64,000 nucleotides of DNA. Source: Alphaproteobacteria bacterium. Its GTDB lineage: Bacteria > Pseudomonadota > Alphaproteobacteria > Caulobacterales > Hyphomonadaceae. The stretch spans positions 145,252 through 209,251 of the forward strand of contig JAHJSB010000015.1 of the NCBI GenBank assembly GCA_018830285.1, given 5' to 3'. Shown here piece by piece: positions 1 through 64,000 of the stretch. A program made the translations under genes and the position numbers. How positions within the stretch are numbered: position 1 is the stretch's first letter; each line of letters opens with the position of its first letter. The notes beneath the pieces were generated by a model that was given only the letters and a program-made list of their open reading frames with translations, was not told the origin of the DNA and ran no database searches.

Positions 1-363
1 GACGGCACGGGCACGCTCAAAACCGGGAAACATGGCGAGCATTTCTGGATAGCGGGGATTGCCGACGTCTATCGCCTCGCCCTGACCATACAGGCGCAGG
101 ATATTGGCGGGGCCTTCGAAGGCACAGAACATGATCGTGATACGCCCGTTTTCCTGCACGTGCGCCTGCGTCTCGATACCGGAGCCGCCGAGATCAAGAT
201 AGGCGACGGTGCCCTCATCAATTACCTTGAACGCGTCATAGCCCTTGGGAGACAGATTGATGTGCCCGTCTGCGCCAAGCGGCGCTGTGGCAACGAAGAA
301 GAGTTTCTGCGCTTCAATGAAACGGATCAGCTTGGCGTCGAGCTTGTCATAGGTCTTACCCAT
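1..363 (-). CDS. Pyridoxamine 5'-phosphate oxidase-family (PPOX) protein, partial
   Basis: The reading frame starts at an ATG (complement of 361-363) and runs off the left edge, so only about 121 N-terminal residues are visible. It opens [20 protein letters not shown], then has the split-barrel flavin-binding pattern of the family: FFVATAP, HINLSPKGYDAFKVID, a strand with VAYLDLGGSGIET, and the ITIMFCAFEGPANILRLYG strand. Proteins of this kind bind FMN or F420-like cofactors, but the substrate cannot be told from the sequence. Its start overlaps the stop of the GGCT-like gene by 8 bp, so it is probably the distal gene of the metF-metH transcript. Confidence 0.8.
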   Translation of the reverse strand, partial: MGKTYDKLDAKLIRFIEAQKLFFVATAPLGADGHINLSPKGYDAFKVIDEGTVAYLDLGGSGIETQAHVQENGRITIMFCAFEGPANILRLYGQGEAIDVGNPRYPEMLAMFPGFERARAV

Positions 364-790
364 TTTTGCGCGCCCTGCCTGCATCCAGCGGCCAGTTACC
401 ATCGGAAATGACGTCGAAGCCATCTGTGGCCTGATTGTACCAGTATATCCATGCCTGCTCGCCGGTTGGCGCGCCGTCGTCAGCCAGAATCGGGATCCGC
501 ATTCTGATATAGAGCGAGGTCGCCGGATCGTCCGTTACATCCTCGAATGCATCAATAGCTCCAATGAGCGATGCGTCCGCCAGCCGGTACCGCACGCCAT
601 GGCACAGCGTGTCGCCATCGACCACGCCCGGAAAGCCACCGAGGTCCAGCAGGCGTCCGCGAAACCGGCAGGGTCCCAGAAACGTGCCCGAGCTCTCAAG
701 CGGCAGGTCAGCTGGCATTCCCGCTGCGCCCTGTTTCAGCAGGCCGTAGAACACGAACAGGTCGCCTGATTGAACCGGCTCGCCTGTCAT
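356..790 (-). CDS. Gamma-glutamylcyclotransferase-like (AIG2/GGCT) protein
   Basis: A 144-residue protein. Its N-terminus has the YGLLKQG loop (residues 15-21), the YGxLxxG substrate-cradle signature of the GGCT/AIG2 fold, followed by the [15 protein letters not shown] segment and an acidic IDAFEDV stretch that could carry the catalytic glutamate. Family members release 5-oxoproline from gamma-glutamyl compounds, but many AIG2-like proteins have no assigned reaction. The start was chosen because its ATG overlaps the metH stop as ATGA; the frame stays open further upstream, but only inside metH. It is coupled to metH, so a role in thiol or glutathione-linked metabolism is possible but inferred. 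Confidence 0.75.
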
Positions 791-1854
791 GATGCCAGCA
801 CGAAGGGTTCCAACCCGGAGAGACGCATGTCGTGCGAGGTCGGCACCGGGTCGCGCGGTTTCACGCCATCTACCGCCTTGGCAATGGCCGCAATGTGCTC
901 CGGCGTCGTTCCGCAGCAACCGCCCAGAATGTTCACGATGCCATCTTTCGCCCAGGAGCCGACTGAGTTCGACGTCTCTTCTGGTGTCTCATCATACTGG
1001 CCCATCTCGTTGGGCAGGCCAGCATTCGGATAGGCCGCGACCAGCGTGTCGGCGATGCGCGACAGTGAGGCAATGTGTGGCCGCATCAGGTCGGCACCCA
1101 GGGCGCAATTGAACCCGATCGCGAACGGCTTGGCGTGACGCACGGAATTCCAGAATGCCTCGACCGTCTGGCCCGACAGTGTGCGGCCCGACCGGTCTGT
1201 GATCGTACCCGATATCCAGATTGGCAACTTGTCCATGCCTTCTGCTTCCAGGTCCATGATTGCCTTGATCGCCGCCTTGCAATTCAGCGTGTCGGTGATT
1301 GTCTCGATCAGGTAGAGGTCCACGCCGCCTTCATTGAGCGCCTGCACCTGCATGCGATAGGCATCATAGACTTCATCAAACGTCACCGCGCGGTGGCCTG
1401 GGTCGTTCACGTTGGACGACATGGACAGCATCTTGTTGAGCGGGCCGATCGACCCGGCGGCAAAGCGCGGCTTGTCCGGTGTCTTCGCTGTCCACGCATC
1501 GGCGGCGGCCCGTGCCAGCTTCGCGCCCTCCAGGTTGATGTCACGCACAGCGTCCGCATCGAGCTTGTAATCGTCCTGCGCAATCGTCGTTGCCGAGAAT
1601 GTATTGGTCTCGGAAATGTCGGCACCGGCCTCGAAATAGGCATTGTGCAGGTCGGTCACGATATCCGGCCGCGTCAGGCAGAGGATGTCATTATTACCCT
1701 TCATCTGGCCTTCATGACCGATGAAACGGTCGCCGAGGAAATCGGCTTCGTCGAGGCCACGCCGCTGGATCATCACACCCCACGATCCATCAAGGATCAG
1801 GATGCGTTCCTTTGCGGCGGCCTTCAGGGCAGCGATGCGTTCAGTGCGGTTCAT
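787..1854 (-). CDS. metH: Methionine synthase, homocysteine-binding half (split MetH)
   Basis: 355 residues, equal to the first of the modules of cobalamin-dependent methionine synthase. It is a homocysteine S-methyltransferase barrel with zinc ligands in GFNCALG (Cys250) and GGCCGTTP (Cys313, Cys314). The protein ends at [15 protein letters not shown], the linker that in single-chain MetH leads into the folate-binding domain, so it is a natural split and not a truncation. The folate, cobalamin and activation modules must come from a second gene, which is not the next gene here. Nine bases separate it from metF, so the two are cotranscribed. Confidence 0.92.
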
Positions 1855-1863
1855 GTCATTGCC

Positions 1864-2778
1864 TCATGCAGCCTTGGCAGGCTTCGGTTTCATGCCGAGC
1901 AGGCGGCATGTCGACAGTGCCAGGCCGGCCCGGTTCAGTGTGTAAAAATGGAACTTGTCGACGCCCTCATCGGCCAGCTTGTGGCAAAGCTCGGCGGCCA
2001 CGTTCGCCGTGACGAGATCGCGGGTTTCTTCGTCATCGTCGAGTCCCTCGTAGAGCCCATGCAGCCAGTCCGGCAGGGTCGCACCGCACAGGGTTGAAAT
2101 GCGCTTCAGGCCGTTGAAGTTGGGCTGAAGCATGATCCCCGGAATGATCGGCATGGTGACGCCGCCCGCCCGCGCCCTTTCAAGAAATCGAAGATAGGTG
2201 TCGGGCTCGAAGAAGAACTGCGAAATCGCGCGGTCTGCGCCAGCATCCTGCTTGGCTTTCAGGAACGCGATATCCTGGTCCCAACCAAGGCTGTCCGGGT
2301 GTTGTTCCGGATAGCAGGAAACGGAAATCTCGAATTGCCTGCCAAGTTCGGGACGGTGCTCGCGCAAGCCTGCGATCAGTTCGACCGAGTCGCGAAACCC
2401 GCCCGGGTGTTGCTGGAACACCGCGCCCATGCCTTCGGTCGCATCACCGCGCAGCGCGACGATATGGCGGATGCCCGCATCCCAGTAGCCGTCAGCCACG
2501 TCGAGCACTTCTTCCTTCGTCGCAGACACGCATGTCAGGTGCGCGGCGGGCAGCAGCAGCGTGCTGCCGGCAATCCGTTTGACGGTATCGTGCGTGCGTT
2601 CGCGGGTGGAACCGCCAGCCCCATACGTGACCGAGACGAAATCGGGCGCCATTGGCTCAAGCCGCTGCACGGTCTGCCACAAGCGCTCGGCCATGGCATC
2701 GCTCTTCGGCGGGAAGAACTCGAACGAAACGGACGGCGCGGAATCGGATTGGCGATCAGCGATCGACAGGGTGCTCAT
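1864..2778 (-). CDS. metF: Methylenetetrahydrofolate reductase
   Basis: 304 residues, normal length for bacterial MetF. It reduces 5,10-methylene-THF to 5-methyl-THF, the methyl donor for MetH. The FEFFPPK motif (residues 19-25, Glu20 being the expected catalytic glutamate), the VTYGAGGSTRERT segment, HIVALRGD and QFFFEPDTYLRFLERARAGG are all family signatures. The start codon overlaps the stop of the upstream ArsR-methyltransferase gene (ATGA), and metH follows 9 bp downstream, so it is the middle gene of a methionine-cycle operon probably controlled by the first gene. Confidence 0.95.
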   Translation of the reverse strand: MSTLSIADRQSDSAPSVSFEFFPPKSDAMAERLWQTVQRLEPMAPDFVSVTYGAGGSTRERTHDTVKRIAGSTLLLPAAHLTCVSATKEEVLDVADGYWDAGIRHIVALRGDATEGMGAVFQQHPGGFRDSVELIAGLREHRPELGRQFEISVSCYPEQHPDSLGWDQDIAFLKAKQDAGADRAISQFFFEPDTYLRFLERARAGGVTMPIIPGIMLQPNFNGLKRISTLCGATLPDWLHGLYEGLDDDEETRDLVTANVAAELCHKLADEGVDKFHFYTLNRAGLALSTCRLLGMKPKPAKAA

Positions 2779-3752
2779 GCGTTGGCCTCCTCAGGCAGAG
2801 CCAGCTTTTCGGCGACCCAGATATTAACGACAAGGCCCGGACTGGACGCATCGGGCGGGTCAAAAGAATGTGGCTCGGACAGTTTGAGCTTCGCGTCAGC
2901 GGCCCAGCTTGCCATATTGTCGTCTCGCATTCCGAGCCGGTGATGACCATGCTCTTCACGCAGGAATTCCAGGTCATGGGCTGCAAAATCGACAACCAGC
3001 AGACGGCCGCCCGGCTTCAGGACGCGGCTGGCTTCCGCAATCACCTTGCCCGGCGCATCCATGAAGTGAAGAACCTGATGGATGATGACGAGATCCGCCG
3101 AACTGCTGTCAAACGGCACGGCGGTCACATCGCCCTGACGGACGCGCGCATCGACAATGCCCGCATGCTCCAGGTTGGCCCGGGCGACAGTCAGCATGTG
3201 ATGGCTCAGGTCGACGCCTTCGGCCTCGCGCGCCAGGGGCGCGAACAGCACGAGCATGCGGCCCGTGCCGGTACCAAAATCGATCACCCGATCGAACGGT
3301 CCGGGACCCGCAAGCTCCAGCAAGGCATCCTCGATGGCCTCATTCGGGTAGTGCAAGGACCGGATCGTGTCCCAGGTGCCGGCAATTCCGGAGAAGAAGG
3401 ATTCGGCGGATGCCGCCCGCACGGCGGATACTTCTGCGAGCTGCGCCGCATCCCTGTGCAGGGTCGCGGCTTCGATGAGGTCTTGCGTGAACAGCGAATC
3501 GAGAAAGGTGCGACCTTCCCCCCGACTGGCAGCGCGGTAGAAGACGAACGAGCCTTCCGGCATGCGCTCGACCAAGCCGGCTCCCGTCAGCGCTTTCAGG
3601 TGATGCGACAGTCGCGGCTGCGATTGCGCCAGCACCTGGACGAGTTCACCGACAGACAGGTCCCGCTGGCGAAGCAAGGCGAGAATCCTCAAGCGGGTCG
3701 GCTCGCCCGCGGCGCGGAGACGGTCTATTGTGGGGGCGATATCTGACTGCAT
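2775..3752 (-). CDS. ArsR-type HTH regulator fused to a SAM-dependent methyltransferase
   Basis: 325 residues in two parts. Residues 1-95 form an ArsR winged helix, with the recognition helix around QPRLSHHLKAL (45-55). Residues 120-320 form a class I methyltransferase with the SAM-binding loop VIDFGTGTGRM (G160, G162, G164) and a motif-IV-like ADLVIIHQVLHFMD. Such fusions lie upstream of metF/metH in many alphaproteobacteria. A likely role is sensing SAM or SAH to adjust methionine synthesis, comparable to SahR; that is an inference from context. No cysteine metal site is seen in the HTH. The start lies 6 bp from a perfect palindrome, which points to autoregulation. Confidence 0.88.
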   Translation of the reverse strand: MQSDIAPTIDRLRAAGEPTRLRILALLRQRDLSVGELVQVLAQSQPRLSHHLKALTGAGLVERMPEGSFVFYRAASRGEGRTFLDSLFTQDLIEAATLHRDAAQLAEVSAVRAASAESFFSGIAGTWDTIRSLHYPNEAIEDALLELAGPGPFDRVIDFGTGTGRMLVLFAPLAREAEGVDLSHHMLTVARANLEHAGIVDARVRQGDVTAVPFDSSSADLVIIHQVLHFMDAPGKVIAEASRVLKPGGRLLVVDFAAHDLEFLREEHGHHRLGMRDDNMASWAADAKLKLSEPHSFDPPDASSPGLVVNIWVAEKLALPEEANA

Positions 3753-3758
3753 ATCTGG

Positions 3759-3778
3759 ATATAAACATTAGTTTATAT
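3759..3778. promoter_or_regulatory. Perfect palindromic operator in front of the met regulator
   Basis: ATATAAAC, a 4-base spacer ATTA, then GTTTATAT: two 8-base arms that match perfectly. It is AT-rich in a GC-rich context and lies just upstream of the ArsR-methyltransferase start (3752). The size and symmetry suit an ArsR-family dimer. That the fused regulator binds it is an inference. Confidence 0.7.
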
Positions 3779-3892
3779 GTTTTGCAAGATTGCACACACG
3801 ACACAGTGCACATGAATTTACCAATTGGTCAGTTGATGCGCCCCTATTGAGCCTCCATTTACAGCCTTGAACAAGATTCCGGGACCATCCTC

Positions 3893-4651
3893 ATGCAAAT
3901 TCGATCTTTCGGTGCCGCGCTGATACTCAGCCTCAGCGCCTGCGCTTCGACACCCCCGACTGAAGTAGGAGCTGTTGCTGACCCATATGAGGGATTCAAC
4001 CGCCAGATGTTTGCGTTCAACTCAGGAGTCGACCGCTACGCGCTGGGACCAACGGCGTCGGTGTACGAGACAGTGACCCCTTCATTCGCTCGCGACCGCG
4101 TCGGCGATTTCCTTGGAAATCTCAAATCCCCGGCGATTTTCGTCAACGACGTCCTGCAGGCCCAGCCCGACCGCGCGGGTGACACGTTCTTTCGCTTCAC
4201 CATCAATACGACGATCGGCCTGGTTGGTCTCTGGGACGCGGCGGCATATTTCGGAATTGACGGACATACGGAAGATTTCGGCCAGACGCTGGCCGTCTGG
4301 GGAGTTGGAAGCGGCCCCTATCTCGTGATGCCTCTTATGGGGCCGACCAACCCGCGTGATCTATTGGGATCCGGGGTCAACTGGGCGTTCGATCCCCTCA
4401 CCTGGACCGAATTTGCCGGTCAGCCGGACCTGGACGACCAGATTGCCATGGGCCGTGGGGTGCTGGGCGGCCTGAACGCGAGGGTCGCGCTGGACGACCA
4501 GATCAGGACTTTGAACGAACAACCGGAACCTTATGTGGCGCTGCGCCGTATTTATTCATCTCAGCGTCAGGCTGCCATTCGTAATGGTCAGATCGTCGAT
4601 GAGTCAGAAGCCTATGATGATCTCCCTGATTTTGACGAATTTCAAAATTAA
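3893..4651 (+). CDS. mlaA: MlaA (VacJ) outer-membrane phospholipid-transport lipoprotein
   Basis: 252 residues. A lipoprotein signal peptide ends in the lipobox LSAC with Cys17. The mature part carries the MlaA signature DPYEGFNRQMFAFN, then FLGNLKSPAIFVNDVLQ, a segment rich in FRFTINTTIGLVGLWD, and the GPYLVMPLMGPTNPRDLLG motif. MlaA works at the outer membrane to remove phospholipids from the outer leaflet and pass them to MlaC. The mlaC gene follows 33 bp downstream, so donor and carrier are in one operon; the MlaFEDB inner-membrane transporter is not in the window. Confidence 0.94.
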   Translation: MQIRSFGAALILSLSACASTPPTEVGAVADPYEGFNRQMFAFNSGVDRYALGPTASVYETVTPSFARDRVGDFLGNLKSPAIFVNDVLQAQPDRAGDTFFRFTINTTIGLVGLWDAAAYFGIDGHTEDFGQTLAVWGVGSGPYLVMPLMGPTNPRDLLGSGVNWAFDPLTWTEFAGQPDLDDQIAMGRGVLGGLNARVALDDQIRTLNEQPEPYVALRRIYSSQRQAAIRNGQIVDESEAYDDLPDFDEFQN

Positions 4652-4684
4652 CCAGACCCTGATGACACATACAGGAGCAGTTTC

Positions 4685-5311
4685 TTGAACAGAATCACAA
4701 CCACCGCCATGGCCTTGGCTGGACTTGCACTGTGCGCCTTGCCGGCTGCCGCAGACGCCAAGACGGAAGCCTATGTTCAGGCGAATGCAAGCGAAGCCCT
4801 GGCGACGCTGAATGACCCGGCACTGACGGCTGATCAGCGCACCAGAACATTCAGCACCTACATGGACAAGTTCACTGACCTGGACGCCGTGTCGAACTTC
4901 GTGATCGGCAAGTACAGCCGCCGCTTCACGCCGGCAGAACTGGCCGCATACCGCAAGGCGTTCCGCACCTATGCACTCGCCGTTTATGAAGCCCAGCTGG
5001 ACGATTATCGTGGCAAGGCCGTCGTCGTGAAGGATTCCGTCGACCGCTCCGAAACGGATTCGATCGTGAATACTGTGATTGAGCGTCAGGATGGCAAGAA
5101 CATGGATGTACGCTGGCGCGTGCTGACCCGGGATGGCAAATACCAGGTCGTCGACGTCGCGCTCAATCTTGACGGCAACCTGATCTGGCTTGGCATCGAG
5201 CAACGGGCCCAGTTCATTGCCCTGCTGGACCGTGCGAACGGATCCGCCGACGCCCTGATTTCCAAGATCGAGAGCATGACGGCAGAGCTGAAAGCCTCAA
5301 AACGCACCTGA
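4685..5311 (+). CDS. mlaC: MlaC/Ttg2D-type periplasmic phospholipid-binding protein
   Basis: 208 residues, starting at TTG with the purine-rich ACAGGAGCAG just upstream. The signal peptide runs to about residue 25 (ALPAAADA). The rest matches the MlaC (toluene tolerance Ttg2D) family: an N-terminal helical part, KYSRRFTPAELAAYRKAFRTY, and a C-terminal strand region with DVRWRVLTRDGKYQVVDVAL. It ferries phospholipid across the periplasm between MlaA and the inner-membrane Mla complex. It is adjacent to mlaA, which supports the assignment. Confidence 0.9.
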   Translation: MNRITTTAMALAGLALCALPAAADAKTEAYVQANASEALATLNDPALTADQRTRTFSTYMDKFTDLDAVSNFVIGKYSRRFTPAELAAYRKAFRTYALAVYEAQLDDYRGKAVVVKDSVDRSETDSIVNTVIERQDGKNMDVRWRVLTRDGKYQVVDVALNLDGNLIWLGIEQRAQFIALLDRANGSADALISKIESMTAELKASKRT

Positions 5312-5363
5312 CCTGCCTAAAATTCAGTGTTTTCCGGGGCTTGCAGTCGCCTCTTGGAAGAAT

Positions 5364-5393
5364 TTGGTTAAATTGTCACAGACTTCGTATATA
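5364..5393 (+). promoter_or_regulatory. Possible sigma-70 promoter before the glycosyltransferase gene
   Basis: TTGGTT (5364-5369) and TATATA (5388-5393) are separated by 18 bp, in a relatively AT-rich stretch between mlaC and the glycosyltransferase gene. It would give a leader of about 100 bases. The match is by eye only. Confidence 0.35.
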
Positions 5394-5498
5394 AGCTGAA
5401 ACCAAGGGCAACCAGCGGGCACGTGCCTCCTGGGTTTTTGCTCTGCCCACTTGGGGCGTTCGGTCGGGGATTGCATCCGGATTGGTTTCGAAGTCCAA

Positions 5499-6710
5499 AT
5501 GAGAGTCTCGGTCTACAAGGACAGATACCCAACCTCGTTTGTTGTGCCCCGGCGCAGCGGGCACCAAATCAACAGCCGACTGTTTTTACCCTTCGACAAA
5601 ATTTACGGCAGGCTCGACGGCGTTGCGCTGCTCGCCCCCTTTCATAATGCCGATCTGGTCCATGCCTTCAACCGGGTACCGATCGGCGAGAAAAAGTATG
5701 TCATCTCGTTCGAGAGTCATCTGCCACGCCGTTTCGGATTCGAACGGGACAATTCTTACACCGACTGGATGGTACGCGAAATTTCCGGGCGCCATTGCCG
5801 TCGGATCATTGCGCTGTCGCACTATGCCCGCAAACAGTTCATCGACCAGACAAAGCACATCAGTTCAGCTGGTGACCTTCTGGACAAACTCATGGTGCGC
5901 CATCCAAACGTGTTGCTGGGCCTGAAGGAGGATGCGCTCGCCGACGATCTCGAACGGGGCCATATGGACGATCTGGTAATCACCTTTGTCGGCGCGCATT
6001 TCGGCCGCAAGGGCGGCTGCGTTGCAGCGCTCATGGCGCAAAAGGCGCACGCGCAAAACCTGCCCCTGCGCATCCAGATCGTCTCGTCGCTCAAGGTCGG
6101 GGCCATTACATGGACAGATCCGACGAGCGACGGATTTTTCGCGCCCTATCTGGAGATGCTCAAACTCCCCAATGTCAGGTTGTTCAGCGGCTTGCCGAAC
6201 GGCGACGTCCGGCAGATGCTGCGCCGGTCGCATTTCGGCTTCCTGCCGACCTTCTCCGATACGTTTGGCTATTCCATAATCGAGGCCATGGCCGAGCACG
6301 TGCCGTCAATTGCGACTCCTGTTCAGGCCATCCCGGAATTCGTGCGGGACGGCGCAAACGGACTGATGCTGCCCCTCGACGTGGACGCACTGGGTCATTG
6401 GGTCCAACCGCCAAACGACCAGAGGCACGAGGAATCCTACGCCCGTTTCTATCACGACGAGATCGAGAAACTGGCAGACCATGCACTGGACGCAATCCGT
6501 CCCTATTTCGATGCCCCCGAAAAAATGCTGCCGCTACGCCGAAACGCACGGCTGACGGTCGAGAAAATGTTCTCACCGACCGTGTCGGGTGCCTTCTACG
6601 ACCCGTTCTATGAACGCATCGCCGCCGAAAGCCTGTCGACCCGGCCCGAACGGGGGCCGCTCGACGTGTCCTCGCCGACCATTGCTGAACTGGCGGGCCA
6701 ACTGGTCTAG
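5499..6710 (+). CDS. GT4-like glycosyltransferase
   Basis: 403 residues from the ATG at 5499 (MRVSVYKDRYPTSF). An upstream in-frame TTG at 5451 is possible, and neither start has a strong ribosome-binding site. The N-terminal half has the acceptor-side GT-B features HNADLVHAFNRVP and RIIALSHYARKQF. The C-terminal half has the donor-side FVGAHFGRKGG and FSDTFGYSIIEAMAEHVPS followed by ATPVQAIPEFV, where a D-x7-E replaces the usual E-x7-E of GT4 enzymes. It probably adds a sugar from a nucleotide sugar to a cell-surface glycan, but the substrate is unknown. It stands alone between mlaC and the MscS gene. Confidence 0.78.
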   Translation: MRVSVYKDRYPTSFVVPRRSGHQINSRLFLPFDKIYGRLDGVALLAPFHNADLVHAFNRVPIGEKKYVISFESHLPRRFGFERDNSYTDWMVREISGRHCRRIIALSHYARKQFIDQTKHISSAGDLLDKLMVRHPNVLLGLKEDALADDLERGHMDDLVITFVGAHFGRKGGCVAALMAQKAHAQNLPLRIQIVSSLKVGAITWTDPTSDGFFAPYLEMLKLPNVRLFSGLPNGDVRQMLRRSHFGFLPTFSDTFGYSIIEAMAEHVPSIATPVQAIPEFVRDGANGLMLPLDVDALGHWVQPPNDQRHEESYARFYHDEIEKLADHALDAIRPYFDAPEKMLPLRRNARLTVEKMFSPTVSGAFYDPFYERIAAESLSTRPERGPLDVSSPTIAELAGQLV

Positions 6711-6782
6711 CATCCGGTTCGGAACCACAGGAGTGCTCATGCCTTATATCGGCTTAGGTTGACGCGGGATGGCATTGTTCAA

Positions 6783-8159
6783 ATGACGACACGATGGAAC
6801 CTGCTCCGGCTTGTGTGTGTGCTGGCCCTGTGGGCGTTGCCCGGCCTTCCGGGAACGGGCCAGACCCCGGAGACGCCCGCACCTCCAGCCCCTCAGCAAC
6901 TGGTCCAGACTCGGGCAAATGCCCCTGACGACCAAGCGATCGAAAATCGGATTGCAGCGATTTTTTCGCAAATCGACTCCCTGGCCCATGTCGAGGTCGT
7001 CGTACGCGAGGGCGTGGTGTCGCTGACGGGCGCCGTGTCAAACTCCGCTACGGCGCTGCGCGCCAAGGATATTGCCGGACGTCTTGAGGGCGTTGTCACG
7101 GTCGAGGACAAGATTGACCGGACGCTTGATATCGAGGGCAATGTTTCGCCGCTCGTCGACAATTTCAATGCCAAGCTGAGAAGCTATTACCGCGCCCTTC
7201 CGCTTCTCGGGCTGGGACTGGCGCTATTCCTGATCATCAGCCTTGCCGGGCACCTGCTGGCGAACTGGATGTGGCTGTGGCGCCGCTTGCTGCGCAATCC
7301 GTTTCTCGCCGAGCTTGTCTCGCAGGCGGTACGCGTCGCCTCGATTGCGGTCGCGCTGTTGCTAGCGCTTAGCCTGGTCGGCGCGACCGCCCTGATGGGG
7401 ACCATAATCGGCGGCGTGGGCGTGCTGGGCATCGCCATCGGCTTTGCCGTGCGTGACAGTCTCGAGAATTATATCTCTTCGATCATGCTGAGCCTGCGCC
7501 AGCCATTCCGCGCCAACGAGCATGTCGTGATCGGAGATCAGGAGGGCAAGGTTGTGCGCCTGACATCACGCGCCACCGTCTTGATGACGCTGGACGGAAA
7601 TCACCTGCGAATTCCCAACGCGATGGTCTTCAAAGCCGTGATCCTCAACTATAGCCGCAATCCCGAACGTCGATTCGAATTCGATCTTGGCGTGGACGCC
7701 GAAGATGACCCGATCGCCGCGATGACGCTCGGACTCGACACGCTTGGCACGCTGCCCTTCGTCCTGAAACAGCCGGATGCGAGCGCCTTCATCCAGACGG
7801 TTGGGGATTCCAATATCGTGTTGCGTTTCCAGGGCTGGCTGAACCAGACCCAAACTGATTTCAGCAAGGCACGCGGGCTCGCCATAAGCGCCACCAAGGA
7901 TGCGCTGGAAACGGGCGGATTCACACTGCCCGAACCGATCTACCGCCTGCGCTTTGACAGGTCTGTCGGTAGCGAATCGGTCAGACGCCTGCAGGACGCC
8001 GCGACCACTGACCAACGCAAGCCTACGCCAGCCCCGGCGACCGCAGGCTCCGAAGCGCTGGATGTCACACCGGACCACCATATCGAAAAGAAGGTGGACG
8101 AAGAACGCGCCGAAACCAGGGAGACCGATCTCCTGGATTCCGGGCGTCCGGTGGAATAG
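6783..8159 (+). CDS. MscS-family mechanosensitive channel with N-terminal BON domain
   Basis: 458 residues from the ATG at 6783, which places the signal sequence (MTTRWNLLRLVCVLALWALP) at the N-terminus; an upstream TTG is less likely. A BON domain follows (about residues 50-110: ENRIAAIFSQID, VSLTGAVSNSATALRAKDIA). There are then about three membrane segments, with the pore-lining glycine/alanine helix GTIIGGVGVLGIAIGFAVRD, and the MscS beta domain (RQPFRANEHVVIGDQEGKV, LRIPNAMVF). The tail after about residue 400 is polar and probably disordered. Family channels open under membrane tension; the BON domain may bind phospholipid or the envelope. Confidence 0.88.
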   Translation: MTTRWNLLRLVCVLALWALPGLPGTGQTPETPAPPAPQQLVQTRANAPDDQAIENRIAAIFSQIDSLAHVEVVVREGVVSLTGAVSNSATALRAKDIAGRLEGVVTVEDKIDRTLDIEGNVSPLVDNFNAKLRSYYRALPLLGLGLALFLIISLAGHLLANWMWLWRRLLRNPFLAELVSQAVRVASIAVALLLALSLVGATALMGTIIGGVGVLGIAIGFAVRDSLENYISSIMLSLRQPFRANEHVVIGDQEGKVVRLTSRATVLMTLDGNHLRIPNAMVFKAVILNYSRNPERRFEFDLGVDAEDDPIAAMTLGLDTLGTLPFVLKQPDASAFIQTVGDSNIVLRFQGWLNQTQTDFSKARGLAISATKDALETGGFTLPEPIYRLRFDRSVGSESVRRLQDAATTDQRKPTPAPATAGSEALDVTPDHHIEKKVDEERAETRETDLLDSGRPVE

Positions 8160-8162
8160 GCC

Positions 8163-9827
8163 CTAGCGCGCGAACTTCTTGAATTTCAGGCGCTTCGGGT
8201 TCACGGAATCTTCGCCGAGGCGGCGCTTCTTGTCTTCAAGGTAAGACGAGAAATCCCCCTCGAACCATTCGACATGGCTATTGCCCTCGAAGGCGAGGAT
8301 ATGCGTGGCCATGCGGTCAAGGAACCAGCGGTCGTGCGAGATGATCACGGCGCAGCCCGGAAAATTATCGAGACCTTCCTCGAGCGCCTGCAGCGTTTCG
8401 ACGTCGAGGTCGTTGGTCGGTTCATCGAGCAGGAGCAGGTTGTGGCTGCCCTTCAGCATCTTGGCGAGATGGACGCGGTTGCGCTCACCGCCTGAGAGAA
8501 GGCCGACCTTCTTCTGCTGGTCGGTGCCCTTGAAGTTGAAGGCGCCGACATAGGCGCGCGACATGACTTCGACGCCGCCGAGGTCGATCACGTCCGTGCC
8601 GCCGGAGATTTCCTCCCAGACGTTCTTGTTCGGGTCGAGCTTGTCGCGGCTCTGGTCGACATAGCCGATCTTGACCGTCTCACCGACGCGCAGAGTGCCC
8701 GAGTCGGGCTCTTCCTGCTTCAGGATCATCTTGAACAGGGTCGATTTACCGGCACCGTTCGGGCCGATCACGCCGACAATGCCGCCGGGCGGCAGCTTGA
8801 AGCTGAGGTCTTCGATCAGGAGGTTGTCGCCAAAGGCCTTGCGCAGGTGTTCGGCCTCCAGAACGACGCCGCCGAGGCGCGGACCAGGGGGGATGCGGAT
8901 CTGGGCAGTCATGACCTTCTCGCGCTCGGCCTGGGACGCCATGTCTTCATAGGCGCTGATACGGGCCTTGGATTTCGCCTGACGGGCTTTCTGGCCAGAG
9001 CGGACCCATTCGAGTTCCTTGGCCAGCGTACGCTTGCGGCCCGTGTCTTCGCGGGCTTCCTGCTCCATCCGCTTGGCCTTCTGCTCGACCCAGCCGGAAT
9101 AGTTTCCCTGAAAGGGTATGCCGCGGCCGCGATCGAGTTCGAGGATCCAGTTGGTGATGTCATCAAGGAAGTAACGGTCGTGCGTGACGAGGATGACGCA
9201 GCCGGCGAAATTGATCAGGTAGTTCTGCAGCCAGGCAACCGTCTCTGCGTCGAGGTGGTTGGTCGGTTCATCCATCAGGATCATGTCAGGCTTGGAGAGA
9301 AGCAATTGGCAGATTGCGACGCGGCGCGCCTCACCGCCGGACAGGGCAGCGACATCTGCATCATTCTCCGGGCAGCCTAGCGCCGTCAGGGCCATGTCGA
9401 TCTTGGAATCGATATCCCAGGCATCAGCCGCGTCGATCTGCTCCTGCAGCGCCGTCATCTGATCCATAAGTTCTTCGGAATAGTCTTCGCCGAGCTTTTC
9501 GGAGATGGCGTTGAATTCGGCCAGCATCTGCTTCTCGGGGCATTTGGAGGCAACGTTTTCAAACACCGTCAGCGTCGGGTCGAGCTTCGGTTCCTGCGGC
9601 AGGTAGCCAACCTTTACGCCATCGGCGGCCCAGGCCTCGCCTTGGAAATCCTTGTCTTCACCGGCCATGATCCGCAGCAGGGTCGACTTACCCGAACCGT
9701 TCACACCGACGACACCGATCTTGGCGTCCGGCAGGAAGTTGAGGTGGATGTTCTCAAAAACCTTCTTGCCGCCAGGATAGGCCTTGGTCAGACCTTGCAT
9801 GTGGAAAACGATTTGGGGACCGGCCAT
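8163..9827 (-). CDS. ettA: Energy-dependent translational throttle protein EttA (ABC-F ATPase)
   Basis: 554 residues, the length of E. coli EttA. There are two ABC cassettes without membrane domains. The first has GVNGSGKST, LSGGEARRVAICQLL and MDEPTNHLD; the second has GPNGAGKST, LSGGERNRVHLAKML and LDEPTNDLD. Between them is the helical P-site tRNA-interaction segment with a run of basic residues (RKRTLAKELEWVRSGQKAR). ABC-F proteins of this type bind the ribosomal E site and gate the first elongation step according to the ATP/ADP ratio. It is convergent with the MscS gene, 3 bp away. Confidence 0.95.
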   Translation of the reverse strand: MAGPQIVFHMQGLTKAYPGGKKVFENIHLNFLPDAKIGVVGVNGSGKSTLLRIMAGEDKDFQGEAWAADGVKVGYLPQEPKLDPTLTVFENVASKCPEKQMLAEFNAISEKLGEDYSEELMDQMTALQEQIDAADAWDIDSKIDMALTALGCPENDADVAALSGGEARRVAICQLLLSKPDMILMDEPTNHLDAETVAWLQNYLINFAGCVILVTHDRYFLDDITNWILELDRGRGIPFQGNYSGWVEQKAKRMEQEAREDTGRKRTLAKELEWVRSGQKARQAKSKARISAYEDMASQAEREKVMTAQIRIPPGPRLGGVVLEAEHLRKAFGDNLLIEDLSFKLPPGGIVGVIGPNGAGKSTLFKMILKQEEPDSGTLRVGETVKIGYVDQSRDKLDPNKNVWEEISGGTDVIDLGGVEVMSRAYVGAFNFKGTDQQKKVGLLSGGERNRVHLAKMLKGSHNLLLLDEPTNDLDVETLQALEEGLDNFPGCAVIISHDRWFLDRMATHILAFEGNSHVEWFEGDFSSYLEDKKRRLGEDSVNPKRLKFKKFAR

Positions 9828-9910
9828 GGCGGGGTATTCCTGTGCAAACGGGTATGGGACGCGCTGTACTTGCGCGCGCGCGGCGGAAAATCAAGCAGTC
9901 AATGGCAACG

Positions 9911-10843
9911 CTAGTCCGCAAAGCCCCATATGATCCGTCCCTCTTCCGAGAGCTTTCCGAGCCAGAGGCGATCATGGCTGGGAAATACGGTCAATTGCGG
10001 ATTGGCCAGCATGAGGTCGTGAATCGCCCGTATCTGCTCCCGGATGGCGGCACGGTCTTCGTCCGGATCGAACACGATGAATTGCGTGAAGACCGGGCGC
10101 ATCGTCAGTTCTTCAATCGATGACATCGACCAGACTGTGTCGCCGATCATCAGGTATTCCTGGCCATTTTGCAGCGTGATGAAAAACAGCTGGGCGCCCG
10201 GTGTGTGACCGGCCATCGGTATCGCCACCACGCCGGGCGCGACTAACTGGACCGTTCCGTCCAGGCGGGGCGGCAGGTCACGCAGAACGGCAGGCAGCCC
10301 ACCGCCCGCAAATTGCGGCAGGGTCGCCGCCTGCGGCGCGTTCAGCCACAGGCGCGGCGCAAGCGCGTCCGGGTCCGGGTGCCGCGCAATCGCCATGACA
10401 TGGTCGAGATGCTCATGCGTTATCAGCACCTTGTCGGCCCTCAGCATTGCATCGACGACCGTGCGATAGGCCGCGTCGTCAAATGACCAGTCGTCCGGAA
10501 CCTGAACCATCCCCTCCGAGGTCGCCCGGTCGAGCGCGCCGCCAATGACAAGCGTGCTGCCTGGAAAGACGATCTGAACAGAATTGTAGCTGGTGAGCCA
10601 TTGGCCGGTGAACGCGCCCGCGCGGGCCGCGAGCATCGGGGCCGAGTCGTGACCGACTTCCAACACGCGAATGTCCGTCGGCAGGTCGCCTCCCGTGTCG
10701 CGGATCATGCTGCGCCATTGATCAATTTCCAGCAGTCCTGGTGCTGCGCCGGGCGCCTTGCTGAATCCGGCAAGCAGCCACCATCCTGCAGCGATGACAA
10801 ATACGGCCAAAGCCGCGGCCAGTCTCACGATCCATTTGAGCAT
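9911..10843 (-). CDS. Membrane-anchored metallo-beta-lactamase-fold hydrolase
   Basis: 310 residues. A hydrophobic N-terminus (residues 4-26) acts as signal anchor. The metal-binding motif THEHLDH is at 142-148 (His143, His145, Asp147, His148), with a third His in AGHTPGAQLFF, a metal-bridging Asp in GDTVW and a C-terminal His in FPSHDR. All expected dinuclear-zinc ligands are therefore present, so it should be active. The substrate is unknown. An inverted repeat lies 34 bp upstream of the start and may be an operator. Confidence 0.82.
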   Translation of the reverse strand: MLKWIVRLAAALAVFVIAAGWWLLAGFSKAPGAAPGLLEIDQWRSMIRDTGGDLPTDIRVLEVGHDSAPMLAARAGAFTGQWLTSYNSVQIVFPGSTLVIGGALDRATSEGMVQVPDDWSFDDAAYRTVVDAMLRADKVLITHEHLDHVMAIARHPDPDALAPRLWLNAPQAATLPQFAGGGLPAVLRDLPPRLDGTVQLVAPGVVAIPMAGHTPGAQLFFITLQNGQEYLMIGDTVWSMSSIEELTMRPVFTQFIVFDPDEDRAAIREQIRAIHDLMLANPQLTVFPSHDRLWLGKLSEEGRIIWGFAD

Positions 10844-10876
10844 TGCGTCTCTCCCCTACCGTGCCACGCTAACAGC

Positions 10877-10906
10877 ATCCTGAACGAATTGCAATTTGTT
10901 CAGGAT
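10877..10906. promoter_or_regulatory. Inverted repeat upstream of the MBL-fold gene
   Basis: Outer arms ATCCTGAAC (10877-10885) and GTTCAGGAT (10898-10906) match perfectly, and the centre AATTGCAATT is itself a palindrome. There is no T-run on either side, and it lies in the promoter region of the minus-strand hydrolase gene, so an operator is more likely than a terminator. Confidence 0.5.
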
Positions 10907-10999
10907 TCAATGCGGCCGCAGTCTGCAGGTGTGGGCGACGAAAGCGGTGTTCTGTTTGAAATGGCGCACCAAGAAACGGCTATAGGCTACCGGTGCGTC

Positions 11000-11635
11000 C
11001 TAGCGGCTGTTGCAGGCGATCGCGGCGGCCTGTTCTTCTTCCGACATCACGATTTCCAGGCGAGCGAGTTCCACCGCCGCGCCCTCATTTCCAAACCGTT
11101 CAGCCTGCTTGAACCAGTGCCATGCGGCCACGAAATTCACGTCTCCCGCATGGCCACCCGCATGGGCGATGCCAAGGTTGAAGGCGCAACGGCTGTCGCC
11201 GAGGTCGGCGCCCCGGGCCCACCAGCCAAGTGCAGAGTCGAAGTCCTGCGGACCGCCAGCACCGGTCATCATCATGGCACCGACATGGGTGATGGCATCG
11301 AGCTCGCCGTCTTCTGCTGCGAGCAGGAACAGGGTGCGGGCCCGCACCTCGTCCTTCTCGCCACCCAGCCCGCGCACGAGCATGAAGCCGAGATTGAAAC
11401 GCGCGGCAGGCAATCCGGTCTCGGCGGCCTGGTGATAATAGGCTCTCGCGGCGGCGAGATCCTGGTGGACCCCCCGGCCATGGTGCAGCATGGTACCAAA
11501 AGTGTTTGCGGCGGCGGCGTGGCCGTCATTGGCGGCCTTGCGCAGGGCCTCGACCGCCTTCAGGAGCGATTCCCCGCCCTCACTGCCGTCAAGCAGGGTT
11601 TGAGCGCGTTCATAATTGAAGTGCCCCTTATCCAT
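11000..11635 (-). CDS. Sel1-repeat protein
   Basis: 211 residues made of about five Sel1-type helical repeats of 35-38 residues, for example AAANTFGTMLHHGRGVHQD, ARFNLGFMLVRGLGGEKDE, AITHVGAMMMTGAGGPQDF and AFNLGIAHAGGHAGDVNF. There is no signal peptide, so it is probably cytoplasmic. Sel1 repeats make protein-protein scaffolds; the partner is unknown. It is transcribed towards the MBL gene, with 156 bp between them holding an inverted repeat. Confidence 0.85.
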   Translation of the reverse strand: MDKGHFNYERAQTLLDGSEGGESLLKAVEALRKAANDGHAAAANTFGTMLHHGRGVHQDLAAARAYYHQAAETGLPAARFNLGFMLVRGLGGEKDEVRARTLFLLAAEDGELDAITHVGAMMMTGAGGPQDFDSALGWWARGADLGDSRCAFNLGIAHAGGHAGDVNFVAAWHWFKQAERFGNEGAAVELARLEIVMSEEEQAAAIACNSR

Positions 11636-11783
11636 GCCGGCACATTAGAACAGACCGGCAGGCTGGCTAGACGGAAAACACAGTTTTGCCACAATAAATC
11701 AATCACAGCGTGATTTTCAGGCGCCGGGATGACAGGAGCGCCGTGGGCGCTAGTGTGCGCGTCTGAGCCAGCGGAGAGCCGAA

Positions 11784-14012
11784 TTGCCTGATTCCACAAC
11801 AGTACTGACGCCGGAGCGACTGTACGCCTCCCCTTCCCTGTCGGGCTCGTCCCCACGGGGCGTGAAGTTTTCCCCGGACGGCGAACGGGTGACCTTCCTG
11901 AAAGGACGCCCGGATGAGCAGGATCGGCTGGATCTCTGGCAGTTCAACGTCCAAACGGGCGTTCAGAGCCGGCTGATCAATTCGCAGCTGTTACAACCTC
12001 ACGACGCAGAGCTTTCTGAAGAGGAGAAGGCGCTGCGCGAGCGCAAGCGGATCGCGGGCACCAAGGGCATTGTCGATTACAGCTGGGGCACGGCCGACAC
12101 GATACTGGTGCCGCTGGGGGGGGACCTTTACCTGGCAACCCTGGGCGAAGGGGTCCCGCAGGTCCGCCAGCTGACCGACACCGATGCGTTCGAAACGGAC
12201 GCGAAAGTATCGCCAAAAGGGCGCTATGCGAGTTTCGTGCGCGAAGGCGCGCTGTATGTAATCGACCTCACCACGGATGCCGAGACGCGCCTGTCGCCGA
12301 CTGCCGAACCGGACAAGGCGATTTCCTATGGCGTTGCCGAATTCGTGGCGCAGGAAGAGATGCATCGTTTCACCGGTTACTGGTGGAGCCCGGACGACCG
12401 CTACGTCGCCTACACACGCGTGGATGAATCCACGGTCGATATCATACCACGCTTCGACATAGAGGCGGACAAGGTGACGGTCATCGAACAGCGCTACCCG
12501 CGCGCCGGGCGGCCAAATGCCGTGGTGGACCTGTTTGTTCGCGATATGGTGACGGGGGAGACGGTCGAGCTGAAATGGCGGAAAGAGGATTGGGGCCCCG
12601 CGACGGACCAGTACCTCACGCGCGTGAACTGGCTGCCTGATGAAGAACTGGTCGTCCAGGGCGTGGACCGGGACCAGACAAGCCTCTGCCGCACGCGCTT
12701 TGCCGGACCGTATTGGTCCCCTGCCCCGATGGAAACAGAGACGCAGCCCTGCTGGATCAACCTCAATGCAGACTGGCTGCCCTTCGCACCTGAGCCCCGC
12801 AGCACGCACTCCACGCAACCGGTCCATGTGCTGACGACGACCGAGTCCAGTACCTATCGCCACGTCGCCTGCATGAACCGTCTCGGTGATCTTCATGCGG
12901 TGACCGAAGGCGACTGGACCGTCGATCGCGTCCTCGCTTTCTGCAAGGAAGATGACGCGGTGATGTTCACGGCCTATGCTGACACGCCTCTCGAGCGCCA
13001 CCTTTACACGGCACCCCTTCAGGGTGGCAAACCGGTCCGCATTACCGAACTGGGCAAGTCATGGGCGATCACGATGGCGCCGGACGGGCAGTCCTTTGTC
13101 GGCACAAGTGCGTCGCCGGGCCAGCCGCCGCAGGTGGGCCTGTACAAGGCGGACGGGTCGTTGATCGCGTGGATCGAAGAGAACCGGCTGGATGAGACCC
13201 ATCCCTATGCCCCCTTCCTTCCCCGTCATGCCCTGCCGGAATTCGGCACGCTGACAGCCGAGGATGGTCAGGACCTCTATTATTCGATCCTCAAGCCACC
13301 GGGCTTTGATCCTGCGGAAAAATATCCGGTCATCGTCGAGGTCTATGGCGGGCCTCACGTGCAGACCGTGGTCAATGAATGGGGCCGGGTATCAGACCAG
13401 TTCTATGCGCGCGAGGGCTACATCCTGTTCCGGCTGGACAATCGCGGCTCGGCGAACCGGGGCAAGCAATTCGAAGACGTCATCTATCGCCGCACGGGCG
13501 GGCCGGAAGTGCGCGACCAGCTGGTCGGCGTCGACTGGCTGAAAGCCCAGCCTTTCGTCGATGCCCGCCGCATCGCAATCCAAGGCTGGTCTTATGGTGG
13601 CTACATGACCCTGATGACGGTGCTGCAGGCGCCGGCGGGCACGTTTGCCGCAGCTGCCGCGGGCGCGCCCGTCACCGACTGGCGCCTCTACGACACGTTC
13701 TATACCGAGCGCTACATGGATACGCCGGAGGACAATCCGTATGGCTACGAAGCCTCCAGCGTCTTCCCCTATGTCGACAATCTCGCAACGCCCCTGTTGC
13801 TGATGCATGGCATGGCCGACGACAATGTCACCTTCGACAACACGACACGCCTGATGGCGGCGCTGCAGGAAAAGGGCAAGGCGTTCGAACTGATGACCTA
13901 TCCCGGCCAGCGCCACGGCATTCGCGGCGAAGCGCTGCAGGTGCATTTGATGAAGACGCGCATGGCGTTCCTGGAGCGCTATTTGAAACCCCAACAACAG
14001 GCCACAGCATGA
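11784..14012 (+). CDS. Dipeptidyl peptidase IV-like S9 serine peptidase
   Basis: 742 residues, starting at TTG with GGAGAG at 11772-11777. An N-terminal beta-propeller carries the DPP-IV feature AEFVAQEEMHRFTGYWWSPD, where Glu191-Glu192 would hold the substrate's free amino end. The C-terminal alpha/beta hydrolase has Ser603 in GWSYGGY, Asp679 in HGMADDNV and His711 in GQRHGI, a complete triad. It should release X-Pro or X-Ala dipeptides. No signal peptide is seen, so it is either cytoplasmic or exported by other means. It heads a five-gene tightly coupled group. Confidence 0.92.
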   Translation: MPDSTTVLTPERLYASPSLSGSSPRGVKFSPDGERVTFLKGRPDEQDRLDLWQFNVQTGVQSRLINSQLLQPHDAELSEEEKALRERKRIAGTKGIVDYSWGTADTILVPLGGDLYLATLGEGVPQVRQLTDTDAFETDAKVSPKGRYASFVREGALYVIDLTTDAETRLSPTAEPDKAISYGVAEFVAQEEMHRFTGYWWSPDDRYVAYTRVDESTVDIIPRFDIEADKVTVIEQRYPRAGRPNAVVDLFVRDMVTGETVELKWRKEDWGPATDQYLTRVNWLPDEELVVQGVDRDQTSLCRTRFAGPYWSPAPMETETQPCWINLNADWLPFAPEPRSTHSTQPVHVLTTTESSTYRHVACMNRLGDLHAVTEGDWTVDRVLAFCKEDDAVMFTAYADTPLERHLYTAPLQGGKPVRITELGKSWAITMAPDGQSFVGTSASPGQPPQVGLYKADGSLIAWIEENRLDETHPYAPFLPRHALPEFGTLTAEDGQDLYYSILKPPGFDPAEKYPVIVEVYGGPHVQTVVNEWGRVSDQFYAREGYILFRLDNRGSANRGKQFEDVIYRRTGGPEVRDQLVGVDWLKAQPFVDARRIAIQGWSYGGYMTLMTVLQAPAGTFAAAAAGAPVTDWRLYDTFYTERYMDTPEDNPYGYEASSVFPYVDNLATPLLLMHGMADDNVTFDNTTRLMAALQEKGKAFELMTYPGQRHGIRGEALQVHLMKTRMAFLERYLKPQQQATA

Positions 14013-14230
14013 TGGAATTACTCGACCGGATCCCGCTCATTATCGTGATCGTAGCATGCCTGACGCTGGGGTTGGCGCCGTTCACGCCCGAGCCGCACAT
14101 CTGGGAAAAACTGAAAATGCTGACCGCGGGAACCCTGACAAGGCCGGTCGATATCTTCGACTTCTTTCTCCATGCGGGCCCCTGGTTGCTGCTGATGGCC
14201 AAGCTGGCCCGCATGGGCCTGACGAAATGA
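14009..14230 (+). CDS. Small conserved membrane protein
   Basis: 73 residues. The start overlaps the peptidase stop (ATGA) and the end overlaps the Nudix start (ATGA). One clear TM helix lies near the N-terminus (PLIIVIVACLTLGLAPF), followed by a conserved-looking PHIWEKLKMLTAGTLTRP segment and a second hydrophobic stretch (FDFFLHAGPWLLLMAKL). Proteins with this pattern are widespread in proteobacteria and are often labelled RND transporter, a name the sequence does not support. Function unknown. Confidence 0.75.
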   Translation: MMELLDRIPLIIVIVACLTLGLAPFTPEPHIWEKLKMLTAGTLTRPVDIFDFFLHAGPWLLLMAKLARMGLTK

Positions 14231-14817
14231 CCATCAAGCCCTGGAAAATTGTCGAGAGCCGGCAAACCTTCAAGGACAAGTTCCTGTCGCTGCGTACGGA
14301 CCGGTGCGCGCGCGAGGACGGCCATGTCGTACCGGCCTATCATGTGCTCGAGTTCACAGACTGGGTGACACTGATTCCAGTGACGGACGAAGGCAATGTC
14401 GTGCTGATTCGCGAGTATCGCCATGCGGGTGACGTGGTCCTGCTCGGTATTCCAGGCGGCGTGATGGACCCGGGTGAAACCGACGCGGCGCGGGCAGGCC
14501 AACGGGAGCTGCAGGAAGAGACCGGCTATTCGGCGCGCGACATGATCCCGGTCGGCACCTGCTTCCCGAACCCGGCCATTCAGGACAACCGTATCCACTA
14601 CTACCTCGCCACCGGATGCACGAAGACACATGAGCAATCACTGGACCCCAACGAGGAAATCGAGGTGCTGGAAATGCCCTATGCTGACTTCCTCGCGTAT
14701 GAGGGGCTGGAAGCCCAGCATGCGCTTCACGCAGCGGCATTGTTTTACACCGAGCGGTTTTTCAGCAAGCATCCGGACAAGCGCCCGAAGTCGCGCCACA
14801 TAAACAAGGACACATGA
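14227..14817 (+). CDS. NUDIX hydrolase (ADP-ribose pyrophosphatase-like)
   Basis: 196 residues. The Nudix box reads GGVMDPGETDAARAGQ followed by RELQEETGY. It keeps the metal-binding REL-EE core but has eight residues, not seven, between the first Glu and REL. LIREYRHAGDVVLLGIPGG upstream of the box is the arrangement seen in ADP-ribose/ADP-sugar pyrophosphatases. The start is the ATG overlapping the preceding stop. It probably cleaves a nucleoside-diphosphate-linked compound; the substrate is open. Confidence 0.85.
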   Translation: MTIKPWKIVESRQTFKDKFLSLRTDRCAREDGHVVPAYHVLEFTDWVTLIPVTDEGNVVLIREYRHAGDVVLLGIPGGVMDPGETDAARAGQRELQEETGYSARDMIPVGTCFPNPAIQDNRIHYYLATGCTKTHEQSLDPNEEIEVLEMPYADFLAYEGLEAQHALHAAALFYTERFFSKHPDKRPKSRHINKDT

Positions 14818-14818
14818 C

Positions 14819-15241
14819 ATGCCCGCCTTCCAGCCGACCGCCGACCAGTTCCGCGCCTTTCGCGACGACCCGTATGATGGCCCTGTCGCGCAGGTGAACC
14901 TGCTGAAATTCCGCGTGAAGGCGGAGTATGCCGAAGGCGCCCCGGAACATGGCGAGGCGATCAGTGGCGAGGCCGCCTACCAGCGATACTCGGAAGCCTT
15001 CTCCGTGGCGGCAGCAGAGGTTGGCGGCTCGACCATGCTGCTCGGATCGACCGAGCGCTACTTTATCGGTGGCGGCGACTGGGACGCGGTTCTGGTCAAT
15101 CACTTCCCGACGCGTCAGGCCTTCATCGCCATGCTGAACCACAAGGACTACAAGTCCATGTCCCGCCACCGCGACGCGGGCCTCCTGTGCCAGGAACTGA
15201 TCGTAACCCGGCCAAGCTGGGCCAATGGCAAAAAGGTCTGA
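14819..15241 (+). CDS. DUF1330-family protein
   Basis: 140 residues, one base after the Nudix stop. The pattern PVAQVNLLKFR near the N-terminus, a central WDAVLVNHFPTRQAFIAMLNHKDYK and a dimeric alpha/beta-barrel-like length match DUF1330. The function of this family is not established; related ferredoxin-like folds bind small hydrophobic ligands. It belongs to the peptidase-Nudix-PLP group. Confidence 0.75.
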   Translation: MPAFQPTADQFRAFRDDPYDGPVAQVNLLKFRVKAEYAEGAPEHGEAISGEAAYQRYSEAFSVAAAEVGGSTMLLGSTERYFIGGGDWDAVLVNHFPTRQAFIAMLNHKDYKSMSRHRDAGLLCQELIVTRPSWANGKKV

Positions 15242-15247
15242 TCCTCA

Positions 15248-16357
15248 ATGACTGACACGCCATCTGCCATCAGCCGGTTGCTGCATCATCGGAGCCAGGG
15301 CCTGTCGAAGGGCGAGGCGGTATCACTGCCGATCCATGCGACCTCCGTCTTCCATCTGCCAGGCGAGCCGGATGGCAGCCATTTCTATGGCCGCAACGGC
15401 AACCCGACGGTCGAGGCAGTGGAGGCCGAGATCGGCATCCTGGAAGACGCCGACGTGGTCTGCTTCCCGTCGGGCATGGCGGCGATTGCCTCGGTTTTCT
15501 ATTCGGTGCTGCGCCCCGGCGACACGGTGCTGGTGCCGTCGGATGGCTATTATAATGTCCGCAACCTGCTGGTCGCCCAGTTCGAGCCTATGGGCGTGAC
15601 CATGCGCACATGCCCGACGGCGGACTTGGCCGAGGCGGACATGGCCGGCTGCAGGCTGGTGCTGATCGAATCGCCATCCAACCCCGGACTGGCCGTGTGC
15701 GACATTGCGAAAGTCGCCCAGCGTGCGAAAGCAGCGGGCGCACTGGTGATGGCTGACAATACGACCGCCACGCCGCTGTGCCAGCAACCGCTGGACCTTG
15801 GGGCCGATGTCAGCGTGCTGTCGGATACCAAGGCCATGGCAGGCCATTCGGACGTTTTGTGCGGCCATGTGGCGACGCGAGATGCCAAATTGTTCGACGG
15901 CGTGAAGACCTGGCGGCGGCTGGCGGGCGCGATTGTCGGGCCGTTCGACGCCTATTTGCTGCACCGGGGGCTGGAAACGCTGGACGTTCGCCTCGGCCGC
16001 ATGAACGCCAATGCGCTGGCCGTAGCCGAAGCCGTACAAGGACATAAAGCGGTACTGGCCGTGAACTATCCCGGTTTGGGCAATGACCCGTTTCATCAGG
16101 TCGCACGGCGGCAAATGAGTGGTTTCGGGCCGATTGTGAGCTTTACGCTCGCCAGCCAGGCGAATGCGGACGGGTTCATTTCCGCCTGCGCCCTGCTCTC
16201 TCCGGCGACGAGTTTCGGCGGCGTGCATTCGAGCGCGGAGCGCCGGGCGCGCTGGGGCGACGCCGTTCCGGAGGGTTTTGTGCGGTTCGCCGCAGGAATC
16301 GAGCCGACCCGCGATCTTGTTGCCGCTGTGACACAGGCACTCGACACTCTGTCCTGA
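15248..16357 (+). CDS. Cystathionine gamma-lyase/synthase-family PLP enzyme
   Basis: 369 residues with the fold-type I Cys/Met-metabolism signatures: YGRNGNPTVEAVE, FPSGMAAIASVF, ESPSNPGLAVCDI, MADNTTATPLCQQPLDLGAD and SDTKAMAGHSD, where Lys195 should form the Schiff base with PLP. The FGGVHSSAERRARWG segment near the C-terminus corresponds to the family's substrate-carboxylate region. It is slightly short for MetB/MetC (about 380-400). Which beta/gamma elimination or replacement it performs cannot be decided. It is 6 bp downstream of the DUF1330 gene. Confidence 0.85.
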   Translation: MTDTPSAISRLLHHRSQGLSKGEAVSLPIHATSVFHLPGEPDGSHFYGRNGNPTVEAVEAEIGILEDADVVCFPSGMAAIASVFYSVLRPGDTVLVPSDGYYNVRNLLVAQFEPMGVTMRTCPTADLAEADMAGCRLVLIESPSNPGLAVCDIAKVAQRAKAAGALVMADNTTATPLCQQPLDLGADVSVLSDTKAMAGHSDVLCGHVATRDAKLFDGVKTWRRLAGAIVGPFDAYLLHRGLETLDVRLGRMNANALAVAEAVQGHKAVLAVNYPGLGNDPFHQVARRQMSGFGPIVSFTLASQANADGFISACALLSPATSFGGVHSSAERRARWGDAVPEGFVRFAAGIEPTRDLVAAVTQALDTLS

Positions 16358-16428
16358 GACGGACCGGTCGTCGTGACATGTCCCGGAATCTGGTATAGTT
16401 CTTGCTGATTACGGGCGGGACCCACGCC

Positions 16429-18210
16429 ATGAAACGACTGAGTATAGTACTCTTTTTTGCCCTGGCCGGGGGATTGGCCTGGGGCTGGTTCAAGTTGAAC
16501 CAGCCGGCAGAGCCTATGGAAATGTCAGAACCGCTGCGCATTGAGCAGGGCGTGGTGATCGGCGGCATTGACCACGACAACCCGGATATCAAGGTTTTCA
16601 ACGGACTGCCCTACGCGACAGCCCGGCGCTGGACGGCGCCCGATGCCGCCCCCCAGTGGGGCGCAATTCCACGTGATTCCCGCAAGTTCGGTGCAGAATG
16701 CCTGCAGCCGCGCGCCAGCCTTGGCGGGTTCGTCAATGACATCGTGGAAGGTGTCGGCCTGCCTTGGTGGAAACGCGTCCTGGCCGAGAAATACCTCGCC
16801 GCCCAGCCGCGCCCGCCGGAATCGGAGACCTGCCTTTTCCTCAACGTGCGCACCGGGAACCTGGACGGCGACGTGCCCGTTCCCGTGATGGTCTGGATCC
16901 ATGGCGGCTCGCACCAGGCCGGGGCCGGATCGACCAGCATCTACCAGTCGAACGGCCTCGTCGAAAAAGGCGTTGTTCTGGTCACAATCAATTACCGCCT
17001 TGGCCCGCTCGGCTACCTCGCCCACCCCGCGCTGACGGAAGCCGATGGCACATCCGGAAACTATGGCCTGATGGACCAGATGGCGGCGTTGAATTGGGTC
17101 CGTCGCAACATAGCGAGCTTTGGCGGGGACCCGAGCAACATCACTGTGTTCGGCGAAAGCGCGGGCGCACAATCGGTCAGCGAACTGATGGCTTCGCCCT
17201 ATTCTGCCGGCCTGTTCGACAAGGTGATCCTCGAGAGCGGATCAAGCAGCTACAATGCGATACACCTGAAAAAATCACCACTGGCGAATGTGCGGAGCGC
17301 CGAGGATGTCGGCACCGAGTTCCTGTCGACACTCGTCCCGCCCGCAGCCGTGGCTGCCGACTTGCGCGCCATTCCTGCCGCAGCCATCATCTCGCGAGCC
17401 GAAGCGCGTAGCGACCTGACGAGCTATTTCCTGCCCAATGTGGACGGCAAGATCCTGCCGGAAATGATCGGCAAGGCGATCCGCGACCGAAACGTTCCGC
17501 ACCTGCCGATGCTGGCCGGATACAATGCCGACGAGGGCTCGCTCTTCTACGACGAGATCCGGTCTCCGACGGTCCTGTCGAAGCAGATCACCGGTACACT
17601 GGAAGAACGCGAGGAGGCGCTCGCTGATGTGTTCGGCACGAATCCGGCAAAAGCCCTGCAGTCACTGTATGGGATGGAAAGCCTGGAAACCTGGGACCGG
17701 GGCGCGGCCGACATGCTGGGCGACGACATGTTCGGCGTGCACATGCGGTTCATCGGCAAGGAGAATGCCGATGCCGGGCAACCGACCTGGATGTACATGT
17801 TCTCGCGCACCTGGCCGTCCAAGCACCAGACGATCGGCGCCTACCATTCGGCGGAAATTCCGTTCGTGTTCGACAGCCACTCGCCCCTGCTGCCCGTGTC
17901 GCATGCCGATGAAAAACTGACCGATATCATGACCAGCTACTGGACGAATTTCGCCCGGACCGGAAACCCGAACGGGGACAGGCTTCCGGAGTGGCCAAAG
18001 TACACGTCCGAGACCGACACCTGGAACGAATTGCACTATCCGGTCGAGCCGCACCGTGAGCTGCGCGCCCGCAAGCTGGACATCCTGGAAGAGAACCTGA
18101 TCGCGCGGATCGAGGCGGTCACCGAAATCATCGCACCGCGTGACATGGCGCTGAACATTGAGCCGGACGTGCTGTCAGGCGACGAGGAGACTGTTGCAGA
18201 TAGCAACTAG
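16429..18210 (+). CDS. Type-B carboxylesterase
   Basis: 593 residues from the ATG at 16429, preceded by GGGCGGGA; an upstream TTG would only add residues before the signal sequence. The N-terminus (KRLSIVLFFALAGGLAWGWF) is a signal anchor. The type-B esterase signatures are present: the oxyanion segment VMVWIHGGSHQAGAGS, nucleophile Ser244 in FGESAGAQSV, the acid in NADEGSLFYDE and the His in YHSAEIPFVF. It should hydrolyse carboxyl esters outside the cytoplasm. Its last 36 bp overlap the convergent fRMsr gene. Confidence 0.9.
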   Translation: MKRLSIVLFFALAGGLAWGWFKLNQPAEPMEMSEPLRIEQGVVIGGIDHDNPDIKVFNGLPYATARRWTAPDAAPQWGAIPRDSRKFGAECLQPRASLGGFVNDIVEGVGLPWWKRVLAEKYLAAQPRPPESETCLFLNVRTGNLDGDVPVPVMVWIHGGSHQAGAGSTSIYQSNGLVEKGVVLVTINYRLGPLGYLAHPALTEADGTSGNYGLMDQMAALNWVRRNIASFGGDPSNITVFGESAGAQSVSELMASPYSAGLFDKVILESGSSSYNAIHLKKSPLANVRSAEDVGTEFLSTLVPPAAVAADLRAIPAAAIISRAEARSDLTSYFLPNVDGKILPEMIGKAIRDRNVPHLPMLAGYNADEGSLFYDEIRSPTVLSKQITGTLEEREEALADVFGTNPAKALQSLYGMESLETWDRGAADMLGDDMFGVHMRFIGKENADAGQPTWMYMFSRTWPSKHQTIGAYHSAEIPFVFDSHSPLLPVSHADEKLTDIMTSYWTNFARTGNPNGDRLPEWPKYTSETDTWNELHYPVEPHRELRARKLDILEENLIARIEAVTEIIAPRDMALNIEPDVLSGDEETVADSN

Positions 18211-18642
18211 GCCTTCAAGATCGGTCGCGTCGAACGCGTCGAGATCAGTGGAATCCACGTCCAGCACCGCGACCAGTTTGCCGTCAGCATCAAACACGGG
18301 CACGACGACTTCCGAATTCGAGGCTGAATCGCAGGCGATATGCCCCGGGAACGCGTGCACGTCCGGCACGAGGATCGGCTCGCCCGTGGCGGCGACATGG
18401 CCGCAAACGCCTTTTCCGAAGGGTATCCGCAGGCAGCCGAGCGTGCCCTGGTAGGGGCCGACGACGAGTTCGCGGGGCTTCAGCGGGTCAACGATATAGA
18501 ACCCGGTCCAGAAAAAGCGCGGGGCCATAGCCTGGGCCAGGATGCAGGCGGCGGTCGCATAGCGCGCCGTGACGGAGGTTTCGCCGGACACGACGCTGTC
18601 GATTTCCGCTTTCACGTCGCGATAGTGCTCAGCCTTGTCCAT
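18175..18642 (-). CDS. msrC: Free methionine-(R)-sulfoxide reductase (GAF domain)
   Basis: 155 residues, a single GAF domain with the three cysteines of fRMsr: GTLGC, GKGVCGHVA and GHIACDSAS, spaced as in E. coli YebR. It reduces free methionine-R-sulfoxide using thioredoxin. The start MDKAEHYRDVK was chosen because GAGGCGG precedes it and it matches the usual N-terminus; an ATG four codons upstream is also possible. It overlaps the esterase gene tail to tail. Confidence 0.88.
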   Translation of the reverse strand: MDKAEHYRDVKAEIDSVVSGETSVTARYATAACILAQAMAPRFFWTGFYIVDPLKPRELVVGPYQGTLGCLRIPFGKGVCGHVAATGEPILVPDVHAFPGHIACDSASNSEVVVPVFDADGKLVAVLDVDSTDLDAFDATDLEGLVAICNSLLVA

Positions 18643-18785
18643 GTTCCGCCTCATCCCTGCCTTGGATCGGCTATATCGGGTGGACCGGGCCGCGGGGCAA
18701 TAGGGCGTTGAAGCAACGCGCAACCTCTGGAATAGTCTGGCACACGCGCAGGCAACCGGGGCGCCTGAGGCAGGAGGGTCGAAAC

Positions 18786-19709
18786 GTGAGCTTGCCGATC
18801 CGGATGGGAGCGCTATGCGCGCTCGCCTATATGCTGGCTTCGCCTATGAGCTGGGCGCAGGCGGCCGGGGCTGAGCCCGGTCCCCGGACAGACCTCGAAT
18901 CCGTCGACCGGGCGCATGATGCCTATCTGAGAAAGGGCGGCCTGCAGTCGGGCCGGCCTGATCCGGACTTCCAAGACAACGCGCTGGACACTCCCGTGGG
19001 AGGGCTCCCGTCCGAATCATCAGGCTCCGGGGGCGGCGCCGATAGCCGGGGACCAACGGACGGCGAACTCCAGCTTGAGCGATCGGAGGCCGGCGGACCT
19101 GAAACCAGGCCCAAGCCAGCACGCGGGGACCTCCAGCTGGAGCGGCCCGAATCGGACGATCCTGCCGACCTGCCACAATTCAAGCCGCAGCCGAAATGGC
19201 TGAAGGCGATTTCCCAGTTCCTTGAAAGCCTCGGTCCCTTCCTGCAATTCATTTTCTGGACCGCGATTGCAGTGGTCGCAGCCGGCATTCTCTATTTCCT
19301 GTTCGGCGAAGCCATTCGGGTCCGGTTCGGCAAGTCCGGCGACCTCAAGCCGGGCAATCCGGACGATATCCTGCCCGATATTCGCCCTGATGCCGACCGG
19401 GCGCGGTCGCTGCTGGAAGAGGCCGACCTCCTGGCGCAGGCGGGCGCATTCGCCGAGGCGGTTCACCTGCTGCTGTTCCGTTCGATTGATGACATCCAGC
19501 AGCGGTTCGAAGGCGGCGTTCCGCGCTCGTTGACGGCGCGCGAGATCGGCGGGCTGGGCCTGTTGCCTGATCATGCGAAAATGGCCCTCAGCCCCATCAT
19601 CATGATTGTCGAGCGAAGTTTCTTTGGCGACCGGGATGTCGATGAAGACGGCTGGAAAACCGCGCGCGGCTCGTACGAGCATTTCGCCTTCGGAGCGGTC
19701 TGGGAATGA
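18786..19709 (+). CDS. DUF4129-domain membrane protein
   Basis: 307 residues from a GTG preceded by a full AGGAGG at 18772-18777. The signal sequence is ALCALAYMLASPMSWAQ. A long Gly/Ser/Pro/acidic linker (about residues 50-140) contains two similar segments, GELQLERSE and GDLQLERPE. One TM helix follows (FLQFIFWTAIAVVAAGILYFLFG), and the C-terminal DUF4129 helical domain has EADLLAQAGAFAEAVHLLLFRSI and SLTAREIG. DUF4129 proteins sit with MoxR and DUF58 genes; the role is unknown. It heads a six-gene operon. Confidence 0.82.
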   Translation: MSLPIRMGALCALAYMLASPMSWAQAAGAEPGPRTDLESVDRAHDAYLRKGGLQSGRPDPDFQDNALDTPVGGLPSESSGSGGGADSRGPTDGELQLERSEAGGPETRPKPARGDLQLERPESDDPADLPQFKPQPKWLKAISQFLESLGPFLQFIFWTAIAVVAAGILYFLFGEAIRVRFGKSGDLKPGNPDDILPDIRPDADRARSLLEEADLLAQAGAFAEAVHLLLFRSIDDIQQRFEGGVPRSLTAREIGGLGLLPDHAKMALSPIIMIVERSFFGDRDVDEDGWKTARGSYEHFAFGAVWE

Positions 19710-20932
19710 GTGTGCGGGTGGAAACCTCATCTCCCTTTTCGGCACGCACCGTCGGCATCCTGATGGCGATCGCGATTATCTCGTTCGGCGCCGTGATGGT
19801 CCTTGCCGGCTGGGCGCCGGAATTGCGCAACCGCGACCAGGCTGGCGATCATCCCTACTCAACGTCTGCCATCGGATATAATGGCATCGTCCAGTTTCTC
19901 GACGCACAAGGCTACCCGGTCGAAATTTCGCGTCTCGAACACCGGCTGACCGAACGCGACTGGGGCGTGATGATTGTCACCGTCCCGCCACAAGGCATGG
20001 GCGACAAGCTGCACGCTCTCACGCTGCAGCCGACAACGCTGATCGTGCTGCCCAAATGGATCGGGGAAACTGACAGGCTCAACAAGAAGCGTCAGCGCGA
20101 CACCCGCTTCATGGACGCGCGTCGCCTGAACGACCTGCTGGGCCGACTCGCTATCGACGGCGAGATCGGCCGGATCGACGTGCCGCGACTCACAGATACG
20201 CCGTTCGGCGATATGGCGCTGAGGCCGGACCTGAAGATGCAGGTCATCCGGTCGAACTCACTGGTGCCGATTGCCTGGACGGATGACGGAATCCTGATGG
20301 GCAAGCTGGACGACCAGGAAATCTATGTGCTGGCCGACCCGGACATGCTGAACACGTTCGGGCTGGCCAGGCGGGAGAATGCCCGCTTCGCTGTGCAGCT
20401 TATGGACTGGCTGCGTTATGATGAGGCCGAGCCGATCATTTTCGACGCGACGCTGCATGGCTTTGTCCGTTCGGAAAACCTGTTGCAGATGATGTTCGAC
20501 ATTCCCTTTGTTGGCGCGACTCTGGCAGCGCTGTTCGCCGGTTTCCTGCTAGGATGGGCCGCGCTGGTGCGCTTCGGTCCGACGACGCGGGAGACCCGGG
20601 TGGTCGCGCTGGGCAAGCAGGCGCTGGTCGACAATTCAGCGGGCCTGTTCACGATGGCGCGACGGGAGACGCGGCTGGCGCCCGGCTACCTGACCATGAT
20701 GCGACGGCGCGTGGCGCGCGAGATCGCGGCGCCAAGGACGATGACCGAAGCCCAGCTTTCCGCCCTGTTCGACAGGCTGGGTCCGGAAGAGCAATCGGGC
20801 AAGACGTTTTCACAAATCGAACGCGGCCTTCGTACGGCATCAGCCAGTCGCGAAGAGCTGATGACCAGGGCCCGCGAACTGTATCGCTGGCGACGCGACA
20901 TTCTCAGGAGAGGCACGCATGAACGTAAGTGA
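19706..20932 (+). CDS. DUF4350-domain membrane protein
   Basis: 408 residues. The start overlaps the previous stop (ATGA). There is an N-terminal TM ([21 protein letters not shown]), then the DUF4350 part with [21 protein letters not shown], similar to the glutamine-amidotransferase-like fold of the family. A second TM pair lies around 270-295 ([22 protein letters not shown]), and the C-terminus is a basic cytoplasmic helical tail. Function unknown; it belongs to the MoxR-DUF58 membrane complex neighbourhood. Confidence 0.78.
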
Positions 20933-21875
20933 CATCAAGACGCTGGCGGGACGTATCCGAAGCGAAGTGCGCAAGGCGGTAATCGGCCAGGACGCGACGG
21001 TCGACATATTGCTGACGGCGCTGTTTTCGTCAGGACACGTATTGCTGGAAGGTCCGCCGGGAACGGCCAAGACGCTCCTGGCGCAATGCTTCGCCAAATC
21101 GATATCGCTCGACTTCGGGCGCATCCAGTTCACGCCGGACCTGATGCCGGGCGACGTGCTGGGCACCAACCTGTTCAACTTCCAGACCAATGAGTTCAGC
21201 CTGACCAAGGGGCCGATCTTCACCGACCTGCTGCTGGCCGACGAGATCAACCGGACGCCGCCGAAGACCCAGGCGGCCCTGCTGGAAGCCATGCAGGAGC
21301 GCAAGGTGACGATTGACGGGGAGTCCTATCCGCTGAACCCGCGCTTCACCGTGATCGCGACGCAGAACCCGATCGAGCAGCAAGGCACCTATCCCCTGCC
21401 CGAGGCGCAGCTGGACCGGTTCCTGTTCAAGCATACGCTGGACTATCCGAGCCGCGAGGAAGAGTTCGCCATTGTTGCCCAGCATGGCACGCGGACCGGC
21501 ATGAACACGCCCGACTCATTCGGGATCGGGTCGGTGATCTCTGCGGCAGACCTGGACACGGCGGTCGAGACCGTCTCGCAGATCAAGCTGAAGGACGACA
21601 TCATCTCCTACATTGTCGACCTGATCCGCGCGACGCGGGAAACCCCGGCGCTGGAAACCGGCGCGAGCCCGCGGGCAGCGGCGGCGCTGGCGACGGCAGC
21701 GCGGGCAAGGGCGGCGATTGACGGGCGCGACTTTGTGATACCGGACGATGTGAAGACGCTGGCCCTGCCAGCGCTGCGCCATCGCATCCTGCTGTCACCG
21801 GCTGCCGAGATCGAAGGCAAGACAACGGACGAGACGCTGGCGGGTATCATTGAGCAGACGGCGGCGCCCCGGTGA
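20919..21875 (+). CDS. MoxR-family AAA+ ATPase
   Basis: 318 residues. Walker A is GPPGTAKT at 45-52, Walker B is [21 protein letters not shown], sensor 1 is [22 protein letters not shown], and the C-terminal lid has [18 protein letters not shown]. MoxR ATPases act as chaperones that insert cofactors or remodel VWA-domain partners, here presumably the DUF58 product. It overlaps DUF4350 by 14 bp and DUF58 by 4 bp (GTGA), so it is translationally coupled. Confidence 0.93.
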
Positions 21876-23185
21876 TTTCGCCGACGCCTCGCGCGGTCTT
21901 CCTGATGCTGCTCGGCGCGCCACTGATGCTGGCCATCGCACTGATGGCCCCGGCGCTGTGGATCGTGTCGGCGGGGTGGATTGTCGGTGTTGGCGCGCTG
22001 ATCCTGCTGGATGCGATGACCGGGGCGTCACTGCGCGCCTATGACGTGAAGATGGCGCCGCCCGCCCTGCTCTATGTCGGCGGCAGCGACCCCTTGCCGG
22101 TCGTGCTGGGGTTCGCAAACGGGGCCTTGCCGCTTCGCCTGCAGGTACAGCTGGAGACCAATGATCTGCTCGAGGACAGTCCGGCCTCAGGCCTGCGCGG
22201 CTGGGAAGGCCGGGAGCGGCCGTATGAATTCACGCTGGTGCCGAGACGGCGCGGCACGGCGAAACTGGTGCGCCTGTGGAGCCGCTGGAACGGGCCGCTG
22301 GGCCTGGTGCAGAAGCGGCATGTCGCACAGCTGGACCATGATGTCCTGGTGACGCCGAACATTCGCTGGGTAAAGGATGAGGCGATCCGCCTGTTTTCGC
22401 GTGACGCCGCCTTCGGCATCAAGACACAGATCGAGCGCGGCGATGGCAGCGAGTTCGATGCGTTGCGCGAATTCACCAGTGGCATGGACAGGCGGGCCAT
22501 CGACTGGAAACATTCGGCCCGTCACCGCAGCCTCCTGGCCAAGGAATTCCGTACCGAGCGCAACCATAATATCGTCTTCGCGTTCGATACCGGGCGGTTG
22601 ATGAGCGAACCGCTGGGCGGGGTGCCGAAGATCGACCGGGCGATCAATGCCGGGCTATTGCTCTCCTTTGTCTCGCTGCGCCAGGGCGACCGGACCATGT
22701 TTTACGGGTTCGACTCGCGGCCCGGCCTGACGACCGGTTTCCTGAGCGGACCGCGCGGCTTTCCCAAGGTGCAGAGCATGGCAGCTAACCTCGACTATTC
22801 GACCGAGGAGACGAATTACACGCTGGCCCTGTCGACTCTGGCCAGCCGGCTGGAGCGGCGCAGCCTGATCATCATCTTCTCGGATTTCGTCGATACGATT
22901 TCAGCTGAACTGATGCTGGAAAACGTGAAGCGGCTGACCGACCGGCACCTGGTCCTGTTCGCGACGTTCGAGGATGAGGCCCTGTCGGGCATGGTGGATG
23001 CGCCGCCGGAAACCACCGAGGATGTGACCCGCGCGGTGATCGCCGACGGCATGCTGGCCGAGCGGGACGTGGTCTTCCGGCGCCTCCAGCGGATGGGCGT
23101 GCAGATCATCGAGACGAAACCCGAAGCCTTTGGCGGAGCGCTGATCTCGCGCTACCTGCAGATCAAGCAGAGGGACATGCTATGA
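21872..23185 (+). CDS. DUF58-domain protein (VWA-like)
   Basis: 437 residues starting at GTG overlapping the moxR stop. Two N-terminal TM segments ([35 protein letters not shown]) are followed by the DUF58 core [20 protein letters not shown] and a VWA-like fold with [10 protein letters not shown] in place of a full MIDAS DxSxS, so metal binding may be weak or absent. [20 protein letters not shown] is the usual later strand. It is the expected MoxR partner. Confidence 0.87.
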
Positions 23186-24183
23186 GTGACATGCTCAAAT
23201 CCTATCGCTTCCGGGAAGAGCGCGAGGCCGACTGGCGCAAGCTGGACCTGATCCTGACGCGGGCCGAGAACAGCGGCGTCAAAGCCCTGGGCGATGACGA
23301 GATGACCGCCCTGCCGCGACTGTACCGGCAAGCGGTGTCGTCGCTGTCCGTGGCCAAGTCGATCTCGCTGGACCAGAACGTAATCACCTATCTGGAGAGC
23401 CTGTGCACGCGGGCCTATTTCTTCGTGTACGGTGCACGGACGACGCTGGGCGAACGGATAATGGACTTCCTGCGGCGCGGCTGGCCGCAGGCGGTGCGCG
23501 GCGCGGTGGGGCCGACGCTGCTGTCCTTCCTCTTCTTCTTTGGCGGCATCGGGCTGGCCTTCTTCCTCTGCCTGCAGGACATGGACTGGTTCTGGACCTT
23601 TCATGGCGAGAACATATTGGAAGGACGCAATCCGGATGCGACCGTGGAATACCTGCTTTCGACAATCTACTCGGACCCCAGCGAGCATGGGCAAAGCGAA
23701 CTCGCCGCCTTTGCCGGAATCCTGTTCAACAATAATGCGCAAATCTCGCTGTTTGCCTTCGCGCTGGGCTTTGCGTTCGGTGTGCCGACGGCCTGGCTGT
23801 TGCTGTACAATGGCGTCTCGCTGGGCTCGATGTATGCCGTGTTCTGGCAGAAGGGGCTGGGATACGAGTTTACCGGCTGGCTGATGATCCATGGCGTGAC
23901 CGAACTGTTTGCGATCACGCTGGCCGGGGCGGCCGGTTTCGTGATTGGCGGGGCGGTGGCGTTTCCGGGCCAGAAAACGCGGCTCGCGTCTGCCCGGGCG
24001 TCCGGCAAGCAGGCGGCCACGATGGCGATGGGCTGTGTGATCATGCTGATCGTTGCGGCCCTGCTGGAGGGTTTCGGCCGGCAGATGATCAATTCCGATA
24101 CGGTGCGCTATGTCATCGCCGGGACCAGTCTGGTGCTGTGGTGCGGGTATTTCTACCTGCCGCGCGCGGAGCACCGCCTGTGA
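23182..24183 (+). CDS. SpoIIM-like integral membrane protein
   Basis: 333 residues, ATGA overlap with DUF58. A cytoplasmic N-terminal helical domain (about 100 residues, EREADWRKLDLILTRAE) precedes four to five TM segments, including LLSFLFFFGGIGLAFFLCL and SLFAFALGFAFGVPTAWLLLYN, and the SpoIIM motif GVSLGSMYAVFWQKG followed by IHGVTELFAITLAGAAGF. In non-sporulating bacteria this family accompanies MoxR/DUF58/RDD genes; the function is unknown. Confidence 0.85.
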   Translation: MSDMLKSYRFREEREADWRKLDLILTRAENSGVKALGDDEMTALPRLYRQAVSSLSVAKSISLDQNVITYLESLCTRAYFFVYGARTTLGERIMDFLRRGWPQAVRGAVGPTLLSFLFFFGGIGLAFFLCLQDMDWFWTFHGENILEGRNPDATVEYLLSTIYSDPSEHGQSELAAFAGILFNNNAQISLFAFALGFAFGVPTAWLLLYNGVSLGSMYAVFWQKGLGYEFTGWLMIHGVTELFAITLAGAAGFVIGGAVAFPGQKTRLASARASGKQAATMAMGCVIMLIVAALLEGFGRQMINSDTVRYVIAGTSLVLWCGYFYLPRAEHRL

Positions 24184-25121
24184 GCAAACCGCCAGCCCCT
24201 GCCCGTCCGGGCATAAGCATGGAAGCGGCACAGCGCCGCCGGGCGCGCCTGGCCGAACAGTTGCGAGTCGGCAAGATGACGCGCACGCTGGTGACACCGG
24301 AGGGAGCGGAGATCCGGCTCAGGCTGGCGAGCGTGGCTGAGCGCGCCGGGGCCCTGTTCATAGACCTGGCGATCCAGTGGGCTGTGATGGTCGCGATGTG
24401 GATCGCTTTCGCTTACGTGGCAGCCGGTATCGGGTTCGGGCAAATGCATGTCGCTTTTGCCTTCCTGCTGGTCTTCCATTTCGTGCTGCGGAACTTCTAT
24501 TTCATCTTCTTCGAGATAGGCCGGAAGGCGGCAACGCCGGGCAAGCGCGCGCTGGGCCTGAGGGTGGCATCACGCGATGGCGGACGGTTGACGGCGGATG
24601 CCGTGCTGGCCCGCAATTTCATGCGGGAAGTCGAGATCGGCCTGCCGCTGCAATTCCTGTTCATGGGCGGCGACCAGGTGGGGGCATGGATCGCCCTGCT
24701 GGGACTGGCCTGGTCGGGCGTATTCATGCTGTTCCCGCTGTTCAACAAGGACAAGATGCGGGTCGGCGACCTGCTGGCGGGAACCTGGGTGATCAAGGCA
24801 CCGAAGGCGCAGCTGATGCAGGACATTGTGTCAGCAGTGACATCGCCGGAACTGGGGGCGCGTTTTGCCTTCACGCCGCAGCAGGTGGACGCCTATGGCA
24901 TCCATGAGCTGCATGTACTTGAGGACGTGCTGAGACAGTCGGCGCCGGTGGTCAAGCAACAAGTTGCGGCGCGCATCCGCGCCAAGGTGGGCTGGGACCC
25001 CGGCACGGGCGAGACGGACCTTGCCTTCCTGGAAGCCTATTATGCGGCCCTGCGCAAACGGCTCGAACAGCGCATGTTGCTGGGCGAACGCAAGAGCGAC
25101 AAATATGATGTGGGACGGTAG
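24180..25121 (+). CDS. RDD-family membrane protein
   Basis: 313 residues from a GTG overlapping the SpoIIM stop; an earlier in-frame start lies inside SpoIIM. The RDD domain covers about residues 45-200: RLASVAERAGALFIDLAIQ with the Arg-Asp pair, several TM segments, GRKAATPGKRALGLRV, the second Asp region and FNKDKMRVGDLLAGTWV. A long soluble helical C-terminus follows. It is the last gene of the operon. Confidence 0.86.
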   Translation: MSKPPAPARPGISMEAAQRRRARLAEQLRVGKMTRTLVTPEGAEIRLRLASVAERAGALFIDLAIQWAVMVAMWIAFAYVAAGIGFGQMHVAFAFLLVFHFVLRNFYFIFFEIGRKAATPGKRALGLRVASRDGGRLTADAVLARNFMREVEIGLPLQFLFMGGDQVGAWIALLGLAWSGVFMLFPLFNKDKMRVGDLLAGTWVIKAPKAQLMQDIVSAVTSPELGARFAFTPQQVDAYGIHELHVLEDVLRQSAPVVKQQVAARIRAKVGWDPGTGETDLAFLEAYYAALRKRLEQRMLLGERKSDKYDVGR

Positions 25122-25474
25122 GAGCCTCTCCGCGCGCACCGCTCATGTCCCTGCCCTGCACAAGCGCCCGAACCACCCTCCCGGCGCCCGGCAAACTGGT
25201 CTGATTGGCTGCCGGATTCAGCCCGAGCTGTCCCATGTTGCGAGCGTCGCCCGCAGCAGGCCCGGCAGGGCCGTGGCGACGGCGCCGAGTTCCGGCGGCA
25301 GGCGGTGGGTGCGGGCCATGGGGAGGGCCACGGGGCGGGCGAGGAGCGGCGCGGCCGGGACGGGCCCAGTCAACTGTCCAGGGCGATTGATAGTCTGGCA
25401 GGCGGGCCATTCGCTAGGCTGCGGTCCTCAAAGACCAGGGGTGCATCGCGCTGCGCTTAATGCACCCAACACTT
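25122..25474. other. GC-rich intergenic region, no gene recognised
   Basis: 353 bp between the convergent RDD and DUF3137 genes. It is very GC-rich. On the minus strand one frame gives a short plausible run (LPPELGAVATALPGLLRATL) that is soon stopped, which could be the tail of a decayed gene. No tRNA, RNase P or SRP RNA signature was found. A hairpin repeat lies at its right end. Confidence 0.5.
25439..25467. repeat. REP-like inverted repeat
   Basis: GGGTGCAT and ATGCACCC arms flank a 13-base loop, CGCGCTGCGCTTA. It starts 7 bp beyond the DUF3137 stop. The same kind of GGTGCAT-n-ATGCACC palindrome with a GCGCTGCGC loop is common as a dispersed element in proteobacterial genomes; it could also act as a transcription terminator here. 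Confidence 0.5.
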
Positions 25475-26653
25475 TTACAACCTGTCCTGCGCCCAGTCGC
25501 GGGTGAGGAATCCGTCGATCATGTCACAGACGAGACCGAGTTCGACGAGGGCGGTGGCGAAACGTTCCGGGTCGGCGAGGGGTTTAAAGATGGAGCCAGC
25601 CTCGAACTGGCCGGGCGCTTCGAGCGCGATTGTCATGTGCCCCTCCTCGAAGATGCCGCGCAGCTTTCCGCCGGAGAAATGGCGCTCGAGCGCGATGAGG
25701 CGTTCCATCCGGTCGGGCGTCAGCAGGGCGCGGGCCTCGACCTGGTCAGTGGAGTAGACGGTGAAGGCCCGGTCGAGTTCCGACGAGACAAGGCTGACCT
25801 TCTGGAGGTCCTTCGCCGCCTTGCCGCGCTTCCACCAGCGCGAGCGGGCCATGAGCGTGCGGCCGAAGAAGCGATCCGGGTACTGGACGTGGAACAGGAG
25901 GCCCTGGAACACGGTGCCGCCATTCTTGCCGGATGTTTCCAGTTTGGCCTCGACGAGGGAAAAGGCGGCCCCGGCGCGGGTGCCCTTTATCAGATCTTCG
26001 AAATGGCGGGAATCGTGGCCCGGCAGGAGGCTGGCATCGTCCAGCACATCATAAGCGGGGGTTGGGCATTCGGGACCGGTGGCATCGGACGCACCGAAGC
26101 TGGCACTGCCGAACAGCATGGTGATGCGGGTTTTCCCGCCGCGCTTGCGCTTGCCCGTCCTGGTGCCGGGCGTGCCATAGCGCGCCTGGTGGGCCTTGGC
26201 CGCCGCGATGAGGCTGCGGTAATCGGTGACCCGGGACACGTCGGGCGCGAGCGTTTCATAGGTGAATCCGAAACACTGGCAGGCCGCGCCGAGAACAAGT
26301 TCCTTGGTGGCAGACTTCATGGCGTAGATTCGCAACCAGTCCATGCCGGCAATCAGGATGATGGAAATCGGCGTCCCGAAGGCCAGCACAATCGTCCAGG
26401 CCCCGAACAGGAACGGCTTCATGATGCCGAAGACGAGCAGGAGCAGCCAGGGAATCACAGCGGCAATCGCCGTCTTGCGCCAGACCTTGCGGAAGGTCTC
26501 GCGGCGCGCGGATTCGCGAGCATGGAGAGCGGGCGCGAGCGTTTCGGCCCAGATTCGCGGGCCATGAGCGAATTCCGGGCGTTTCCGGGCGATCGCCTCA
26601 AGGCTCGGCACGTTCACGGGTTTCCCTGAAGCGTCATATTCGATTCGAGTCAT
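25475..26653 (-). CDS. DUF3137-domain membrane protein
   Basis: 392 residues. Two adjacent TM helices (AIAAVIPWLLLLVFGIM; AWTIVLAFGTPISIILIAG) follow an 80-residue N-terminal part. The soluble remainder matches the DUF3137 layout: FEDLIKGTRAGAAFSLVEAKLE, VFQGLLFHVQYPDRF and a C-terminal SIFKPLADPERFATALVELGLV. DUF3137 proteins lie beside LemA or MoxR/RDD clusters, as here; the role is unknown. It is convergent with the RDD gene. Confidence 0.8.
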   Translation of the reverse strand: MTRIEYDASGKPVNVPSLEAIARKRPEFAHGPRIWAETLAPALHARESARRETFRKVWRKTAIAAVIPWLLLLVFGIMKPFLFGAWTIVLAFGTPISIILIAGMDWLRIYAMKSATKELVLGAACQCFGFTYETLAPDVSRVTDYRSLIAAAKAHQARYGTPGTRTGKRKRGGKTRITMLFGSASFGASDATGPECPTPAYDVLDDASLLPGHDSRHFEDLIKGTRAGAAFSLVEAKLETSGKNGGTVFQGLLFHVQYPDRFFGRTLMARSRWWKRGKAAKDLQKVSLVSSELDRAFTVYSTDQVEARALLTPDRMERLIALERHFSGGKLRGIFEEGHMTIALEAPGQFEAGSIFKPLADPERFATALVELGLVCDMIDGFLTRDWAQDRL

Positions 26654-26726
26654 GCCGGGCCCCCAACTTGCCTGATTTCATAGCATTGACGGTCGCTTGG
26701 TGAACAAAAAATTCACGGTCCGCCTG

Positions 26727-26755
26727 TTGACGGAGCCCCCTGCCACTCCTATTTC
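26727..26755 (+). promoter_or_regulatory. groESL promoter
   Basis: TTGACG (26727-26732) and TATTTC (26750-26755) are spaced by 17 bp, a good sigma-70 layout, 10 bp upstream of the CIRCE element and about 110 bp upstream of groES. Confidence 0.6.
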
Positions 26756-26765
26756 CGCTTCAACG

Positions 26766-26792
26766 TTAGCAGTCCGGGCAGGTGAGTGCCAA
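26766..26792. promoter_or_regulatory. CIRCE operator (HrcA-binding site), slightly degenerate
   Basis: TTAGCAGTC, nine bases, then GAGTGCCAA. The consensus is TTAGCACTC-N9-GAGTGCTAA, so each arm carries one mismatch. Spacing and location between promoter and groES are typical. It predicts repression of groESL by HrcA. Confidence 0.88.
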
Positions 26793-26867
26793 AAAGCCTC
26801 CCCTCTCCCGGTGCCGACGCGACCCATTCAACCCCAGAACCTACGTAGAAAAGCGAGAGGCTCAATC

Positions 26868-27158
26868 ATGAAACTTCGTCCCCTCCACGACCGCGTCGTC
26901 GTGCGCCGCGTCAAGGAAGAAGAAAAGTCCAAAGGCGGGATCATCATTCCCGACACCGCCAAGGAAAAACCACAGGAAGGCGTTGTTGTCGCCGTAGGCG
27001 CAGGCCTGCTCGATGACGCCGGCAAGCGCATCCCGCTCGACGTGAAAGCGAAAGACCGCGTGCTTTTCGGCAAATGGTCCGGCACGGAAGTCACCGTCGA
27101 TGGCGAAGAGCTGCTCATCATGAAAGAGAGCGACATCATGGGCGTCCTGGCGAGCTAG
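26868..27158 (+). CDS. groES: Co-chaperonin GroES
   Basis: 96 residues, standard length. It starts [20 protein letters not shown] and has the mobile loop [19 protein letters not shown] and the C-terminal [19 protein letters not shown] ending (here [16 protein letters not shown]). It caps GroEL. GroEL is 57 bp downstream. CIRCE and promoter lie upstream. Confidence 0.98.
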
Positions 27159-27209
27159 TCTCCCACCCCGTCGCAATTTCCTGAATTTTCAAACTATTCA
27201 AAGAGGTAA

Positions 27210-28856
<1,647 letters not shown>

Positions 28857-28887
28857 TCCAGGCGCCAAGCCAAGCAAAACGCAAAGG

Positions 28888-28916
28888 CGGCCCTCCGGAA
28901 ACGGGGGGCCGTTTTT
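28888..28916 (+). terminator. Rho-independent terminator of groESL
   Basis: CGGCCCTCC, loop GGAAAC, then GGGGGGCCG (one G-T pair) and TTTTT. It starts about 30 bp after the groEL stop. Confidence 0.88.
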
Positions 28917-29107
28917 CTTTGCCGACATGTTGCGATGCGGCGATGCCATTGCGGTTTCGGCGTCTGCTCAAGCGCTCCGGGACAAGACGCGAGACAATTG
29001 GAAAGATTCATTCCATAGTTGGGCCGCTACATGTTTCGTGGGGGGACACGCGTGGGACAGTTTCAATTCACAGCGCGTAGCGTCCCTGCATCTGAGGCGA
29101 TGGCGGC

Positions 29108-29761
29108 ATGAAGTTGCCGAGATTCCTAGCGCGGTTCCGGTCGTCCGGCGCTGCCGTTGAACCGGTCCCTGAACCGGAGATCGTGGCGCCGCCGGTTGAG
29201 GCTGCCCCTGCCCGCAGCCGCACAGAGCAACTGAACCAGTGGCTGGCGCTAGGCGCGAATATCGGCGTGCTGCTGGGCCTGATCATCCTGATCGTGGAAG
29301 TGCGCCAGAACGCGGCCCTGTCCCGTGCCGCGATGGAACAGCAGAAGAATGATGTCCTCGCCGAGATCGAGTTCAATATCGCCAAGCCGGAGATTTCCGA
29401 GGTCTGGATCAAATCAATTCGGCACCCGGAAGACCTGACGGAACCGGAGATGCGGACAATGGACGCCATCCTGGTCGCACTGATGCTGCAATGGGACCAT
29501 CGCTTCCAGATGGAGTCGGCTGGACTGGCGAGCCGGGCAGATGCCCGTCAGCACGTGCTCAACTCGGCACGCTACTATTTTGGTAGTCGCTTTGCCAAGC
29601 ACTGGTGGTCGCTTCAGGCGCCCGGCTGGGAAGGCACGCCCATGATGGAAGTGGCCGGCCCGATTGTCGAAGCGACCGACGAGAACTTCCTCGCCGACTA
29701 TCTCGACAAACTCAAACTGGCCCCTCCGGAAACATCCACTGCACCGGAACCCGCGCGATGA
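29108..29761 (+). CDS. Single-TM protein heading the paralogue array
   Basis: 217 residues. There is a Pro/Ala/Glu-rich N-terminus, then one TM helix (about residues 45-64, WLALGANIGVLLGLIILIVE) followed by VRQNAALSRAAMEQQKNDV and a soluble helical C-terminal domain. It is not clearly homologous to the seven following genes: it lacks the MILRR anchor and has no cysteine, whereas each of those has two. Its stop overlaps the next start as ATGA, so it belongs to the same operon. Not assigned to a known function. Confidence 0.7.
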   Translation: MKLPRFLARFRSSGAAVEPVPEPEIVAPPVEAAPARSRTEQLNQWLALGANIGVLLGLIILIVEVRQNAALSRAAMEQQKNDVLAEIEFNIAKPEISEVWIKSIRHPEDLTEPEMRTMDAILVALMLQWDHRFQMESAGLASRADARQHVLNSARYYFGSRFAKHWWSLQAPGWEGTPMMEVAGPIVEATDENFLADYLDKLKLAPPETSTAPEPAR

Positions 29762-30540
29762 TCCTGCGACGTGTCATCTCCCATTTCAAGAAACAGGAAT
29801 GGACCGCGATCGGGCTCGATTTCCTGATCGTCGTTGTCGGCGTGTTTGTGGGTCTGCAAGTTTCAAACTGGAACGAGGGGCGCGCCGTCGACCAGCAATC
29901 CGCGCTGTTTACCGAACGGTTGACCGCCGACCTTCTTGAGGAAGCATGGAATTTCCAGTTCCTGGTCGGCTATTATGACGACGTCCTCACGCATGCGAAC
30001 AAGGCGCTCGCAATCCTCGAAAACGAAAGCCCTGCGTCCGACGAATCGTTGCTGATCAGCGCCTATAGGGCGACCCAATACAATGAGGCCTTTCGGCGCC
30101 GCGCGACGTATGACGAGCTGACCTCAACCGGCAACATTGGCCTCATTCGCGATCAGACGCTGCGATTGACGGCAATGCGCATCTATACCGCCCCGGTGTT
30201 CGACGACCTCGCCAATGAAGGGGTCGCGTCTCGCTACCGGGAAGCGTTTCGCATGATTGTTCCGATCCACGTCCAGAACGCGCTTGCTGCAAACTGCGGC
30301 GACCGCATCATCACTACCGGCGACTTCAACTCTATCGTGGATGCCCTCGATTACGCATGCGAGACGGGACTGCCGCCGCAATCCATTGCCGATGCGGCAA
30401 GCAATTTGCGGTCTGACAAAACGCTTGTTCCGTTGCTGCGCCTGCGGATCGCCAACATACAAACCGTGGCGGGCAATCTGACCACCTACAACCCGGATAT
30501 CGCGTCAGGGCTTGAGGCCGTCATGGAGACCAGCCAATGA
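29758..30540 (+). CDS. DUF6090-like anchored protein, array member 1
   Basis: 260 residues. The anchor MILRRVISHFKKQEWTAIGL continues into a TM (about 18-36) and ends in QVSNWN. The soluble part carries the motif YDELTSTGNIGLIRD, which recurs in the other members, and its only two cysteines in NCGDR and DYACE. The basic N-terminus suggests N-in topology, with the 220-residue domain in the periplasm. The nearest resemblance I recall is to DUF6090-type proteins, whose function is unknown. The whole length resembles member 2. ATGA overlaps at both ends. Confidence 0.78.
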   Translation: MILRRVISHFKKQEWTAIGLDFLIVVVGVFVGLQVSNWNEGRAVDQQSALFTERLTADLLEEAWNFQFLVGYYDDVLTHANKALAILENESPASDESLLISAYRATQYNEAFRRRATYDELTSTGNIGLIRDQTLRLTAMRIYTAPVFDDLANEGVASRYREAFRMIVPIHVQNALAANCGDRIITTGDFNSIVDALDYACETGLPPQSIADAASNLRSDKTLVPLLRLRIANIQTVAGNLTTYNPDIASGLEAVMETSQ

Positions 30541-31319
30541 TCCTGCGCCGCGTTATCAAGCATGTCCAAAATCAGGAATGGACGGCCATTGCGATCGACT
30601 TCCTGATCGTTGTTGTCGGTGTATTCGTTGGTTTGCAGGTGTCAAACTGGAACGCGGCGGTTCAGGAGCGTGCCCGCGCCGCGGTCTATTCCGAAAGGTT
30701 GAAGGCGGAACTGCGAGCTGAACTTGAATACGCAACCGCTCTTCTCGAATACAATACTGTTGCGTCCAGAGCGGGCGATGCGGCCTATCTGGGGCTATCG
30801 GGAAAGGCGGCAATGGATGATGAGACCATTCTGATCAACGCTTACCGCGCGAGCCAGTACAACTGGTATGAACGCCGACGGGCGGCCTTTGACGAGATCG
30901 TGGCATCGGGTTCACTAGCGCTGATTTCCGATGTTGGCCTGCGCGAAACCGCTATTGGCATTTACAACACACCGGTCTTTTCCATCATCCTCTCAGAGGG
31001 ACAGGCGTCCCGCTATCGGGACCTGTTCCGCATGGCGATTGAGCCGTCATTGCACCATGACCTCAGCAAGAATTGCGGCGACAAGGAGTATGACAGCCAT
31101 GGCGCAGCTGTCGGGCTTCTCACGATGGACTATCCCTGTACACTCACTGTCAGCCCGGAAGAGATGACGGAAGGCGTTCTGGCCCTTCGGAGTGACCCCG
31201 AGGTCGCAAGAGCCCTGAAACTGCGTAACGCCCAGGTGTCAGGCAGGACGTATGACCTTGAAGCGACGATAAGGACATTCGGGCTGAAAAAGCTGTTCGA
31301 AGGGGACATCACGCCATGA
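30537..31319 (+). CDS. DUF6090-like anchored protein, array member 2
   Basis: 260 residues. The anchor MILRRVIKHVQNQEWTAIAI is followed by a TM and QVSNWN. It is similar to member 1 through the body (RRRAAFDEIVASGSLALISD; IYNTPVF; ASRYRDLFRM) and has the same cysteine pair, NCGDK and DYPCT, in equivalent positions. The two genes are therefore a recent or functionally constrained duplicate pair. ATGA overlaps on both sides. Function unknown. Confidence 0.78.
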   Translation: MILRRVIKHVQNQEWTAIAIDFLIVVVGVFVGLQVSNWNAAVQERARAAVYSERLKAELRAELEYATALLEYNTVASRAGDAAYLGLSGKAAMDDETILINAYRASQYNWYERRRAAFDEIVASGSLALISDVGLRETAIGIYNTPVFSIILSEGQASRYRDLFRMAIEPSLHHDLSKNCGDKEYDSHGAAVGLLTMDYPCTLTVSPEEMTEGVLALRSDPEVARALKLRNAQVSGRTYDLEATIRTFGLKKLFEGDITP

Positions 31320-32014
31320 TCCTCCGCCGCGTCATCGCCCATGTGAAAAACCAGGAATGGACCGCCATCGCGATTGATTTCCTGATCGTCGTGCTCGGCG
31401 TCTTTGTCGCCACGCAGGTGACCAATTGGAATGCGGAGCGGGCCGCCCACGCCCGGCGCGAGCAGATCGTGGAAGCATTGGTCGCTGACCTGCAGGACGC
31501 GGGTGACGTGCAGACACGGTTCATGTCCACCATCGATACCGGCGTCGCGGAATGGCAGGCGGCCTTTGACGCCGGAAAGCGTCCGCCGCCCTACTATTTC
31601 CGGATATCAGGCTCCGACACGGGTCCGAAGACCTGGCAAACCGTGCAGCAGATGCCGCTGTCTGACATGTTCGATCCGGTGACGATCTTCGATCTCTCGT
31701 TCTACTATGCCGAACTTGACGGCGTTGGCGTGAAATACGTCCGCTACGCCACGTTCGTCGAGAACGAAATCCTGCCCAACCTGAAGCGGGACCCGACGGT
31801 CTTTTACGTCGACGACCAGTCGGCGCTGAAACCGGAATTTGCCGCGAACGCCGACAGGCTGGTGGATTTCCGCAACGACTCGGCGCGTCTCGGTCGCTGG
31901 ACGCAATGCCTCGTCTACCGGCTCGAGGCCGACACGACGTTCACCGAAAATTGCGTCCGCTCAGATTTTGCCCTCGAAGGCATGACGCCTTCTCTGGAGG
32001 CTGAAGCCCCATGA
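31316..32014 (+). CDS. DUF6090-like anchored protein, array member 3
   Basis: 232 residues, the shortest of the seven. The anchor is MILRRVIAHVKNQEWTAIAI, TM, QVTNWN. The soluble domain is the most divergent: the E-x3-SG-x-L motif is replaced by IFDLSFYYAELDGVGVKYVR, and the two cysteines (TQCLVY, ENCVRS) are both near the C-terminus and only about 15 residues apart. The anchor matches members 1-2 at the protein level, not 4-7. ATGA overlaps. Confidence 0.75.
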   Translation: MILRRVIAHVKNQEWTAIAIDFLIVVLGVFVATQVTNWNAERAAHARREQIVEALVADLQDAGDVQTRFMSTIDTGVAEWQAAFDAGKRPPPYYFRISGSDTGPKTWQTVQQMPLSDMFDPVTIFDLSFYYAELDGVGVKYVRYATFVENEILPNLKRDPTVFYVDDQSALKPEFAANADRLVDFRNDSARLGRWTQCLVYRLEADTTFTENCVRSDFALEGMTPSLEAEAP

Positions 32015-32745
32015 TCCTCCGCCGCCTGACAGACGCCTTTCGCAAGCAGGACTGGTTCACCGTCGCGGTAGAGACGCTAATCGTGGTGCTCGGTGTGTTC
32101 CTCGGTCTGCAGGTCCAAAACTGGACAAGCGAACACGGGCGGCGTCAGCTTGAGGCAAGCTATACTGTCCGCCTGCACGAGGAAGTTGTAAGTTTGCAGG
32201 GCCTGCGGGATTCTCTTCTGTCGTTTCGTGACACATGGGCGGAAGGTTTCCGGTCTGCAGCAAGCGTCATCTTTGAGGAAGACGATCGCGACCTGACGCC
32301 TCAAGAGTGTGAGGCGATCGTCTATTCATACATTGTCACCAATCCGACCGATGACCTCGCCTCGCTGATCGAGTTGCAAGGGTCGGGGCAGCTCTCTCTG
32401 TTTCGCAATAAGCGGGTGTCGGAGGCGTTGAGCAATTATTTGCTGGTACGCTCGCGGGTGCGTGATGCAGGAGAAGGGGTGGCCCGCTCGACTACTAACT
32501 TGTCAGGAAAATATCCAAGTCTGGTCTCCATTGTCTCATCCTCGTCCGGCCCCGGTGTTGCATCCGAGTATGCCTGTGATTTAGAGGCGATGCGCGCCGA
32601 CCAAGCCTTTCTGAATGATTTCGAAACGACGAAAAATAGCTACCTGAGCCATGCGACGAACAATAAGACCGTCAATGAGAGCCTCGCCGACCTGCACAGG
32701 GTTTTGGAGGACGTTTTAGGTATCGCGCATGAGGAAACGCCATGA
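32011..32745 (+). CDS. DUF6090-like anchored protein, array member 4
   Basis: 244 residues. It is the first member with the second anchor type, MILRRLTDAFRKQDWFTVAV, TM, QVQNWT. The soluble domain has LIELQGSGQLSLFRNKRV, the shared motif, and two cysteines (QECEAI, YACDLE). Apart from the anchor it is not clearly alignable with members 5-7. The first about 111 nucleotides are almost identical to those of member 5. Confidence 0.76.
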   Translation: MILRRLTDAFRKQDWFTVAVETLIVVLGVFLGLQVQNWTSEHGRRQLEASYTVRLHEEVVSLQGLRDSLLSFRDTWAEGFRSAASVIFEEDDRDLTPQECEAIVYSYIVTNPTDDLASLIELQGSGQLSLFRNKRVSEALSNYLLVRSRVRDAGEGVARSTTNLSGKYPSLVSIVSSSSGPGVASEYACDLEAMRADQAFLNDFETTKNSYLSHATNNKTVNESLADLHRVLEDVLGIAHEETP

Positions 32746-33533
32746 TCCTCCGCCGCCTGACAGACGCCTTTCGCAAGCAGGACTGGTTCACCGTCGCGGT
32801 CGAGACGCTGATCGTGGTGCTCGGTGTGTTCCTCGGCCTGCAGGTCAATAACTGGAATGTGGCGCGCGTCATGCGCACAGACGAAGCGGACTTGCTGTCG
32901 CGTATGATCGTCGAGGCTGAAGACGCGCGCGGCGACATGGCGGATTATCTCTCCTTGAATACCCTGATCCTGACAGATGCGAAGAGTCTGGCGGTCCGCC
33001 TCAGCGATAAGGAGGATTGTCTCGCCATGGATGACGGGATGAAGGCCTTGATCCTGGGAGTGGGTGACTTCCCACCGCCCCGGTTTTCGCTGGCGTCCGC
33101 CAATGAGGCGCTGGAGACCGGCCGGCTCTCCCTGATCAAGTCGCCTGAGATACGCAACGGCGTGCGCGACATGGCTGATCAGATGACTTTTATCGATCGC
33201 CAGTGGCAGCGCTACATCCGGATCAAACAGGATGCCGAGCAGGCCGCCTATGGAGCAGCAGGACTCGGCCTGACGAGCGAACAAGACCTGGACGCAAGGC
33301 CTGGTATGGCAATGTGGAGCGGCCTGGACCAATACCGGATACAGACACCGGAAGGCATTTGCGGGAATGCGGAAATCATTGCGCTCGCCTCGAATGCCAC
33401 AATCACCCAGCACTTGTACACAATCTATGTCGGGCAGGTTTCGACAAAGCTCGACGCGTATGCGGCGAGTCTGGCCACATATTCGGAAGACGGACGACAA
33501 CTGATTCAGGCCACCGCGGAACAGGTCGAATGA
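32742..33533 (+). CDS. DUF6090-like anchored protein, array member 5
   Basis: 263 residues, the longest. The anchor MILRRLTDAFRKQDWFTVAV matches member 4 in protein and nearly in DNA; TM; QVNNWN. In the soluble part ANEALETGRLSLIKSPEI is the shared motif, and the two cysteines are in EDCLAM and GICGNAE. The overlap with the next gene is ATGA. Function unknown. Confidence 0.76.
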   Translation: MILRRLTDAFRKQDWFTVAVETLIVVLGVFLGLQVNNWNVARVMRTDEADLLSRMIVEAEDARGDMADYLSLNTLILTDAKSLAVRLSDKEDCLAMDDGMKALILGVGDFPPPRFSLASANEALETGRLSLIKSPEIRNGVRDMADQMTFIDRQWQRYIRIKQDAEQAAYGAAGLGLTSEQDLDARPGMAMWSGLDQYRIQTPEGICGNAEIIALASNATITQHLYTIYVGQVSTKLDAYAASLATYSEDGRQLIQATAEQVE

Positions 33534-34300
33534 TCCTCCGCCGTCTCACCAATGCCTTCCGCAAGCAGGACTGGTTCACCGTCGCGGTGGAAACCCTGAT
33601 CGTCGTGCTCGGCGTGTTTCTCGGCCTTCAAGTCAATAACTGGAACGCAGACCGCACGGCACGATCCGCCGAGCGCACGACGCTGATCCGGCTGCATGAG
33701 GATTTCGAGGAAAGTATTGCGGGCCAGAGCCGCGACATCCACTTCCTGGAACAGCAACTTGGCGATCAGGCGCTGATACTCAAATCGCTGGACGCATGCG
33801 CCGTCGCGCCGGAGGATGACATGGCGTTCCAGCGTGGCATCGCAACGCTCGGCTGGATAAATCCGCCGCGTCTTTACCGCCGGACAATTGACGAAGTCAC
33901 CGCGTCGGGCAGCACCGACATCATCAGCAACCCCAAAGTCGCCGAAGAACTTGCCCGCATTATCGCGCTTGTTGAGTGGCGCGCGACTTGGTTCGATCGA
34001 ACAATAATGGTGATGGACAACTATCGGCAAAAGGTGGACCCCCACATTCGCTACCAGATGGATCGGACGATTGATAACCCGTTCGTTGCAAACCAGCGGG
34101 GCGGCGTGGCCTACAATATTGAATTACTGTGCAAAGACACCGGGCTTGCGAACGCCATTTCGGCGGTCAGCTATGCGACAGCCGAACGCCTTGAGGCCTA
34201 TCGCCCGATACTGGAGGCCTATGTGGACTTCTCCCCCCTTGTCGCGGCTGAACTGAATAGCCGATGGGGCATCAAAGTATCGCAAGAGGCCGCAAAATGA
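33530..34300 (+). CDS. DUF6090-like anchored protein, array member 6
   Basis: 256 residues. The start is the ATG overlapping the preceding stop; the frame is open further upstream but only inside member 5. Anchor MILRRLTNAFRKQDWFTVAV, TM, QVNNWN. It is closely related to member 7 over the whole length (RLHEDFEESIAGQSRD; DACAVAPEDDMAFQRG; NPPRLYRRTIDEV). The cysteines are in DACAVA and LLCKD. Confidence 0.78.
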   Translation: MILRRLTNAFRKQDWFTVAVETLIVVLGVFLGLQVNNWNADRTARSAERTTLIRLHEDFEESIAGQSRDIHFLEQQLGDQALILKSLDACAVAPEDDMAFQRGIATLGWINPPRLYRRTIDEVTASGSTDIISNPKVAEELARIIALVEWRATWFDRTIMVMDNYRQKVDPHIRYQMDRTIDNPFVANQRGGVAYNIELLCKDTGLANAISAVSYATAERLEAYRPILEAYVDFSPLVAAELNSRWGIKVSQEAAK

Positions 34301-35031
34301 TCCTCCGCCGCATCACTGACGCTTTCCGCAAGCAGGACTGGTTCACCGTCGCGGTGGAAACGCTGATCGTGGTGTTGGGTGTGTTCCTTGGTCTTCAGGT
34401 CAACAACTGGAACGCGGCGCGAATTGAGCAGGCGCAGGAGCAGGAATACCTCATCCGGCTGCATGAGGATTTCGCCGAGAGCGTGGCGGGTCAGTCGCGG
34501 GATGTCAGGTTCCTTGACCAGCAGCTGTCCGATCAGGCCGTGGTTCTGAAGTCGCTGAAGGCTTGCGCGGTGGCGCCAGAGGACTCAGAGGCGTTCCAGC
34601 GCGGCGTGAACACGCTCGGCTATATCAACCCGCCGCGCATTTTTAGGCGGACGGTCGACGAGATGGCCGCTGCGGGCACGATCGACATCATCCGCAATGA
34701 CAGGATCAAGGAAGAGATGGCCCGTATCATCGCTCTGGTCGAATGGCGTGGCGCCGGTTTTGACCAGGTCTCGCGCCAGGTTGAGCACTATCGCTTCATC
34801 ATCGAAGAGCAGGTGCAGTATGATTTGACCCGGACATATGCCGACCCATTCCTCGGAGATTTCGTCGGTGTGGTTTTTGATATCGAGACACTCTGCGAAA
34901 ATCCACTAACGGCCTCGGCCGTATCGGCGATCAGCTATACGACACGGGAACGCCAGCGCGCGTATCGCCCCATACTGGAACAGTACGAGGGCTTCCTGCC
35001 TGAGCTCGAATCCGAGATCGGCAAGCGTTGA
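34297..35031 (+). CDS. DUF6090-like anchored protein, array member 7
   Basis: 244 residues from the ATG overlapping the stop of member 6. Anchor MILRRITDAFRKQDWFTVAV, TM, QVNNWN. It is the closest relative of member 6: RLHEDFAESVAGQSRD, KACAVAPEDSEAFQRG, VDEMAAAGTIDIIRND and RQRAYRPILEQYE. The two cysteines are in KACAVA and TLCEN. It is the last gene of the array; 89 bp separate it from the TolB-like/TPR gene. Confidence 0.78.
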   Translation: MILRRITDAFRKQDWFTVAVETLIVVLGVFLGLQVNNWNAARIEQAQEQEYLIRLHEDFAESVAGQSRDVRFLDQQLSDQAVVLKSLKACAVAPEDSEAFQRGVNTLGYINPPRIFRRTVDEMAAAGTIDIIRNDRIKEEMARIIALVEWRGAGFDQVSRQVEHYRFIIEEQVQYDLTRTYADPFLGDFVGVVFDIETLCENPLTASAVSAISYTTRERQRAYRPILEQYEGFLPELESEIGKR

Positions 35032-35120
35032 GATGAAGGCGTTGCGGGCTTGTGGGAGCCCCTACCCCTTTATGTTGCTTTCGATCCCAAGCATGCTACG
35101 CCATAAAGGCTAAGCACGCG

Positions 35121-36989
35121 GTGACTATATTGAACCAATTCTTTCGCGAACTGCGCCGCCGGAATGTGTTCCGGGTGGCGGGCGTCTACGCGGTTGTCGG
35201 CTGGCTGCTGATCCAGATTGGCGTGGCCACCTTACCGACGTTCGAGGCACCAGCCTGGGTCTTGAAAGTCTTCATTGCGCTGATCATGACTGGCCTGCCG
35301 ATCGCGATCATCTTCGCTTGGGCCTTCGAGATGACGCCCGAGGGCATCAAGCCAACCATGGCGGTAGCCGACGGCGAAAGCATCACGCAGAGCACGGGCC
35401 GAAAGCTCGACTATGTGATTATCGCGGGTCTGGCGCTGGTTGCCGTAATGATCATCGGGGACCGGCTGGTACCGGAAGCGGGTAGAGCTGCAGGTGCAGC
35501 GGCAAGCCGGGCCGTCGGCACTGGGGCTTCCGTCGCTGTCCTGCCGTTCATCGACCTCTCGCCCGACGGGGATCAGGAATACTTTTCCGATGGTATTTCC
35601 GAGGAGATCCTGAACGTCCTCGTCCGTATCCCGAAGCTGAAAGTGGCCGGGCGCACATCCAGCTTTTCTTTCAAAGGCAAGAACGAAGACCTCCGCGAGA
35701 TTGGCGGCCAGCTCGGCGTCGATCATGTGCTGGAGGGAAGCGTGCGCAAGTCAGGCACGAAATTGCGCATTACGGCCCAGCTGATCCGCTCGTCTGACGG
35801 TTTCCATATGTGGTCGGAGACCTATGACCGCGAATTGACGGACGTGTTCGACATTCAGGACGACATTGCGAAGGCTGTTGCTGGCGAACTCGCGTTGTCA
35901 CTGGGCCTCAAATCAGGCGAGTCGCTGGTTGTCGACCGGACGAATGACATTGAAGCCTACGAGAAATACCTGAAGGCACGCCAGCTCTACATTGCGCGTG
36001 GCCAGGACAATCTCGATGCCGCCTTGTTGCTGTTGCACGAGGTCACGGCGCGCGATCCCGGATTTGCGCCTGCCTGGGCACTGATCGGTAATACCTATGT
36101 CGTCTACGAAGCCTACCAGCCGGGCTATCCGCCAGATGGCGATTGGCAGCAGTGGCGCGCGATCGGGCTTGCGGCCTCGGAACGGGCGATTGCCCTCGAT
36201 CCGGGCAATGCCGAAGCTCATATAAGCCGTGCATCGCTTATGCTCTATTCAGGCGACCTGATCTCAGGCGCAGCAGAGCTGGACAAGGCGGTTGACCTTG
36301 CCGCTGACAACGCGGCTGTCCTAGACCTCGGGGCGCAAATGCTGTTAGCCTTAGGGTATCGCCAAGAAGCCAGAAGCCTTGCGCACCGAGCGGTCGGGAT
36401 TGATCCGTTGGTGTCCATCTACCGGAACACGCTCGGCAATACGATGGCCTTTGGCGGCGCAAGTCCGGACGTGCCCGATCCGTCGGCAGAAGCACTGAGA
36501 CAATATGCAAAAGTCCGGGAGATCGGCCCTGACATGATCTACGGCTACATGAATGCCTATCGAACCTTGTTGAAGGACGGGCGGTTAGACGAAGCCGAGG
36601 CGATGTTCCAGATGGCAGTTGACAGGGGGCTGGTACCGCCCGAAGCGCTGGCGGATGTGAAGTCGGCCCTGTCCGCCGCCAGGCAGGACGAAGCGGGCGC
36701 GCCAGCGCTTCGCGCCATGTTTGCGGCGAACCCGAATACGCAAGGCACGATCACCATTGTGCTGAAAGACCCGGACCTGACGATTGCCTTGATGCAACCT
36801 GTCTGGGACGAAGCATACCAGAGCGAACCAGTGCTTTTCCTCCTCAGGCCCGCCAGCATATACCAGCACCCGACTTGGAAAGCGGAGGTGCGCAAGCAAG
36901 GCGTCCTCGCCCTCTGGAAATCGCGCGGCTTTCCCGACTGGTGCAAACCAGTCGGGGCCGACGATTTCGTGTGCAATAGCGGGGAATAG
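35121..36989 (+). CDS. Membrane TolB-like / TPR protein
   Basis: 622 residues from a GTG with AAAGG 11 bp upstream; in-frame codons upstream do not look coding. A basic FFRELRRRNVFRVAGVYAVV precedes two TM helices (about 20-40 and 50-70), and a third lies at about 100-116 (VIIAGLALVAVMIIGD). Then comes the FlgO/TolB-like domain: SVAVLPFIDLSPDGDQEYFS, DGISEEILNVL, GVDHVLEGSVRKSG, MWSETYDREL. TPR-like helical repeats fill 270-560. Such proteins often regulate through cytoplasmic or periplasmic partners, but this one has no CadC HTH or cyclase domain. It directly follows the paralogue array on the same strand. Confidence 0.78.
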   Translation: MTILNQFFRELRRRNVFRVAGVYAVVGWLLIQIGVATLPTFEAPAWVLKVFIALIMTGLPIAIIFAWAFEMTPEGIKPTMAVADGESITQSTGRKLDYVIIAGLALVAVMIIGDRLVPEAGRAAGAAASRAVGTGASVAVLPFIDLSPDGDQEYFSDGISEEILNVLVRIPKLKVAGRTSSFSFKGKNEDLREIGGQLGVDHVLEGSVRKSGTKLRITAQLIRSSDGFHMWSETYDRELTDVFDIQDDIAKAVAGELALSLGLKSGESLVVDRTNDIEAYEKYLKARQLYIARGQDNLDAALLLLHEVTARDPGFAPAWALIGNTYVVYEAYQPGYPPDGDWQQWRAIGLAASERAIALDPGNAEAHISRASLMLYSGDLISGAAELDKAVDLAADNAAVLDLGAQMLLALGYRQEARSLAHRAVGIDPLVSIYRNTLGNTMAFGGASPDVPDPSAEALRQYAKVREIGPDMIYGYMNAYRTLLKDGRLDEAEAMFQMAVDRGLVPPEALADVKSALSAARQDEAGAPALRAMFAANPNTQGTITIVLKDPDLTIALMQPVWDEAYQSEPVLFLLRPASIYQHPTWKAEVRKQGVLALWKSRGFPDWCKPVGADDFVCNSGE

Positions 36990-36994
36990 CCCGC

Positions 36995-38230
36995 CTAGAG
37001 CAGGTCGCCGCCAGCGGCAGCCGCTGTCGTGCCATCCTTCTTGTAGGCGCGGATGACGTTCTTGCCGGTGATCCATTTGTGCACTTCGTCCGGCCCGTCG
37101 ACGAGACGCTGGGACCGGATATGCGTGTACCAGGCGGCCAGCGGCGTATCGAGGCTGTAGCCAAGGGCACCGTGGAGCTGGATAGCCGTGTCGACGACCC
37201 TGTGCACCATGTTGGCGAGGAAGACCTTGGCGATGCCGTTCTCCTGGCGCAGGTCCATGCCGTTCTCAGCCTTGTAGGCGATATGCATGAGCATGAGGCG
37301 GGCAATGTAGAGTTCGCTGGCACATTCAGCGAGCATGAACTGGACACCCTGGCGGTCTTCGAGCCCCTTGCCGAACGTGGAGCGCTTGGTGACGTGCTCT
37401 GTGGCGAGGTCGAGTGCGCGCTGGGCCATCGCCACATTGTGCATGCCGTGGCGCAGGCGGCCATAGGCAAGCCGGTGCTGGCCCATGGAGAAGCCGCCGC
37501 CCTCGCCGCCAAGCAGATTTTCTTCCGGCACGATCAGGTTGTCGATCTTCACCTCGGCGTGGCCGCCGCCCATCTCTTCGTAATGTGCGCCGTGCACGGC
37601 CATTGTGGGGATATCGCGGAGGATCCTGTAACCGGGATTTGGCAGCTCGACGATGAAGGTGGAATATTGCTGGTGGCGCGGTGCGTCGGGATTGGTCTTG
37701 GCCATGACGACCGCAATGTCGGCGGCGCTGGCGGCGCTGGAGAACCATTTCTCGCCGTTGAGGACGTAGTTGCCCTTGCCGTCTTTTACCGCAGTCGTCT
37801 GCATGCCGGTGGCATCGGCGCCCGCGGCCTTCTCGGTCATCGAGTAGCAGATGCGCTTGTCGCCATTGAACAGGGGTTTCAGGTATTTCTCTTTCTGGAA
37901 ATCGGTGCCGTGCGCGAGCAGCGTGAGCATGGTCGCGTCATCGGGGCCTTGCGAGTTCATCGAGAGGGCGCCGAGATGGCTCTGGCCAAGTTCCATCTGC
38001 ACGAGCGCATTGGCCAGGGGGCCGAGGCCCATGCCGCCATGCTCGACCGGGATGAAGGGCAGCCAGAGGCCCTGGGCGCGGGCTTTCTTGCGCAGTTCGG
38101 CCAGCACGGTCTTGTACGGCTTGCCGGCATCCATGGCTTTCTCGGCGGGGATGCATTCGTCCTGCACCCATTGGCGCACGCGCTCGCGCACTTCCTTTGC
38201 ATCATCCGGAATGGTGAAATCGATGGCCAT
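36995..38230 (-). CDS. Acyl-CoA dehydrogenase
   Basis: 411 residues with the three ACAD domains: an N-terminal helical part (LWLPFIPVEHGGMGLGPLAN), a middle beta domain with RICYSMTEKAAGADATGMQT and NGEKWFSSAASAADIAVVMA, and a C-terminal helical part ending in RLVDGPDEVHKWITGKNVI. It is an FAD enzyme catalysing alpha,beta-dehydrogenation of an acyl-CoA; the DGPDEVH ending is shared with the ACAD10/11-like group. It is divergent from the SDR gene, with the two starts 142 bp apart. Confidence 0.92.
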   Translation of the reverse strand: MAIDFTIPDDAKEVRERVRQWVQDECIPAEKAMDAGKPYKTVLAELRKKARAQGLWLPFIPVEHGGMGLGPLANALVQMELGQSHLGALSMNSQGPDDATMLTLLAHGTDFQKEKYLKPLFNGDKRICYSMTEKAAGADATGMQTTAVKDGKGNYVLNGEKWFSSAASAADIAVVMAKTNPDAPRHQQYSTFIVELPNPGYRILRDIPTMAVHGAHYEEMGGGHAEVKIDNLIVPEENLLGGEGGGFSMGQHRLAYGRLRHGMHNVAMAQRALDLATEHVTKRSTFGKGLEDRQGVQFMLAECASELYIARLMLMHIAYKAENGMDLRQENGIAKVFLANMVHRVVDTAIQLHGALGYSLDTPLAAWYTHIRSQRLVDGPDEVHKWITGKNVIRAYKKDGTTAAAAGGDLL

Positions 38231-38372
38231 TGTCGTGTACTCCCTGTTTTCTGAACCCGATGCTAAGCCCGAAGCGGGGGTTTGCCCATAGGTGCCGCGT
38301 GGTCAGGCGTTCCCTGCAAACCTGACAGGGTCTACAAATCCGGCAAAAGAACATTCCCGAGGAGAGAAACCC

Positions 38373-39158
38373 ATGCAGATCAGCAAAACCACACCGCTCG
38401 TTGTTACCGGCGGCGCATCCGGCCTGGGACAGGCCACCGCCGAAGCCTTTGCCAAGGCGGGCGCCCCTGTCGCGATTTTCGACATCAACGAGGAAAAGGG
38501 CGAGGCCGTCGCCAAGGCGATTGGCGGCCTGTTCTGCAAGGTGAATATCCTTGACGAGCAATCGGTGCTGGACGGCTTTGAGAAGGCCCGTGCGGCCCAC
38601 GGGCAGGAACGCGTGACCGTGCATTGCGCGATGACCGCCAAGGGCGGCAAGACGTTGCGCTTCGACAAGGAGAGCCACGCCTTCAAGCGCCTGCCGACCG
38701 AGGACTATGCGTTCGGCGCGCAGGGCATCCTGGTGTCCTCCTATCGCGTTGCCTCGATCTCGGCGCTGGGCATGGCGAATGCCGAGCCGATCACCGAGGA
38801 TGGCGAGCGCGGCGTGATCACGCTGACCGCTTCAGTTGCCGCCATGGACGCGCAGATCGGACAGGTTGTGTATGGATCGTGCAAGGCCGGCGTGAACGGG
38901 CTGGTGTTGCCGCTGGCGCGCGACCTGATGGATCTTGGCATCCGTGTGAACTCGATCATGCCGGGCATCTTTGCCACGCCGCTGATGCTGGGCGCACCGC
39001 AGAAGGTGCTCGACAGCCTTGCCGCATCGGTGCCCTTCCCCAAGCGTCTCGGCAAGCCGGAAGAGTTTGCGTCGCTGGCGATGCAGTTTGCCACCAACGG
39101 TTATTTCAACGGCCAGACGATCCGCCTCGACGGCGCGATCCGGATGGCGCCACGCTGA
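38373..39158 (+). CDS. Short-chain dehydrogenase (HSD10-like)
   Basis: 261 residues from an ATG with GGAGAG 8 bp upstream. The nucleotide-binding motif TGGASGLG is at 12-19, with Asp37 in FDIN preferring NAD. Catalytic Ser154, Tyr167 and Lys171 (YGSCK) are present. The overall sequence is like 3-hydroxyacyl-CoA dehydrogenase type 2 proteins. It probably oxidises a 3-hydroxyacyl-CoA in the catabolic set with the neighbouring acyl-CoA dehydrogenase and ligase. Confidence 0.88.
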   Translation: MQISKTTPLVVTGGASGLGQATAEAFAKAGAPVAIFDINEEKGEAVAKAIGGLFCKVNILDEQSVLDGFEKARAAHGQERVTVHCAMTAKGGKTLRFDKESHAFKRLPTEDYAFGAQGILVSSYRVASISALGMANAEPITEDGERGVITLTASVAAMDAQIGQVVYGSCKAGVNGLVLPLARDLMDLGIRVNSIMPGIFATPLMLGAPQKVLDSLAASVPFPKRLGKPEEFASLAMQFATNGYFNGQTIRLDGAIRMAPR

Positions 39159-39256
39159 TCTGACGGACGACGCAGCGTCGGCTTGCGTTTCAGGCTTTGC
39201 TGCCCTCGCGGCAAGGTCTTACACTTGCCGAAAATATAATCAGGGAGAGAAACACC

Positions 39257-40876
39257 GTGGCCAGGGCTTTTGACTGGAATTTCGGGGATATGCTTGATGC
39301 GCTGGGCGAGGTGCTGGGCGACGATGCCCCGGCCCTGATCCATGGCGATCGGGAGGTCTCGTGGCCCGAGATGACCGCGCGGTCGAACCGGCTTGCGCGG
39401 AACCTGCGCGAGATGGGCGCCAAGACCGGCGACAAGGCCGGTTTCTACCTGCGCAACCAGCCGGAATATACCGAGGCGCTGGCCGCCTGTTTCAAGGCGC
39501 GGCTGACGCATGTGAACGTCAATTACCGTTATCTCGACGATGAGCTTGTCTATATTTTCGACAATTCGGATTCCACCGTCGTGTTCTATGACGTGGAATT
39601 CATCGAACAGGTCGAGCGCGTGCGGGCGCGCCTACCCGGCGTGATCGCATGGGTGCAGATCGGCGGCGACAGCGTGCCGGACTTTGCCGTGGCCTATGAA
39701 GACCTGGCCAGCAAGGGCGATGCCTCGCCGCTGGGCATCGAACGCTCCGGCGACGATTTGCTGTTCCTCTATACGGGCGGGACGACTGGCATGCCCAAGG
39801 GCGTGATGTGGTCGCATGGCATCTGGCGGCAGGCCGGCATGGAAGGCGTCGCCAAGGCAGGCGGCGTCGTGCCGAAAGATCTTGCCGAACATGTGACGAA
39901 TGCGCTGGAGCTTGGCCGGCATGCGCGGATCATTCCCGCCTGCCCGCTGATGCACGGCACGGGCCTGTTCACGGCCATGGGCGTGATGCTGAACGGCGGC
40001 ACGATAGTGACGCTGACCGAGAACAAGAATTTCAGCCCGCAGAACCTGTGGGAGACGGTCGCGAAAAACGGCGTGACCAATATGGCGATAGTCGGCGATG
40101 CATTCGGCAAGCCGATGCTGAAGGAACTGGACGAAAATCCCGGCAAGTATGACCTCTCCACCGTGGTGGCGATCGTCTCGTCCGGCGTGATGTGGTCGAG
40201 CGAGATCAAGCGCGGCCTGCTTCGCCACATGCCGCAGGCGGCGATGATGGACAGTTTCGGCGCGTCGGAAGCCGTGGGCTTTGGCTCCTCCGCGATGACG
40301 GCGGACGGCGAAGTGAAAACCTCGAAATTCGAGCTTGGCCCGCAATGCAAGGTGTTCTCCGAAGACCATCGCGAAATCCAGCCGGGCAGCGGCGAGGCGG
40401 GCTTCGTGGCGCGCGGCGGCGCCGTGCCGCTCGGCTATTACAAGGACCCGGAGAAGACTGCGAAGACTTTCCCGACGATCAATGGCATGCGCTATTCCAT
40501 CCCGGGCGACTGGTGCACGGTGGAAGCCGACGGCTCGATGACCCTTCTGGGGCGCGGATCGAACTGTATCAATACGGCCGGCGAGAAAGTCTATCCTGAG
40601 GAAGTGGAAGAAGCGCTTAAGCTGCACGACGCGGTGCGCGACGCGCTGGTGGTCGGCCTGCCCGATGACAAGTGGGGCCAGGCCGTGACGGCGGTGGTCT
40701 CGCTTGATGGCGAGGTGTCGGAAGATGAGCTGCGCGCCTTCGTGGCAACCAAGATTGCCCGCTTCAAATCGCCTAAACGCATCTTCTTCAAGAGCGACCT
40801 TGGCCGCGCCGTGAACGGCAAGGCCGACTACAAGACGATCAAGGCGTTTGCCGAAGCGCAGGCCGGCATAAAATGA
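39257..40876 (+). CDS. Acyl-CoA synthetase (AMP-binding)
   Basis: 539 residues from a GTG preceded by GGGAGAG. Motif A3 is LYTGGTTGMPKGVMWSH; A5 is DSFGASEAVGFG; A7-A8 are GDWCTVEADGS and LLGRGSNCINTAGEKVYPEE; A10 holds the catalytic Lys in GRAVNGKADYKTI. It activates a carboxylic acid to its CoA thioester via an acyl-AMP. It is 98 bp downstream of the SDR gene in the same direction; the chain-length preference is unknown. Confidence 0.93.
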   Translation: MARAFDWNFGDMLDALGEVLGDDAPALIHGDREVSWPEMTARSNRLARNLREMGAKTGDKAGFYLRNQPEYTEALAACFKARLTHVNVNYRYLDDELVYIFDNSDSTVVFYDVEFIEQVERVRARLPGVIAWVQIGGDSVPDFAVAYEDLASKGDASPLGIERSGDDLLFLYTGGTTGMPKGVMWSHGIWRQAGMEGVAKAGGVVPKDLAEHVTNALELGRHARIIPACPLMHGTGLFTAMGVMLNGGTIVTLTENKNFSPQNLWETVAKNGVTNMAIVGDAFGKPMLKELDENPGKYDLSTVVAIVSSGVMWSSEIKRGLLRHMPQAAMMDSFGASEAVGFGSSAMTADGEVKTSKFELGPQCKVFSEDHREIQPGSGEAGFVARGGAVPLGYYKDPEKTAKTFPTINGMRYSIPGDWCTVEADGSMTLLGRGSNCINTAGEKVYPEEVEEALKLHDAVRDALVVGLPDDKWGQAVTAVVSLDGEVSEDELRAFVATKIARFKSPKRIFFKSDLGRAVNGKADYKTIKAFAEAQAGIK

Positions 40877-40886
40877 CCGTCGAACT

Positions 40887-40915
40887 TTGGCGCGGCACCT
40901 AACGGGCCGCGCCAA
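40887..40915. terminator. Bidirectional hairpin between convergent genes
   Basis: TTGGCGCGGC, a 9-base loop, then GCCGCGCCAA: a perfect 10-bp GC-rich stem located between the acyl-CoA synthetase stop and the autotransporter stop. There is no T-run, so termination may be Rho-assisted. Confidence 0.6.
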
Positions 40916-40939
40916 TAAGCGACCACCCGGCCTGCAAGA

Positions 40940-43426
40940 TCAGTAGGACTTGCTGACGCCGATACGCCCGCCAAAGGATTCATAGTCGGTGACGCCGATT
41001 CCGTCATAGAAAACATCGGTGGTCAGCCTCCAGCCCTTTGTGAAGACGAATGCCATGCCGGCCTCGGTCCTCGCGCGCATTTTCTCAGTGCTGTAGGCCA
41101 TGCCCGAGGCCGGATCGACAATATCCGCCTGTTCGAAGTCCCAAAACCCGGTCACCTTCGCATAGGGCTCTACCGCCAATTTGTCGGACACAGGCACACG
41201 CGTGCTAATCGTCGGCCCGAATGACACGCGACCCAGAGAAACATCCTGGTCCGGAATGTGGTTCCCGAGGCTGTCGGTATAGGCCTTTTGCGTCTCGGCA
41301 AAGTGAATCACGCCGATTTGAGGCGAAATCGTCCAGCGACCCGCCGCCAGGTTTCCGGTGATGCGCGCGCGCAGCAGCTGGCGATTTGTATCGAATTGGT
41401 CGGTGTACAATCCAAACGGGTCGACATCGTTGGTTGATTGCCCCCAGGCGGCACGTGCGTCGTAGACGATGTTCTTGTGGAGTCGTCCCGCAACGTATGG
41501 CCCCGCCATCCAGCCCTTGCCTTTGACAGACGTACCAAGCCGCCTGTCATCCTCGTCCGTCACGTCCGCTTGCGCCAGAATGCCGACGACGAGATCAGGT
41601 TTCACCAGGTAATCCGCACCCAAATAATACAGCCCGACATTGCTCTTGCTGGAGCGGTTGTCGGAATGGGCCATGATTCCCTGCGCCCAAACGTCAACCC
41701 GGGCCGTATCCTTGCTGACTGTCGCCTTGTTGCGTTCGGAGAACTGACCCTTGCGCCATTCTTCATAGTCGGATTTTTGCGCCGCCTCAGCGGAAACAGC
41801 CATTGCCGTCAGATTGGCCGAAAAGGCCATCCGGCTGAAACCCTGACCACTGCTGCCCGTTATGCTGACCGGCGTTGTGGCACGCGGTTCCCCGGCATTC
41901 CCGGCCCGGCCGAGACGACCAGCAAGGTCCGGATCGTTGGATGTGATCTGGTGAGCGCGCCGCCCCATGAAGTTGACGATGACGCGCTGCGTGAACAGGA
42001 CATTATCGGGATCATTCGGATCAGCTGTCCCCTGCAGGTCGATGATCGCGATTGTCAGTGATTGGGTATCGGTTGACCCGAGAACGTCGCTGACCGAGAC
42101 ATCGACCAGATAGGTATTGTTCTGGTCGGCATCCTCGGGCGATTCAAAGCTGTGCCCCGACAGGAACACGAGAACGCCCGCATCGGGGTCTATTTCGAAC
42201 AAGGCCCGGTCGGCGCCGCCGACAATCGAGAAGACGAGCGTTGACGCCGGCAGATTGGAAAATCCGTTCTGCGTCGCCGACACTGTCGTGATGTCCGTCC
42301 GGTTTTCGTCAATCGTCAAACCTGCAGAACTATCGCCGCCATCCGACGTGATCTCGACCCCCGGCAGCGCGTCAGCGACGATGCCGCAAATTGATGTGAT
42401 GAGCCCAGCTTCATAGTCGGACTGTCCGGGAAATTCCTCGTCGGCCGGATCGATCACCGGCAGTGGCAGGGCGCAAAATTCCTGCAAGGCCACGCCAAGC
42501 TCGCGGGAGTCGCACACAGGTTCAGACGGCTGTGTGCTTACGGCCGCATCAAATGCTGCATAGTAAGCTGTTGCCGCCGCCGCGCTCAGAGCCAACGCCT
42601 GGTCGTATACCGCCTGCGCCGCTGCCAGGGCCTCTACCGCCTGCCGGGACGGGGGCGCGAACAGTGTGACCGCGATACCGCCAGCGACCAGATCCAGATA
42701 TTCCACCAGGGCGTTATCGTAGATATCTTGCAGTGTGTCCGAATTCACCTGGGCCTGCGCGATGCGCGCAACCAGGTCGGGTCTATAGTCCCGCGCCAGC
42801 GCGTCAAGAATATCGCCGGCCACGAATGTGCCAAGCTGCTCGATCGCGAACCCCGCCGGATCCCCCAATCCCCAGACAGTGTTGCCTCCGTCCTCTGCGA
42901 GACCTGTAAAATAGAGCGCAAGAACTTCGTCCCCCTGGTCCGAAAACAGGTCACCGAAGGACACGCTCGGTTTGGCCAAGGCCGCGTCCAGGCTCGCCAG
43001 CCGGCCTTCCAGATAGGCCAGTTTTGCATCGGCAACCGCCAGGCTCGCGAACACCACCGCGAGATAGGTCTCAAAGTCGTCTGTCCTCTCAGCCGCAGTA
43101 TAGGTAACCGAGGGGTTCAGCGTCGGTCGGGCCGCGCTTTCGGCGGCGTTCAGCGCCGCCAGTGCAACCGACAGCTCTGACTCCCTCGAGGACAGGTCGA
43201 GGCGCGCCTGATTGGCAATCGTCTCAAGCGGGGATGCATAGGTCGTCGGCGGACGGCTGCTTTCAAGGCTATCACTCGCATAGCACCTGAGACCCTGATC
43301 GAGATCCCAAGGATAGATTTGGAGGTCCTCGATGCCAGCGACCGCGACATTTGCGGTTGCGAGAACCGAAACGCAGCCAAACACAAGCACACGCACGGTG
43401 TGCGTCAGCCAATTTGCGATATCCAT
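40940..43426 (-). CDS. Autotransporter-domain outer-membrane protein with helical and cadherin-like passenger
   Basis: 828 residues from the ATG at 43426 (GGGGCGG just upstream). The signal peptide ends near ANVAVAG. Residues about 50-290 are Ala-rich and helical, with coiled-coil-like stretches (LSVALAALNAAESAARP; AVEALAAAQAVYDQALALSA). Residues about 350-470 form a cadherin-like repeat (LTIDENRTDITTVSA; FEIDPDAGVLVF; YLVDVSVSDVLGSTDTQSL). The last 270 residues are an autotransporter beta-barrel (VDVWAQGIMAH; YLGADYLVKPDLVVG; AVEPYAKVTGFWDF), ending GRIGVSKSY with the terminal aromatic. A helical passenger is unlike the usual beta-helix. It probably displays an adhesive or spacer structure. 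Confidence 0.82.
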   Translation of the reverse strand: MDIANWLTHTVRVLVFGCVSVLATANVAVAGIEDLQIYPWDLDQGLRCYASDSLESSRPPTTYASPLETIANQARLDLSSRESELSVALAALNAAESAARPTLNPSVTYTAAERTDDFETYLAVVFASLAVADAKLAYLEGRLASLDAALAKPSVSFGDLFSDQGDEVLALYFTGLAEDGGNTVWGLGDPAGFAIEQLGTFVAGDILDALARDYRPDLVARIAQAQVNSDTLQDIYDNALVEYLDLVAGGIAVTLFAPPSRQAVEALAAAQAVYDQALALSAAAATAYYAAFDAAVSTQPSEPVCDSRELGVALQEFCALPLPVIDPADEEFPGQSDYEAGLITSICGIVADALPGVEITSDGGDSSAGLTIDENRTDITTVSATQNGFSNLPASTLVFSIVGGADRALFEIDPDAGVLVFLSGHSFESPEDADQNNTYLVDVSVSDVLGSTDTQSLTIAIIDLQGTADPNDPDNVLFTQRVIVNFMGRRAHQITSNDPDLAGRLGRAGNAGEPRATTPVSITGSSGQGFSRMAFSANLTAMAVSAEAAQKSDYEEWRKGQFSERNKATVSKDTARVDVWAQGIMAHSDNRSSKSNVGLYYLGADYLVKPDLVVGILAQADVTDEDDRRLGTSVKGKGWMAGPYVAGRLHKNIVYDARAAWGQSTNDVDPFGLYTDQFDTNRQLLRARITGNLAAGRWTISPQIGVIHFAETQKAYTDSLGNHIPDQDVSLGRVSFGPTISTRVPVSDKLAVEPYAKVTGFWDFEQADIVDPASGMAYSTEKMRARTEAGMAFVFTKGWRLTTDVFYDGIGVTDYESFGGRIGVSKSY

Positions 43427-43783
43427 TTGCCGCCCCAATCGATTTTTTCCGCTTCGATCGAGACGGAATTTGCCAAGTCATGCAGCACTTGCGGGTAAGA
43501 CTCGATTACCGGCACCGACCATCAAGAAGACGCATCGACACCCAAGTCAAGTTATATCCATTTCGCACAATTCAGAGTGATATTTCATACTTTTCAACCT
43601 GTTGACTGGCTCGCGCCACGCGTGGCCGGTCACTGAACAAGGGCCCCGGGCCGGACGGCATCGACGATCCCCGCAAACCAACAGGCAGTGGGAAAAGACC
43701 GCTCTGCGCCTGCCTCCATGGCAACCCGCTATGAGGCGGCGCTACCGCTTGTCACGCAGAAAGCAATTGCGCTACAGGCAGGC
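43427..43783. other. Divergent intergenic region
   Basis: 357 bp between the divergent autotransporter and CoA-transferase genes. It is AT-richer in its left part and holds a perfect 12-bp palindrome, GCCACGCGTGGC (43615-43626), preceded by TTGACT (43602-43607). On the minus strand TTGACT occurs about 130 bp before the autotransporter start. No convincing -10 box and no gene were recognised. Confidence 0.4.
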
Positions 43784-44950
43784 ATGACAGATACGCAGAA
43801 ACCAAATGGCCCGCTGCACGGGCTGAAAGTCGTCGAGATGGGGCAGCTCATCGCGGGGCCGTTCTGCGGCCAGTTGCTGGGCGATATGGGCGCGGAAGTG
43901 GTCAAGATCGAACCGCCCGGCAAAGGCGACCCGATGCGCGAATGGGGCCAGGGTGACAAGCCGTCATGGTGGCGCGTGATTGGTCGCAACAAGTATTCCG
44001 TCGCCGTCGACCTACGCACCGAAGAGGGCCAGCAGCTGGCGCGCGACCTGATCGGCAAGGCCGACGTTCTGGTCGAGAATTTCCGGCCCGGCGCGCTGGA
44101 GAAGTGGCACCTTGATCCGGTCGAGTTGCGCAAGGCAAATCCGGGCCTGATCGTGTCTCGCATGTCGGGCTACGGTCAGACCGGCCCGTATGCGCAGCGG
44201 CCGGGCTTCGGCCTGATTGGCGAGGGCTTTGGCGGCTTGCGCGGGATTGTCGGCGAGCCGGACCGGATGCCGTCGCGCGTGGGTATCTCGATAGGCGACT
44301 CGCTGGCGGCGACCTTTGGCTGCATGGGCATTCTCGCGGCGCTGCATCACCGTAATCAGACGGGCGAAGGCCAGGTGATCGACGTGGCTCTGTATGAAAG
44401 CGTGCTGCAGGTGATGGAAAGCTATGTGGCGGACTATTCGGCCTCAGGCCACAAGCGCCAGCGGACCGGGGCAATCCTGCCGAAGATTGCGCCGTCGAAT
44501 GTCTATCCGTGCAAGGATGGCGACTTCCTGATCGGCGGCAACCAGGACCCGATCTTCAAACGTCTGTGCGATGCGATGGCACGGCCTGACCTCGCAGAAG
44601 ATGCGCGCTATGCGACGCACCTGGCGCGAGGCGAGAACCAGGCAGAGCTGGACGCGACCATTGCGGACTGGACGCGCACGCTGGCGGTTACGGAACTGGA
44701 AGCCCTGTTGCTGGCGCATGGCGTGCCGTCGGGCAAGATATTCGATGCCGAGGACATGCTGGCCGATCCGCACTATGCGGCGCGGGAATCTGTCGTGACG
44801 CTGGAGGACGCGGACCTCGGGCCCGTGACGATGCAGAACACGTTCCCGAAATTTTCGGCCACGCCGGGATCGATCCGCAAGCCCGCGCCGCGCGAAGTGG
44901 GCGAGGATACGCAAGCAATCCTCGAACGCTGGCTCGGACGACCCGCCTAG
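43784..44950 (+). CDS. CaiB/BaiF family (class III) CoA-transferase
   Basis: 388 residues from the ATG at 43784, which gives the usual short lead into LHGLKVVEMGQLIAGPFCGQ. The family motifs follow: LLGDMGAEVVKIEPPGKGDP, ENFRPGALEKW, SGYGQTGPY and the nucleophile Asp172 in SIGDSLAA. ILAALHHRNQTGEGQ and VPSGKIFDAEDMLADPHY are also typical. It moves CoA between carboxylic acids or forms acyl-CoA from a donor. It converges with the VOC gene, overlapping it by 4 bp. Confidence 0.92.
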   Translation: MTDTQKPNGPLHGLKVVEMGQLIAGPFCGQLLGDMGAEVVKIEPPGKGDPMREWGQGDKPSWWRVIGRNKYSVAVDLRTEEGQQLARDLIGKADVLVENFRPGALEKWHLDPVELRKANPGLIVSRMSGYGQTGPYAQRPGFGLIGEGFGGLRGIVGEPDRMPSRVGISIGDSLAATFGCMGILAALHHRNQTGEGQVIDVALYESVLQVMESYVADYSASGHKRQRTGAILPKIAPSNVYPCKDGDFLIGGNQDPIFKRLCDAMARPDLAEDARYATHLARGENQAELDATIADWTRTLAVTELEALLLAHGVPSGKIFDAEDMLADPHYAARESVVTLEDADLGPVTMQNTFPKFSATPGSIRKPAPREVGEDTQAILERWLGRPA

Positions 44951-45648
44951 GCCGGGACGGGCACCGGCGGACCGGGAAATTTCGCTGACTTGGCAATCAC
45001 GTCATCAGGAGTCTTCAGCATGGCCTGGTACATTTCCGGCGGGTAGACCATGTGCGGCTTGGCAGGATCATAGGCGGGCTGGGGTTCGTTGCCCTGCCCC
45101 GCATACGGCGCGGGCACCTTGTAAGCCTCCGCTTCCGATGCCGAGATACCCGCCTTTTCCAGAACCACGGGATCGATCCATTGTTTCGGATCGACCGTTG
45201 TCACCGGCGCAGCAACCTCGAGCGTCATCTGGTCCGGACCGGCGAAATAGATCGACTGGCAGAAGCCATGGTCGAGCGGGCCGATGACGTTGACGCCGTG
45301 GCTGCGGATACGGTCGCGCATGGCGAGCAGACCTACCGCGTCATCGGCGCGGAAGGCCAGGTGTTGCATTGTGCCGGCGGCGCTGGGCAGCGCGCCATTG
45401 CCGGAATGGGTAATGCCGAGCGTGACCGGTATCTTGTCGACATCGGGCAGCTGGACGATGGAGAAGAAGCTGTGATCGTTCATGCGGAGGAAGGCGTGGA
45501 GCCCGCCGGGCACGCCGTGCATGTCGAACAGGGCGACGAGCGGGAAATTCATGACCTCGGAGAAGAAGGCGATATGCTTCTTTATATCGGATGCCATGAT
45601 GGCGATGTGATGTATGCCGCTCGGTTGCGGCCGGGACTGTTCACTCAT
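44947..45648 (-). CDS. VOC-superfamily (glyoxalase/dioxygenase-like) protein
   Basis: 233 residues. The paired beta-alpha-beta-beta-beta units of the VOC fold are visible: GIHHIAIMASDIKKHIAFF with a metal His, then MQHLAFRADDAVGLLAMRDR and SIYFAGPDQMTLEVAAP with His and Glu at ligand positions. The C-terminal 70 residues are Pro-rich and not part of the fold. The reaction is unknown; isomerases, epimerases and extradiol dioxygenases share this fold. Divergent from the alpha/beta hydrolase gene. Confidence 0.8.
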   Translation of the reverse strand: MSEQSRPQPSGIHHIAIMASDIKKHIAFFSEVMNFPLVALFDMHGVPGGLHAFLRMNDHSFFSIVQLPDVDKIPVTLGITHSGNGALPSAAGTMQHLAFRADDAVGLLAMRDRIRSHGVNVIGPLDHGFCQSIYFAGPDQMTLEVAAPVTTVDPKQWIDPVVLEKAGISASEAEAYKVPAPYAGQGNEPQPAYDPAKPHMVYPPEMYQAMLKTPDDVIAKSAKFPGPPVPVPA

Positions 45649-45729
45649 TCCTCGGGCCTTTCCTGCTTTCCCCTGATCGTTCTTTCAGCAAGTATGCGCC
45701 TCATAAAAAACAAGGGCAAGGAACGCAAA

Positions 45730-46902
45730 ATGGCTATCGTAAGGGAACCCTACGGATTTGTTCATGCAGATACAGGCCGGCTGAAGGATACCTATGGCGG
45801 CCCGGCGGGACAGGTGTTCGTGGAATGCATGCGCATCCGGCCCGATGCCGTGGAGGCGAAGACTGTCATCATTTTCAGCCATCCGATCGGCGGCGGCAGC
45901 TTCCTGCCGCTGGTGACGTCCCTGGCCCATTCCGGGCACCATGTCATCTATTGCAACCCGCGTTACCGCGGCAATGATACCGCGCTGATCATGGAGAAGT
46001 GCGTGCTGGACCTCGGCGCGTGCATTGCCGACGCGAAGAAGCGTTTCGGCTATGACAAGGTGGTGCTGGGGGGGTGGTCCGGGGGCGGCTCGTTGTCGCT
46101 GTTCTACCAGGACCAGGCCGAGCACCCGACGATCACCGAAACACCGGCGGGCGACCCGACCGACCTGGCTGGCGCGGGCCTGATCCCGGCTGATGCGATC
46201 CTGCTGCTGGCGGCGCATATCAGCCGGTCGCATACGATGACGGAATGGATCGACCCGTCGATACTGGACGAGGACAAGCCGTTCGACCGGGACCGGGAGC
46301 TGAATCTTTACGATCCCGACTGCCCGAACCAGCCGCCCTATTCCGATGAATTCGTCGAGCGGTTTCGAGCGGCACAGGTGGCCCGCAACCGCCGCATCAC
46401 CGACCGGGTCCTGGCACAGCTGGCGGAGATCAAGGCCGGGCCCGATCCCGATTCCGAGCGCTGCTTTGTCGTGCAGGGCACGATGAGCGATGTGCGCTGG
46501 CTGGACCCGACGCAGGACCCATCCGACCGCAAGCCGGGCACGTGTTACCTGGGCGACCCGAAGATCGCCAATGACGGGCCGGTGGGGCTCGGGCGGTTCA
46601 CGACGCTGCGCTCATGGCTGTCGCAGTGGAGCTATGACAAGAGCCGGGCCGACGGCACGGGCAACGCGTCGCGCATCTCCTGCCCTGTCCTGGTGATCAG
46701 CAATTCGGCTGACCTCGCTTGCACGCCGAGCCATGCCCAGAGGCTGTTCGACGCTGTGGGATCGGAAGACAAGCAGATGGTGACGATCAAGGACGCCGAC
46801 CACTATTACATCGAGCGCCCTGACCTGTTGCCGGCAGCCGTGAAGACTGTGTCAGACTGGCTGAGAGCCCGCAGACTGTTCCGGGGAACCGTGCCGTCCT
46901 GA
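45730..46902 (+). CDS. Alpha/beta hydrolase
   Basis: 390 residues from the ATG at 45730; the frame is open upstream only antisense to the VOC gene. The oxyanion strand is VIIFSHPIGGGSF, the nucleophile is Ser117 in GGWSGGGS, a late Asp follows VLVISNSADLACTP and the His is in DADHYYIE. It is an esterase, thioesterase or lactonase of unknown substrate. The gene is flanked by the VOC and CYP153 genes, so it probably acts on a hydrophobic catabolic intermediate. Confidence 0.85.
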   Translation: MAIVREPYGFVHADTGRLKDTYGGPAGQVFVECMRIRPDAVEAKTVIIFSHPIGGGSFLPLVTSLAHSGHHVIYCNPRYRGNDTALIMEKCVLDLGACIADAKKRFGYDKVVLGGWSGGGSLSLFYQDQAEHPTITETPAGDPTDLAGAGLIPADAILLLAAHISRSHTMTEWIDPSILDEDKPFDRDRELNLYDPDCPNQPPYSDEFVERFRAAQVARNRRITDRVLAQLAEIKAGPDPDSERCFVVQGTMSDVRWLDPTQDPSDRKPGTCYLGDPKIANDGPVGLGRFTTLRSWLSQWSYDKSRADGTGNASRISCPVLVISNSADLACTPSHAQRLFDAVGSEDKQMVTIKDADHYYIERPDLLPAAVKTVSDWLRARRLFRGTVPS

Positions 46903-46923
46903 ACCAGAGCCGGGAGGCCGGAA

Positions 46924-48192
46924 TCACGCTGAAACGTTTCGCTCCGGGATGCGGACCATCAGGCGCTGGTATCCTTTCACGAAGGGTGACGGCACGTAGA
47001 CCGGCTCTTCGACGACCTCGATGACAGGGAATCGTTTCAGTATTTCTTCCCAGATGACCCTGAGCTGCATCTCGGCAAGGCGATTGCCGACACAGCGGTG
47101 GATGCCGAAGCCGAAGGACAGGTGCTGGCGCGCCCGTTCCCGGTCGATGATATAGCTGTTGGGGTTCTCTATCACCGTGTCGTCGCGGTTGCCCGAGACA
47201 TACCACATGATGACCTTGTCGCCCTTACGGATCGTCTTGCCGCCAATTTCCACGTCCTGCATGGCGGTGCGCCGCATATGGGCCAAGGGTGTTTGCCAGC
47301 GGATCGTTTCAGACACCATGTTCGGAATCAGGCCCGGATTCGCGCGAAGCTTGGCATACTCGTCCGGGAAAGCATTCAGCGCCACGACACTACCGCTCAT
47401 GCTGTTACGTGTCGTGTCATTGCCGCCAACGATCAGCAGGACGATGTTGCCGAGGTACTCTTCCGGGCTCATGTCGCGTGTGGCCTCGCCATGCGCGAGC
47501 ATTGAGATGAGGTCTCCCTGCGGCGGCGCGTTGACCCGTTCGTTCCAGAGGTCTGTAAACGACGCGAGACATTCCATCAGCTCAGCCCGCTTTTCCTCAC
47601 GGGTTTCCACGAGTTCACCGGGCCCCGGAATCGTCGTTGCCACATCAGACCAATGGGTCAGTTCGCGGCGGCGCTCGAATGGATAATCGAACAGGGTTGC
47701 CAGCATTTGTGTGGTCAGTTCGATGGAGACACGGTCGACCCAGTCAAAGGTTTCTCCAACCGGCAGCTCGTCGAGAATACGCGCGGCGCGCTCGCGGATC
47801 AGCGGCTCCATGACTGACAGGTTCATCGGCGATACAATCGGGCTGACTGTCTTGCGTTGAACGTCATGCTTGGGCGGATCCATTGCGATGAACATGGGCA
47901 AGGGGAGGTCGGCATCCTGATCGAGGATCGTAATGCCTCCGAGCCCCGACTCGGATGAGAAAACCTGATGGTTCGTGTCGACAGCCATGATGTCGTTGAA
48001 ACGGGTGATCGACCAATACGGCCCAAACATGCTTTCCTTGCAGTAGTGCACGGGCGCGTCGCGTCGCAGGCGCTCGAAATAGGGCCAGAAACTGTTGGTC
48101 CGCCAAAGCTCTATATTGCTGACGTCCATGTCTTCGAGCGGCATCGTCATCGGATCTGTTTCGATAGGGGTACTGGTGGCAAGGTCAGTCAT
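46924..48192 (-). CDS. Cytochrome P450 of the CYP153 type (alkane terminal hydroxylase)
   Basis: 422 residues. The P450 landmarks are the I-helix GGNDTT (256-261), ExxR at 295-298 (ETIR) and heme Cys367 in [12 protein letters not shown]. Several stretches match what I recall of CYP153A proteins: [52 protein letters not shown] and VRGYxRLMV near the end (here VKGYQRLMV). CYP153 enzymes hydroxylate the terminal carbon of medium-chain alkanes, with ferredoxin and ferredoxin reductase. Those partners are not in the window. Confidence 0.88.
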
Positions 48193-48289
48193 TTGGAATC
48201 TCCCTCAATGGGCCTGGTCCTCAGGGGCCGCCCTTGTTGCCATTAAAGCAGATCGGTGGCAGAACGCCATAGCCGCAGTCGATCAGGTT

Positions 48290-48451
48290 TTACCCGATAA
48301 ACAGCAGCGCTCTCATGGCATAGGCGACGGCCGCGACGACCAGCATCGAGGCCAACGCGATGCCGACGAACCACGATATCCGCTTGCCGAGCGGGCCTTC
48401 CGGTTCGCCATTCGGCAAGGGTTCGACCGGGCGGAAGACTGGGTCAGGCAT
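48290..48451 (-). CDS. DUF2474 small subunit-like protein of the bd oxidase operon
   Basis: 53 residues, overlapping the cydB stop by 8 bp. It is short and polar at first (MPDPVFRPVEPLPNGEPEGP), then a single TM helix (ISWFVGIALASMLVVAAVAY) with a short tail. Small one-TM proteins of this type (DUF2474, analogous to CydX) follow CIO-type oxidase genes and stabilise the complex in related systems. The assignment rests on position, size and the GPLGKRISWF lead into the helix. Confidence 0.78.
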   Translation of the reverse strand: MPDPVFRPVEPLPNGEPEGPLGKRISWFVGIALASMLVVAAVAYAMRALLFIG

Positions 48452-49493
48452 GGTAGCCGTCGCCGGGCTTTACCTTGCCCCAGAACAGAGAGTACACATA
48501 AGCCGTGTACAGAAGTATTATTGGTAACATAATTCCCGCCCCGACCAGCATGAAGGCAAGGGAATTGTCGCGGGCCGCCGCTTCCCATATCGTGAACTCG
48601 AACGGAACGATATAGGGGTAGAGGCTGAATCCCAGGCCGATATAGCCACTGAGGAAGACGCCCACGGCGAGCAGGTAGGGACGCCAGTCCGGTGCATCCC
48701 CCTGGCCGGTCGGCATCGAAAGGTCACGCCAGAGCCAGGCGCAGAAGAACATGCCCGCCAGCGGCGCCGGTGACAGCGGCAGGAGGCGCGCAAAATCGAT
48801 ATTCGTCATAGAGAAGCCCCAGCGTTCACCGACCGAGGGATCGATGGCGAGCGTGGCGAGGCTGACGGCGAGGAAGCCGATAGCGACACCGGCAAGCGCG
48901 GCGCGGGCCCATTTGCGTGCACGCAAAAACAGGTCGCCTTCGGTCTTCAACACGAGCCAGCAGGCCCCCAGCATCAGGTAGCCGATAATGACCGAGACGC
49001 CGACGAGCAGGGAGAAAGGCGTAAGCCAGTCGAACGCGCCACCGGCAAAGGCGCCGCCCTCGACATTGATACCCTGGATCATGCCGCCGAGCATCACGCC
49101 CTGCGACAAGGCCGCGATGGCCGAGCCGCCGAAGAAGGCGCCGTTCCAGAATTTCTGCGTCGTCGGTCGCACGGCCTTGTGGCGGAACTCAAAAGCGACG
49201 CCGCGGAAGATCAGCGCGGCCAGCATGATGAGGACCGGCAGGTAGAAGGCCGGCATGATGATGGCGTAGGCCGTGGGGAACGCCGCAAACAGCCCGCCCC
49301 CTCCGATGATGAGCCACGTCTCGTTGCCGTCCCAGACCGGTTCGATCGTAGCGGTCATCATGTTGCGCTCTTCGTCGCTGCGCGCGACGAAGGTGAGCAT
49401 GCCGATGCCGAGGTCGAAGCCGTCGAGCAGGACATACATGAAGACCCCGACAGCGAGAATGAAGCCCCAGATCAGTGGAAGGTCGAGTGCCAT
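48444..49493 (-). CDS. cydB: Cytochrome bd-type (cyanide-insensitive) ubiquinol oxidase subunit II
   Basis: 349 residues, eight or more TM segments. The start LPLIWGFILAVGVFMYVLLDGFDLGIG is the CydB signature, followed by MTATIEPVWDGNETWLIIGG and FYLPVLIMLAALIFRGVAFEFR. At about 350 residues it is the length of the CioB group. It partners subunit I, whose gene ends 10 bp upstream. Confidence 0.94.
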   Translation of the reverse strand: MALDLPLIWGFILAVGVFMYVLLDGFDLGIGMLTFVARSDEERNMMTATIEPVWDGNETWLIIGGGGLFAAFPTAYAIIMPAFYLPVLIMLAALIFRGVAFEFRHKAVRPTTQKFWNGAFFGGSAIAALSQGVMLGGMIQGINVEGGAFAGGAFDWLTPFSLLVGVSVIIGYLMLGACWLVLKTEGDLFLRARKWARAALAGVAIGFLAVSLATLAIDPSVGERWGFSMTNIDFARLLPLSPAPLAGMFFCAWLWRDLSMPTGQGDAPDWRPYLLAVGVFLSGYIGLGFSLYPYIVPFEFTIWEAAARDNSLAFMLVGAGIMLPIILLYTAYVYSLFWGKVKPGDGYHA

Positions 49494-49503
49494 CTGTTCT
49501 CTC

Positions 49504-50922
49504 CTAGTCCGCTGCTACAATATCTTCGCCGGTCTCGGCCGGATCGTCCACGGCGCCCAGGGGCGAGCCGGGCGCACGACGCTCGCGTGTGGGCTTGCCC
49601 ATCGGATCGTCGTCAAAGCCGCGCGTGGCGATGCGCGCCATATAGACGGTGCCAGCGGTGAAGATGATCGCGTAGGTGACCATGAAGACGAGCAGTGAGG
49701 TAGCGACCTGGGCCGTGGAGACGGGCGAGACGCTGTCGACCGTGCGCAGGGCACCATAGACCGTGTAAGGCTGGCGACCGACTTCGGCGACGATCCAGCC
49801 CGTTATCACGGCAACGAAGCCGAGCGCCCCGCTGGGAACCGCGAGCCAGTGGAACAGGCCTTTCTTGTCCAGCCCGCCGCGCCACCAGAGGAAGCAGCCC
49901 CAGACACCGATACCAAGCATCACAAGCCCGGCAGCGACCATGATGCGGAAACTGTAGAAGACGAGCCACAGGGGCGGCGTGTCTTCCGGCGCGAAGGCGT
50001 CGAGCCCTTTGAGGTCTTCCCCCTTCGGCGCATTGGCAAACAGGTAGGGACTGGTGCCGGGTATGGTGATCCCTGCATGGCCGCATTCATTGTCGGCAGG
50101 CCAGGCGAGCAGCATGGTGCCCTGCACTGGCGCGCTTTCGCACCAGCCTTCGGCGGCAGCAATCTTGGCCGGCTGGTATTCGTGGGCGACGATGCCGGAC
50201 TCGTGGCCGGCGAGGATCTGAATCGGCATGAGGAGGGCCAGCGTGCCGGCTGCCATGCGCATCTGCCAGCGTGTGGGCGTGGTAACGCGGCCGTTGATGA
50301 CCTGCCAGGCGCCAGCGGCCATCACGACGGCGGCAGTGGTGATATAGGCCGCGAGCAGCATATGGACGAGGCGTGTCGGGAAGCTCGGATTGAAGATGAC
50401 CTTGATCCAGTCGGTCGCATAGAAATTGCCGGTTTCCGGATCGATCGCGAAGCCGTCCGGTGTCTGCATCCAGCTATTGGCCGACAGGATCCAGAAGGCT
50501 GAAATGGTCGTACCGACGGCGACGGCGCAAGTGGCCACGAAGTGGAGCTTGCGGCCGACCTTGTTCCAGCCGAACAGCATGACCCCGAGAAATGTGGCCT
50601 CGAGGAAGAAAGCGGTGAGCACTTCATAGCCCAGCAGCGGGCCGATCACACTGCCGGTGATTTCGGAAAAGAGGCTCCAGTTCGTGCCGAACTGGTAGCT
50701 CATCACGACCCCCGACACGACACCCATGGCAAAGGCAAGCGCGAAAATCTTCACCCAGTGCAGGTAAAGCCGCTTGAACACTTCGTTGCCGGTCTTCAGC
50801 CAGAGGCCTTCACAGACGGCCAGGAAGGCTGCCAGGCCAATCGTGAAGGCCGGGAACATGATGTGAAAGGCAATGACGAAGGCGAACTGGATTCGCGACA
50901 GGAGAAGGGCGTCAAATTCCAT
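49504..50922 (-). CDS. cydA: Cytochrome bd-type (cyanide-insensitive) ubiquinol oxidase subunit I
   Basis: 472 residues from the ATG at 50922, which has GGGGA at the right distance and gives the usual MEFDALLLSRIQFAF start; an ATG three codons upstream is the alternative. His20 in AFHIMFPAFTIGL should be the axial ligand of the high-spin heme. The RLVHMLLAAYITTAA His, the GRQPYTVYGALRT motif and a short Q-loop place it in the CIO/CioA group, which is less cyanide-sensitive. It oxidises ubiquinol and reduces oxygen in the cytoplasmic membrane. Confidence 0.94.
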   Translation of the reverse strand: MEFDALLLSRIQFAFVIAFHIMFPAFTIGLAAFLAVCEGLWLKTGNEVFKRLYLHWVKIFALAFAMGVVSGVVMSYQFGTNWSLFSEITGSVIGPLLGYEVLTAFFLEATFLGVMLFGWNKVGRKLHFVATCAVAVGTTISAFWILSANSWMQTPDGFAIDPETGNFYATDWIKVIFNPSFPTRLVHMLLAAYITTAAVVMAAGAWQVINGRVTTPTRWQMRMAAGTLALLMPIQILAGHESGIVAHEYQPAKIAAAEGWCESAPVQGTMLLAWPADNECGHAGITIPGTSPYLFANAPKGEDLKGLDAFAPEDTPPLWLVFYSFRIMVAAGLVMLGIGVWGCFLWWRGGLDKKGLFHWLAVPSGALGFVAVITGWIVAEVGRQPYTVYGALRTVDSVSPVSTAQVATSLLVFMVTYAIIFTAGTVYMARIATRGFDDDPMGKPTRERRAPGSPLGAVDDPAETGEDIVAAD

Positions 50923-51014
50923 TGGTGTCATATCCCCAGGAATAGTTCATCCTGAACCGGATACCATAATTCCTGCTCGCGCGCGCGCTCAACGTTGTCG
51001 CGCGCCACCCTGCC

Positions 51015-51428
51015 TCATGTGGTGCGCCGCCGCAGCGAGCGAAAGACGGCATCGGCGCGGGCGGCAAGATGGCCATTGGCTTTCACGAGACGGGCCCGGA
51101 CATGCACGAGATCGCCATCTACGGCTGTGACTTCGGGGTGCGCCTCCAGCCATGTGCCTTCGGGCACGATGTCCATGAATTCCAGGGTCAGCTTGATGGT
51201 GACGGACATGCGGCCGGTGGCGCTCCAGACGGCCCAGGCAAGGGCGCTGTCGGAGAAAGCCGAGATCATGCCGCCATGCAGGAACCCCATGCCGTTGCAG
51301 TGGCGGTCGAGCACCCACATGCCGGTGCGGACGTCACCGTCAGCCGTAGCACGGTACGTGGGACCGTTATGCAAGGTGAACTTGCCGCGCGACGGAGTCG
51401 GCGCGAATCCCGGCGGTGGCGGGTTCAT
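51015..51428 (-). CDS. PaaI-type hotdog-fold thioesterase
   Basis: 137 residues from the ATG at 51428. GMGFLHGGMISAFSDSALAWA is the PaaI-family hotdog helix with the conserved HGG. Later strands read SVTIKLTLEFMDIVPEGTWLE and LVHVRARLVKANGHLAARADAV. It hydrolyses acyl-CoA thioesters, perhaps aromatic or medium-chain. The start 13 bp after the DUF192 stop was chosen; longer versions would run into that gene. Confidence 0.86.
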   Translation of the reverse strand: MNPPPPGFAPTPSRGKFTLHNGPTYRATADGDVRTGMWVLDRHCNGMGFLHGGMISAFSDSALAWAVWSATGRMSVTIKLTLEFMDIVPEGTWLEAHPEVTAVDGDLVHVRARLVKANGHLAARADAVFRSLRRRTT

Positions 51429-51441
51429 GATGCCTTGCGGC

Positions 51442-51897
51442 TCATTCGCTGACGTTTCCGAAGAGAGCGTGCTGCACGGTATCACCCGGTTCGATGCCGA
51501 GGACTTCGCAGCGACCACCGTTCAGCTCCAGCACGGCCTTGACCGGCACACCGGGACTGATCGTGCGCAGAGAGCCGGGAACGGCGTTGCGGGCAATGGC
51601 AATCACCTTGCCGTCCGGCGCAACAAACAACATGTCCAGCGGGATCAGCGTGTTCTTCATCCACATGCTGGCTTCGCGGGGCGGGCCGAAATCGAACAGC
51701 ATGCCGGCATTCGGCGCCATTTCCGTGCGGTTCATCAGGCCGGTGCGAATCTCGTCGGCATCATCGGCGAGTTCGACCGTGAAACGGTGGACGGAATCAC
51801 CCGTATCAATGACAAGCGGGCTGGTTTCCAACTGGGCGAAGGCGCCCTGAACAAGGAAAAACGCGGTGGCGAAAAGGCTGGCGATCAATCGGGTCAT
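51442..51897 (-). CDS. DUF192-family exported protein
   Basis: 151 residues from MTRLIASLFATAFFLVQGAF, a clear signal peptide cut near GAFAQ. The mature part has the DUF192 motifs HRFTVELADDADEIRTGLMN, MLFDFG and ASMWMKNTLIPLDMLFVAPD, then VLELNGGRCEVLGIEPGD. Function of the family is unknown; members are periplasmic or lipid-anchored beta proteins. It lies between the thioesterase and the cold-shock-domain gene. Confidence 0.88.
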   Translation of the reverse strand: MTRLIASLFATAFFLVQGAFAQLETSPLVIDTGDSVHRFTVELADDADEIRTGLMNRTEMAPNAGMLFDFGPPREASMWMKNTLIPLDMLFVAPDGKVIAIARNAVPGSLRTISPGVPVKAVLELNGGRCEVLGIEPGDTVQHALFGNVSE

Positions 51898-51959
51898 GCG
51901 GGGTGGTTTAGCCGCGCATTCGGGGGTGAGCAAGCGCTCTTGCTGCTCAGAAGCGACCC

Positions 51960-52484
51960 TTAACCAGGTTTGACGAACGTGACATGCTCGCCCTTGGACC
52001 CGTTCTCGATGACGACTTCCAGGAGGGTGCCCGGTTCGATATCGTCATAGCCCGCCTTTTTCAGGATCACGGCGTGCACGAAGATGTCGATCTCGACACC
52101 GTCGCGATGCACAAAGCCGTAACCGCGCGTCCGGTTGAACCATTTCAGCGTCACCGGCGTGTAGTCGGGCTCCTCGCCCGTCTCGCGCGCGACGGCGGCG
52201 CGCGGCCGCTCCATTTCGATGATATGGGCTGTCTGCCAGCCGCGCTCGCGCTTGACCGCGTCGCAGACAATGCGGGCATCTTCGTCGGCATAGGTTTCGC
52301 CATAATCACGCAGGCAGGAAACGTGCAGCATGACATCGCCCTCGAGCGTTGCGTCGGACGTGGATTCCGCAACGATGAAGCCATAGCCCTTGGCACCGTC
52401 GAACCATTTCACGCGACCGATCACGCGCACCACAGGCTCAACGCCCGGCATGTCTGATTCAGATTTCGCCACAGCTCTCGTCAT
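51960..52484 (-). CDS. Protein with two cold-shock domains
   Basis: 174 residues. The first CSD (about 22-90) has VKWFDGAKGYGFIVAE and DVMLHVSCLRDYGE; the second (about 108-172) has LKWFNRTRGYGFVHRD and DIFVHAVILKKAG. Both keep the aromatic RNP1-like KGYGF/RGYGF, so nucleic-acid binding by both halves is likely. Tandem CSD proteins are common in alphaproteobacteria. The ATG at 52484 is preceded by an in-frame TTG. Confidence 0.9.
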   Translation of the reverse strand: MTRAVAKSESDMPGVEPVVRVIGRVKWFDGAKGYGFIVAESTSDATLEGDVMLHVSCLRDYGETYADEDARIVCDAVKRERGWQTAHIIEMERPRAAVARETGEEPDYTPVTLKWFNRTRGYGFVHRDGVEIDIFVHAVILKKAGYDDIEPGTLLEVVIENGSKGEHVTFVKPG

Positions 52485-52828
52485 CAACCCAAATTCCCCA
52501 AGGGAGTAACCTAAAATGCGAGAGCGCGCTTGTCACGCGATCTTCACACCAAAAATAGGAAAGTTCGGACTCCCCGGATCAAAGCTTTGATCGCAGAGAA
52601 AAAACCTGGCAGTCCCTAGGGGATGGACTCATTTGCTGTAACTAACCTCTTGGTACTAAACTAATTATTATTAATCAATGTATTGCGAAGCGACGCGTGT
52701 TGAATTTGGTGTTGAAAACAATTGCTCCACGACCCACGAATTTGGCCACATAAATTCAGTCCTATTCAATTGAATTGCCATAGCCGTCTAACCCGAAGCC
52801 GACTATCGAGACACCATGCAATCATCCT
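52485..52828. other. AT-rich intergenic region at the left border of the accessory island
   Basis: 344 bp between the double-CSD gene and the HUH-like gene, transcribed in opposite directions. It includes a strongly AT-rich block (52657-52680, ACTAATTATTATTAATCAA), a palindrome TTCAATTGAA, and a 32-codon open frame from an ATG at 52816 (MQSSFAPLQFCERIHIVLE) that is not clearly coding. Base composition changes here from host-like to island-like. No tRNA or integrase site was seen. Confidence 0.45.
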
Positions 52829-54211
52829 TTGCACCCCTCCAGTTTTGCGAGCGCATCCATATTGTCCTTGAGACTTTCAACCATCGGCCGGCGTCTTTCG
52901 AAAGCTCGTCATAATAGTAAATTCGGCTTCCTTGATCAGCTCCGTCTTGAGCAGAAGGTGCTCCAAAAGCACTATGGAGCCGATGGAACAGTTTCAGCTT
53001 CTATACTCGATGATAGTGGAGCAATTGGACAACTCGTGGATGAATTCAGTCTCGTCTGTCTCTTTCAGCTCGGTGAACATTGGAGAAAGGTCCCCAAGCG
53101 ATCACTAAAGCGTCCACCGATGCATTCACTTGCGAAAAAGATCCAAGAAAGTAAGAAACCTTGGTGGACCCTTGCCTTTGAACTCGACTGCAAACGAGGC
53201 AAGGAGCCGGACCGTCGCGAAGTCGGCAAACACCCTGCCTTTACGCCTGACAATCTGGTCAATCGTTTCATCGGGGAATCCGCCATCCGGCTAGCGGACC
53301 ACTATCACAGCCAACACATCGAACTCACCCACGGCCTGGAAGCTCGATCCGTGGAACACGATTTACTCCTTCAGGAACTCGCTCATGAACTACCAAGTTT
53401 TGCGAGAAAGGAGGTTTCTGAGCGGTTCAAAGAGCATCAGAAGATAGCCAGCACCTACAGGACCATAGAGCCTATTAGGGTGGCCTTTGCAAATGAGGCT
53501 CTAGTACTGTTGGGACAGAGCGCTTTCGAAGAGAAGTTAACCGGAAAGACTGCACGCACACACCTAAGGGGAAAGGACGGCAAGGCGCACACTATAGAGG
53601 ATGTGCAGAACTACATTAAACAGCTTGCGAAGCTTCCCGCCTTTGGAGAGTGGAGCAAGGCTCAAGCACCTGCCAGGATCATAGCTTTGGCGCGAGTTGT
53701 GCCATCGTCTGATATCCAAGGCATAGCTTTTTCAGCTACCCTCACCTATCAATCCTTTGGCATGGCTCAGGCTGCTGAAAAGAACACTGGTTCTGCTGTT
53801 CAGGATCGGCTCCGACGTTATCTGATTTCCGAATTCGACGAATGTCCGGAATTTTACTTCGTTTTGGAACGCGGACTCGGCCAACTTCCTCATCTTCACG
53901 GAGCGATGTCGTTGGACCCAAGCCAGCACAACCAAAAACGCTTGCGCGCCGTCTTGATAAAGCTGGCTAGAGCGAAAGGTCGCCACACTCCTGAGCGCTG
54001 GGTCGATACAGAGCCTCTGACTACCCCCGCCAGGTGGGCAGGCTATTCCATCAAACATCCTGTAACGAGCCAATCCAAAACCGGAGTTGTCTCCCTCCTC
54101 TACGCCACGCAAACCCTACGAATTAGAGCACGCGACGAGTGGGAACTGATGCGCCAAGAACAACGAGATGCGAAGCAAGTCATGAAACGGGTGCATGCAT
54201 CTGGGAAGTGA
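52829..54211 (+). CDS. Candidate HUH-type replication initiator/endonuclease
   Basis: 460 residues from a TTG with no clear ribosome-binding site; the true start is uncertain, and the first in-frame ATG lies about 95 codons further in. The C-terminal part has ECPEFYFVLERGLGQLPHLH, in which His355-Leu-His357 forms the HUH metal motif after a long strand. It is followed about 50 residues later by WAGYSIKHP, with Tyr406 and Lys409 in the position of the single-Tyr (Y1) Rep motif. The N-terminal 300 residues are basic and helical and I do not recognise them. Such proteins nick DNA for rolling-circle replication or transposition. Lower GC and different codon use from the host genes suggest acquisition. 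Confidence 0.55.
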   Translation: MHPSSFASASILSLRLSTIGRRLSKARHNSKFGFLDQLRLEQKVLQKHYGADGTVSASILDDSGAIGQLVDEFSLVCLFQLGEHWRKVPKRSLKRPPMHSLAKKIQESKKPWWTLAFELDCKRGKEPDRREVGKHPAFTPDNLVNRFIGESAIRLADHYHSQHIELTHGLEARSVEHDLLLQELAHELPSFARKEVSERFKEHQKIASTYRTIEPIRVAFANEALVLLGQSAFEEKLTGKTARTHLRGKDGKAHTIEDVQNYIKQLAKLPAFGEWSKAQAPARIIALARVVPSSDIQGIAFSATLTYQSFGMAQAAEKNTGSAVQDRLRRYLISEFDECPEFYFVLERGLGQLPHLHGAMSLDPSQHNQKRLRAVLIKLARAKGRHTPERWVDTEPLTTPARWAGYSIKHPVTSQSKTGVVSLLYATQTLRIRARDEWELMRQEQRDAKQVMKRVHASGK

Positions 54212-54223
54212 CTTCAAGTTTTT

Positions 54224-54733
54224 GATCCCAAACCATCACGAAAGTCAGGATGCTAACCTCTCCTCATCAACAACAAGAGGAGACCAACATGATCGAAGAA
54301 TGGATTGACCAGGCACCACCGGAGAAACGTTTGAGCTATTTTCTCGACGGCGAACTGAGCGGTGAAGACTATGACGAACGGCTTGAGAAGCTTTCCAAGG
54401 CGCTCGGATACACCAACTCAGCTATCGTCAAGCAATGGCTCTCGGGGAAGACGAAAGTTCCACTCCGGCACATCACCGCGCTTTCGGGTTTCTTCAATTG
54501 CGATATCTCGGAGGTTCTGCCGTTGTGGTTGTCTCAGGAGCTTCCGGATGACGTACATTTGTATCGCGCAGGTGAGCGGATGCTGTCCGTTTGGGAGTTC
54601 ATGCTCGTGAACGTAGCGAGGGACGTCTACGCGCACGGTGAGGATTGACCCTGTGTGGACTCAGGAGCCTCTCTGGCGCGCGTTTTGGATGTTGGATGAG
54701 GAATGACACGTCCGGTTCCAAACGAGCGCGTGC
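54224..54733 (+). repeat. Left copy of a ~510-bp direct repeat carrying an XRE-like gene
   Basis: It begins GATCCCAAACCATCAC, runs through the XRE-like gene and about 85 bp beyond it, and matches 61104-61613 without large gaps. The upstream part is nearly identical (CTCTCCTCATCAACAACA in both), the coding part is about 85% alike by eye, and the downstream part is more diverged. Confidence 0.8.
54289..54648 (+). CDS. Small XRE-like HTH regulator, copy 1
   Basis: 119 residues from an ATG preceded by AGAGGAG. The region EKLSKALGYTNSAIVKQWLS followed by GKTKVPLRHITALSGFFNCD reads as a Cro/C1-type helix-turn-helix with the usual LSGKTKVPL turn, and the C-terminal half (SEVLPLWLSQELPDD, RMLSVWEFMLVNVARDV) is hydrophobic. 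It is probably a DNA-binding regulator of the island. It lies 77 bp downstream of the HUH-like gene, and a paralogue at 61168 has about 85% of its residues. Confidence 0.72.
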   Translation: MIEEWIDQAPPEKRLSYFLDGELSGEDYDERLEKLSKALGYTNSAIVKQWLSGKTKVPLRHITALSGFFNCDISEVLPLWLSQELPDDVHLYRAGERMLSVWEFMLVNVARDVYAHGED

Positions 54734-55063
54734 GACGCTAGGACAGGCTACCGAATTGCCTGAAACGTAGAAACAAGAACCCTGATCACGTCCAAAAGAT
54801 AAAGACGCTAGAAGGCGGGGACAATGCCTCCTAGCGTCTCCAACCTTATGGACTGCTATGCGGAACTGGGTGGGGGGACGCACCGCATTGCAAAGGTCAC
54901 CCGACAAATAATCAGCCATTTTTCCAAAAACAATTGCATAATTATCATCATGCAGTGAGTTTTTTTCAATTATGAAGACCGCCAAGAGGCGCCGGTTTCA
55001 ATTGCCGTCCATCAGTTCAAGCTTTCCGCAACTATTGGTCTGGATTGGTCGGCTGCACTGTCA
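54649..55063. other. Intergenic region between XRE copy 1 and lysR
   Basis: 415 bp. The first 85 bp belong to the direct repeat. A long hairpin lies in the middle, then an AT-rich stretch (54918-54975). A minus-strand frame of 128 codons crosses the hairpin and the XRE gene and is not credible as a gene. I see nothing else coding. Confidence 0.5.
54803..54839 (-). terminator. Strong hairpin, probable terminator for the minus-strand lysR transcript
   Basis: Arms AGACGCTAGAAGGC and GCCTCCTAGCGTCT pair over 14 positions with one mismatch around a 9-base loop. Read on the minus strand the stem is followed by TTTATCTTTT. It lies 225 bp beyond the lysR stop. Confidence 0.65.
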
Positions 55064-55993
55064 CTATGCACTTTCCTCTAACCACACCGAACTTGCTCTC
55101 TCGATGATCTTGGCAGCTTCAACCATGCTGTCGACAAACAATTGGACGTGAGGGTCAAGCTTCACGTCTCTCATGACTGCGGCGCTCAAACGATACTTCG
55201 GGATACCCGGCACACGCTTCCATCCTAACGCTCCGGATCTCAAAAATGGCGCAGCAAGCGAGATTGGGATAATCGACACAACGTCGGAAGACATCGACAG
55301 GTTCATGCAAGCCGTCGGACTGTAGATGTTGTAGAGAGGAGCATCGCTCGCGGTGAGAGCTTCACGCATCTCATCCGGCATCTCAGCGTCAGTATACTTG
55401 TCATATCCGGGAAAAACCCAGGGAAATGCCAAAGAATCCCCAAGAGAAATGTTTTCGACATCAATCGCGTGGCCTGGCCTGAACACTGCGATGTAATCCT
55501 CAACCAAGATCTCTTTGAACTCCAACCGGTCAGCATGCGGCATCGCTTCAAGTGTGGACATAGCGAACAGCAAAAGAGTAACGCGGCGCTGGATCAGCTC
55601 TTGTATTGCGAGAACAGGCGGCATGATATCTGCGGTAATCTTGACTGTCGGCGCAGTTTTTCGGAACTCGATTATGGCGCTGGATAAGAGGACATCCAAA
55701 GCGACCGGACCAGAGATCAAACTGATTTCTCTATCGCCTGAAACCGTCTCTCGTTTCGCTGTTTCAAAAAAGGCAAGCATCTCCAGCGCAAGAGGATACA
55801 ACCGCTCCCCCGCACTTGTTGGAATGACAGAACGCGTTGTGCGAGTGAAAAGCGTTGTACCCCAACGCTCCTCAAGCAACTGAATGCTGCGCGTAACGGC
55901 AGAATGAGAAAGTCGCAGTTCCTCCGCCGCCTTTGAGAAACTCGTGAGCCGATAAACGGCCTCGAAATATTGGATCGCCCGCAAATCAGCCAT
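55064..55993 (-). CDS. LysR-family transcriptional regulator
   Basis: 309 residues. The N-terminal winged helix is ADLRAIQYFEAVYRLTSFSK, then AAEELRLSHSAVTRSIQLLE and RWGTTLFTRTTRSVIPTSAG, and the effector-binding domain follows from about residue 90. It is 11 bp downstream of the nuclease-like lipoprotein gene on the same strand, so it probably shares its transcript; LysR genes more often lie divergent from their target. The target and inducer are unknown. Confidence 0.9.
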   Translation of the reverse strand: MADLRAIQYFEAVYRLTSFSKAAEELRLSHSAVTRSIQLLEERWGTTLFTRTTRSVIPTSAGERLYPLALEMLAFFETAKRETVSGDREISLISGPVALDVLLSSAIIEFRKTAPTVKITADIMPPVLAIQELIQRRVTLLLFAMSTLEAMPHADRLEFKEILVEDYIAVFRPGHAIDVENISLGDSLAFPWVFPGYDKYTDAEMPDEMREALTASDAPLYNIYSPTACMNLSMSSDVVSIIPISLAAPFLRSGALGWKRVPGIPKYRLSAAVMRDVKLDPHVQLFVDSMVEAAKIIERASSVWLEESA

Positions 55994-56004
55994 TCAGATG
56001 CCTC

Positions 56005-56502
56005 TCACTCACACCAATCCGGCTTCGGTGCCAGAGCCTTCGTCCCATCATGAGGCCAAGGACGCAGGAACCCGACCTCGATGCCGCTCCGAGCAACATC
56101 CTCGCTGTTGGCCGATAGGTCTATCAAAAGGCGAGGTTCTGGCATCTTGTCATATCCATACGTGTGGCTAATCCGGAGTTCCTTGTTGCGAGTGAACTCG
56201 ACAACGAACGCCTTGGCGTCAAAGCCTCGCTCTCGTTCTTTTTCACACTTTGCGCCACCTATGGCTGCTCCGACGCCACCAGTCTCGGGAGCGTCGATAT
56301 CTGATAACCGGAAGCGCTCTCCATTAATGCGGCCGCTGTCCGCATCTGACCAATAGATTTCAGTGATCTGCCAGGACGTTGGGTCGTTCGCTGCCGCGCT
56401 TGTCTCACCAACCGGTTCGATTGAAGAGATTGGATCTGCACATGCGGACAGGAAACCGAGCAGCAATGCCGCTCCGGTGTGTTTCCACTTCAAGACTATC
56501 AT
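56005..56502 (-). CDS. Lipoprotein with staphylococcal-nuclease-like (thermonuclease) domain
   Basis: 165 residues from the ATG at 56502 (AGAGGA upstream), which gives a lipoprotein signal with LSAC and Cys21. The mature part resembles the SNase fold: INGERFRLSDIDAPETGG, then KCEKERERGFDAKAFVVEF and a later PEPRLLIDLS with a candidate catalytic Arg. The segment between is short and the usual YGR is reduced to EPR, so activity is uncertain. It is upstream of lysR in one operon. Confidence 0.7.
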   Translation of the reverse strand: MIVLKWKHTGAALLLGFLSACADPISSIEPVGETSAAANDPTSWQITEIYWSDADSGRINGERFRLSDIDAPETGGVGAAIGGAKCEKERERGFDAKAFVVEFTRNKELRISHTYGYDKMPEPRLLIDLSANSEDVARSGIEVGFLRPWPHDGTKALAPKPDWCE

Positions 56503-56595
56503 TCCAGTTCCTCTCCATGAGCGGATCGTACGCAGCATCCTGTCAGCTTGAATGAGAGTAGCAGAGTTCGCCGCCGCTGCCAGATAAGCGAAGTC

Positions 56596-56733
56596 CTAGA
56601 GAACGGCGAAGCACGCGAACCCGTACCCTCTATACTTTTCGGCGTCTCCGATCCGAAAGTACCCATACTTGGTTGGGTAGAGGTCGTTCCGGCGCTCTAT
56701 CTGGTGCCAACGTGAAAAGGCACAAATTTCAAA
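56596..56733 (-). pseudogene. 3' fragment of an unrecognised gene
   Basis: A minus-strand frame of 45 codons with no usable start codon ends in DLYPTKYGYFRIGDAEKYRG followed by YGFACFAVL and a stop. Its aromatic-rich, non-random composition looks protein-like. A related but more decayed stretch lies at 61649-61745, where the same frame gives CYPQLWVIFRGSAEKYLG. It is read as the tail of a lost gene upstream of the nuclease gene. Confidence 0.45.
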
Positions 56734-56809
56734 TCATTCTTTCTATTTGGGGTTGTCATCTTCGGCGGCTCGTGGTCGAGCTGGTATCTCAAAAAGTGGG
56801 GAGGTTGAA

Positions 56810-57772
56810 TTGAGCAAATTAACAACAGTTTCTGTTGCAACGTTGACTATGACTTTGGCGGCATGCGCGACGGTAGAAAAACCCGCCGAAAGAGTGATTG
56901 CGCCTCAACTGACGGAAGAGGTCCAGACGACCCAAGCCGCACCCGTAGCGCCCCGGTTGAAGCGTCGCATTGCCGTCGCTCGTTTCTCGAATAGCACCAA
57001 CTACGGAAAAGGTCTTCTATTCGACGGCGAGAATGATCCACTTGCAGATCAGGCTCGCGACATGCTCGTGAAGCGCCTTATTGAGACTGGTCAGTTCATG
57101 GTATTCGAACGGGACAACCTTGAAGAGCTCAGCCTTGAGAGGACACTTCTCGGTGAAGAAGGCGCATCTAATTTGGTAGGCGTCGATGCGGTCGTTATTG
57201 GGTCGGTCACCCAATTTGGACGCAAGACCGAAGGACAAGTTGGGTTCCTTAGTTCGACCAAGAAGCAGACAGTCGCGGCAACCGTTGAAGGGCGCCTCGT
57301 TGATCCTAGGACTAGTCTCGCGTTTTTCAGCGCGTCTGGACAAGGCGAGACATCAACCGAGTCCGGCGAAGTAGCAGGTTTTGGCTCACGTGCGGCTTAT
57401 GATGCCTCATTGAACGACGCAGCTATCGCCGCTGCAATTTCAGACCTCACATCGGAGATCATCGGAAATCTGGCGGACCGCCCTTGGTCAACCGATGTCC
57501 TTCAGATCGAAGGCAATCAAGTGTTTATTAGTGGTGGGTCGCGTCAAGGACTGAAAGTTGGAGACCGCTTCTCCGTCGAAACCGTCGGCAAAGTCATCAA
57601 GAGCGGACAGACCGGTCTGCCGATAACGCTTCCGGGAAGCGAGCTAGCGGTAGTCGAAGTCACGTCCTTCTTTGGGGACTCCGAATATTCCGAAGGATCG
57701 ATTGCAAACGTCGTAAGCGGGTCGCTATCAATTCAGGACACGAAGCAGCTCACCGTTAAGGAGGTCAAATAG
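56810..57772 (+). CDS. CsgG/HfaB-family lipoprotein
   Basis: 320 residues from a TTG preceded by GGGGAGG. The lipoprotein signal has LAAC with Cys19. The CsgG-like core is KRRIAVARFSNSTNYGKGLL, then DMLVKRLIETGQFMVFERDN, GVDAVVIGSVTQFG and VDPRTSLAFFSASGQGE. A C-terminal beta domain follows (GGSRQGLKVGDRFSVETVGK). CsgG proteins form or assist outer-membrane secretion pores, but in operons with DUF4810 and DUF799 the function is not established. It is the first of four lipoprotein genes. Confidence 0.85.
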   Translation: MSKLTTVSVATLTMTLAACATVEKPAERVIAPQLTEEVQTTQAAPVAPRLKRRIAVARFSNSTNYGKGLLFDGENDPLADQARDMLVKRLIETGQFMVFERDNLEELSLERTLLGEEGASNLVGVDAVVIGSVTQFGRKTEGQVGFLSSTKKQTVAATVEGRLVDPRTSLAFFSASGQGETSTESGEVAGFGSRAAYDASLNDAAIAAAISDLTSEIIGNLADRPWSTDVLQIEGNQVFISGGSRQGLKVGDRFSVETVGKVIKSGQTGLPITLPGSELAVVEVTSFFGDSEYSEGSIANVVSGSLSIQDTKQLTVKEVK

Positions 57773-58093
57773 ATGAAACGGACACTCAAGACTCTCGGTA
57801 CGGCGATCCTGATCGGAAGCGTCGGCCTTCCAGTGGCTGGTTGCGCCTATCCCACCACCGAAACAGTCCAAGGCGGCGAATCTAGCGCTATCTATTTTCA
57901 GTCTTTCCCGGCTGACGCCGTCGTCATGGTCGATGGCCAGTCAGCGGGTACAGTCGGCGACTTTGACGGCGGTGCTAATACGCTGGCGGTTCTCCCTGGA
58001 ACTCATGAGGTCGTCATTAGCCAAAATGGCACGGTCATTCACAACAAGACGGTTTTCGTGGGTCGCAACAGCGCACTGAAAATTTCTCGATAA
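57773..58093 (+). CDS. Small lipoprotein with PEGA-like domain
   Basis: 106 residues, the start immediately after the csgG-like stop. The lipobox VAGC gives Cys24. The mature part reads IYFQSFPADAVVMVDGQSAG, TLAVLPGTHEVVISQNG and KTVFVGRN, the pattern of a single PEGA-type beta-sandwich. PEGA domains occur on envelope proteins; the role is unknown. It is an extra gene compared with the common CsgG-DUF4810-DUF799 trio. Confidence 0.75.
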   Translation: MKRTLKTLGTAILIGSVGLPVAGCAYPTTETVQGGESSAIYFQSFPADAVVMVDGQSAGTVGDFDGGANTLAVLPGTHEVVISQNGTVIHNKTVFVGRNSALKISR

Positions 58094-58115
58094 ACAAAGA
58101 AGTCTGGGGAACATA

Positions 58116-58583
58116 ATGGTACCAAGAATTTTACTGACCGGCGCGCTCGCGCTGGGTTTGGCCGCATGCGCAACACCTCCGCGTTTTGAGTACGGAGCAT
58201 ATGAGCCAACGCTCTATGCTTACTACAAGAAGCCTGAAATGAGGGACAAGTTTGAGGCCGCGCTTGAGAAGGCCATTGAGAAGGGCGAGGCGAGCGACCG
58301 GTTGGCGCCAGGACTCTACGCTGAACTCGGATACTTGCATTTGGATCAAGGCGACGAGGCGGGGGCGATCCAGCTATTTGAGAAAGAAGCATCCGCGTTT
58401 CCGGAATCGGCATTTTTCATGACCGGTGTCGTCAATCGCCTCAAAGGAATCGAAACGCCAACGGAACCTGAAATGGTTGCCGCAAGCGCTGAAGCGGCGC
58501 CTTCAGTCGACAAGTCGGACGAAGCTGAAACGCCAGCCGATATCGAAACCCCGGCAGTCGATGCCGCACCAGCCGGCGTATAG
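58116..58583 (+). CDS. DUF4810-family lipoprotein
   Basis: 155 residues. The lipobox LAAC gives Cys18, directly followed by the DUF4810 opening PPRFEYGAYEPTLYAYYKKP. A TPR-like helical pair comes next (LYAELGYLHLDQGDEAGAIQ; EASAFPESAFFMTGVVNRL), and the C-terminal 45 residues are Ala/Glu/Pro-rich and disordered. It is located between the PEGA and DUF799 genes, as expected for this operon type. Confidence 0.83.
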   Translation: MVPRILLTGALALGLAACATPPRFEYGAYEPTLYAYYKKPEMRDKFEAALEKAIEKGEASDRLAPGLYAELGYLHLDQGDEAGAIQLFEKEASAFPESAFFMTGVVNRLKGIETPTEPEMVAASAEAAPSVDKSDEAETPADIETPAVDAAPAGV

Positions 58584-58593
58584 GAGAATCGAC

Positions 58594-59289
58594 ATGAGAA
58601 ATTCACTCAAGCTTTCCACCAAAGCGCTCGCAATTGCCGTGTTAGGCCTTGTGACTGCTTGTGCCACGCCCGACACACGAACGAATGACTTTTCGCAATT
58701 CCGCGCAGCCGACCCACACTCGATCTTGGTATTGCCTGCATTGAACAATACCGGTGCTGTTGAAGCACCCGAGTTCTTTCTCTCCACCGTTTCGCAGCCG
58801 TTTGCGCAGCGTGGTTATTACGTGTTCCCTGCAAACATGGTGAAATCCCTGTTGGAAGAGAATGGCCTGTCGGACCCGGCGCTTCTCTACAATGCAGATG
58901 CCAAGCGACTCGACCGGCTGTTTGGCTGTGACACGGCATTGTACTTGTCCATTGAGAAATGGGAGTCAAAATACGTTGTCCTAGCGACATCAACCAGCGT
59001 CGCATTCAACTATGAACTTCGCAGCTGCGAAACCGGTGAGAAGATTTGGTCGAACTATCAGGAGATGCAGTATTCGCCCCAGGCAAGCAGTTCTGGCAAT
59101 CCGTTGGCGGACTTGATCGCGCAAGCAGTGATTGCAGCGATCGAAAAGGGGTCGCCTAACTACATGCCACTGGCACAGCAAGCGAATGCGATGGCGGCTG
59201 GATTGAGAATTACCGGCATCCCTGCAGGACCCTACCTCCCGGAAACGTATGGTAAAGACTTGGTCGATTTTCCGGTTCAATCGGAATAG
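58594..59289 (+). CDS. DUF799 (GNA1162-like) lipoprotein
   Basis: 231 residues from the ATG at 58594 (TAGGAGA upstream). The lipobox VTAC gives Cys23. The core has DPHSILVLPALNNTGAVEAP, then FAQRGYYVFPANMVKSLLEE, NGLSDPALLYNADAKRLDRL and GCDTALYLSIEKWESKYVV, the DUF799 layout related to Neisseria GNA1162 and TolB-like folds. It is the last gene of the operon; a hairpin follows 8 bp after the stop. Confidence 0.85.
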   Translation: MRNSLKLSTKALAIAVLGLVTACATPDTRTNDFSQFRAADPHSILVLPALNNTGAVEAPEFFLSTVSQPFAQRGYYVFPANMVKSLLEENGLSDPALLYNADAKRLDRLFGCDTALYLSIEKWESKYVVLATSTSVAFNYELRSCETGEKIWSNYQEMQYSPQASSSGNPLADLIAQAVIAAIEKGSPNYMPLAQQANAMAAGLRITGIPAGPYLPETYGKDLVDFPVQSE

Positions 59290-59296
59290 CGTTCAC

Positions 59297-59328
59297 CCGG
59301 GGAGCGGAGCTGTTTTTTTGCTCCCCGG
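59297..59328 (+). terminator. Hairpin after the lipoprotein operon
   Basis: CCGGGGAGC (59297-59305) pairs perfectly with GCTCCCCGG (59320-59328). The loop holds a second small stem (GGAGC with GCTCC) and seven T residues, so the T-run is inside the outer loop. It could act as a terminator through the inner stem. Confidence 0.55.
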
Positions 59329-59444
59329 CACACACGCTCGAAGTAGGCATGCCGTAGGGTCTCAGATCCAATGTCAGAAGTAGTTTGTCGGCCGCTTCCG
59401 TCGCTTTTGCACCACGTACTTCTATCCTGCAATTTGAATAGCTC

Positions 59445-59585
59445 TCAGCGGGTCAGAGAAGCTCGGTGAGTCGCATCTCGGCCTTTTCGCGACCAATCTA
59501 GGATCTGAATAAACCGCTCGTCCTGGGCGAGCTGACAGCGCAGTTCAACATGAACGCACAATGCGTTTAGGTTAGGCTCAGCCAT
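59445..59585 (-). CDS. Possible small protein (46 aa)
   Basis: Frame starting ATG GCT GAG and giving MAEPNLNALCVHVELRCQLA, then QDERFIQILDWSRKGRDATH and a short end. Composition is protein-like. Just upstream, overlapping its start by 8 bp, another minus-strand frame (59578-59703) ends LSFGEFLTSVLKAANDCIPD followed by EPAYYG; that frame continues directly from the stop of the lipoprotein gene at 59704. No ribosome-binding site is obvious. The last two thirds repeat at 60274-60360. Confidence 0.35.
   Translation of the reverse strand: MAEPNLNALCVHVELRCQLAQDERFIQILDWSRKGRDATHRASLTR
59454..59540. repeat. Imperfect 87-bp repeat, copy A
   Basis: It matches 60274-60360 in the same orientation at about 75-80% identity by eye, with shared blocks GTGAGTCGCATCTC and CCGCTCGTCCTG. 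It covers the middle of the possible 46-residue gene. Confidence 0.6.
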
Positions 59586-59703
59586 AGTAGGCAGGTTCAT
59601 CTGGAATACAGTCATTCGCCGCCTTCAGGACCGACGTCAGAAATTCGCCAAAGCTTAGCTCGACGTCCAATGTTCGTCGGATGCTTTCGCTGACGAGCGC
59701 CTG

Positions 59704-60156
59704 TCAGGGCAGGTTAGCGCACGCAGCTTGGACGGCCGCATGACTGGACGACCCCTCCACAAGCTCAGACATATCCCCAAGGTTCGCCATCGGCGTCAGC
59801 GCTTCCTCCAAAGTGTCCCCATCCCCGACATACCGGAAGGTTTGCAGTTCGCAGTCTATTTCGCGAGCCGAGTAACTGATGCCAGAGGGACCCTTGCGCT
59901 GCGTGACAGCAACCAGCACGCTGGACGACTTTTCTTCTACTGAAATCAGATTGTAGGTAGCTTTTGGATCAGCCGGCGCTGTGTAAGCGAACCCCGATTT
60001 GGATTGAGAACCATCGTCGGGTATCACGCCTGCCGAAGCGCCGGTTGCAGTAGTTGCGGCGTCTATGTTCTCTTGATTTCCCATGGACGTTTGAGGCGGT
60101 GCTCCGCACGCCGCCACGAAACCTAAAATAACAGCAGCGAAGTTCCATCGGTTCAT
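59704..60156 (-). CDS. Orphan lipoprotein of unknown function
   Basis: 150 residues from the ATG at 60156 with CTGGGGGC upstream. The lipobox VAAC gives Cys17. The mature part is a Ser/Thr/Gly-rich linker followed by a beta-rich stretch (TYNLISVEEKSSSVLVAVTQ; YSAREIDCELQTFRYVGDGD) and a helical end with EGSSSHAAVQAACANL. The frame stays open 100 codons upstream of this start but carries a frameshifted repeat there, so the lipoprotein start is preferred. Not recognised. Confidence 0.65.
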   Translation of the reverse strand: MNRWNFAAVILGFVAACGAPPQTSMGNQENIDAATTATGASAGVIPDDGSQSKSGFAYTAPADPKATYNLISVEEKSSSVLVAVTQRKGPSGISYSAREIDCELQTFRYVGDGDTLEEALTPMANLGDMSELVEGSSSHAAVQAACANLP

Positions 60157-60627
60157 GAGTTTAGCCCCCAGGTGACGTCCATTCGCCTCAGCGAACTGCT
60201 CAGCGATAACGCTTAAGTGCTCTGAGTCTGCTGCGGGACCAATCCCCAAGCGCTCCAGCAGCCTTAAGCGAGGCAGAGAAGCGCCGTGAGTCGCATCTCC
60301 GACTTTTCGTGACCACCGTAGTGTCCTGAGCACTCCGCTCGTCCTGAGCGATCTGACAGAACATCGATTTGCGAGACTTGGCCGAGTTCTGTCGAGCGTC
60401 AGGAGTAAACTCCAATCCGGACGATCTCTCGTGAAAGGGTGACTGATTTCAGCTCGCAAGATGTGGACGTAGCGCTAGGCTACGACGATGGCGGCCATGT
60501 CACCGAATTGAGTCTTGCTGCGCTTGTCTAACAGTACAACTCCCCTTCAATCGTAGTAATAGTATTGACCTTTCCACCGAATGCGTACTGAATATTTATT
60601 CAATGCTTTATATGCAAGGGGATTGTT
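60157..60627. other. Intergenic region with a decayed repeat copy
   Basis: 471 bp. The minus strand stays open in one frame and reads LRWSRKVGDATHGASLPRLR, similar to WSRKGRDATHRASL of the 46-residue frame, but one extra base in this copy puts its two halves in different frames. Rightwards there is an AT-rich stretch with TTGACC at 60565-60570 that may serve the gene at 60628. No other gene seen. Confidence 0.5.
60274..60360. repeat. Imperfect 87-bp repeat, copy B
   Basis: Partner of 59454-59540. Relative to copy A it has one extra base within the stretch that is coding in A, so the frame is broken. Confidence 0.6.
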
Positions 60628-60879
60628 ATGCCTTCTGGAGTAAATGGATCGAATTGTATTTTATCGAGCACGGCCAAGCTTCGCGTCGATAACAAAATGA
60701 TTGCAGGTGCCCTTCTTATTGAAGAAAGAGGCGGCTACACAATCCAATTTCACGGACCTTGCTCTGTGTGGAAAGGCAAAAAATTGGTATTATGCAGCCC
60801 AACAAACTTTGATGAAGTAAAAGTTTTTAAGAGTTTGGATGATGCGGTTTCACGACTCTCCGCAATTGGAATTGAGTAA
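60628..60879 (+). CDS. Small hypothetical protein
   Basis: 83 residues with AAGGGG 8 bp before the ATG. It is AT-rich compared with the rest. The sequence MPSGVNGSNCILSSTAKLRV, then NKMIAGALLIEERGGYTIQF and KVFKSLDDAVSRLSAIGIE, suggests a compact alpha/beta protein with no TM or signal peptide. Not recognised. It stands alone between repeats. Confidence 0.55.
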   Translation: MPSGVNGSNCILSSTAKLRVDNKMIAGALLIEERGGYTIQFHGPCSVWKGKKLVLCSPTNFDEVKVFKSLDDAVSRLSAIGIE

Positions 60880-61103
60880 TTAGAAAATCCAAGTCGAAAC
60901 TACTTAAGCATCCAGGGAAACTATCTGCGTCTGTGCCAACCATCTTCAAGGGGCCAGTTCCAGTCATGGCGGTTTCGGCCGACCAAGGGTCTAGTCCTCA
61001 CAGGAACCCGTCCGTGACCTGAGACCAACAAGCAGGATATCGCGTGAGACGGAAACGTTCGCTCTTGCAGATGTCCTCGCTTGGCTTCTCAGCACCCCGC
61101 GTC

Positions 61104-61613
61104 GATCCCAAACCATCACTCCAATCAGCATGCTAATCTCTCCTCATCAACAACAGAGGAGACCAACATGATTGAAGAATGGATTGACCTAGCACCACCG
61201 GAGCTGCGGCTGAGCTACTTTCTCGACGGTGAACTGAGTGGCGATGACTATGACGAACGGCTTGAGAAGCTTTCCAAAGCGCTCGGGTACAAGAACCCCA
61301 ACATCGTCAAGCAATGGCTCTCGGGTAAGACTAAAGTTCCTCTCCGGCACATCACCGCGCTCTCGGATTTCGTGAATTGCGATATCTCGGAGGTTCTACC
61401 GTTGTGGTTGTCTCAAGAGCTTCCGGATGACTGGCGCCTCTATAGCGCCGGGACGCGCATGCTGTCGGTTTGGGAGTTCATGTTGGTGAACGTAGCGCGT
61501 GACGTATACGGCCATGAGAAAGAATAGCGCTGCAGGACTCTAGGAGGGGGCACTGGCAAGCGTTTCGATGTTTGCTGACACTATCACGCATCCGGATCGA
61601 AACGCGCGTCAGT
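61104..61613 (+). repeat. Right copy of the ~510-bp direct repeat
   Basis: Counterpart of 54224-54733, in the same orientation, 6.9 kb apart. It begins with the same GATCCCAAACCATCAC and contains the second XRE-like gene. Confidence 0.8.
61168..61527 (+). CDS. Small XRE-like HTH regulator, copy 2
   Basis: 119 residues from an ATG preceded by AGAGGAG. It equals copy 1 in length; differences cluster at the N-terminus (LAPPELRLS), in the HTH (YKNPNIVKQWLS; LSDFVNCD) and in the loop WRLYSAGTR. Changes in the putative recognition helix (TNSAI to KNPNI) could alter the operator bound. It lies 254 bp upstream of the restriction-modification gene, so a control-protein role is possible. Confidence 0.72.
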   Translation: MIEEWIDLAPPELRLSYFLDGELSGDDYDERLEKLSKALGYKNPNIVKQWLSGKTKVPLRHITALSDFVNCDISEVLPLWLSQELPDDWRLYSAGTRMLSVWEFMLVNVARDVYGHEKE

Positions 61614-61648
61614 CGAGCCGTGAGAGCGCATCCAAAATTGGTTTGAAA

Positions 61649-61745
61649 ATGAGCGAAGTCCTAGGGCGATAATCGTAGTTCGACCCTCTTCCCTAGATAT
61701 TTTTCGGCGGATCCACGGAAAATCACCCATAGTTGCGGATAGCAT
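61649..61745. repeat. Decayed copy of the fragment at 56584-56690
   Basis: It shares AGCGAAGTCCTAG, then scattered matches through TTTTCGGCG and CACCCATA. On the minus strand the frame ending at the shared TAG gives CYPQLWVIFRGSAEKYLG, alignable with the fragment at 56596-56733. It is not a gene now. Confidence 0.5.
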
Positions 61746-61781
61746 TAGTGATCGAGTCAACTTTTGCAGTCTACCTAAAGA

Positions 61782-63881
61782 GTGTTCAGATGGATTGGTT
61801 CAGAGTATTTCAAATTTAACGTGGGTCCATTCAGTCCTGAGGGTCCGCTCATAACTCAAAAAGGGTTCCGATTGCCTGTTCCTGATCGCATACGCCAACT
61901 GGTCGACACATTTAATGATCATCGGGATCATTACAGATCGTCAGCTTATAATGAGACCCAGCTGAGGCGAGAGTTTTTGGACCCGTTCTTCAAGACCCTC
62001 GGCTGGGATATAGACAATACCCGAGGGTACGCGGATGCTTACAAGGACGTCATTCACGAAGATGCCATAAAGTTCGGCGGAAGCACCAAGGCGCCAGACT
62101 ATTGCTTCCGAATCGGCGGCGCACGGAAATTCTTCCTCGAAGCCAAGCGTCCTTCTGTCAACATTAAGTTAGACGTCGCGCCAGCCTACCAGCTAAGACG
62201 CTACGCTTGGTCTGCAAAGCTTCCTCTTTCCATTCTTTCAGATTTTGAAGAGCTTTCGATCTATGACTGCAGAATAAGACCGAAACGAAGCGATAGCGCC
62301 GCCAAAGCTCGAATAAGCTACCTAACTTTTGATCAGTATGAAGATAGGTGGGACGAAATTGAAAGTGTGTTCTCCCGAGAGGCAGTTCTCAAGGGGTCGT
62401 TTGACAAATATGCGGAGGATAACGCTGGACGCCGCGGTGCTTCCGAGGTCGATTTTGAATTCCTTACGGAGATCGAGCGGTGGCGATCACTTTTAGCGAG
62501 GGGATTCGCGACAAGGAATGAAGCGCTCAATGTTCGAGACTTGAATTTTAGCGTTCAAAAAACGATTGACCGGATCATATTTCTTCGAATTTGCGAAGAT
62601 CGTGGCTCCGAAGATTATGGACGACTTCAAAAGCTCGTCGGAGTCCGCAAGAACTACGGCGTCCTAATGGACCTCTTTCAAAAGGCTGACGATCGATACA
62701 ATTCGGGTTTGTTTCACTTCTCTCACGAAAAGAATAGAGCGGAGGCTCATGACACACTCACGCCATCGTTGGAACTCGACGACAGCGTACTCGATCAAAT
62801 CATTTCTCACCTGTACTATCCTGAATCTCCATATGAATTCTCAGTGCTTCCGGCCAGCATATTGGGACACGTCTATGAGCAATTCCTTGGCAAGACCATT
62901 CGACTTACCGCCGGCCACCAGGCAAAAATTGAGGAAAAACCAGAAGTTCGCAAAGCTGGCGGCGTATACTACACGCCGAAATATATCGTCGACCACATGG
63001 TGGAGAACACTGTTGCTCGGCTGCTCAACGGTGGCGTCTCTGGGAAACTTAAGCCAATCTCCGTCACGCAAGCAAGCTCTATCAAAGTGCTGGATCCAGC
63101 ATGCGGTTCCGGTTCTTTCCTAATAGAGGCATACCAGTATCTGCTGGATTGGCATCGTGATCAGTATACGCTCGATCCAAGCTCTGGACAGATAGATCTT
63201 GGAAAGATCCGTCACCATTGCGCAGGCCGAAATCCCCGGCTGTACCAAGCGCCAGGTGGGGAGTATCGACTAACGACTGGAGAGAGAAAGCGGATACTCC
63301 TGAACAACATATTCGGCGTTGATATCGATGCTCAGGCTGTTGAGGTGACTAAGCTTTCTCTCCTGCTGAAAGTGCTTGAGGGAGAAAATCAACAAAACTT
63401 GCAGCGGGATTTTATCTCTGAAGGTGAAAGGATACTTCCTGATCTCGGACGGAATATTAAGTGTGGGAACTCTATCATTGGGCATGATTACTATGATCAA
63501 GACGATCTTCCCGAAATGGACTTCGACGCCACTGCACGAATAAATTCATTTGATTGGGAATCTGAATTTCCAGAGGTGTTTGGTCATGGTGGTTTCGACT
63601 GCGTTCTGGCGAATCCGCCATATGTCGACATAAAAGATCACCCCACGGAGGAAACGAAGTATTTCTTTGCGAAGTACGGATGCGCAAACAATCGGATCAA
63701 TCTATTTTCTACTTTTTTTGAACGGTCTCTCGATTTGATAAAAGGAGATGGCGGCTTTGTGTCGATGATTGTGCCGACGTCAGTCCTCGCTCAATCCTCC
63801 TATCAGCCATTACGGGAATATTTGCTTCAGAGGTCTCGACTAGAGGAGCTCGCGAGGTTTGAGCTGGTCCCAGAAAACTGA
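61782..63881 (+). pseudogene. Type IIG (Eco57I-like) restriction-modification enzyme, interrupted by an IS
   Basis: 699 residues remain, from a GTG with a weak ribosome-binding site. The N-terminal nuclease part has a PD-ExK motif: Pro105-Asp106 in KAPDYCFR, then Glu120-Ala-Lys122 in KFFLEAKRP. The methyltransferase follows: HVYEQFLG and GGVYYTPKYIVDHMV, motif I LDPACGSGSF at 437-446, NNIFGVDIDAQAVEVTKLSL, and motif IV NPPY at 611-614. The frame ends RFELVPEN and then TGA, which is the first three bases of the inserted element. The target-recognition domain and C-terminus are therefore missing and the enzyme is probably inactive. Confidence 0.85.
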
Positions 63882-64000
63882 ACAGTGAGCTAAGGTATAT
63901 CCCGACCGACGAAGGGATACCCAGCATGGGACGAAAGAGACGCAAGTTCACCGACAATTTCAAGGCGCAGGTGGCGCTTGAGGCGCTGCGCGGAGATCGC
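63879..64000 (+). mobile_element. IS3-family insertion sequence, left end
   Basis: The element appears to begin at TGAACAGTGAGC, directly after the last restriction-modification codon, and continues past the window edge. It contains the start of an OrfA-type transposase gene 47 bp in. The right end and the target duplication lie outside the window, so the exact left boundary is inferred from where the restriction-modification frame is broken. Confidence 0.7.
63926..64000 (+). CDS. IS3-family transposase OrfA, partial
   Basis: The first 25 residues, MGRKRRKFTDNFKAQVALEA then LRGDR, match the basic N-terminus and first helix of IS3-family OrfA (HTH) proteins. It runs off the right edge. OrfB should follow outside the window. 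Confidence 0.82.
   Translation, partial: MGRKRRKFTDNFKAQVALEALRGDR

Follow-up and report, generated by a model that had tools for sequence, protein, structure and literature searches.

Among bacterial toxins and surface antigens, repertoires are known that arise when rear domains are swapped behind an unchanging front. In outline, accounts of the Rhs and polymorphic-toxin genes (PMC2935791, PMC3482391) describe a constant N-terminal part joined to exchangeable C-terminal parts. Another described system close to the present locus is DUF6090 (PF19578), a functionally unassigned family with a single N-terminal transmembrane (TM) segment, then Q-x-x-N-W-N and a further domain, a layout that we read from the sequences and not from Pfam's text. 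An open-access literature search returned no mention of DUF6090 or PF19578, its NNWNE mentions were unrelated by title, and no description of arrays like the one reported here appeared among the matches listed. This array lies in a 64,000-nucleotide stretch of alphaproteobacterial DNA (the window). Like Rhs and polymorphic-toxin genes, it joins a constant front to rear parts that, judging from the sequences, recombination has made exchangeable; unlike in Rhs, every domain has its own full gene and handle in an operon-like run. We favor, at slightly better than even confidence, a recombining array in which a 117-base handle block and the predicted periplasmic domains would be exchanged independently, so that each array would present an exchangeable collection of binding or sensor modules at the envelope.

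The array consists of g1 (29758-30540, 260 residues, ectodomain group F1), g2 (30537-31319, 260 residues, F1), g3 (31316-32014, 232 residues, F15), g4 (32011-32745, 244 residues, F0), g5 (32742-33533, 263 residues, F13), g6 (33530-34300, 256 residues, F2), and g7 (34297-35031, 244 residues, F2), all on the + strand and free of internal stops. The leader gene g0 (29108-29761, +, 217 residues) encodes one TM segment (residues 45-63) with a "..NIGVLLGLIILIVEVRQN.." anchor; it matched no Pfam family at E ≤ 1, and its family adjoins arrays in 17 loci. Every array protein opens with MILRR, and all seven junctions, including that of the leader with g1, are 4-nucleotide ATGA overlaps. These starts and overlaps, and the common 39-residue handle described below, had been put forward in a preliminary description and were all reproduced. 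Promoter-like sites (3 versus 2.7 by chance) and terminator-like sites (9 versus 7.0) in the window array were both at chance level. The same description assigned the motif E-x3-[SA]-G-x-[LI]-x-[LI]-I to six of the seven proteins; as written it fits only g2 and g7, and the count of six holds for a relaxed E-x3-S-G form at residues 120-122, with g3 as the exception. The relaxed motif was present in 184 of 397 relatives, whereas shuffling the ectodomains gave 1.75 matches on average.

The handle of g1 (29758-29874, +) spans 39 codons that include the start codon, a positively charged N-terminal end, a TM segment with G-x3-G, and Q-V-x-N-W-N, and is the proposed recombination module. Corresponding blocks, all on the + strand, begin g2 (30537-30653), g3 (31316-31432, with a G-x3-A variant), g4 (32011-32127), g5 (32742-32858), g6 (33530-33646), and g7 (34297-34413); those of g2, g3, g4, g6, and g7 are marked by the invariant positions and the identity profile. 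Eighteen positions are invariant in the seven (M1, I2, L3, R4, R5, Q13, W15, L23, I24, V25, V26, G28, V29, F30, Q34, V35, N37, and W38), and pairwise identities are 51 to 97% for the handles and 17 to 54% for the ectodomains. Two handle types occur in the window, QEW in g1-g3 and QDW in g4-g7. The g4 and g5 blocks are 94% identical in DNA and use the same codon at 31 of 34 compared residues, where 13.4 would be expected. In the proteobacterial arrays, for which the profile was computed from handles of exactly 39 residues, the block is sharply bounded, with identity rising at the ATG and falling past nucleotide 119.

Each window protein has a single hydrophobic segment, within residues 15-35, and three or four Lys/Arg residues among its first 14; the segment is followed by the invariant N37 and W38, as in DUF6090. 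AlphaFold2 models of g1 and g6 (pLDDT 88.9 and 89.4) are mostly helical, with one unbroken long helix running through and beyond the membrane and then a bundle. G-x3-G is a helix-pairing signal and A-x-A a cleavage-like triplet; G-x3-[GA] was found in the handle of 389 of 397 array members, and an A/V/S-x-A triplet in the rear of the handle in only 16 of 397 relatives. We rejected a cleaved signal peptide on the rarity of this triplet and the unbroken model helix. Each of the seven proteins has exactly two cysteines, and the cysteine number is even in 392 of 408 array members, a tally that still includes a few short ones; the even counts are consistent with periplasmic disulfides. Parity fails in the Bacteroidota-side arrays, with one cysteine in 11 of 70 members and none in 55 of 70. 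Taken together, the hydrophobic segment, the Lys/Arg residues, the rare triplet, the unbroken helix, and the two cysteines support, as a prediction, the earlier proposal that the proteins share a membrane handle that stays uncleaved, the remainder lying outside the cytoplasm. Sequence searches with the g1 and g6 alignments gave no solved relative (best E 0.13), and a PDB fold search gave no match at E ≤ 0.001. A third of the closest known systems, the four-helix-bundle sensor domains of the periplasm (among them PDB 4k0d, 8bsb, and 6s33), matched in fold below the level that is meaningful for helical bundles; such sensors signal via a second TM segment or a cytoplasmic domain, whereas the window proteins have one TM segment each.

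The relationship to DUF6090 was suggested in the preliminary description and is borne out in direction, although no window protein reaches the Pfam gathering score of 23.5 bits. The scores were 18.5 for g1 and g2 (matching over residues 23-144 and 23-151, respectively) and 12.3 for g3 and g7, with no match for g4-g6 at E ≤ 1. Relatives in other arrays exceed the cut-off (24.6 bits in locus L128 and 25.1 bits in L066), and Pfam's DUF6090 label is attached to P0026, an 80% relative of g1. We conclude that the window genes are relatives, and not members, of DUF6090.

Of 7997 candidates that were scored, 2782 qualified as homologs at E ≤ 0.001. The genome scan retained the best 80 of 160 stretches. 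The array analysis drew 116 separate runs, with between 1 and 16 members each, from 86 stretches; these sizes are biased toward larger arrays because several excluded loci hold other relatives. A run ended at a gap of at least 400 bases or at the end of a stretch, and runs with at least half of their members already seen were dropped (127 to 116). Members that were incomplete or outside 200-300 residues were removed, leaving 397. Loci L001-L044, part of which duplicate later fetches, were excluded from the array analysis; among the excluded loci, G004, G006, G010, G014, G019, G028, G032, and G036, for example, hold matches of other relatives, of which no longer form was taken. Start codons of array members were set by rule, and a few are wrong in broken or masked stretches (e.g., L060 and L115). 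Fourteen runs have at least seven members, so that the seven-fold array is not the exception it had been thought to be, and ATGA occurs at 214 of 300 array junctions. Judging by record titles, arrays occur in Alpha- and Gammaproteobacteria; they occur also on the Bacteroidota side, a phylum assignment drawn from the Rhodothermales title of locus L089; one genome of this side has at least 36 DUF6090 matches, 29 of them within 53 kb. The Bacteroidota-side DUF6090 runs carry a repeated handle of the same kind as the proteobacterial arrays, which have ATGA junctions and paired cysteines, whereas the Bacteroidota-side runs that were read have mostly gaps and few cysteines.

The alternative that best survives, although we consider it unlikely, is that the array is a protection repertoire, its ectodomains being immunity or decoy proteins that are tethered to the membrane to counter toxins, phages, or predators entering the periplasm and that were gathered as orphan immunity genes are. 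Its patchy occurrence (19 of 41 genomes in one set and, within the class, 5 of 241, with its own genome included in both) fits this idea, as do the array sizes and contents, which differ, and the variable content 3' of groEL in close relatives; GroEL and an acyl-CoA dehydrogenase were identified by eye. Against it, Pfam, NCBIfam, and PADLOC gave no toxin or immunity family for g0-g7 and the neighboring tetratricopeptide-repeat (TPR) protein at the sensitivity of those libraries, the sole hit to a PADLOC defense model being a weak, partial one to Cas10_Id for g7 (E 0.0016), and no toxin was recognized by eye among the recurrent neighbor families listed, six neighbors having been Pfam-scanned. 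Viral contigs yielded no relative of the g1 family, a result that, with the lack of a viral fold match for the g1 model at E ≤ 0.001, also led us to reject a phage origin for that family. Moreover, the ectodomains are under purifying selection, with a median dN/dS of 0.18 and a maximum of 0.66 (61 of 64 ortholog pairs were computable), and those of the g1 family are well conserved, unlike typical arms-race proteins. Hypervariable arms-race domains are thereby rejected for the tested pairs, although single fast sites are possible since these ratios are whole-domain averages.

Approximately 19 ectodomain groups, their grouping varying with the clustering settings, recur across arrays in different orders. 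The earlier view that the domains simply diverge beyond the anchor is thus not supported; they form distinct conserved families that have apparently been recombined onto local handles. We regard it as quite improbable that the arrays are a by-product of paralogs growing and shrinking by unequal crossing-over, most members having no joint function. Run sizes do vary widely, and same-group pairs are not depleted within arrays relative to shuffled ones (80 versus 68.0, SD 8.2), so selection for non-redundant sets, a possibility that we considered and dropped, is not apparent. The open frames, the tight junctions, and the low dN/dS nevertheless argue that the members are used, and the TPR protein and proteins with an RQN anchor recur next to the arrays.

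Our preferred reading, of handles and ectodomains exchanged independently, draws on comparisons across the arrays. Members of the same array that belong to different groups and have no ectodomain hit to one another share a median handle identity of 76.9% (725 pairs), whereas the figure for the same ectodomain group in different loci is 59.0% (5857 pairs), about equal to that for different groups without a hit in different loci (58.8%, 62908 pairs). The nearest handle lay in the same array for 104.9 of 366 members (chance 4.5) and came from the same ectodomain group for 59.8 of 366 (chance 28.1). Handle type, assigned for all but 12 of the 397 members, is tied to the array (mutual information 0.909 versus 0.468 in shuffles, SD 0.031), and its association with ectodomain group is undetectable within arrays (0.167 versus 0.152, SD 0.017; P 0.19). 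Ectodomain orthologs also carry different handle types. In one pair, the ectodomains are identical at 163 of 207 residues (79%) and the handles at only 20 of 39 (51%); two further pairs have ectodomains identical at 171 of 221 and 144 of 206 residues and handles at 24 of 39 and 18 of 39. Since the handles track the array and not the ectodomain group, and given the 79%/51% pair, handle and ectodomain have likely been recombined, and exchange of the two between genes is likely on these sequence comparisons. Some linkage of handle and ectodomain persists: the mutual information of type and group exceeds that of a global shuffle (0.167 versus 0.113, SD 0.017), and ectodomain pairs more than 65% identical have handles 11 to 13 points over the background of their loci.

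Synonymous sites gave a similar picture. At shared residues within arrays, handles of different groups use the same codon in 63.2% of cases when adjacent and 63.1% when non-adjacent, against a codon-use expectation of 41-42%; the corresponding ectodomain value is 40% versus 39% expected. Between g2 and its nearest counterpart in L065, pS is 0.215 for the ectodomain and 0.621 for the handle. Of 62 ortholog pairs, 41 differ more in the handle than in the ectodomain at fourfold sites (P 0.015, the pairs not being independent), as do 36 of 52 locus pairs; a handle-length filter had removed 2 of the 64 ortholog pairs. A point against the exchange reading is that, among the 64 close ortholog pairs, 38 have a handle pN no higher than the ectodomain pN. 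Part of the handle similarity reflects constraint, as codon identity exceeds expectation between loci too (0.498 versus 0.372 in 1500 sampled pairs) and the block stands out there as well (0.53-0.77). The rival view, that handles within an array look alike only because the same residues and codons are favored by the membrane and the codon usage found locally, with no exchange at all, draws support from this between-locus excess. It is made very improbable by a within-array codon excess far larger in handles than in the ectodomains of the same genes, by the different handle types on orthologous ectodomains, and by discrete handle types side by side in the window and in 35 of 61 arrays of at least three members, which hold two or three types. 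Same-type handles were adjacent in 93 pairs versus 87.7 (SD 4.0) in shuffles, which is not significant, so the QEW-then-QDW order seen in the window does not generalize.

If exchange is accepted, homologous recombination between handle blocks would add, remove, or swap cassettes, and an ATGA junction, in which the handle supplies its own start codon together with the stop codon of the preceding gene, would keep the operon readable. Each product is predicted to sit in the inner membrane, its N-terminal end cytoplasmic and its periplasmic domain mostly helical and disulfide-bonded; G-x3-[GA], nearly universal in the handle, may allow members to pair as mixed oligomers. Least certain of all, the domains might bind envelope ligands and report via the co-located TPR membrane protein. 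Most likely, the products form a deck of modules that recombine, are tethered to the inner membrane, and serve in binding or sensing in the periplasm, the topology being predicted; a sensor, receptor, or decoy role is what we infer. A broader version, to which we give rather little credence, holds that these are cross-phylum combinatorial envelope receptors in which a shared deck of ectodomain families reaches each genome as an operon, the handle DNA serving as crossover site, the G-x3-G of the handle protein setting the pairing, and the TPR protein acting as hub. If true, one handle block would set both the plug-in of new specificities and the receptor combinations formed. The logic of swapping onto a constant front seems to extend here to whole operon-like runs of small inner-membrane proteins of no known function; were a function found, it might extend to many "hypothetical proteins" among the homologs, and a natural design for plug-in membrane modules would be at hand in the handle.

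The candidate partner is the TPR membrane protein encoded just downstream of g7 (35118-36989, +, 623 residues), which has three predicted TM segments and TPR matches and which we take to be TolB-like (COG5616). In the part of the open-access literature that was covered, COG5616 appears in a transcriptome study only. Among the clustered neighbors of arrays, 54 of 55 lie on the array strand. TPR copies are numerous in some genomes (23 in G369). Co-location was assessed in three of the genomes searched, picked after the data had been seen; copies lying beside or within an array number four of five in G031 and two of two in G331.

The seven-gene array (g1-g7, window positions 29758-35031) lies between a leader gene encoding 217 residues directly ahead of it (29108-29761) and a gene for a TPR membrane protein (35118-36989) after its seventh member. 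As the preliminary description had it, a 4-nt ATGA overlap was found at each junction from the leader gene through the seventh gene, and the common 39-residue front (the handle) was present in all seven array genes. Eighteen handle positions were invariant. The motif claimed for the differing remainder (the ectodomain) fared less well, matching two of the seven genes as written and six in relaxed form. Pairwise identities among g1-g7 were 51-97% for the handle and 17-54% for the ectodomain. The handle DNA of g1, g3, and g6 contains a near-identical small GC hairpin (29829-29842, 31387-31400, and 33601-33614); terminator-like sites occurred at chance level, and no role is claimed for these hairpins. 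The remaining one of the eight matches in this genome is a solitary handle-bearing gene outside the array (G000:C1:10298-10681, minus strand; L056:7320-8087) that encodes 255 residues with four cysteines.

Matches were present in 19 of 41 genomes, this one included, and class-wide in 5 of 241, again with this one; in genome G031, 23 of 25 were packed into one 19-kb stretch. Of 160 stretches confirmed in the genome scan, the best 80 were retained, corresponding to 73 loci. These 73, together with 12 fetched stretches and the window (86 stretches), yielded 116 distinct runs, whose size ranged from 1 to 16 members; 85 contained at least two, and 14, the window's counted, at least seven.

To compare handles with ectodomains, 397 members were retained and their ectodomains were grouped by network clustering into 32 groups, 19 of which occur in four or more loci and whose order differs from array to array. 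The median handle identity was 76.9% for members of the same array with unrelated ectodomains (725 pairs), and 59.0% for members of the same ectodomain group at different loci (5857 pairs); the latter was no higher than the 58.8% for different groups at different loci (62,908 pairs). Codon agreement at shared residues within arrays was 63% for handles versus 41-42% expected, with adjacent members no higher than distant ones, and 40% versus 39% expected for ectodomains. In same-array pairs from different groups (666 pairs), DNA identity rose from 0.37 just ahead of the ATG to 0.86 past it, then dropped from 0.74 to 0.34 across nt 105-149. The block was also visible, more weakly, between loci (0.53-0.77), so protein constraint explains part of it; third-position identity in the handle was 0.42-0.47 between loci versus 0.57-0.63 within arrays. 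Handle type (QNW, 215; QEW, 107; QDW, 63; unassigned, 12) was tied to the array and showed no detectable association with ectodomain group within arrays. On these comparisons of sequence, handles and ectodomains very probably act as separate modules subject to exchange.

Individual cases point the same way. The ectodomains of L055 and L077 were identical at 163 of 207 positions and their handles at 20 of 39, a pattern similar to that in L069/L071 and L045/L069 and hard to obtain without exchange, because the handle is otherwise the family's best conserved part. Between g2 and its closest relative (L065), the ectodomains were 91% identical with a pS of 0.215, and the handle pS was 0.621. At fourfold sites, 41 of 62 ortholog pairs had the handle as the more divergent part (P 0.015; the pairs are not independent); the opposite was also seen, L066/L087 having 1 difference in 17 in the handle versus 35 in 81 in the ectodomain. 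Against modularity, ectodomains >65% identical had handle identities 11-13 points in excess of their loci's background; the nearest handle came from the same ectodomain group at roughly double the chance rate; a small handle-group association remained under global shuffle; and handle pN exceeded ectodomain pN in just 26 of 64 close pairs. Given this residual linkage, exchange appears frequent at the scale of the family, not at every transfer. Rear handle halves in L128, L066, L061, and other arrays took a few recurring forms (e.g., GVFIGIQVANWN, GILIAFQITNWN, GVFLGIQLGNWN, and GVFIGLQVQEWS) joined to different front halves, and exchange may therefore occur inside the handle too.

Junctions between run members had a -4 overlap in 214 of 300 cases and a -1 overlap in 41. 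Residue 2 was isoleucine at 211 of the 214 former and leucine at 34 of the 41 latter; the preceding stop at -4 junctions was the TGA inside ATGA, as that geometry forces.

Three kinds of neighbor recurred most strongly. A cluster of TPR-type membrane proteins accounted for 55 ORFs in 27 loci, and 54 of these ORFs shared the strand of the array; the leader-gene family was present in 17 loci; and a second RQN-anchor family contributed 25 ORFs, also across 17 loci. By a strict front motif, the TPR-type family occurred in 15 of 81 loci, and all 29 of the ORFs so detected ran in the same direction as the array. Its copies adjoined the long array in G031 (four of five), lay inside the run in G331 (two of two), and were at the array in this genome (one of three); binomial estimates for co-location were 1e-7, 5e-4, and 0.02, respectively, for three genomes picked post hoc. 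Since the family is abundant in some genomes (e.g., 23 copies in G369), its link to the array is an association and not proof. Small single-pass families with a '..VRQN' or '..IRQN' junction after the transmembrane segment, resembling the leader gene, were seen inside or adjoining arrays (L050, L051, L055, L100, L107, L114, L121, and others). Upstream of the interval lies a gene that we took, by eye, to be groEL. In G015, it is followed by two other ORFs, a leader ortholog (81%), and a differently composed array; in G005, G002, and G051, other ORFs but no array precede an acyl-CoA dehydrogenase gene; and G012, G006, G007, and G019 showed no array within the stretch fetched. The interval (window 28860-37000; L164-L170, L047) varies among close relatives, holding an array, other ORFs, or a rearrangement.

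The predicted topology, which we consider highly likely, is membrane-tethered with the domain in the periplasm. The handle block most likely serves as both crossover site and operon joint, and the products would be tethered periplasmic domains, probably pairing via the handle, with each ectodomain family binding its own envelope ligand and the TPR protein a likely hub. A binding or sensing role for the ectodomains is suggested only tentatively. The ectodomains are under purifying selection (median dN/dS 0.18; 61 of 64 pairs computable), which favors conserved ligands over an arms race. Rhs-type genes share the logic of a constant front and an exchangeable rear, but lack the run of complete genes seen here, and no toxin was recognised at the array. 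No description of the array logic was found among the matches listed by searches of the open-access literature.

The nearest family is DUF6090 (PF19578), named in no paper of the open-access literature searched; the window's genes score below its cut-off. On what we infer to be the Bacteroidota side, DUF6090 matches occurred in 11 of 80 genomes. G331 had at least 36 (36 of 49 candidates scored), 29 of them inside C2:77321-130286, a run with very similar front ends and with junctions that are mostly short gaps, not overlaps. This stretch of ∼53 kb (L173-L175) is dense in DUF6090-like genes, many with near-identical MITLFRRIREKLIASGSVTKYLLYA front ends, and other genes are interspersed, two TPR-type membrane proteins among them.
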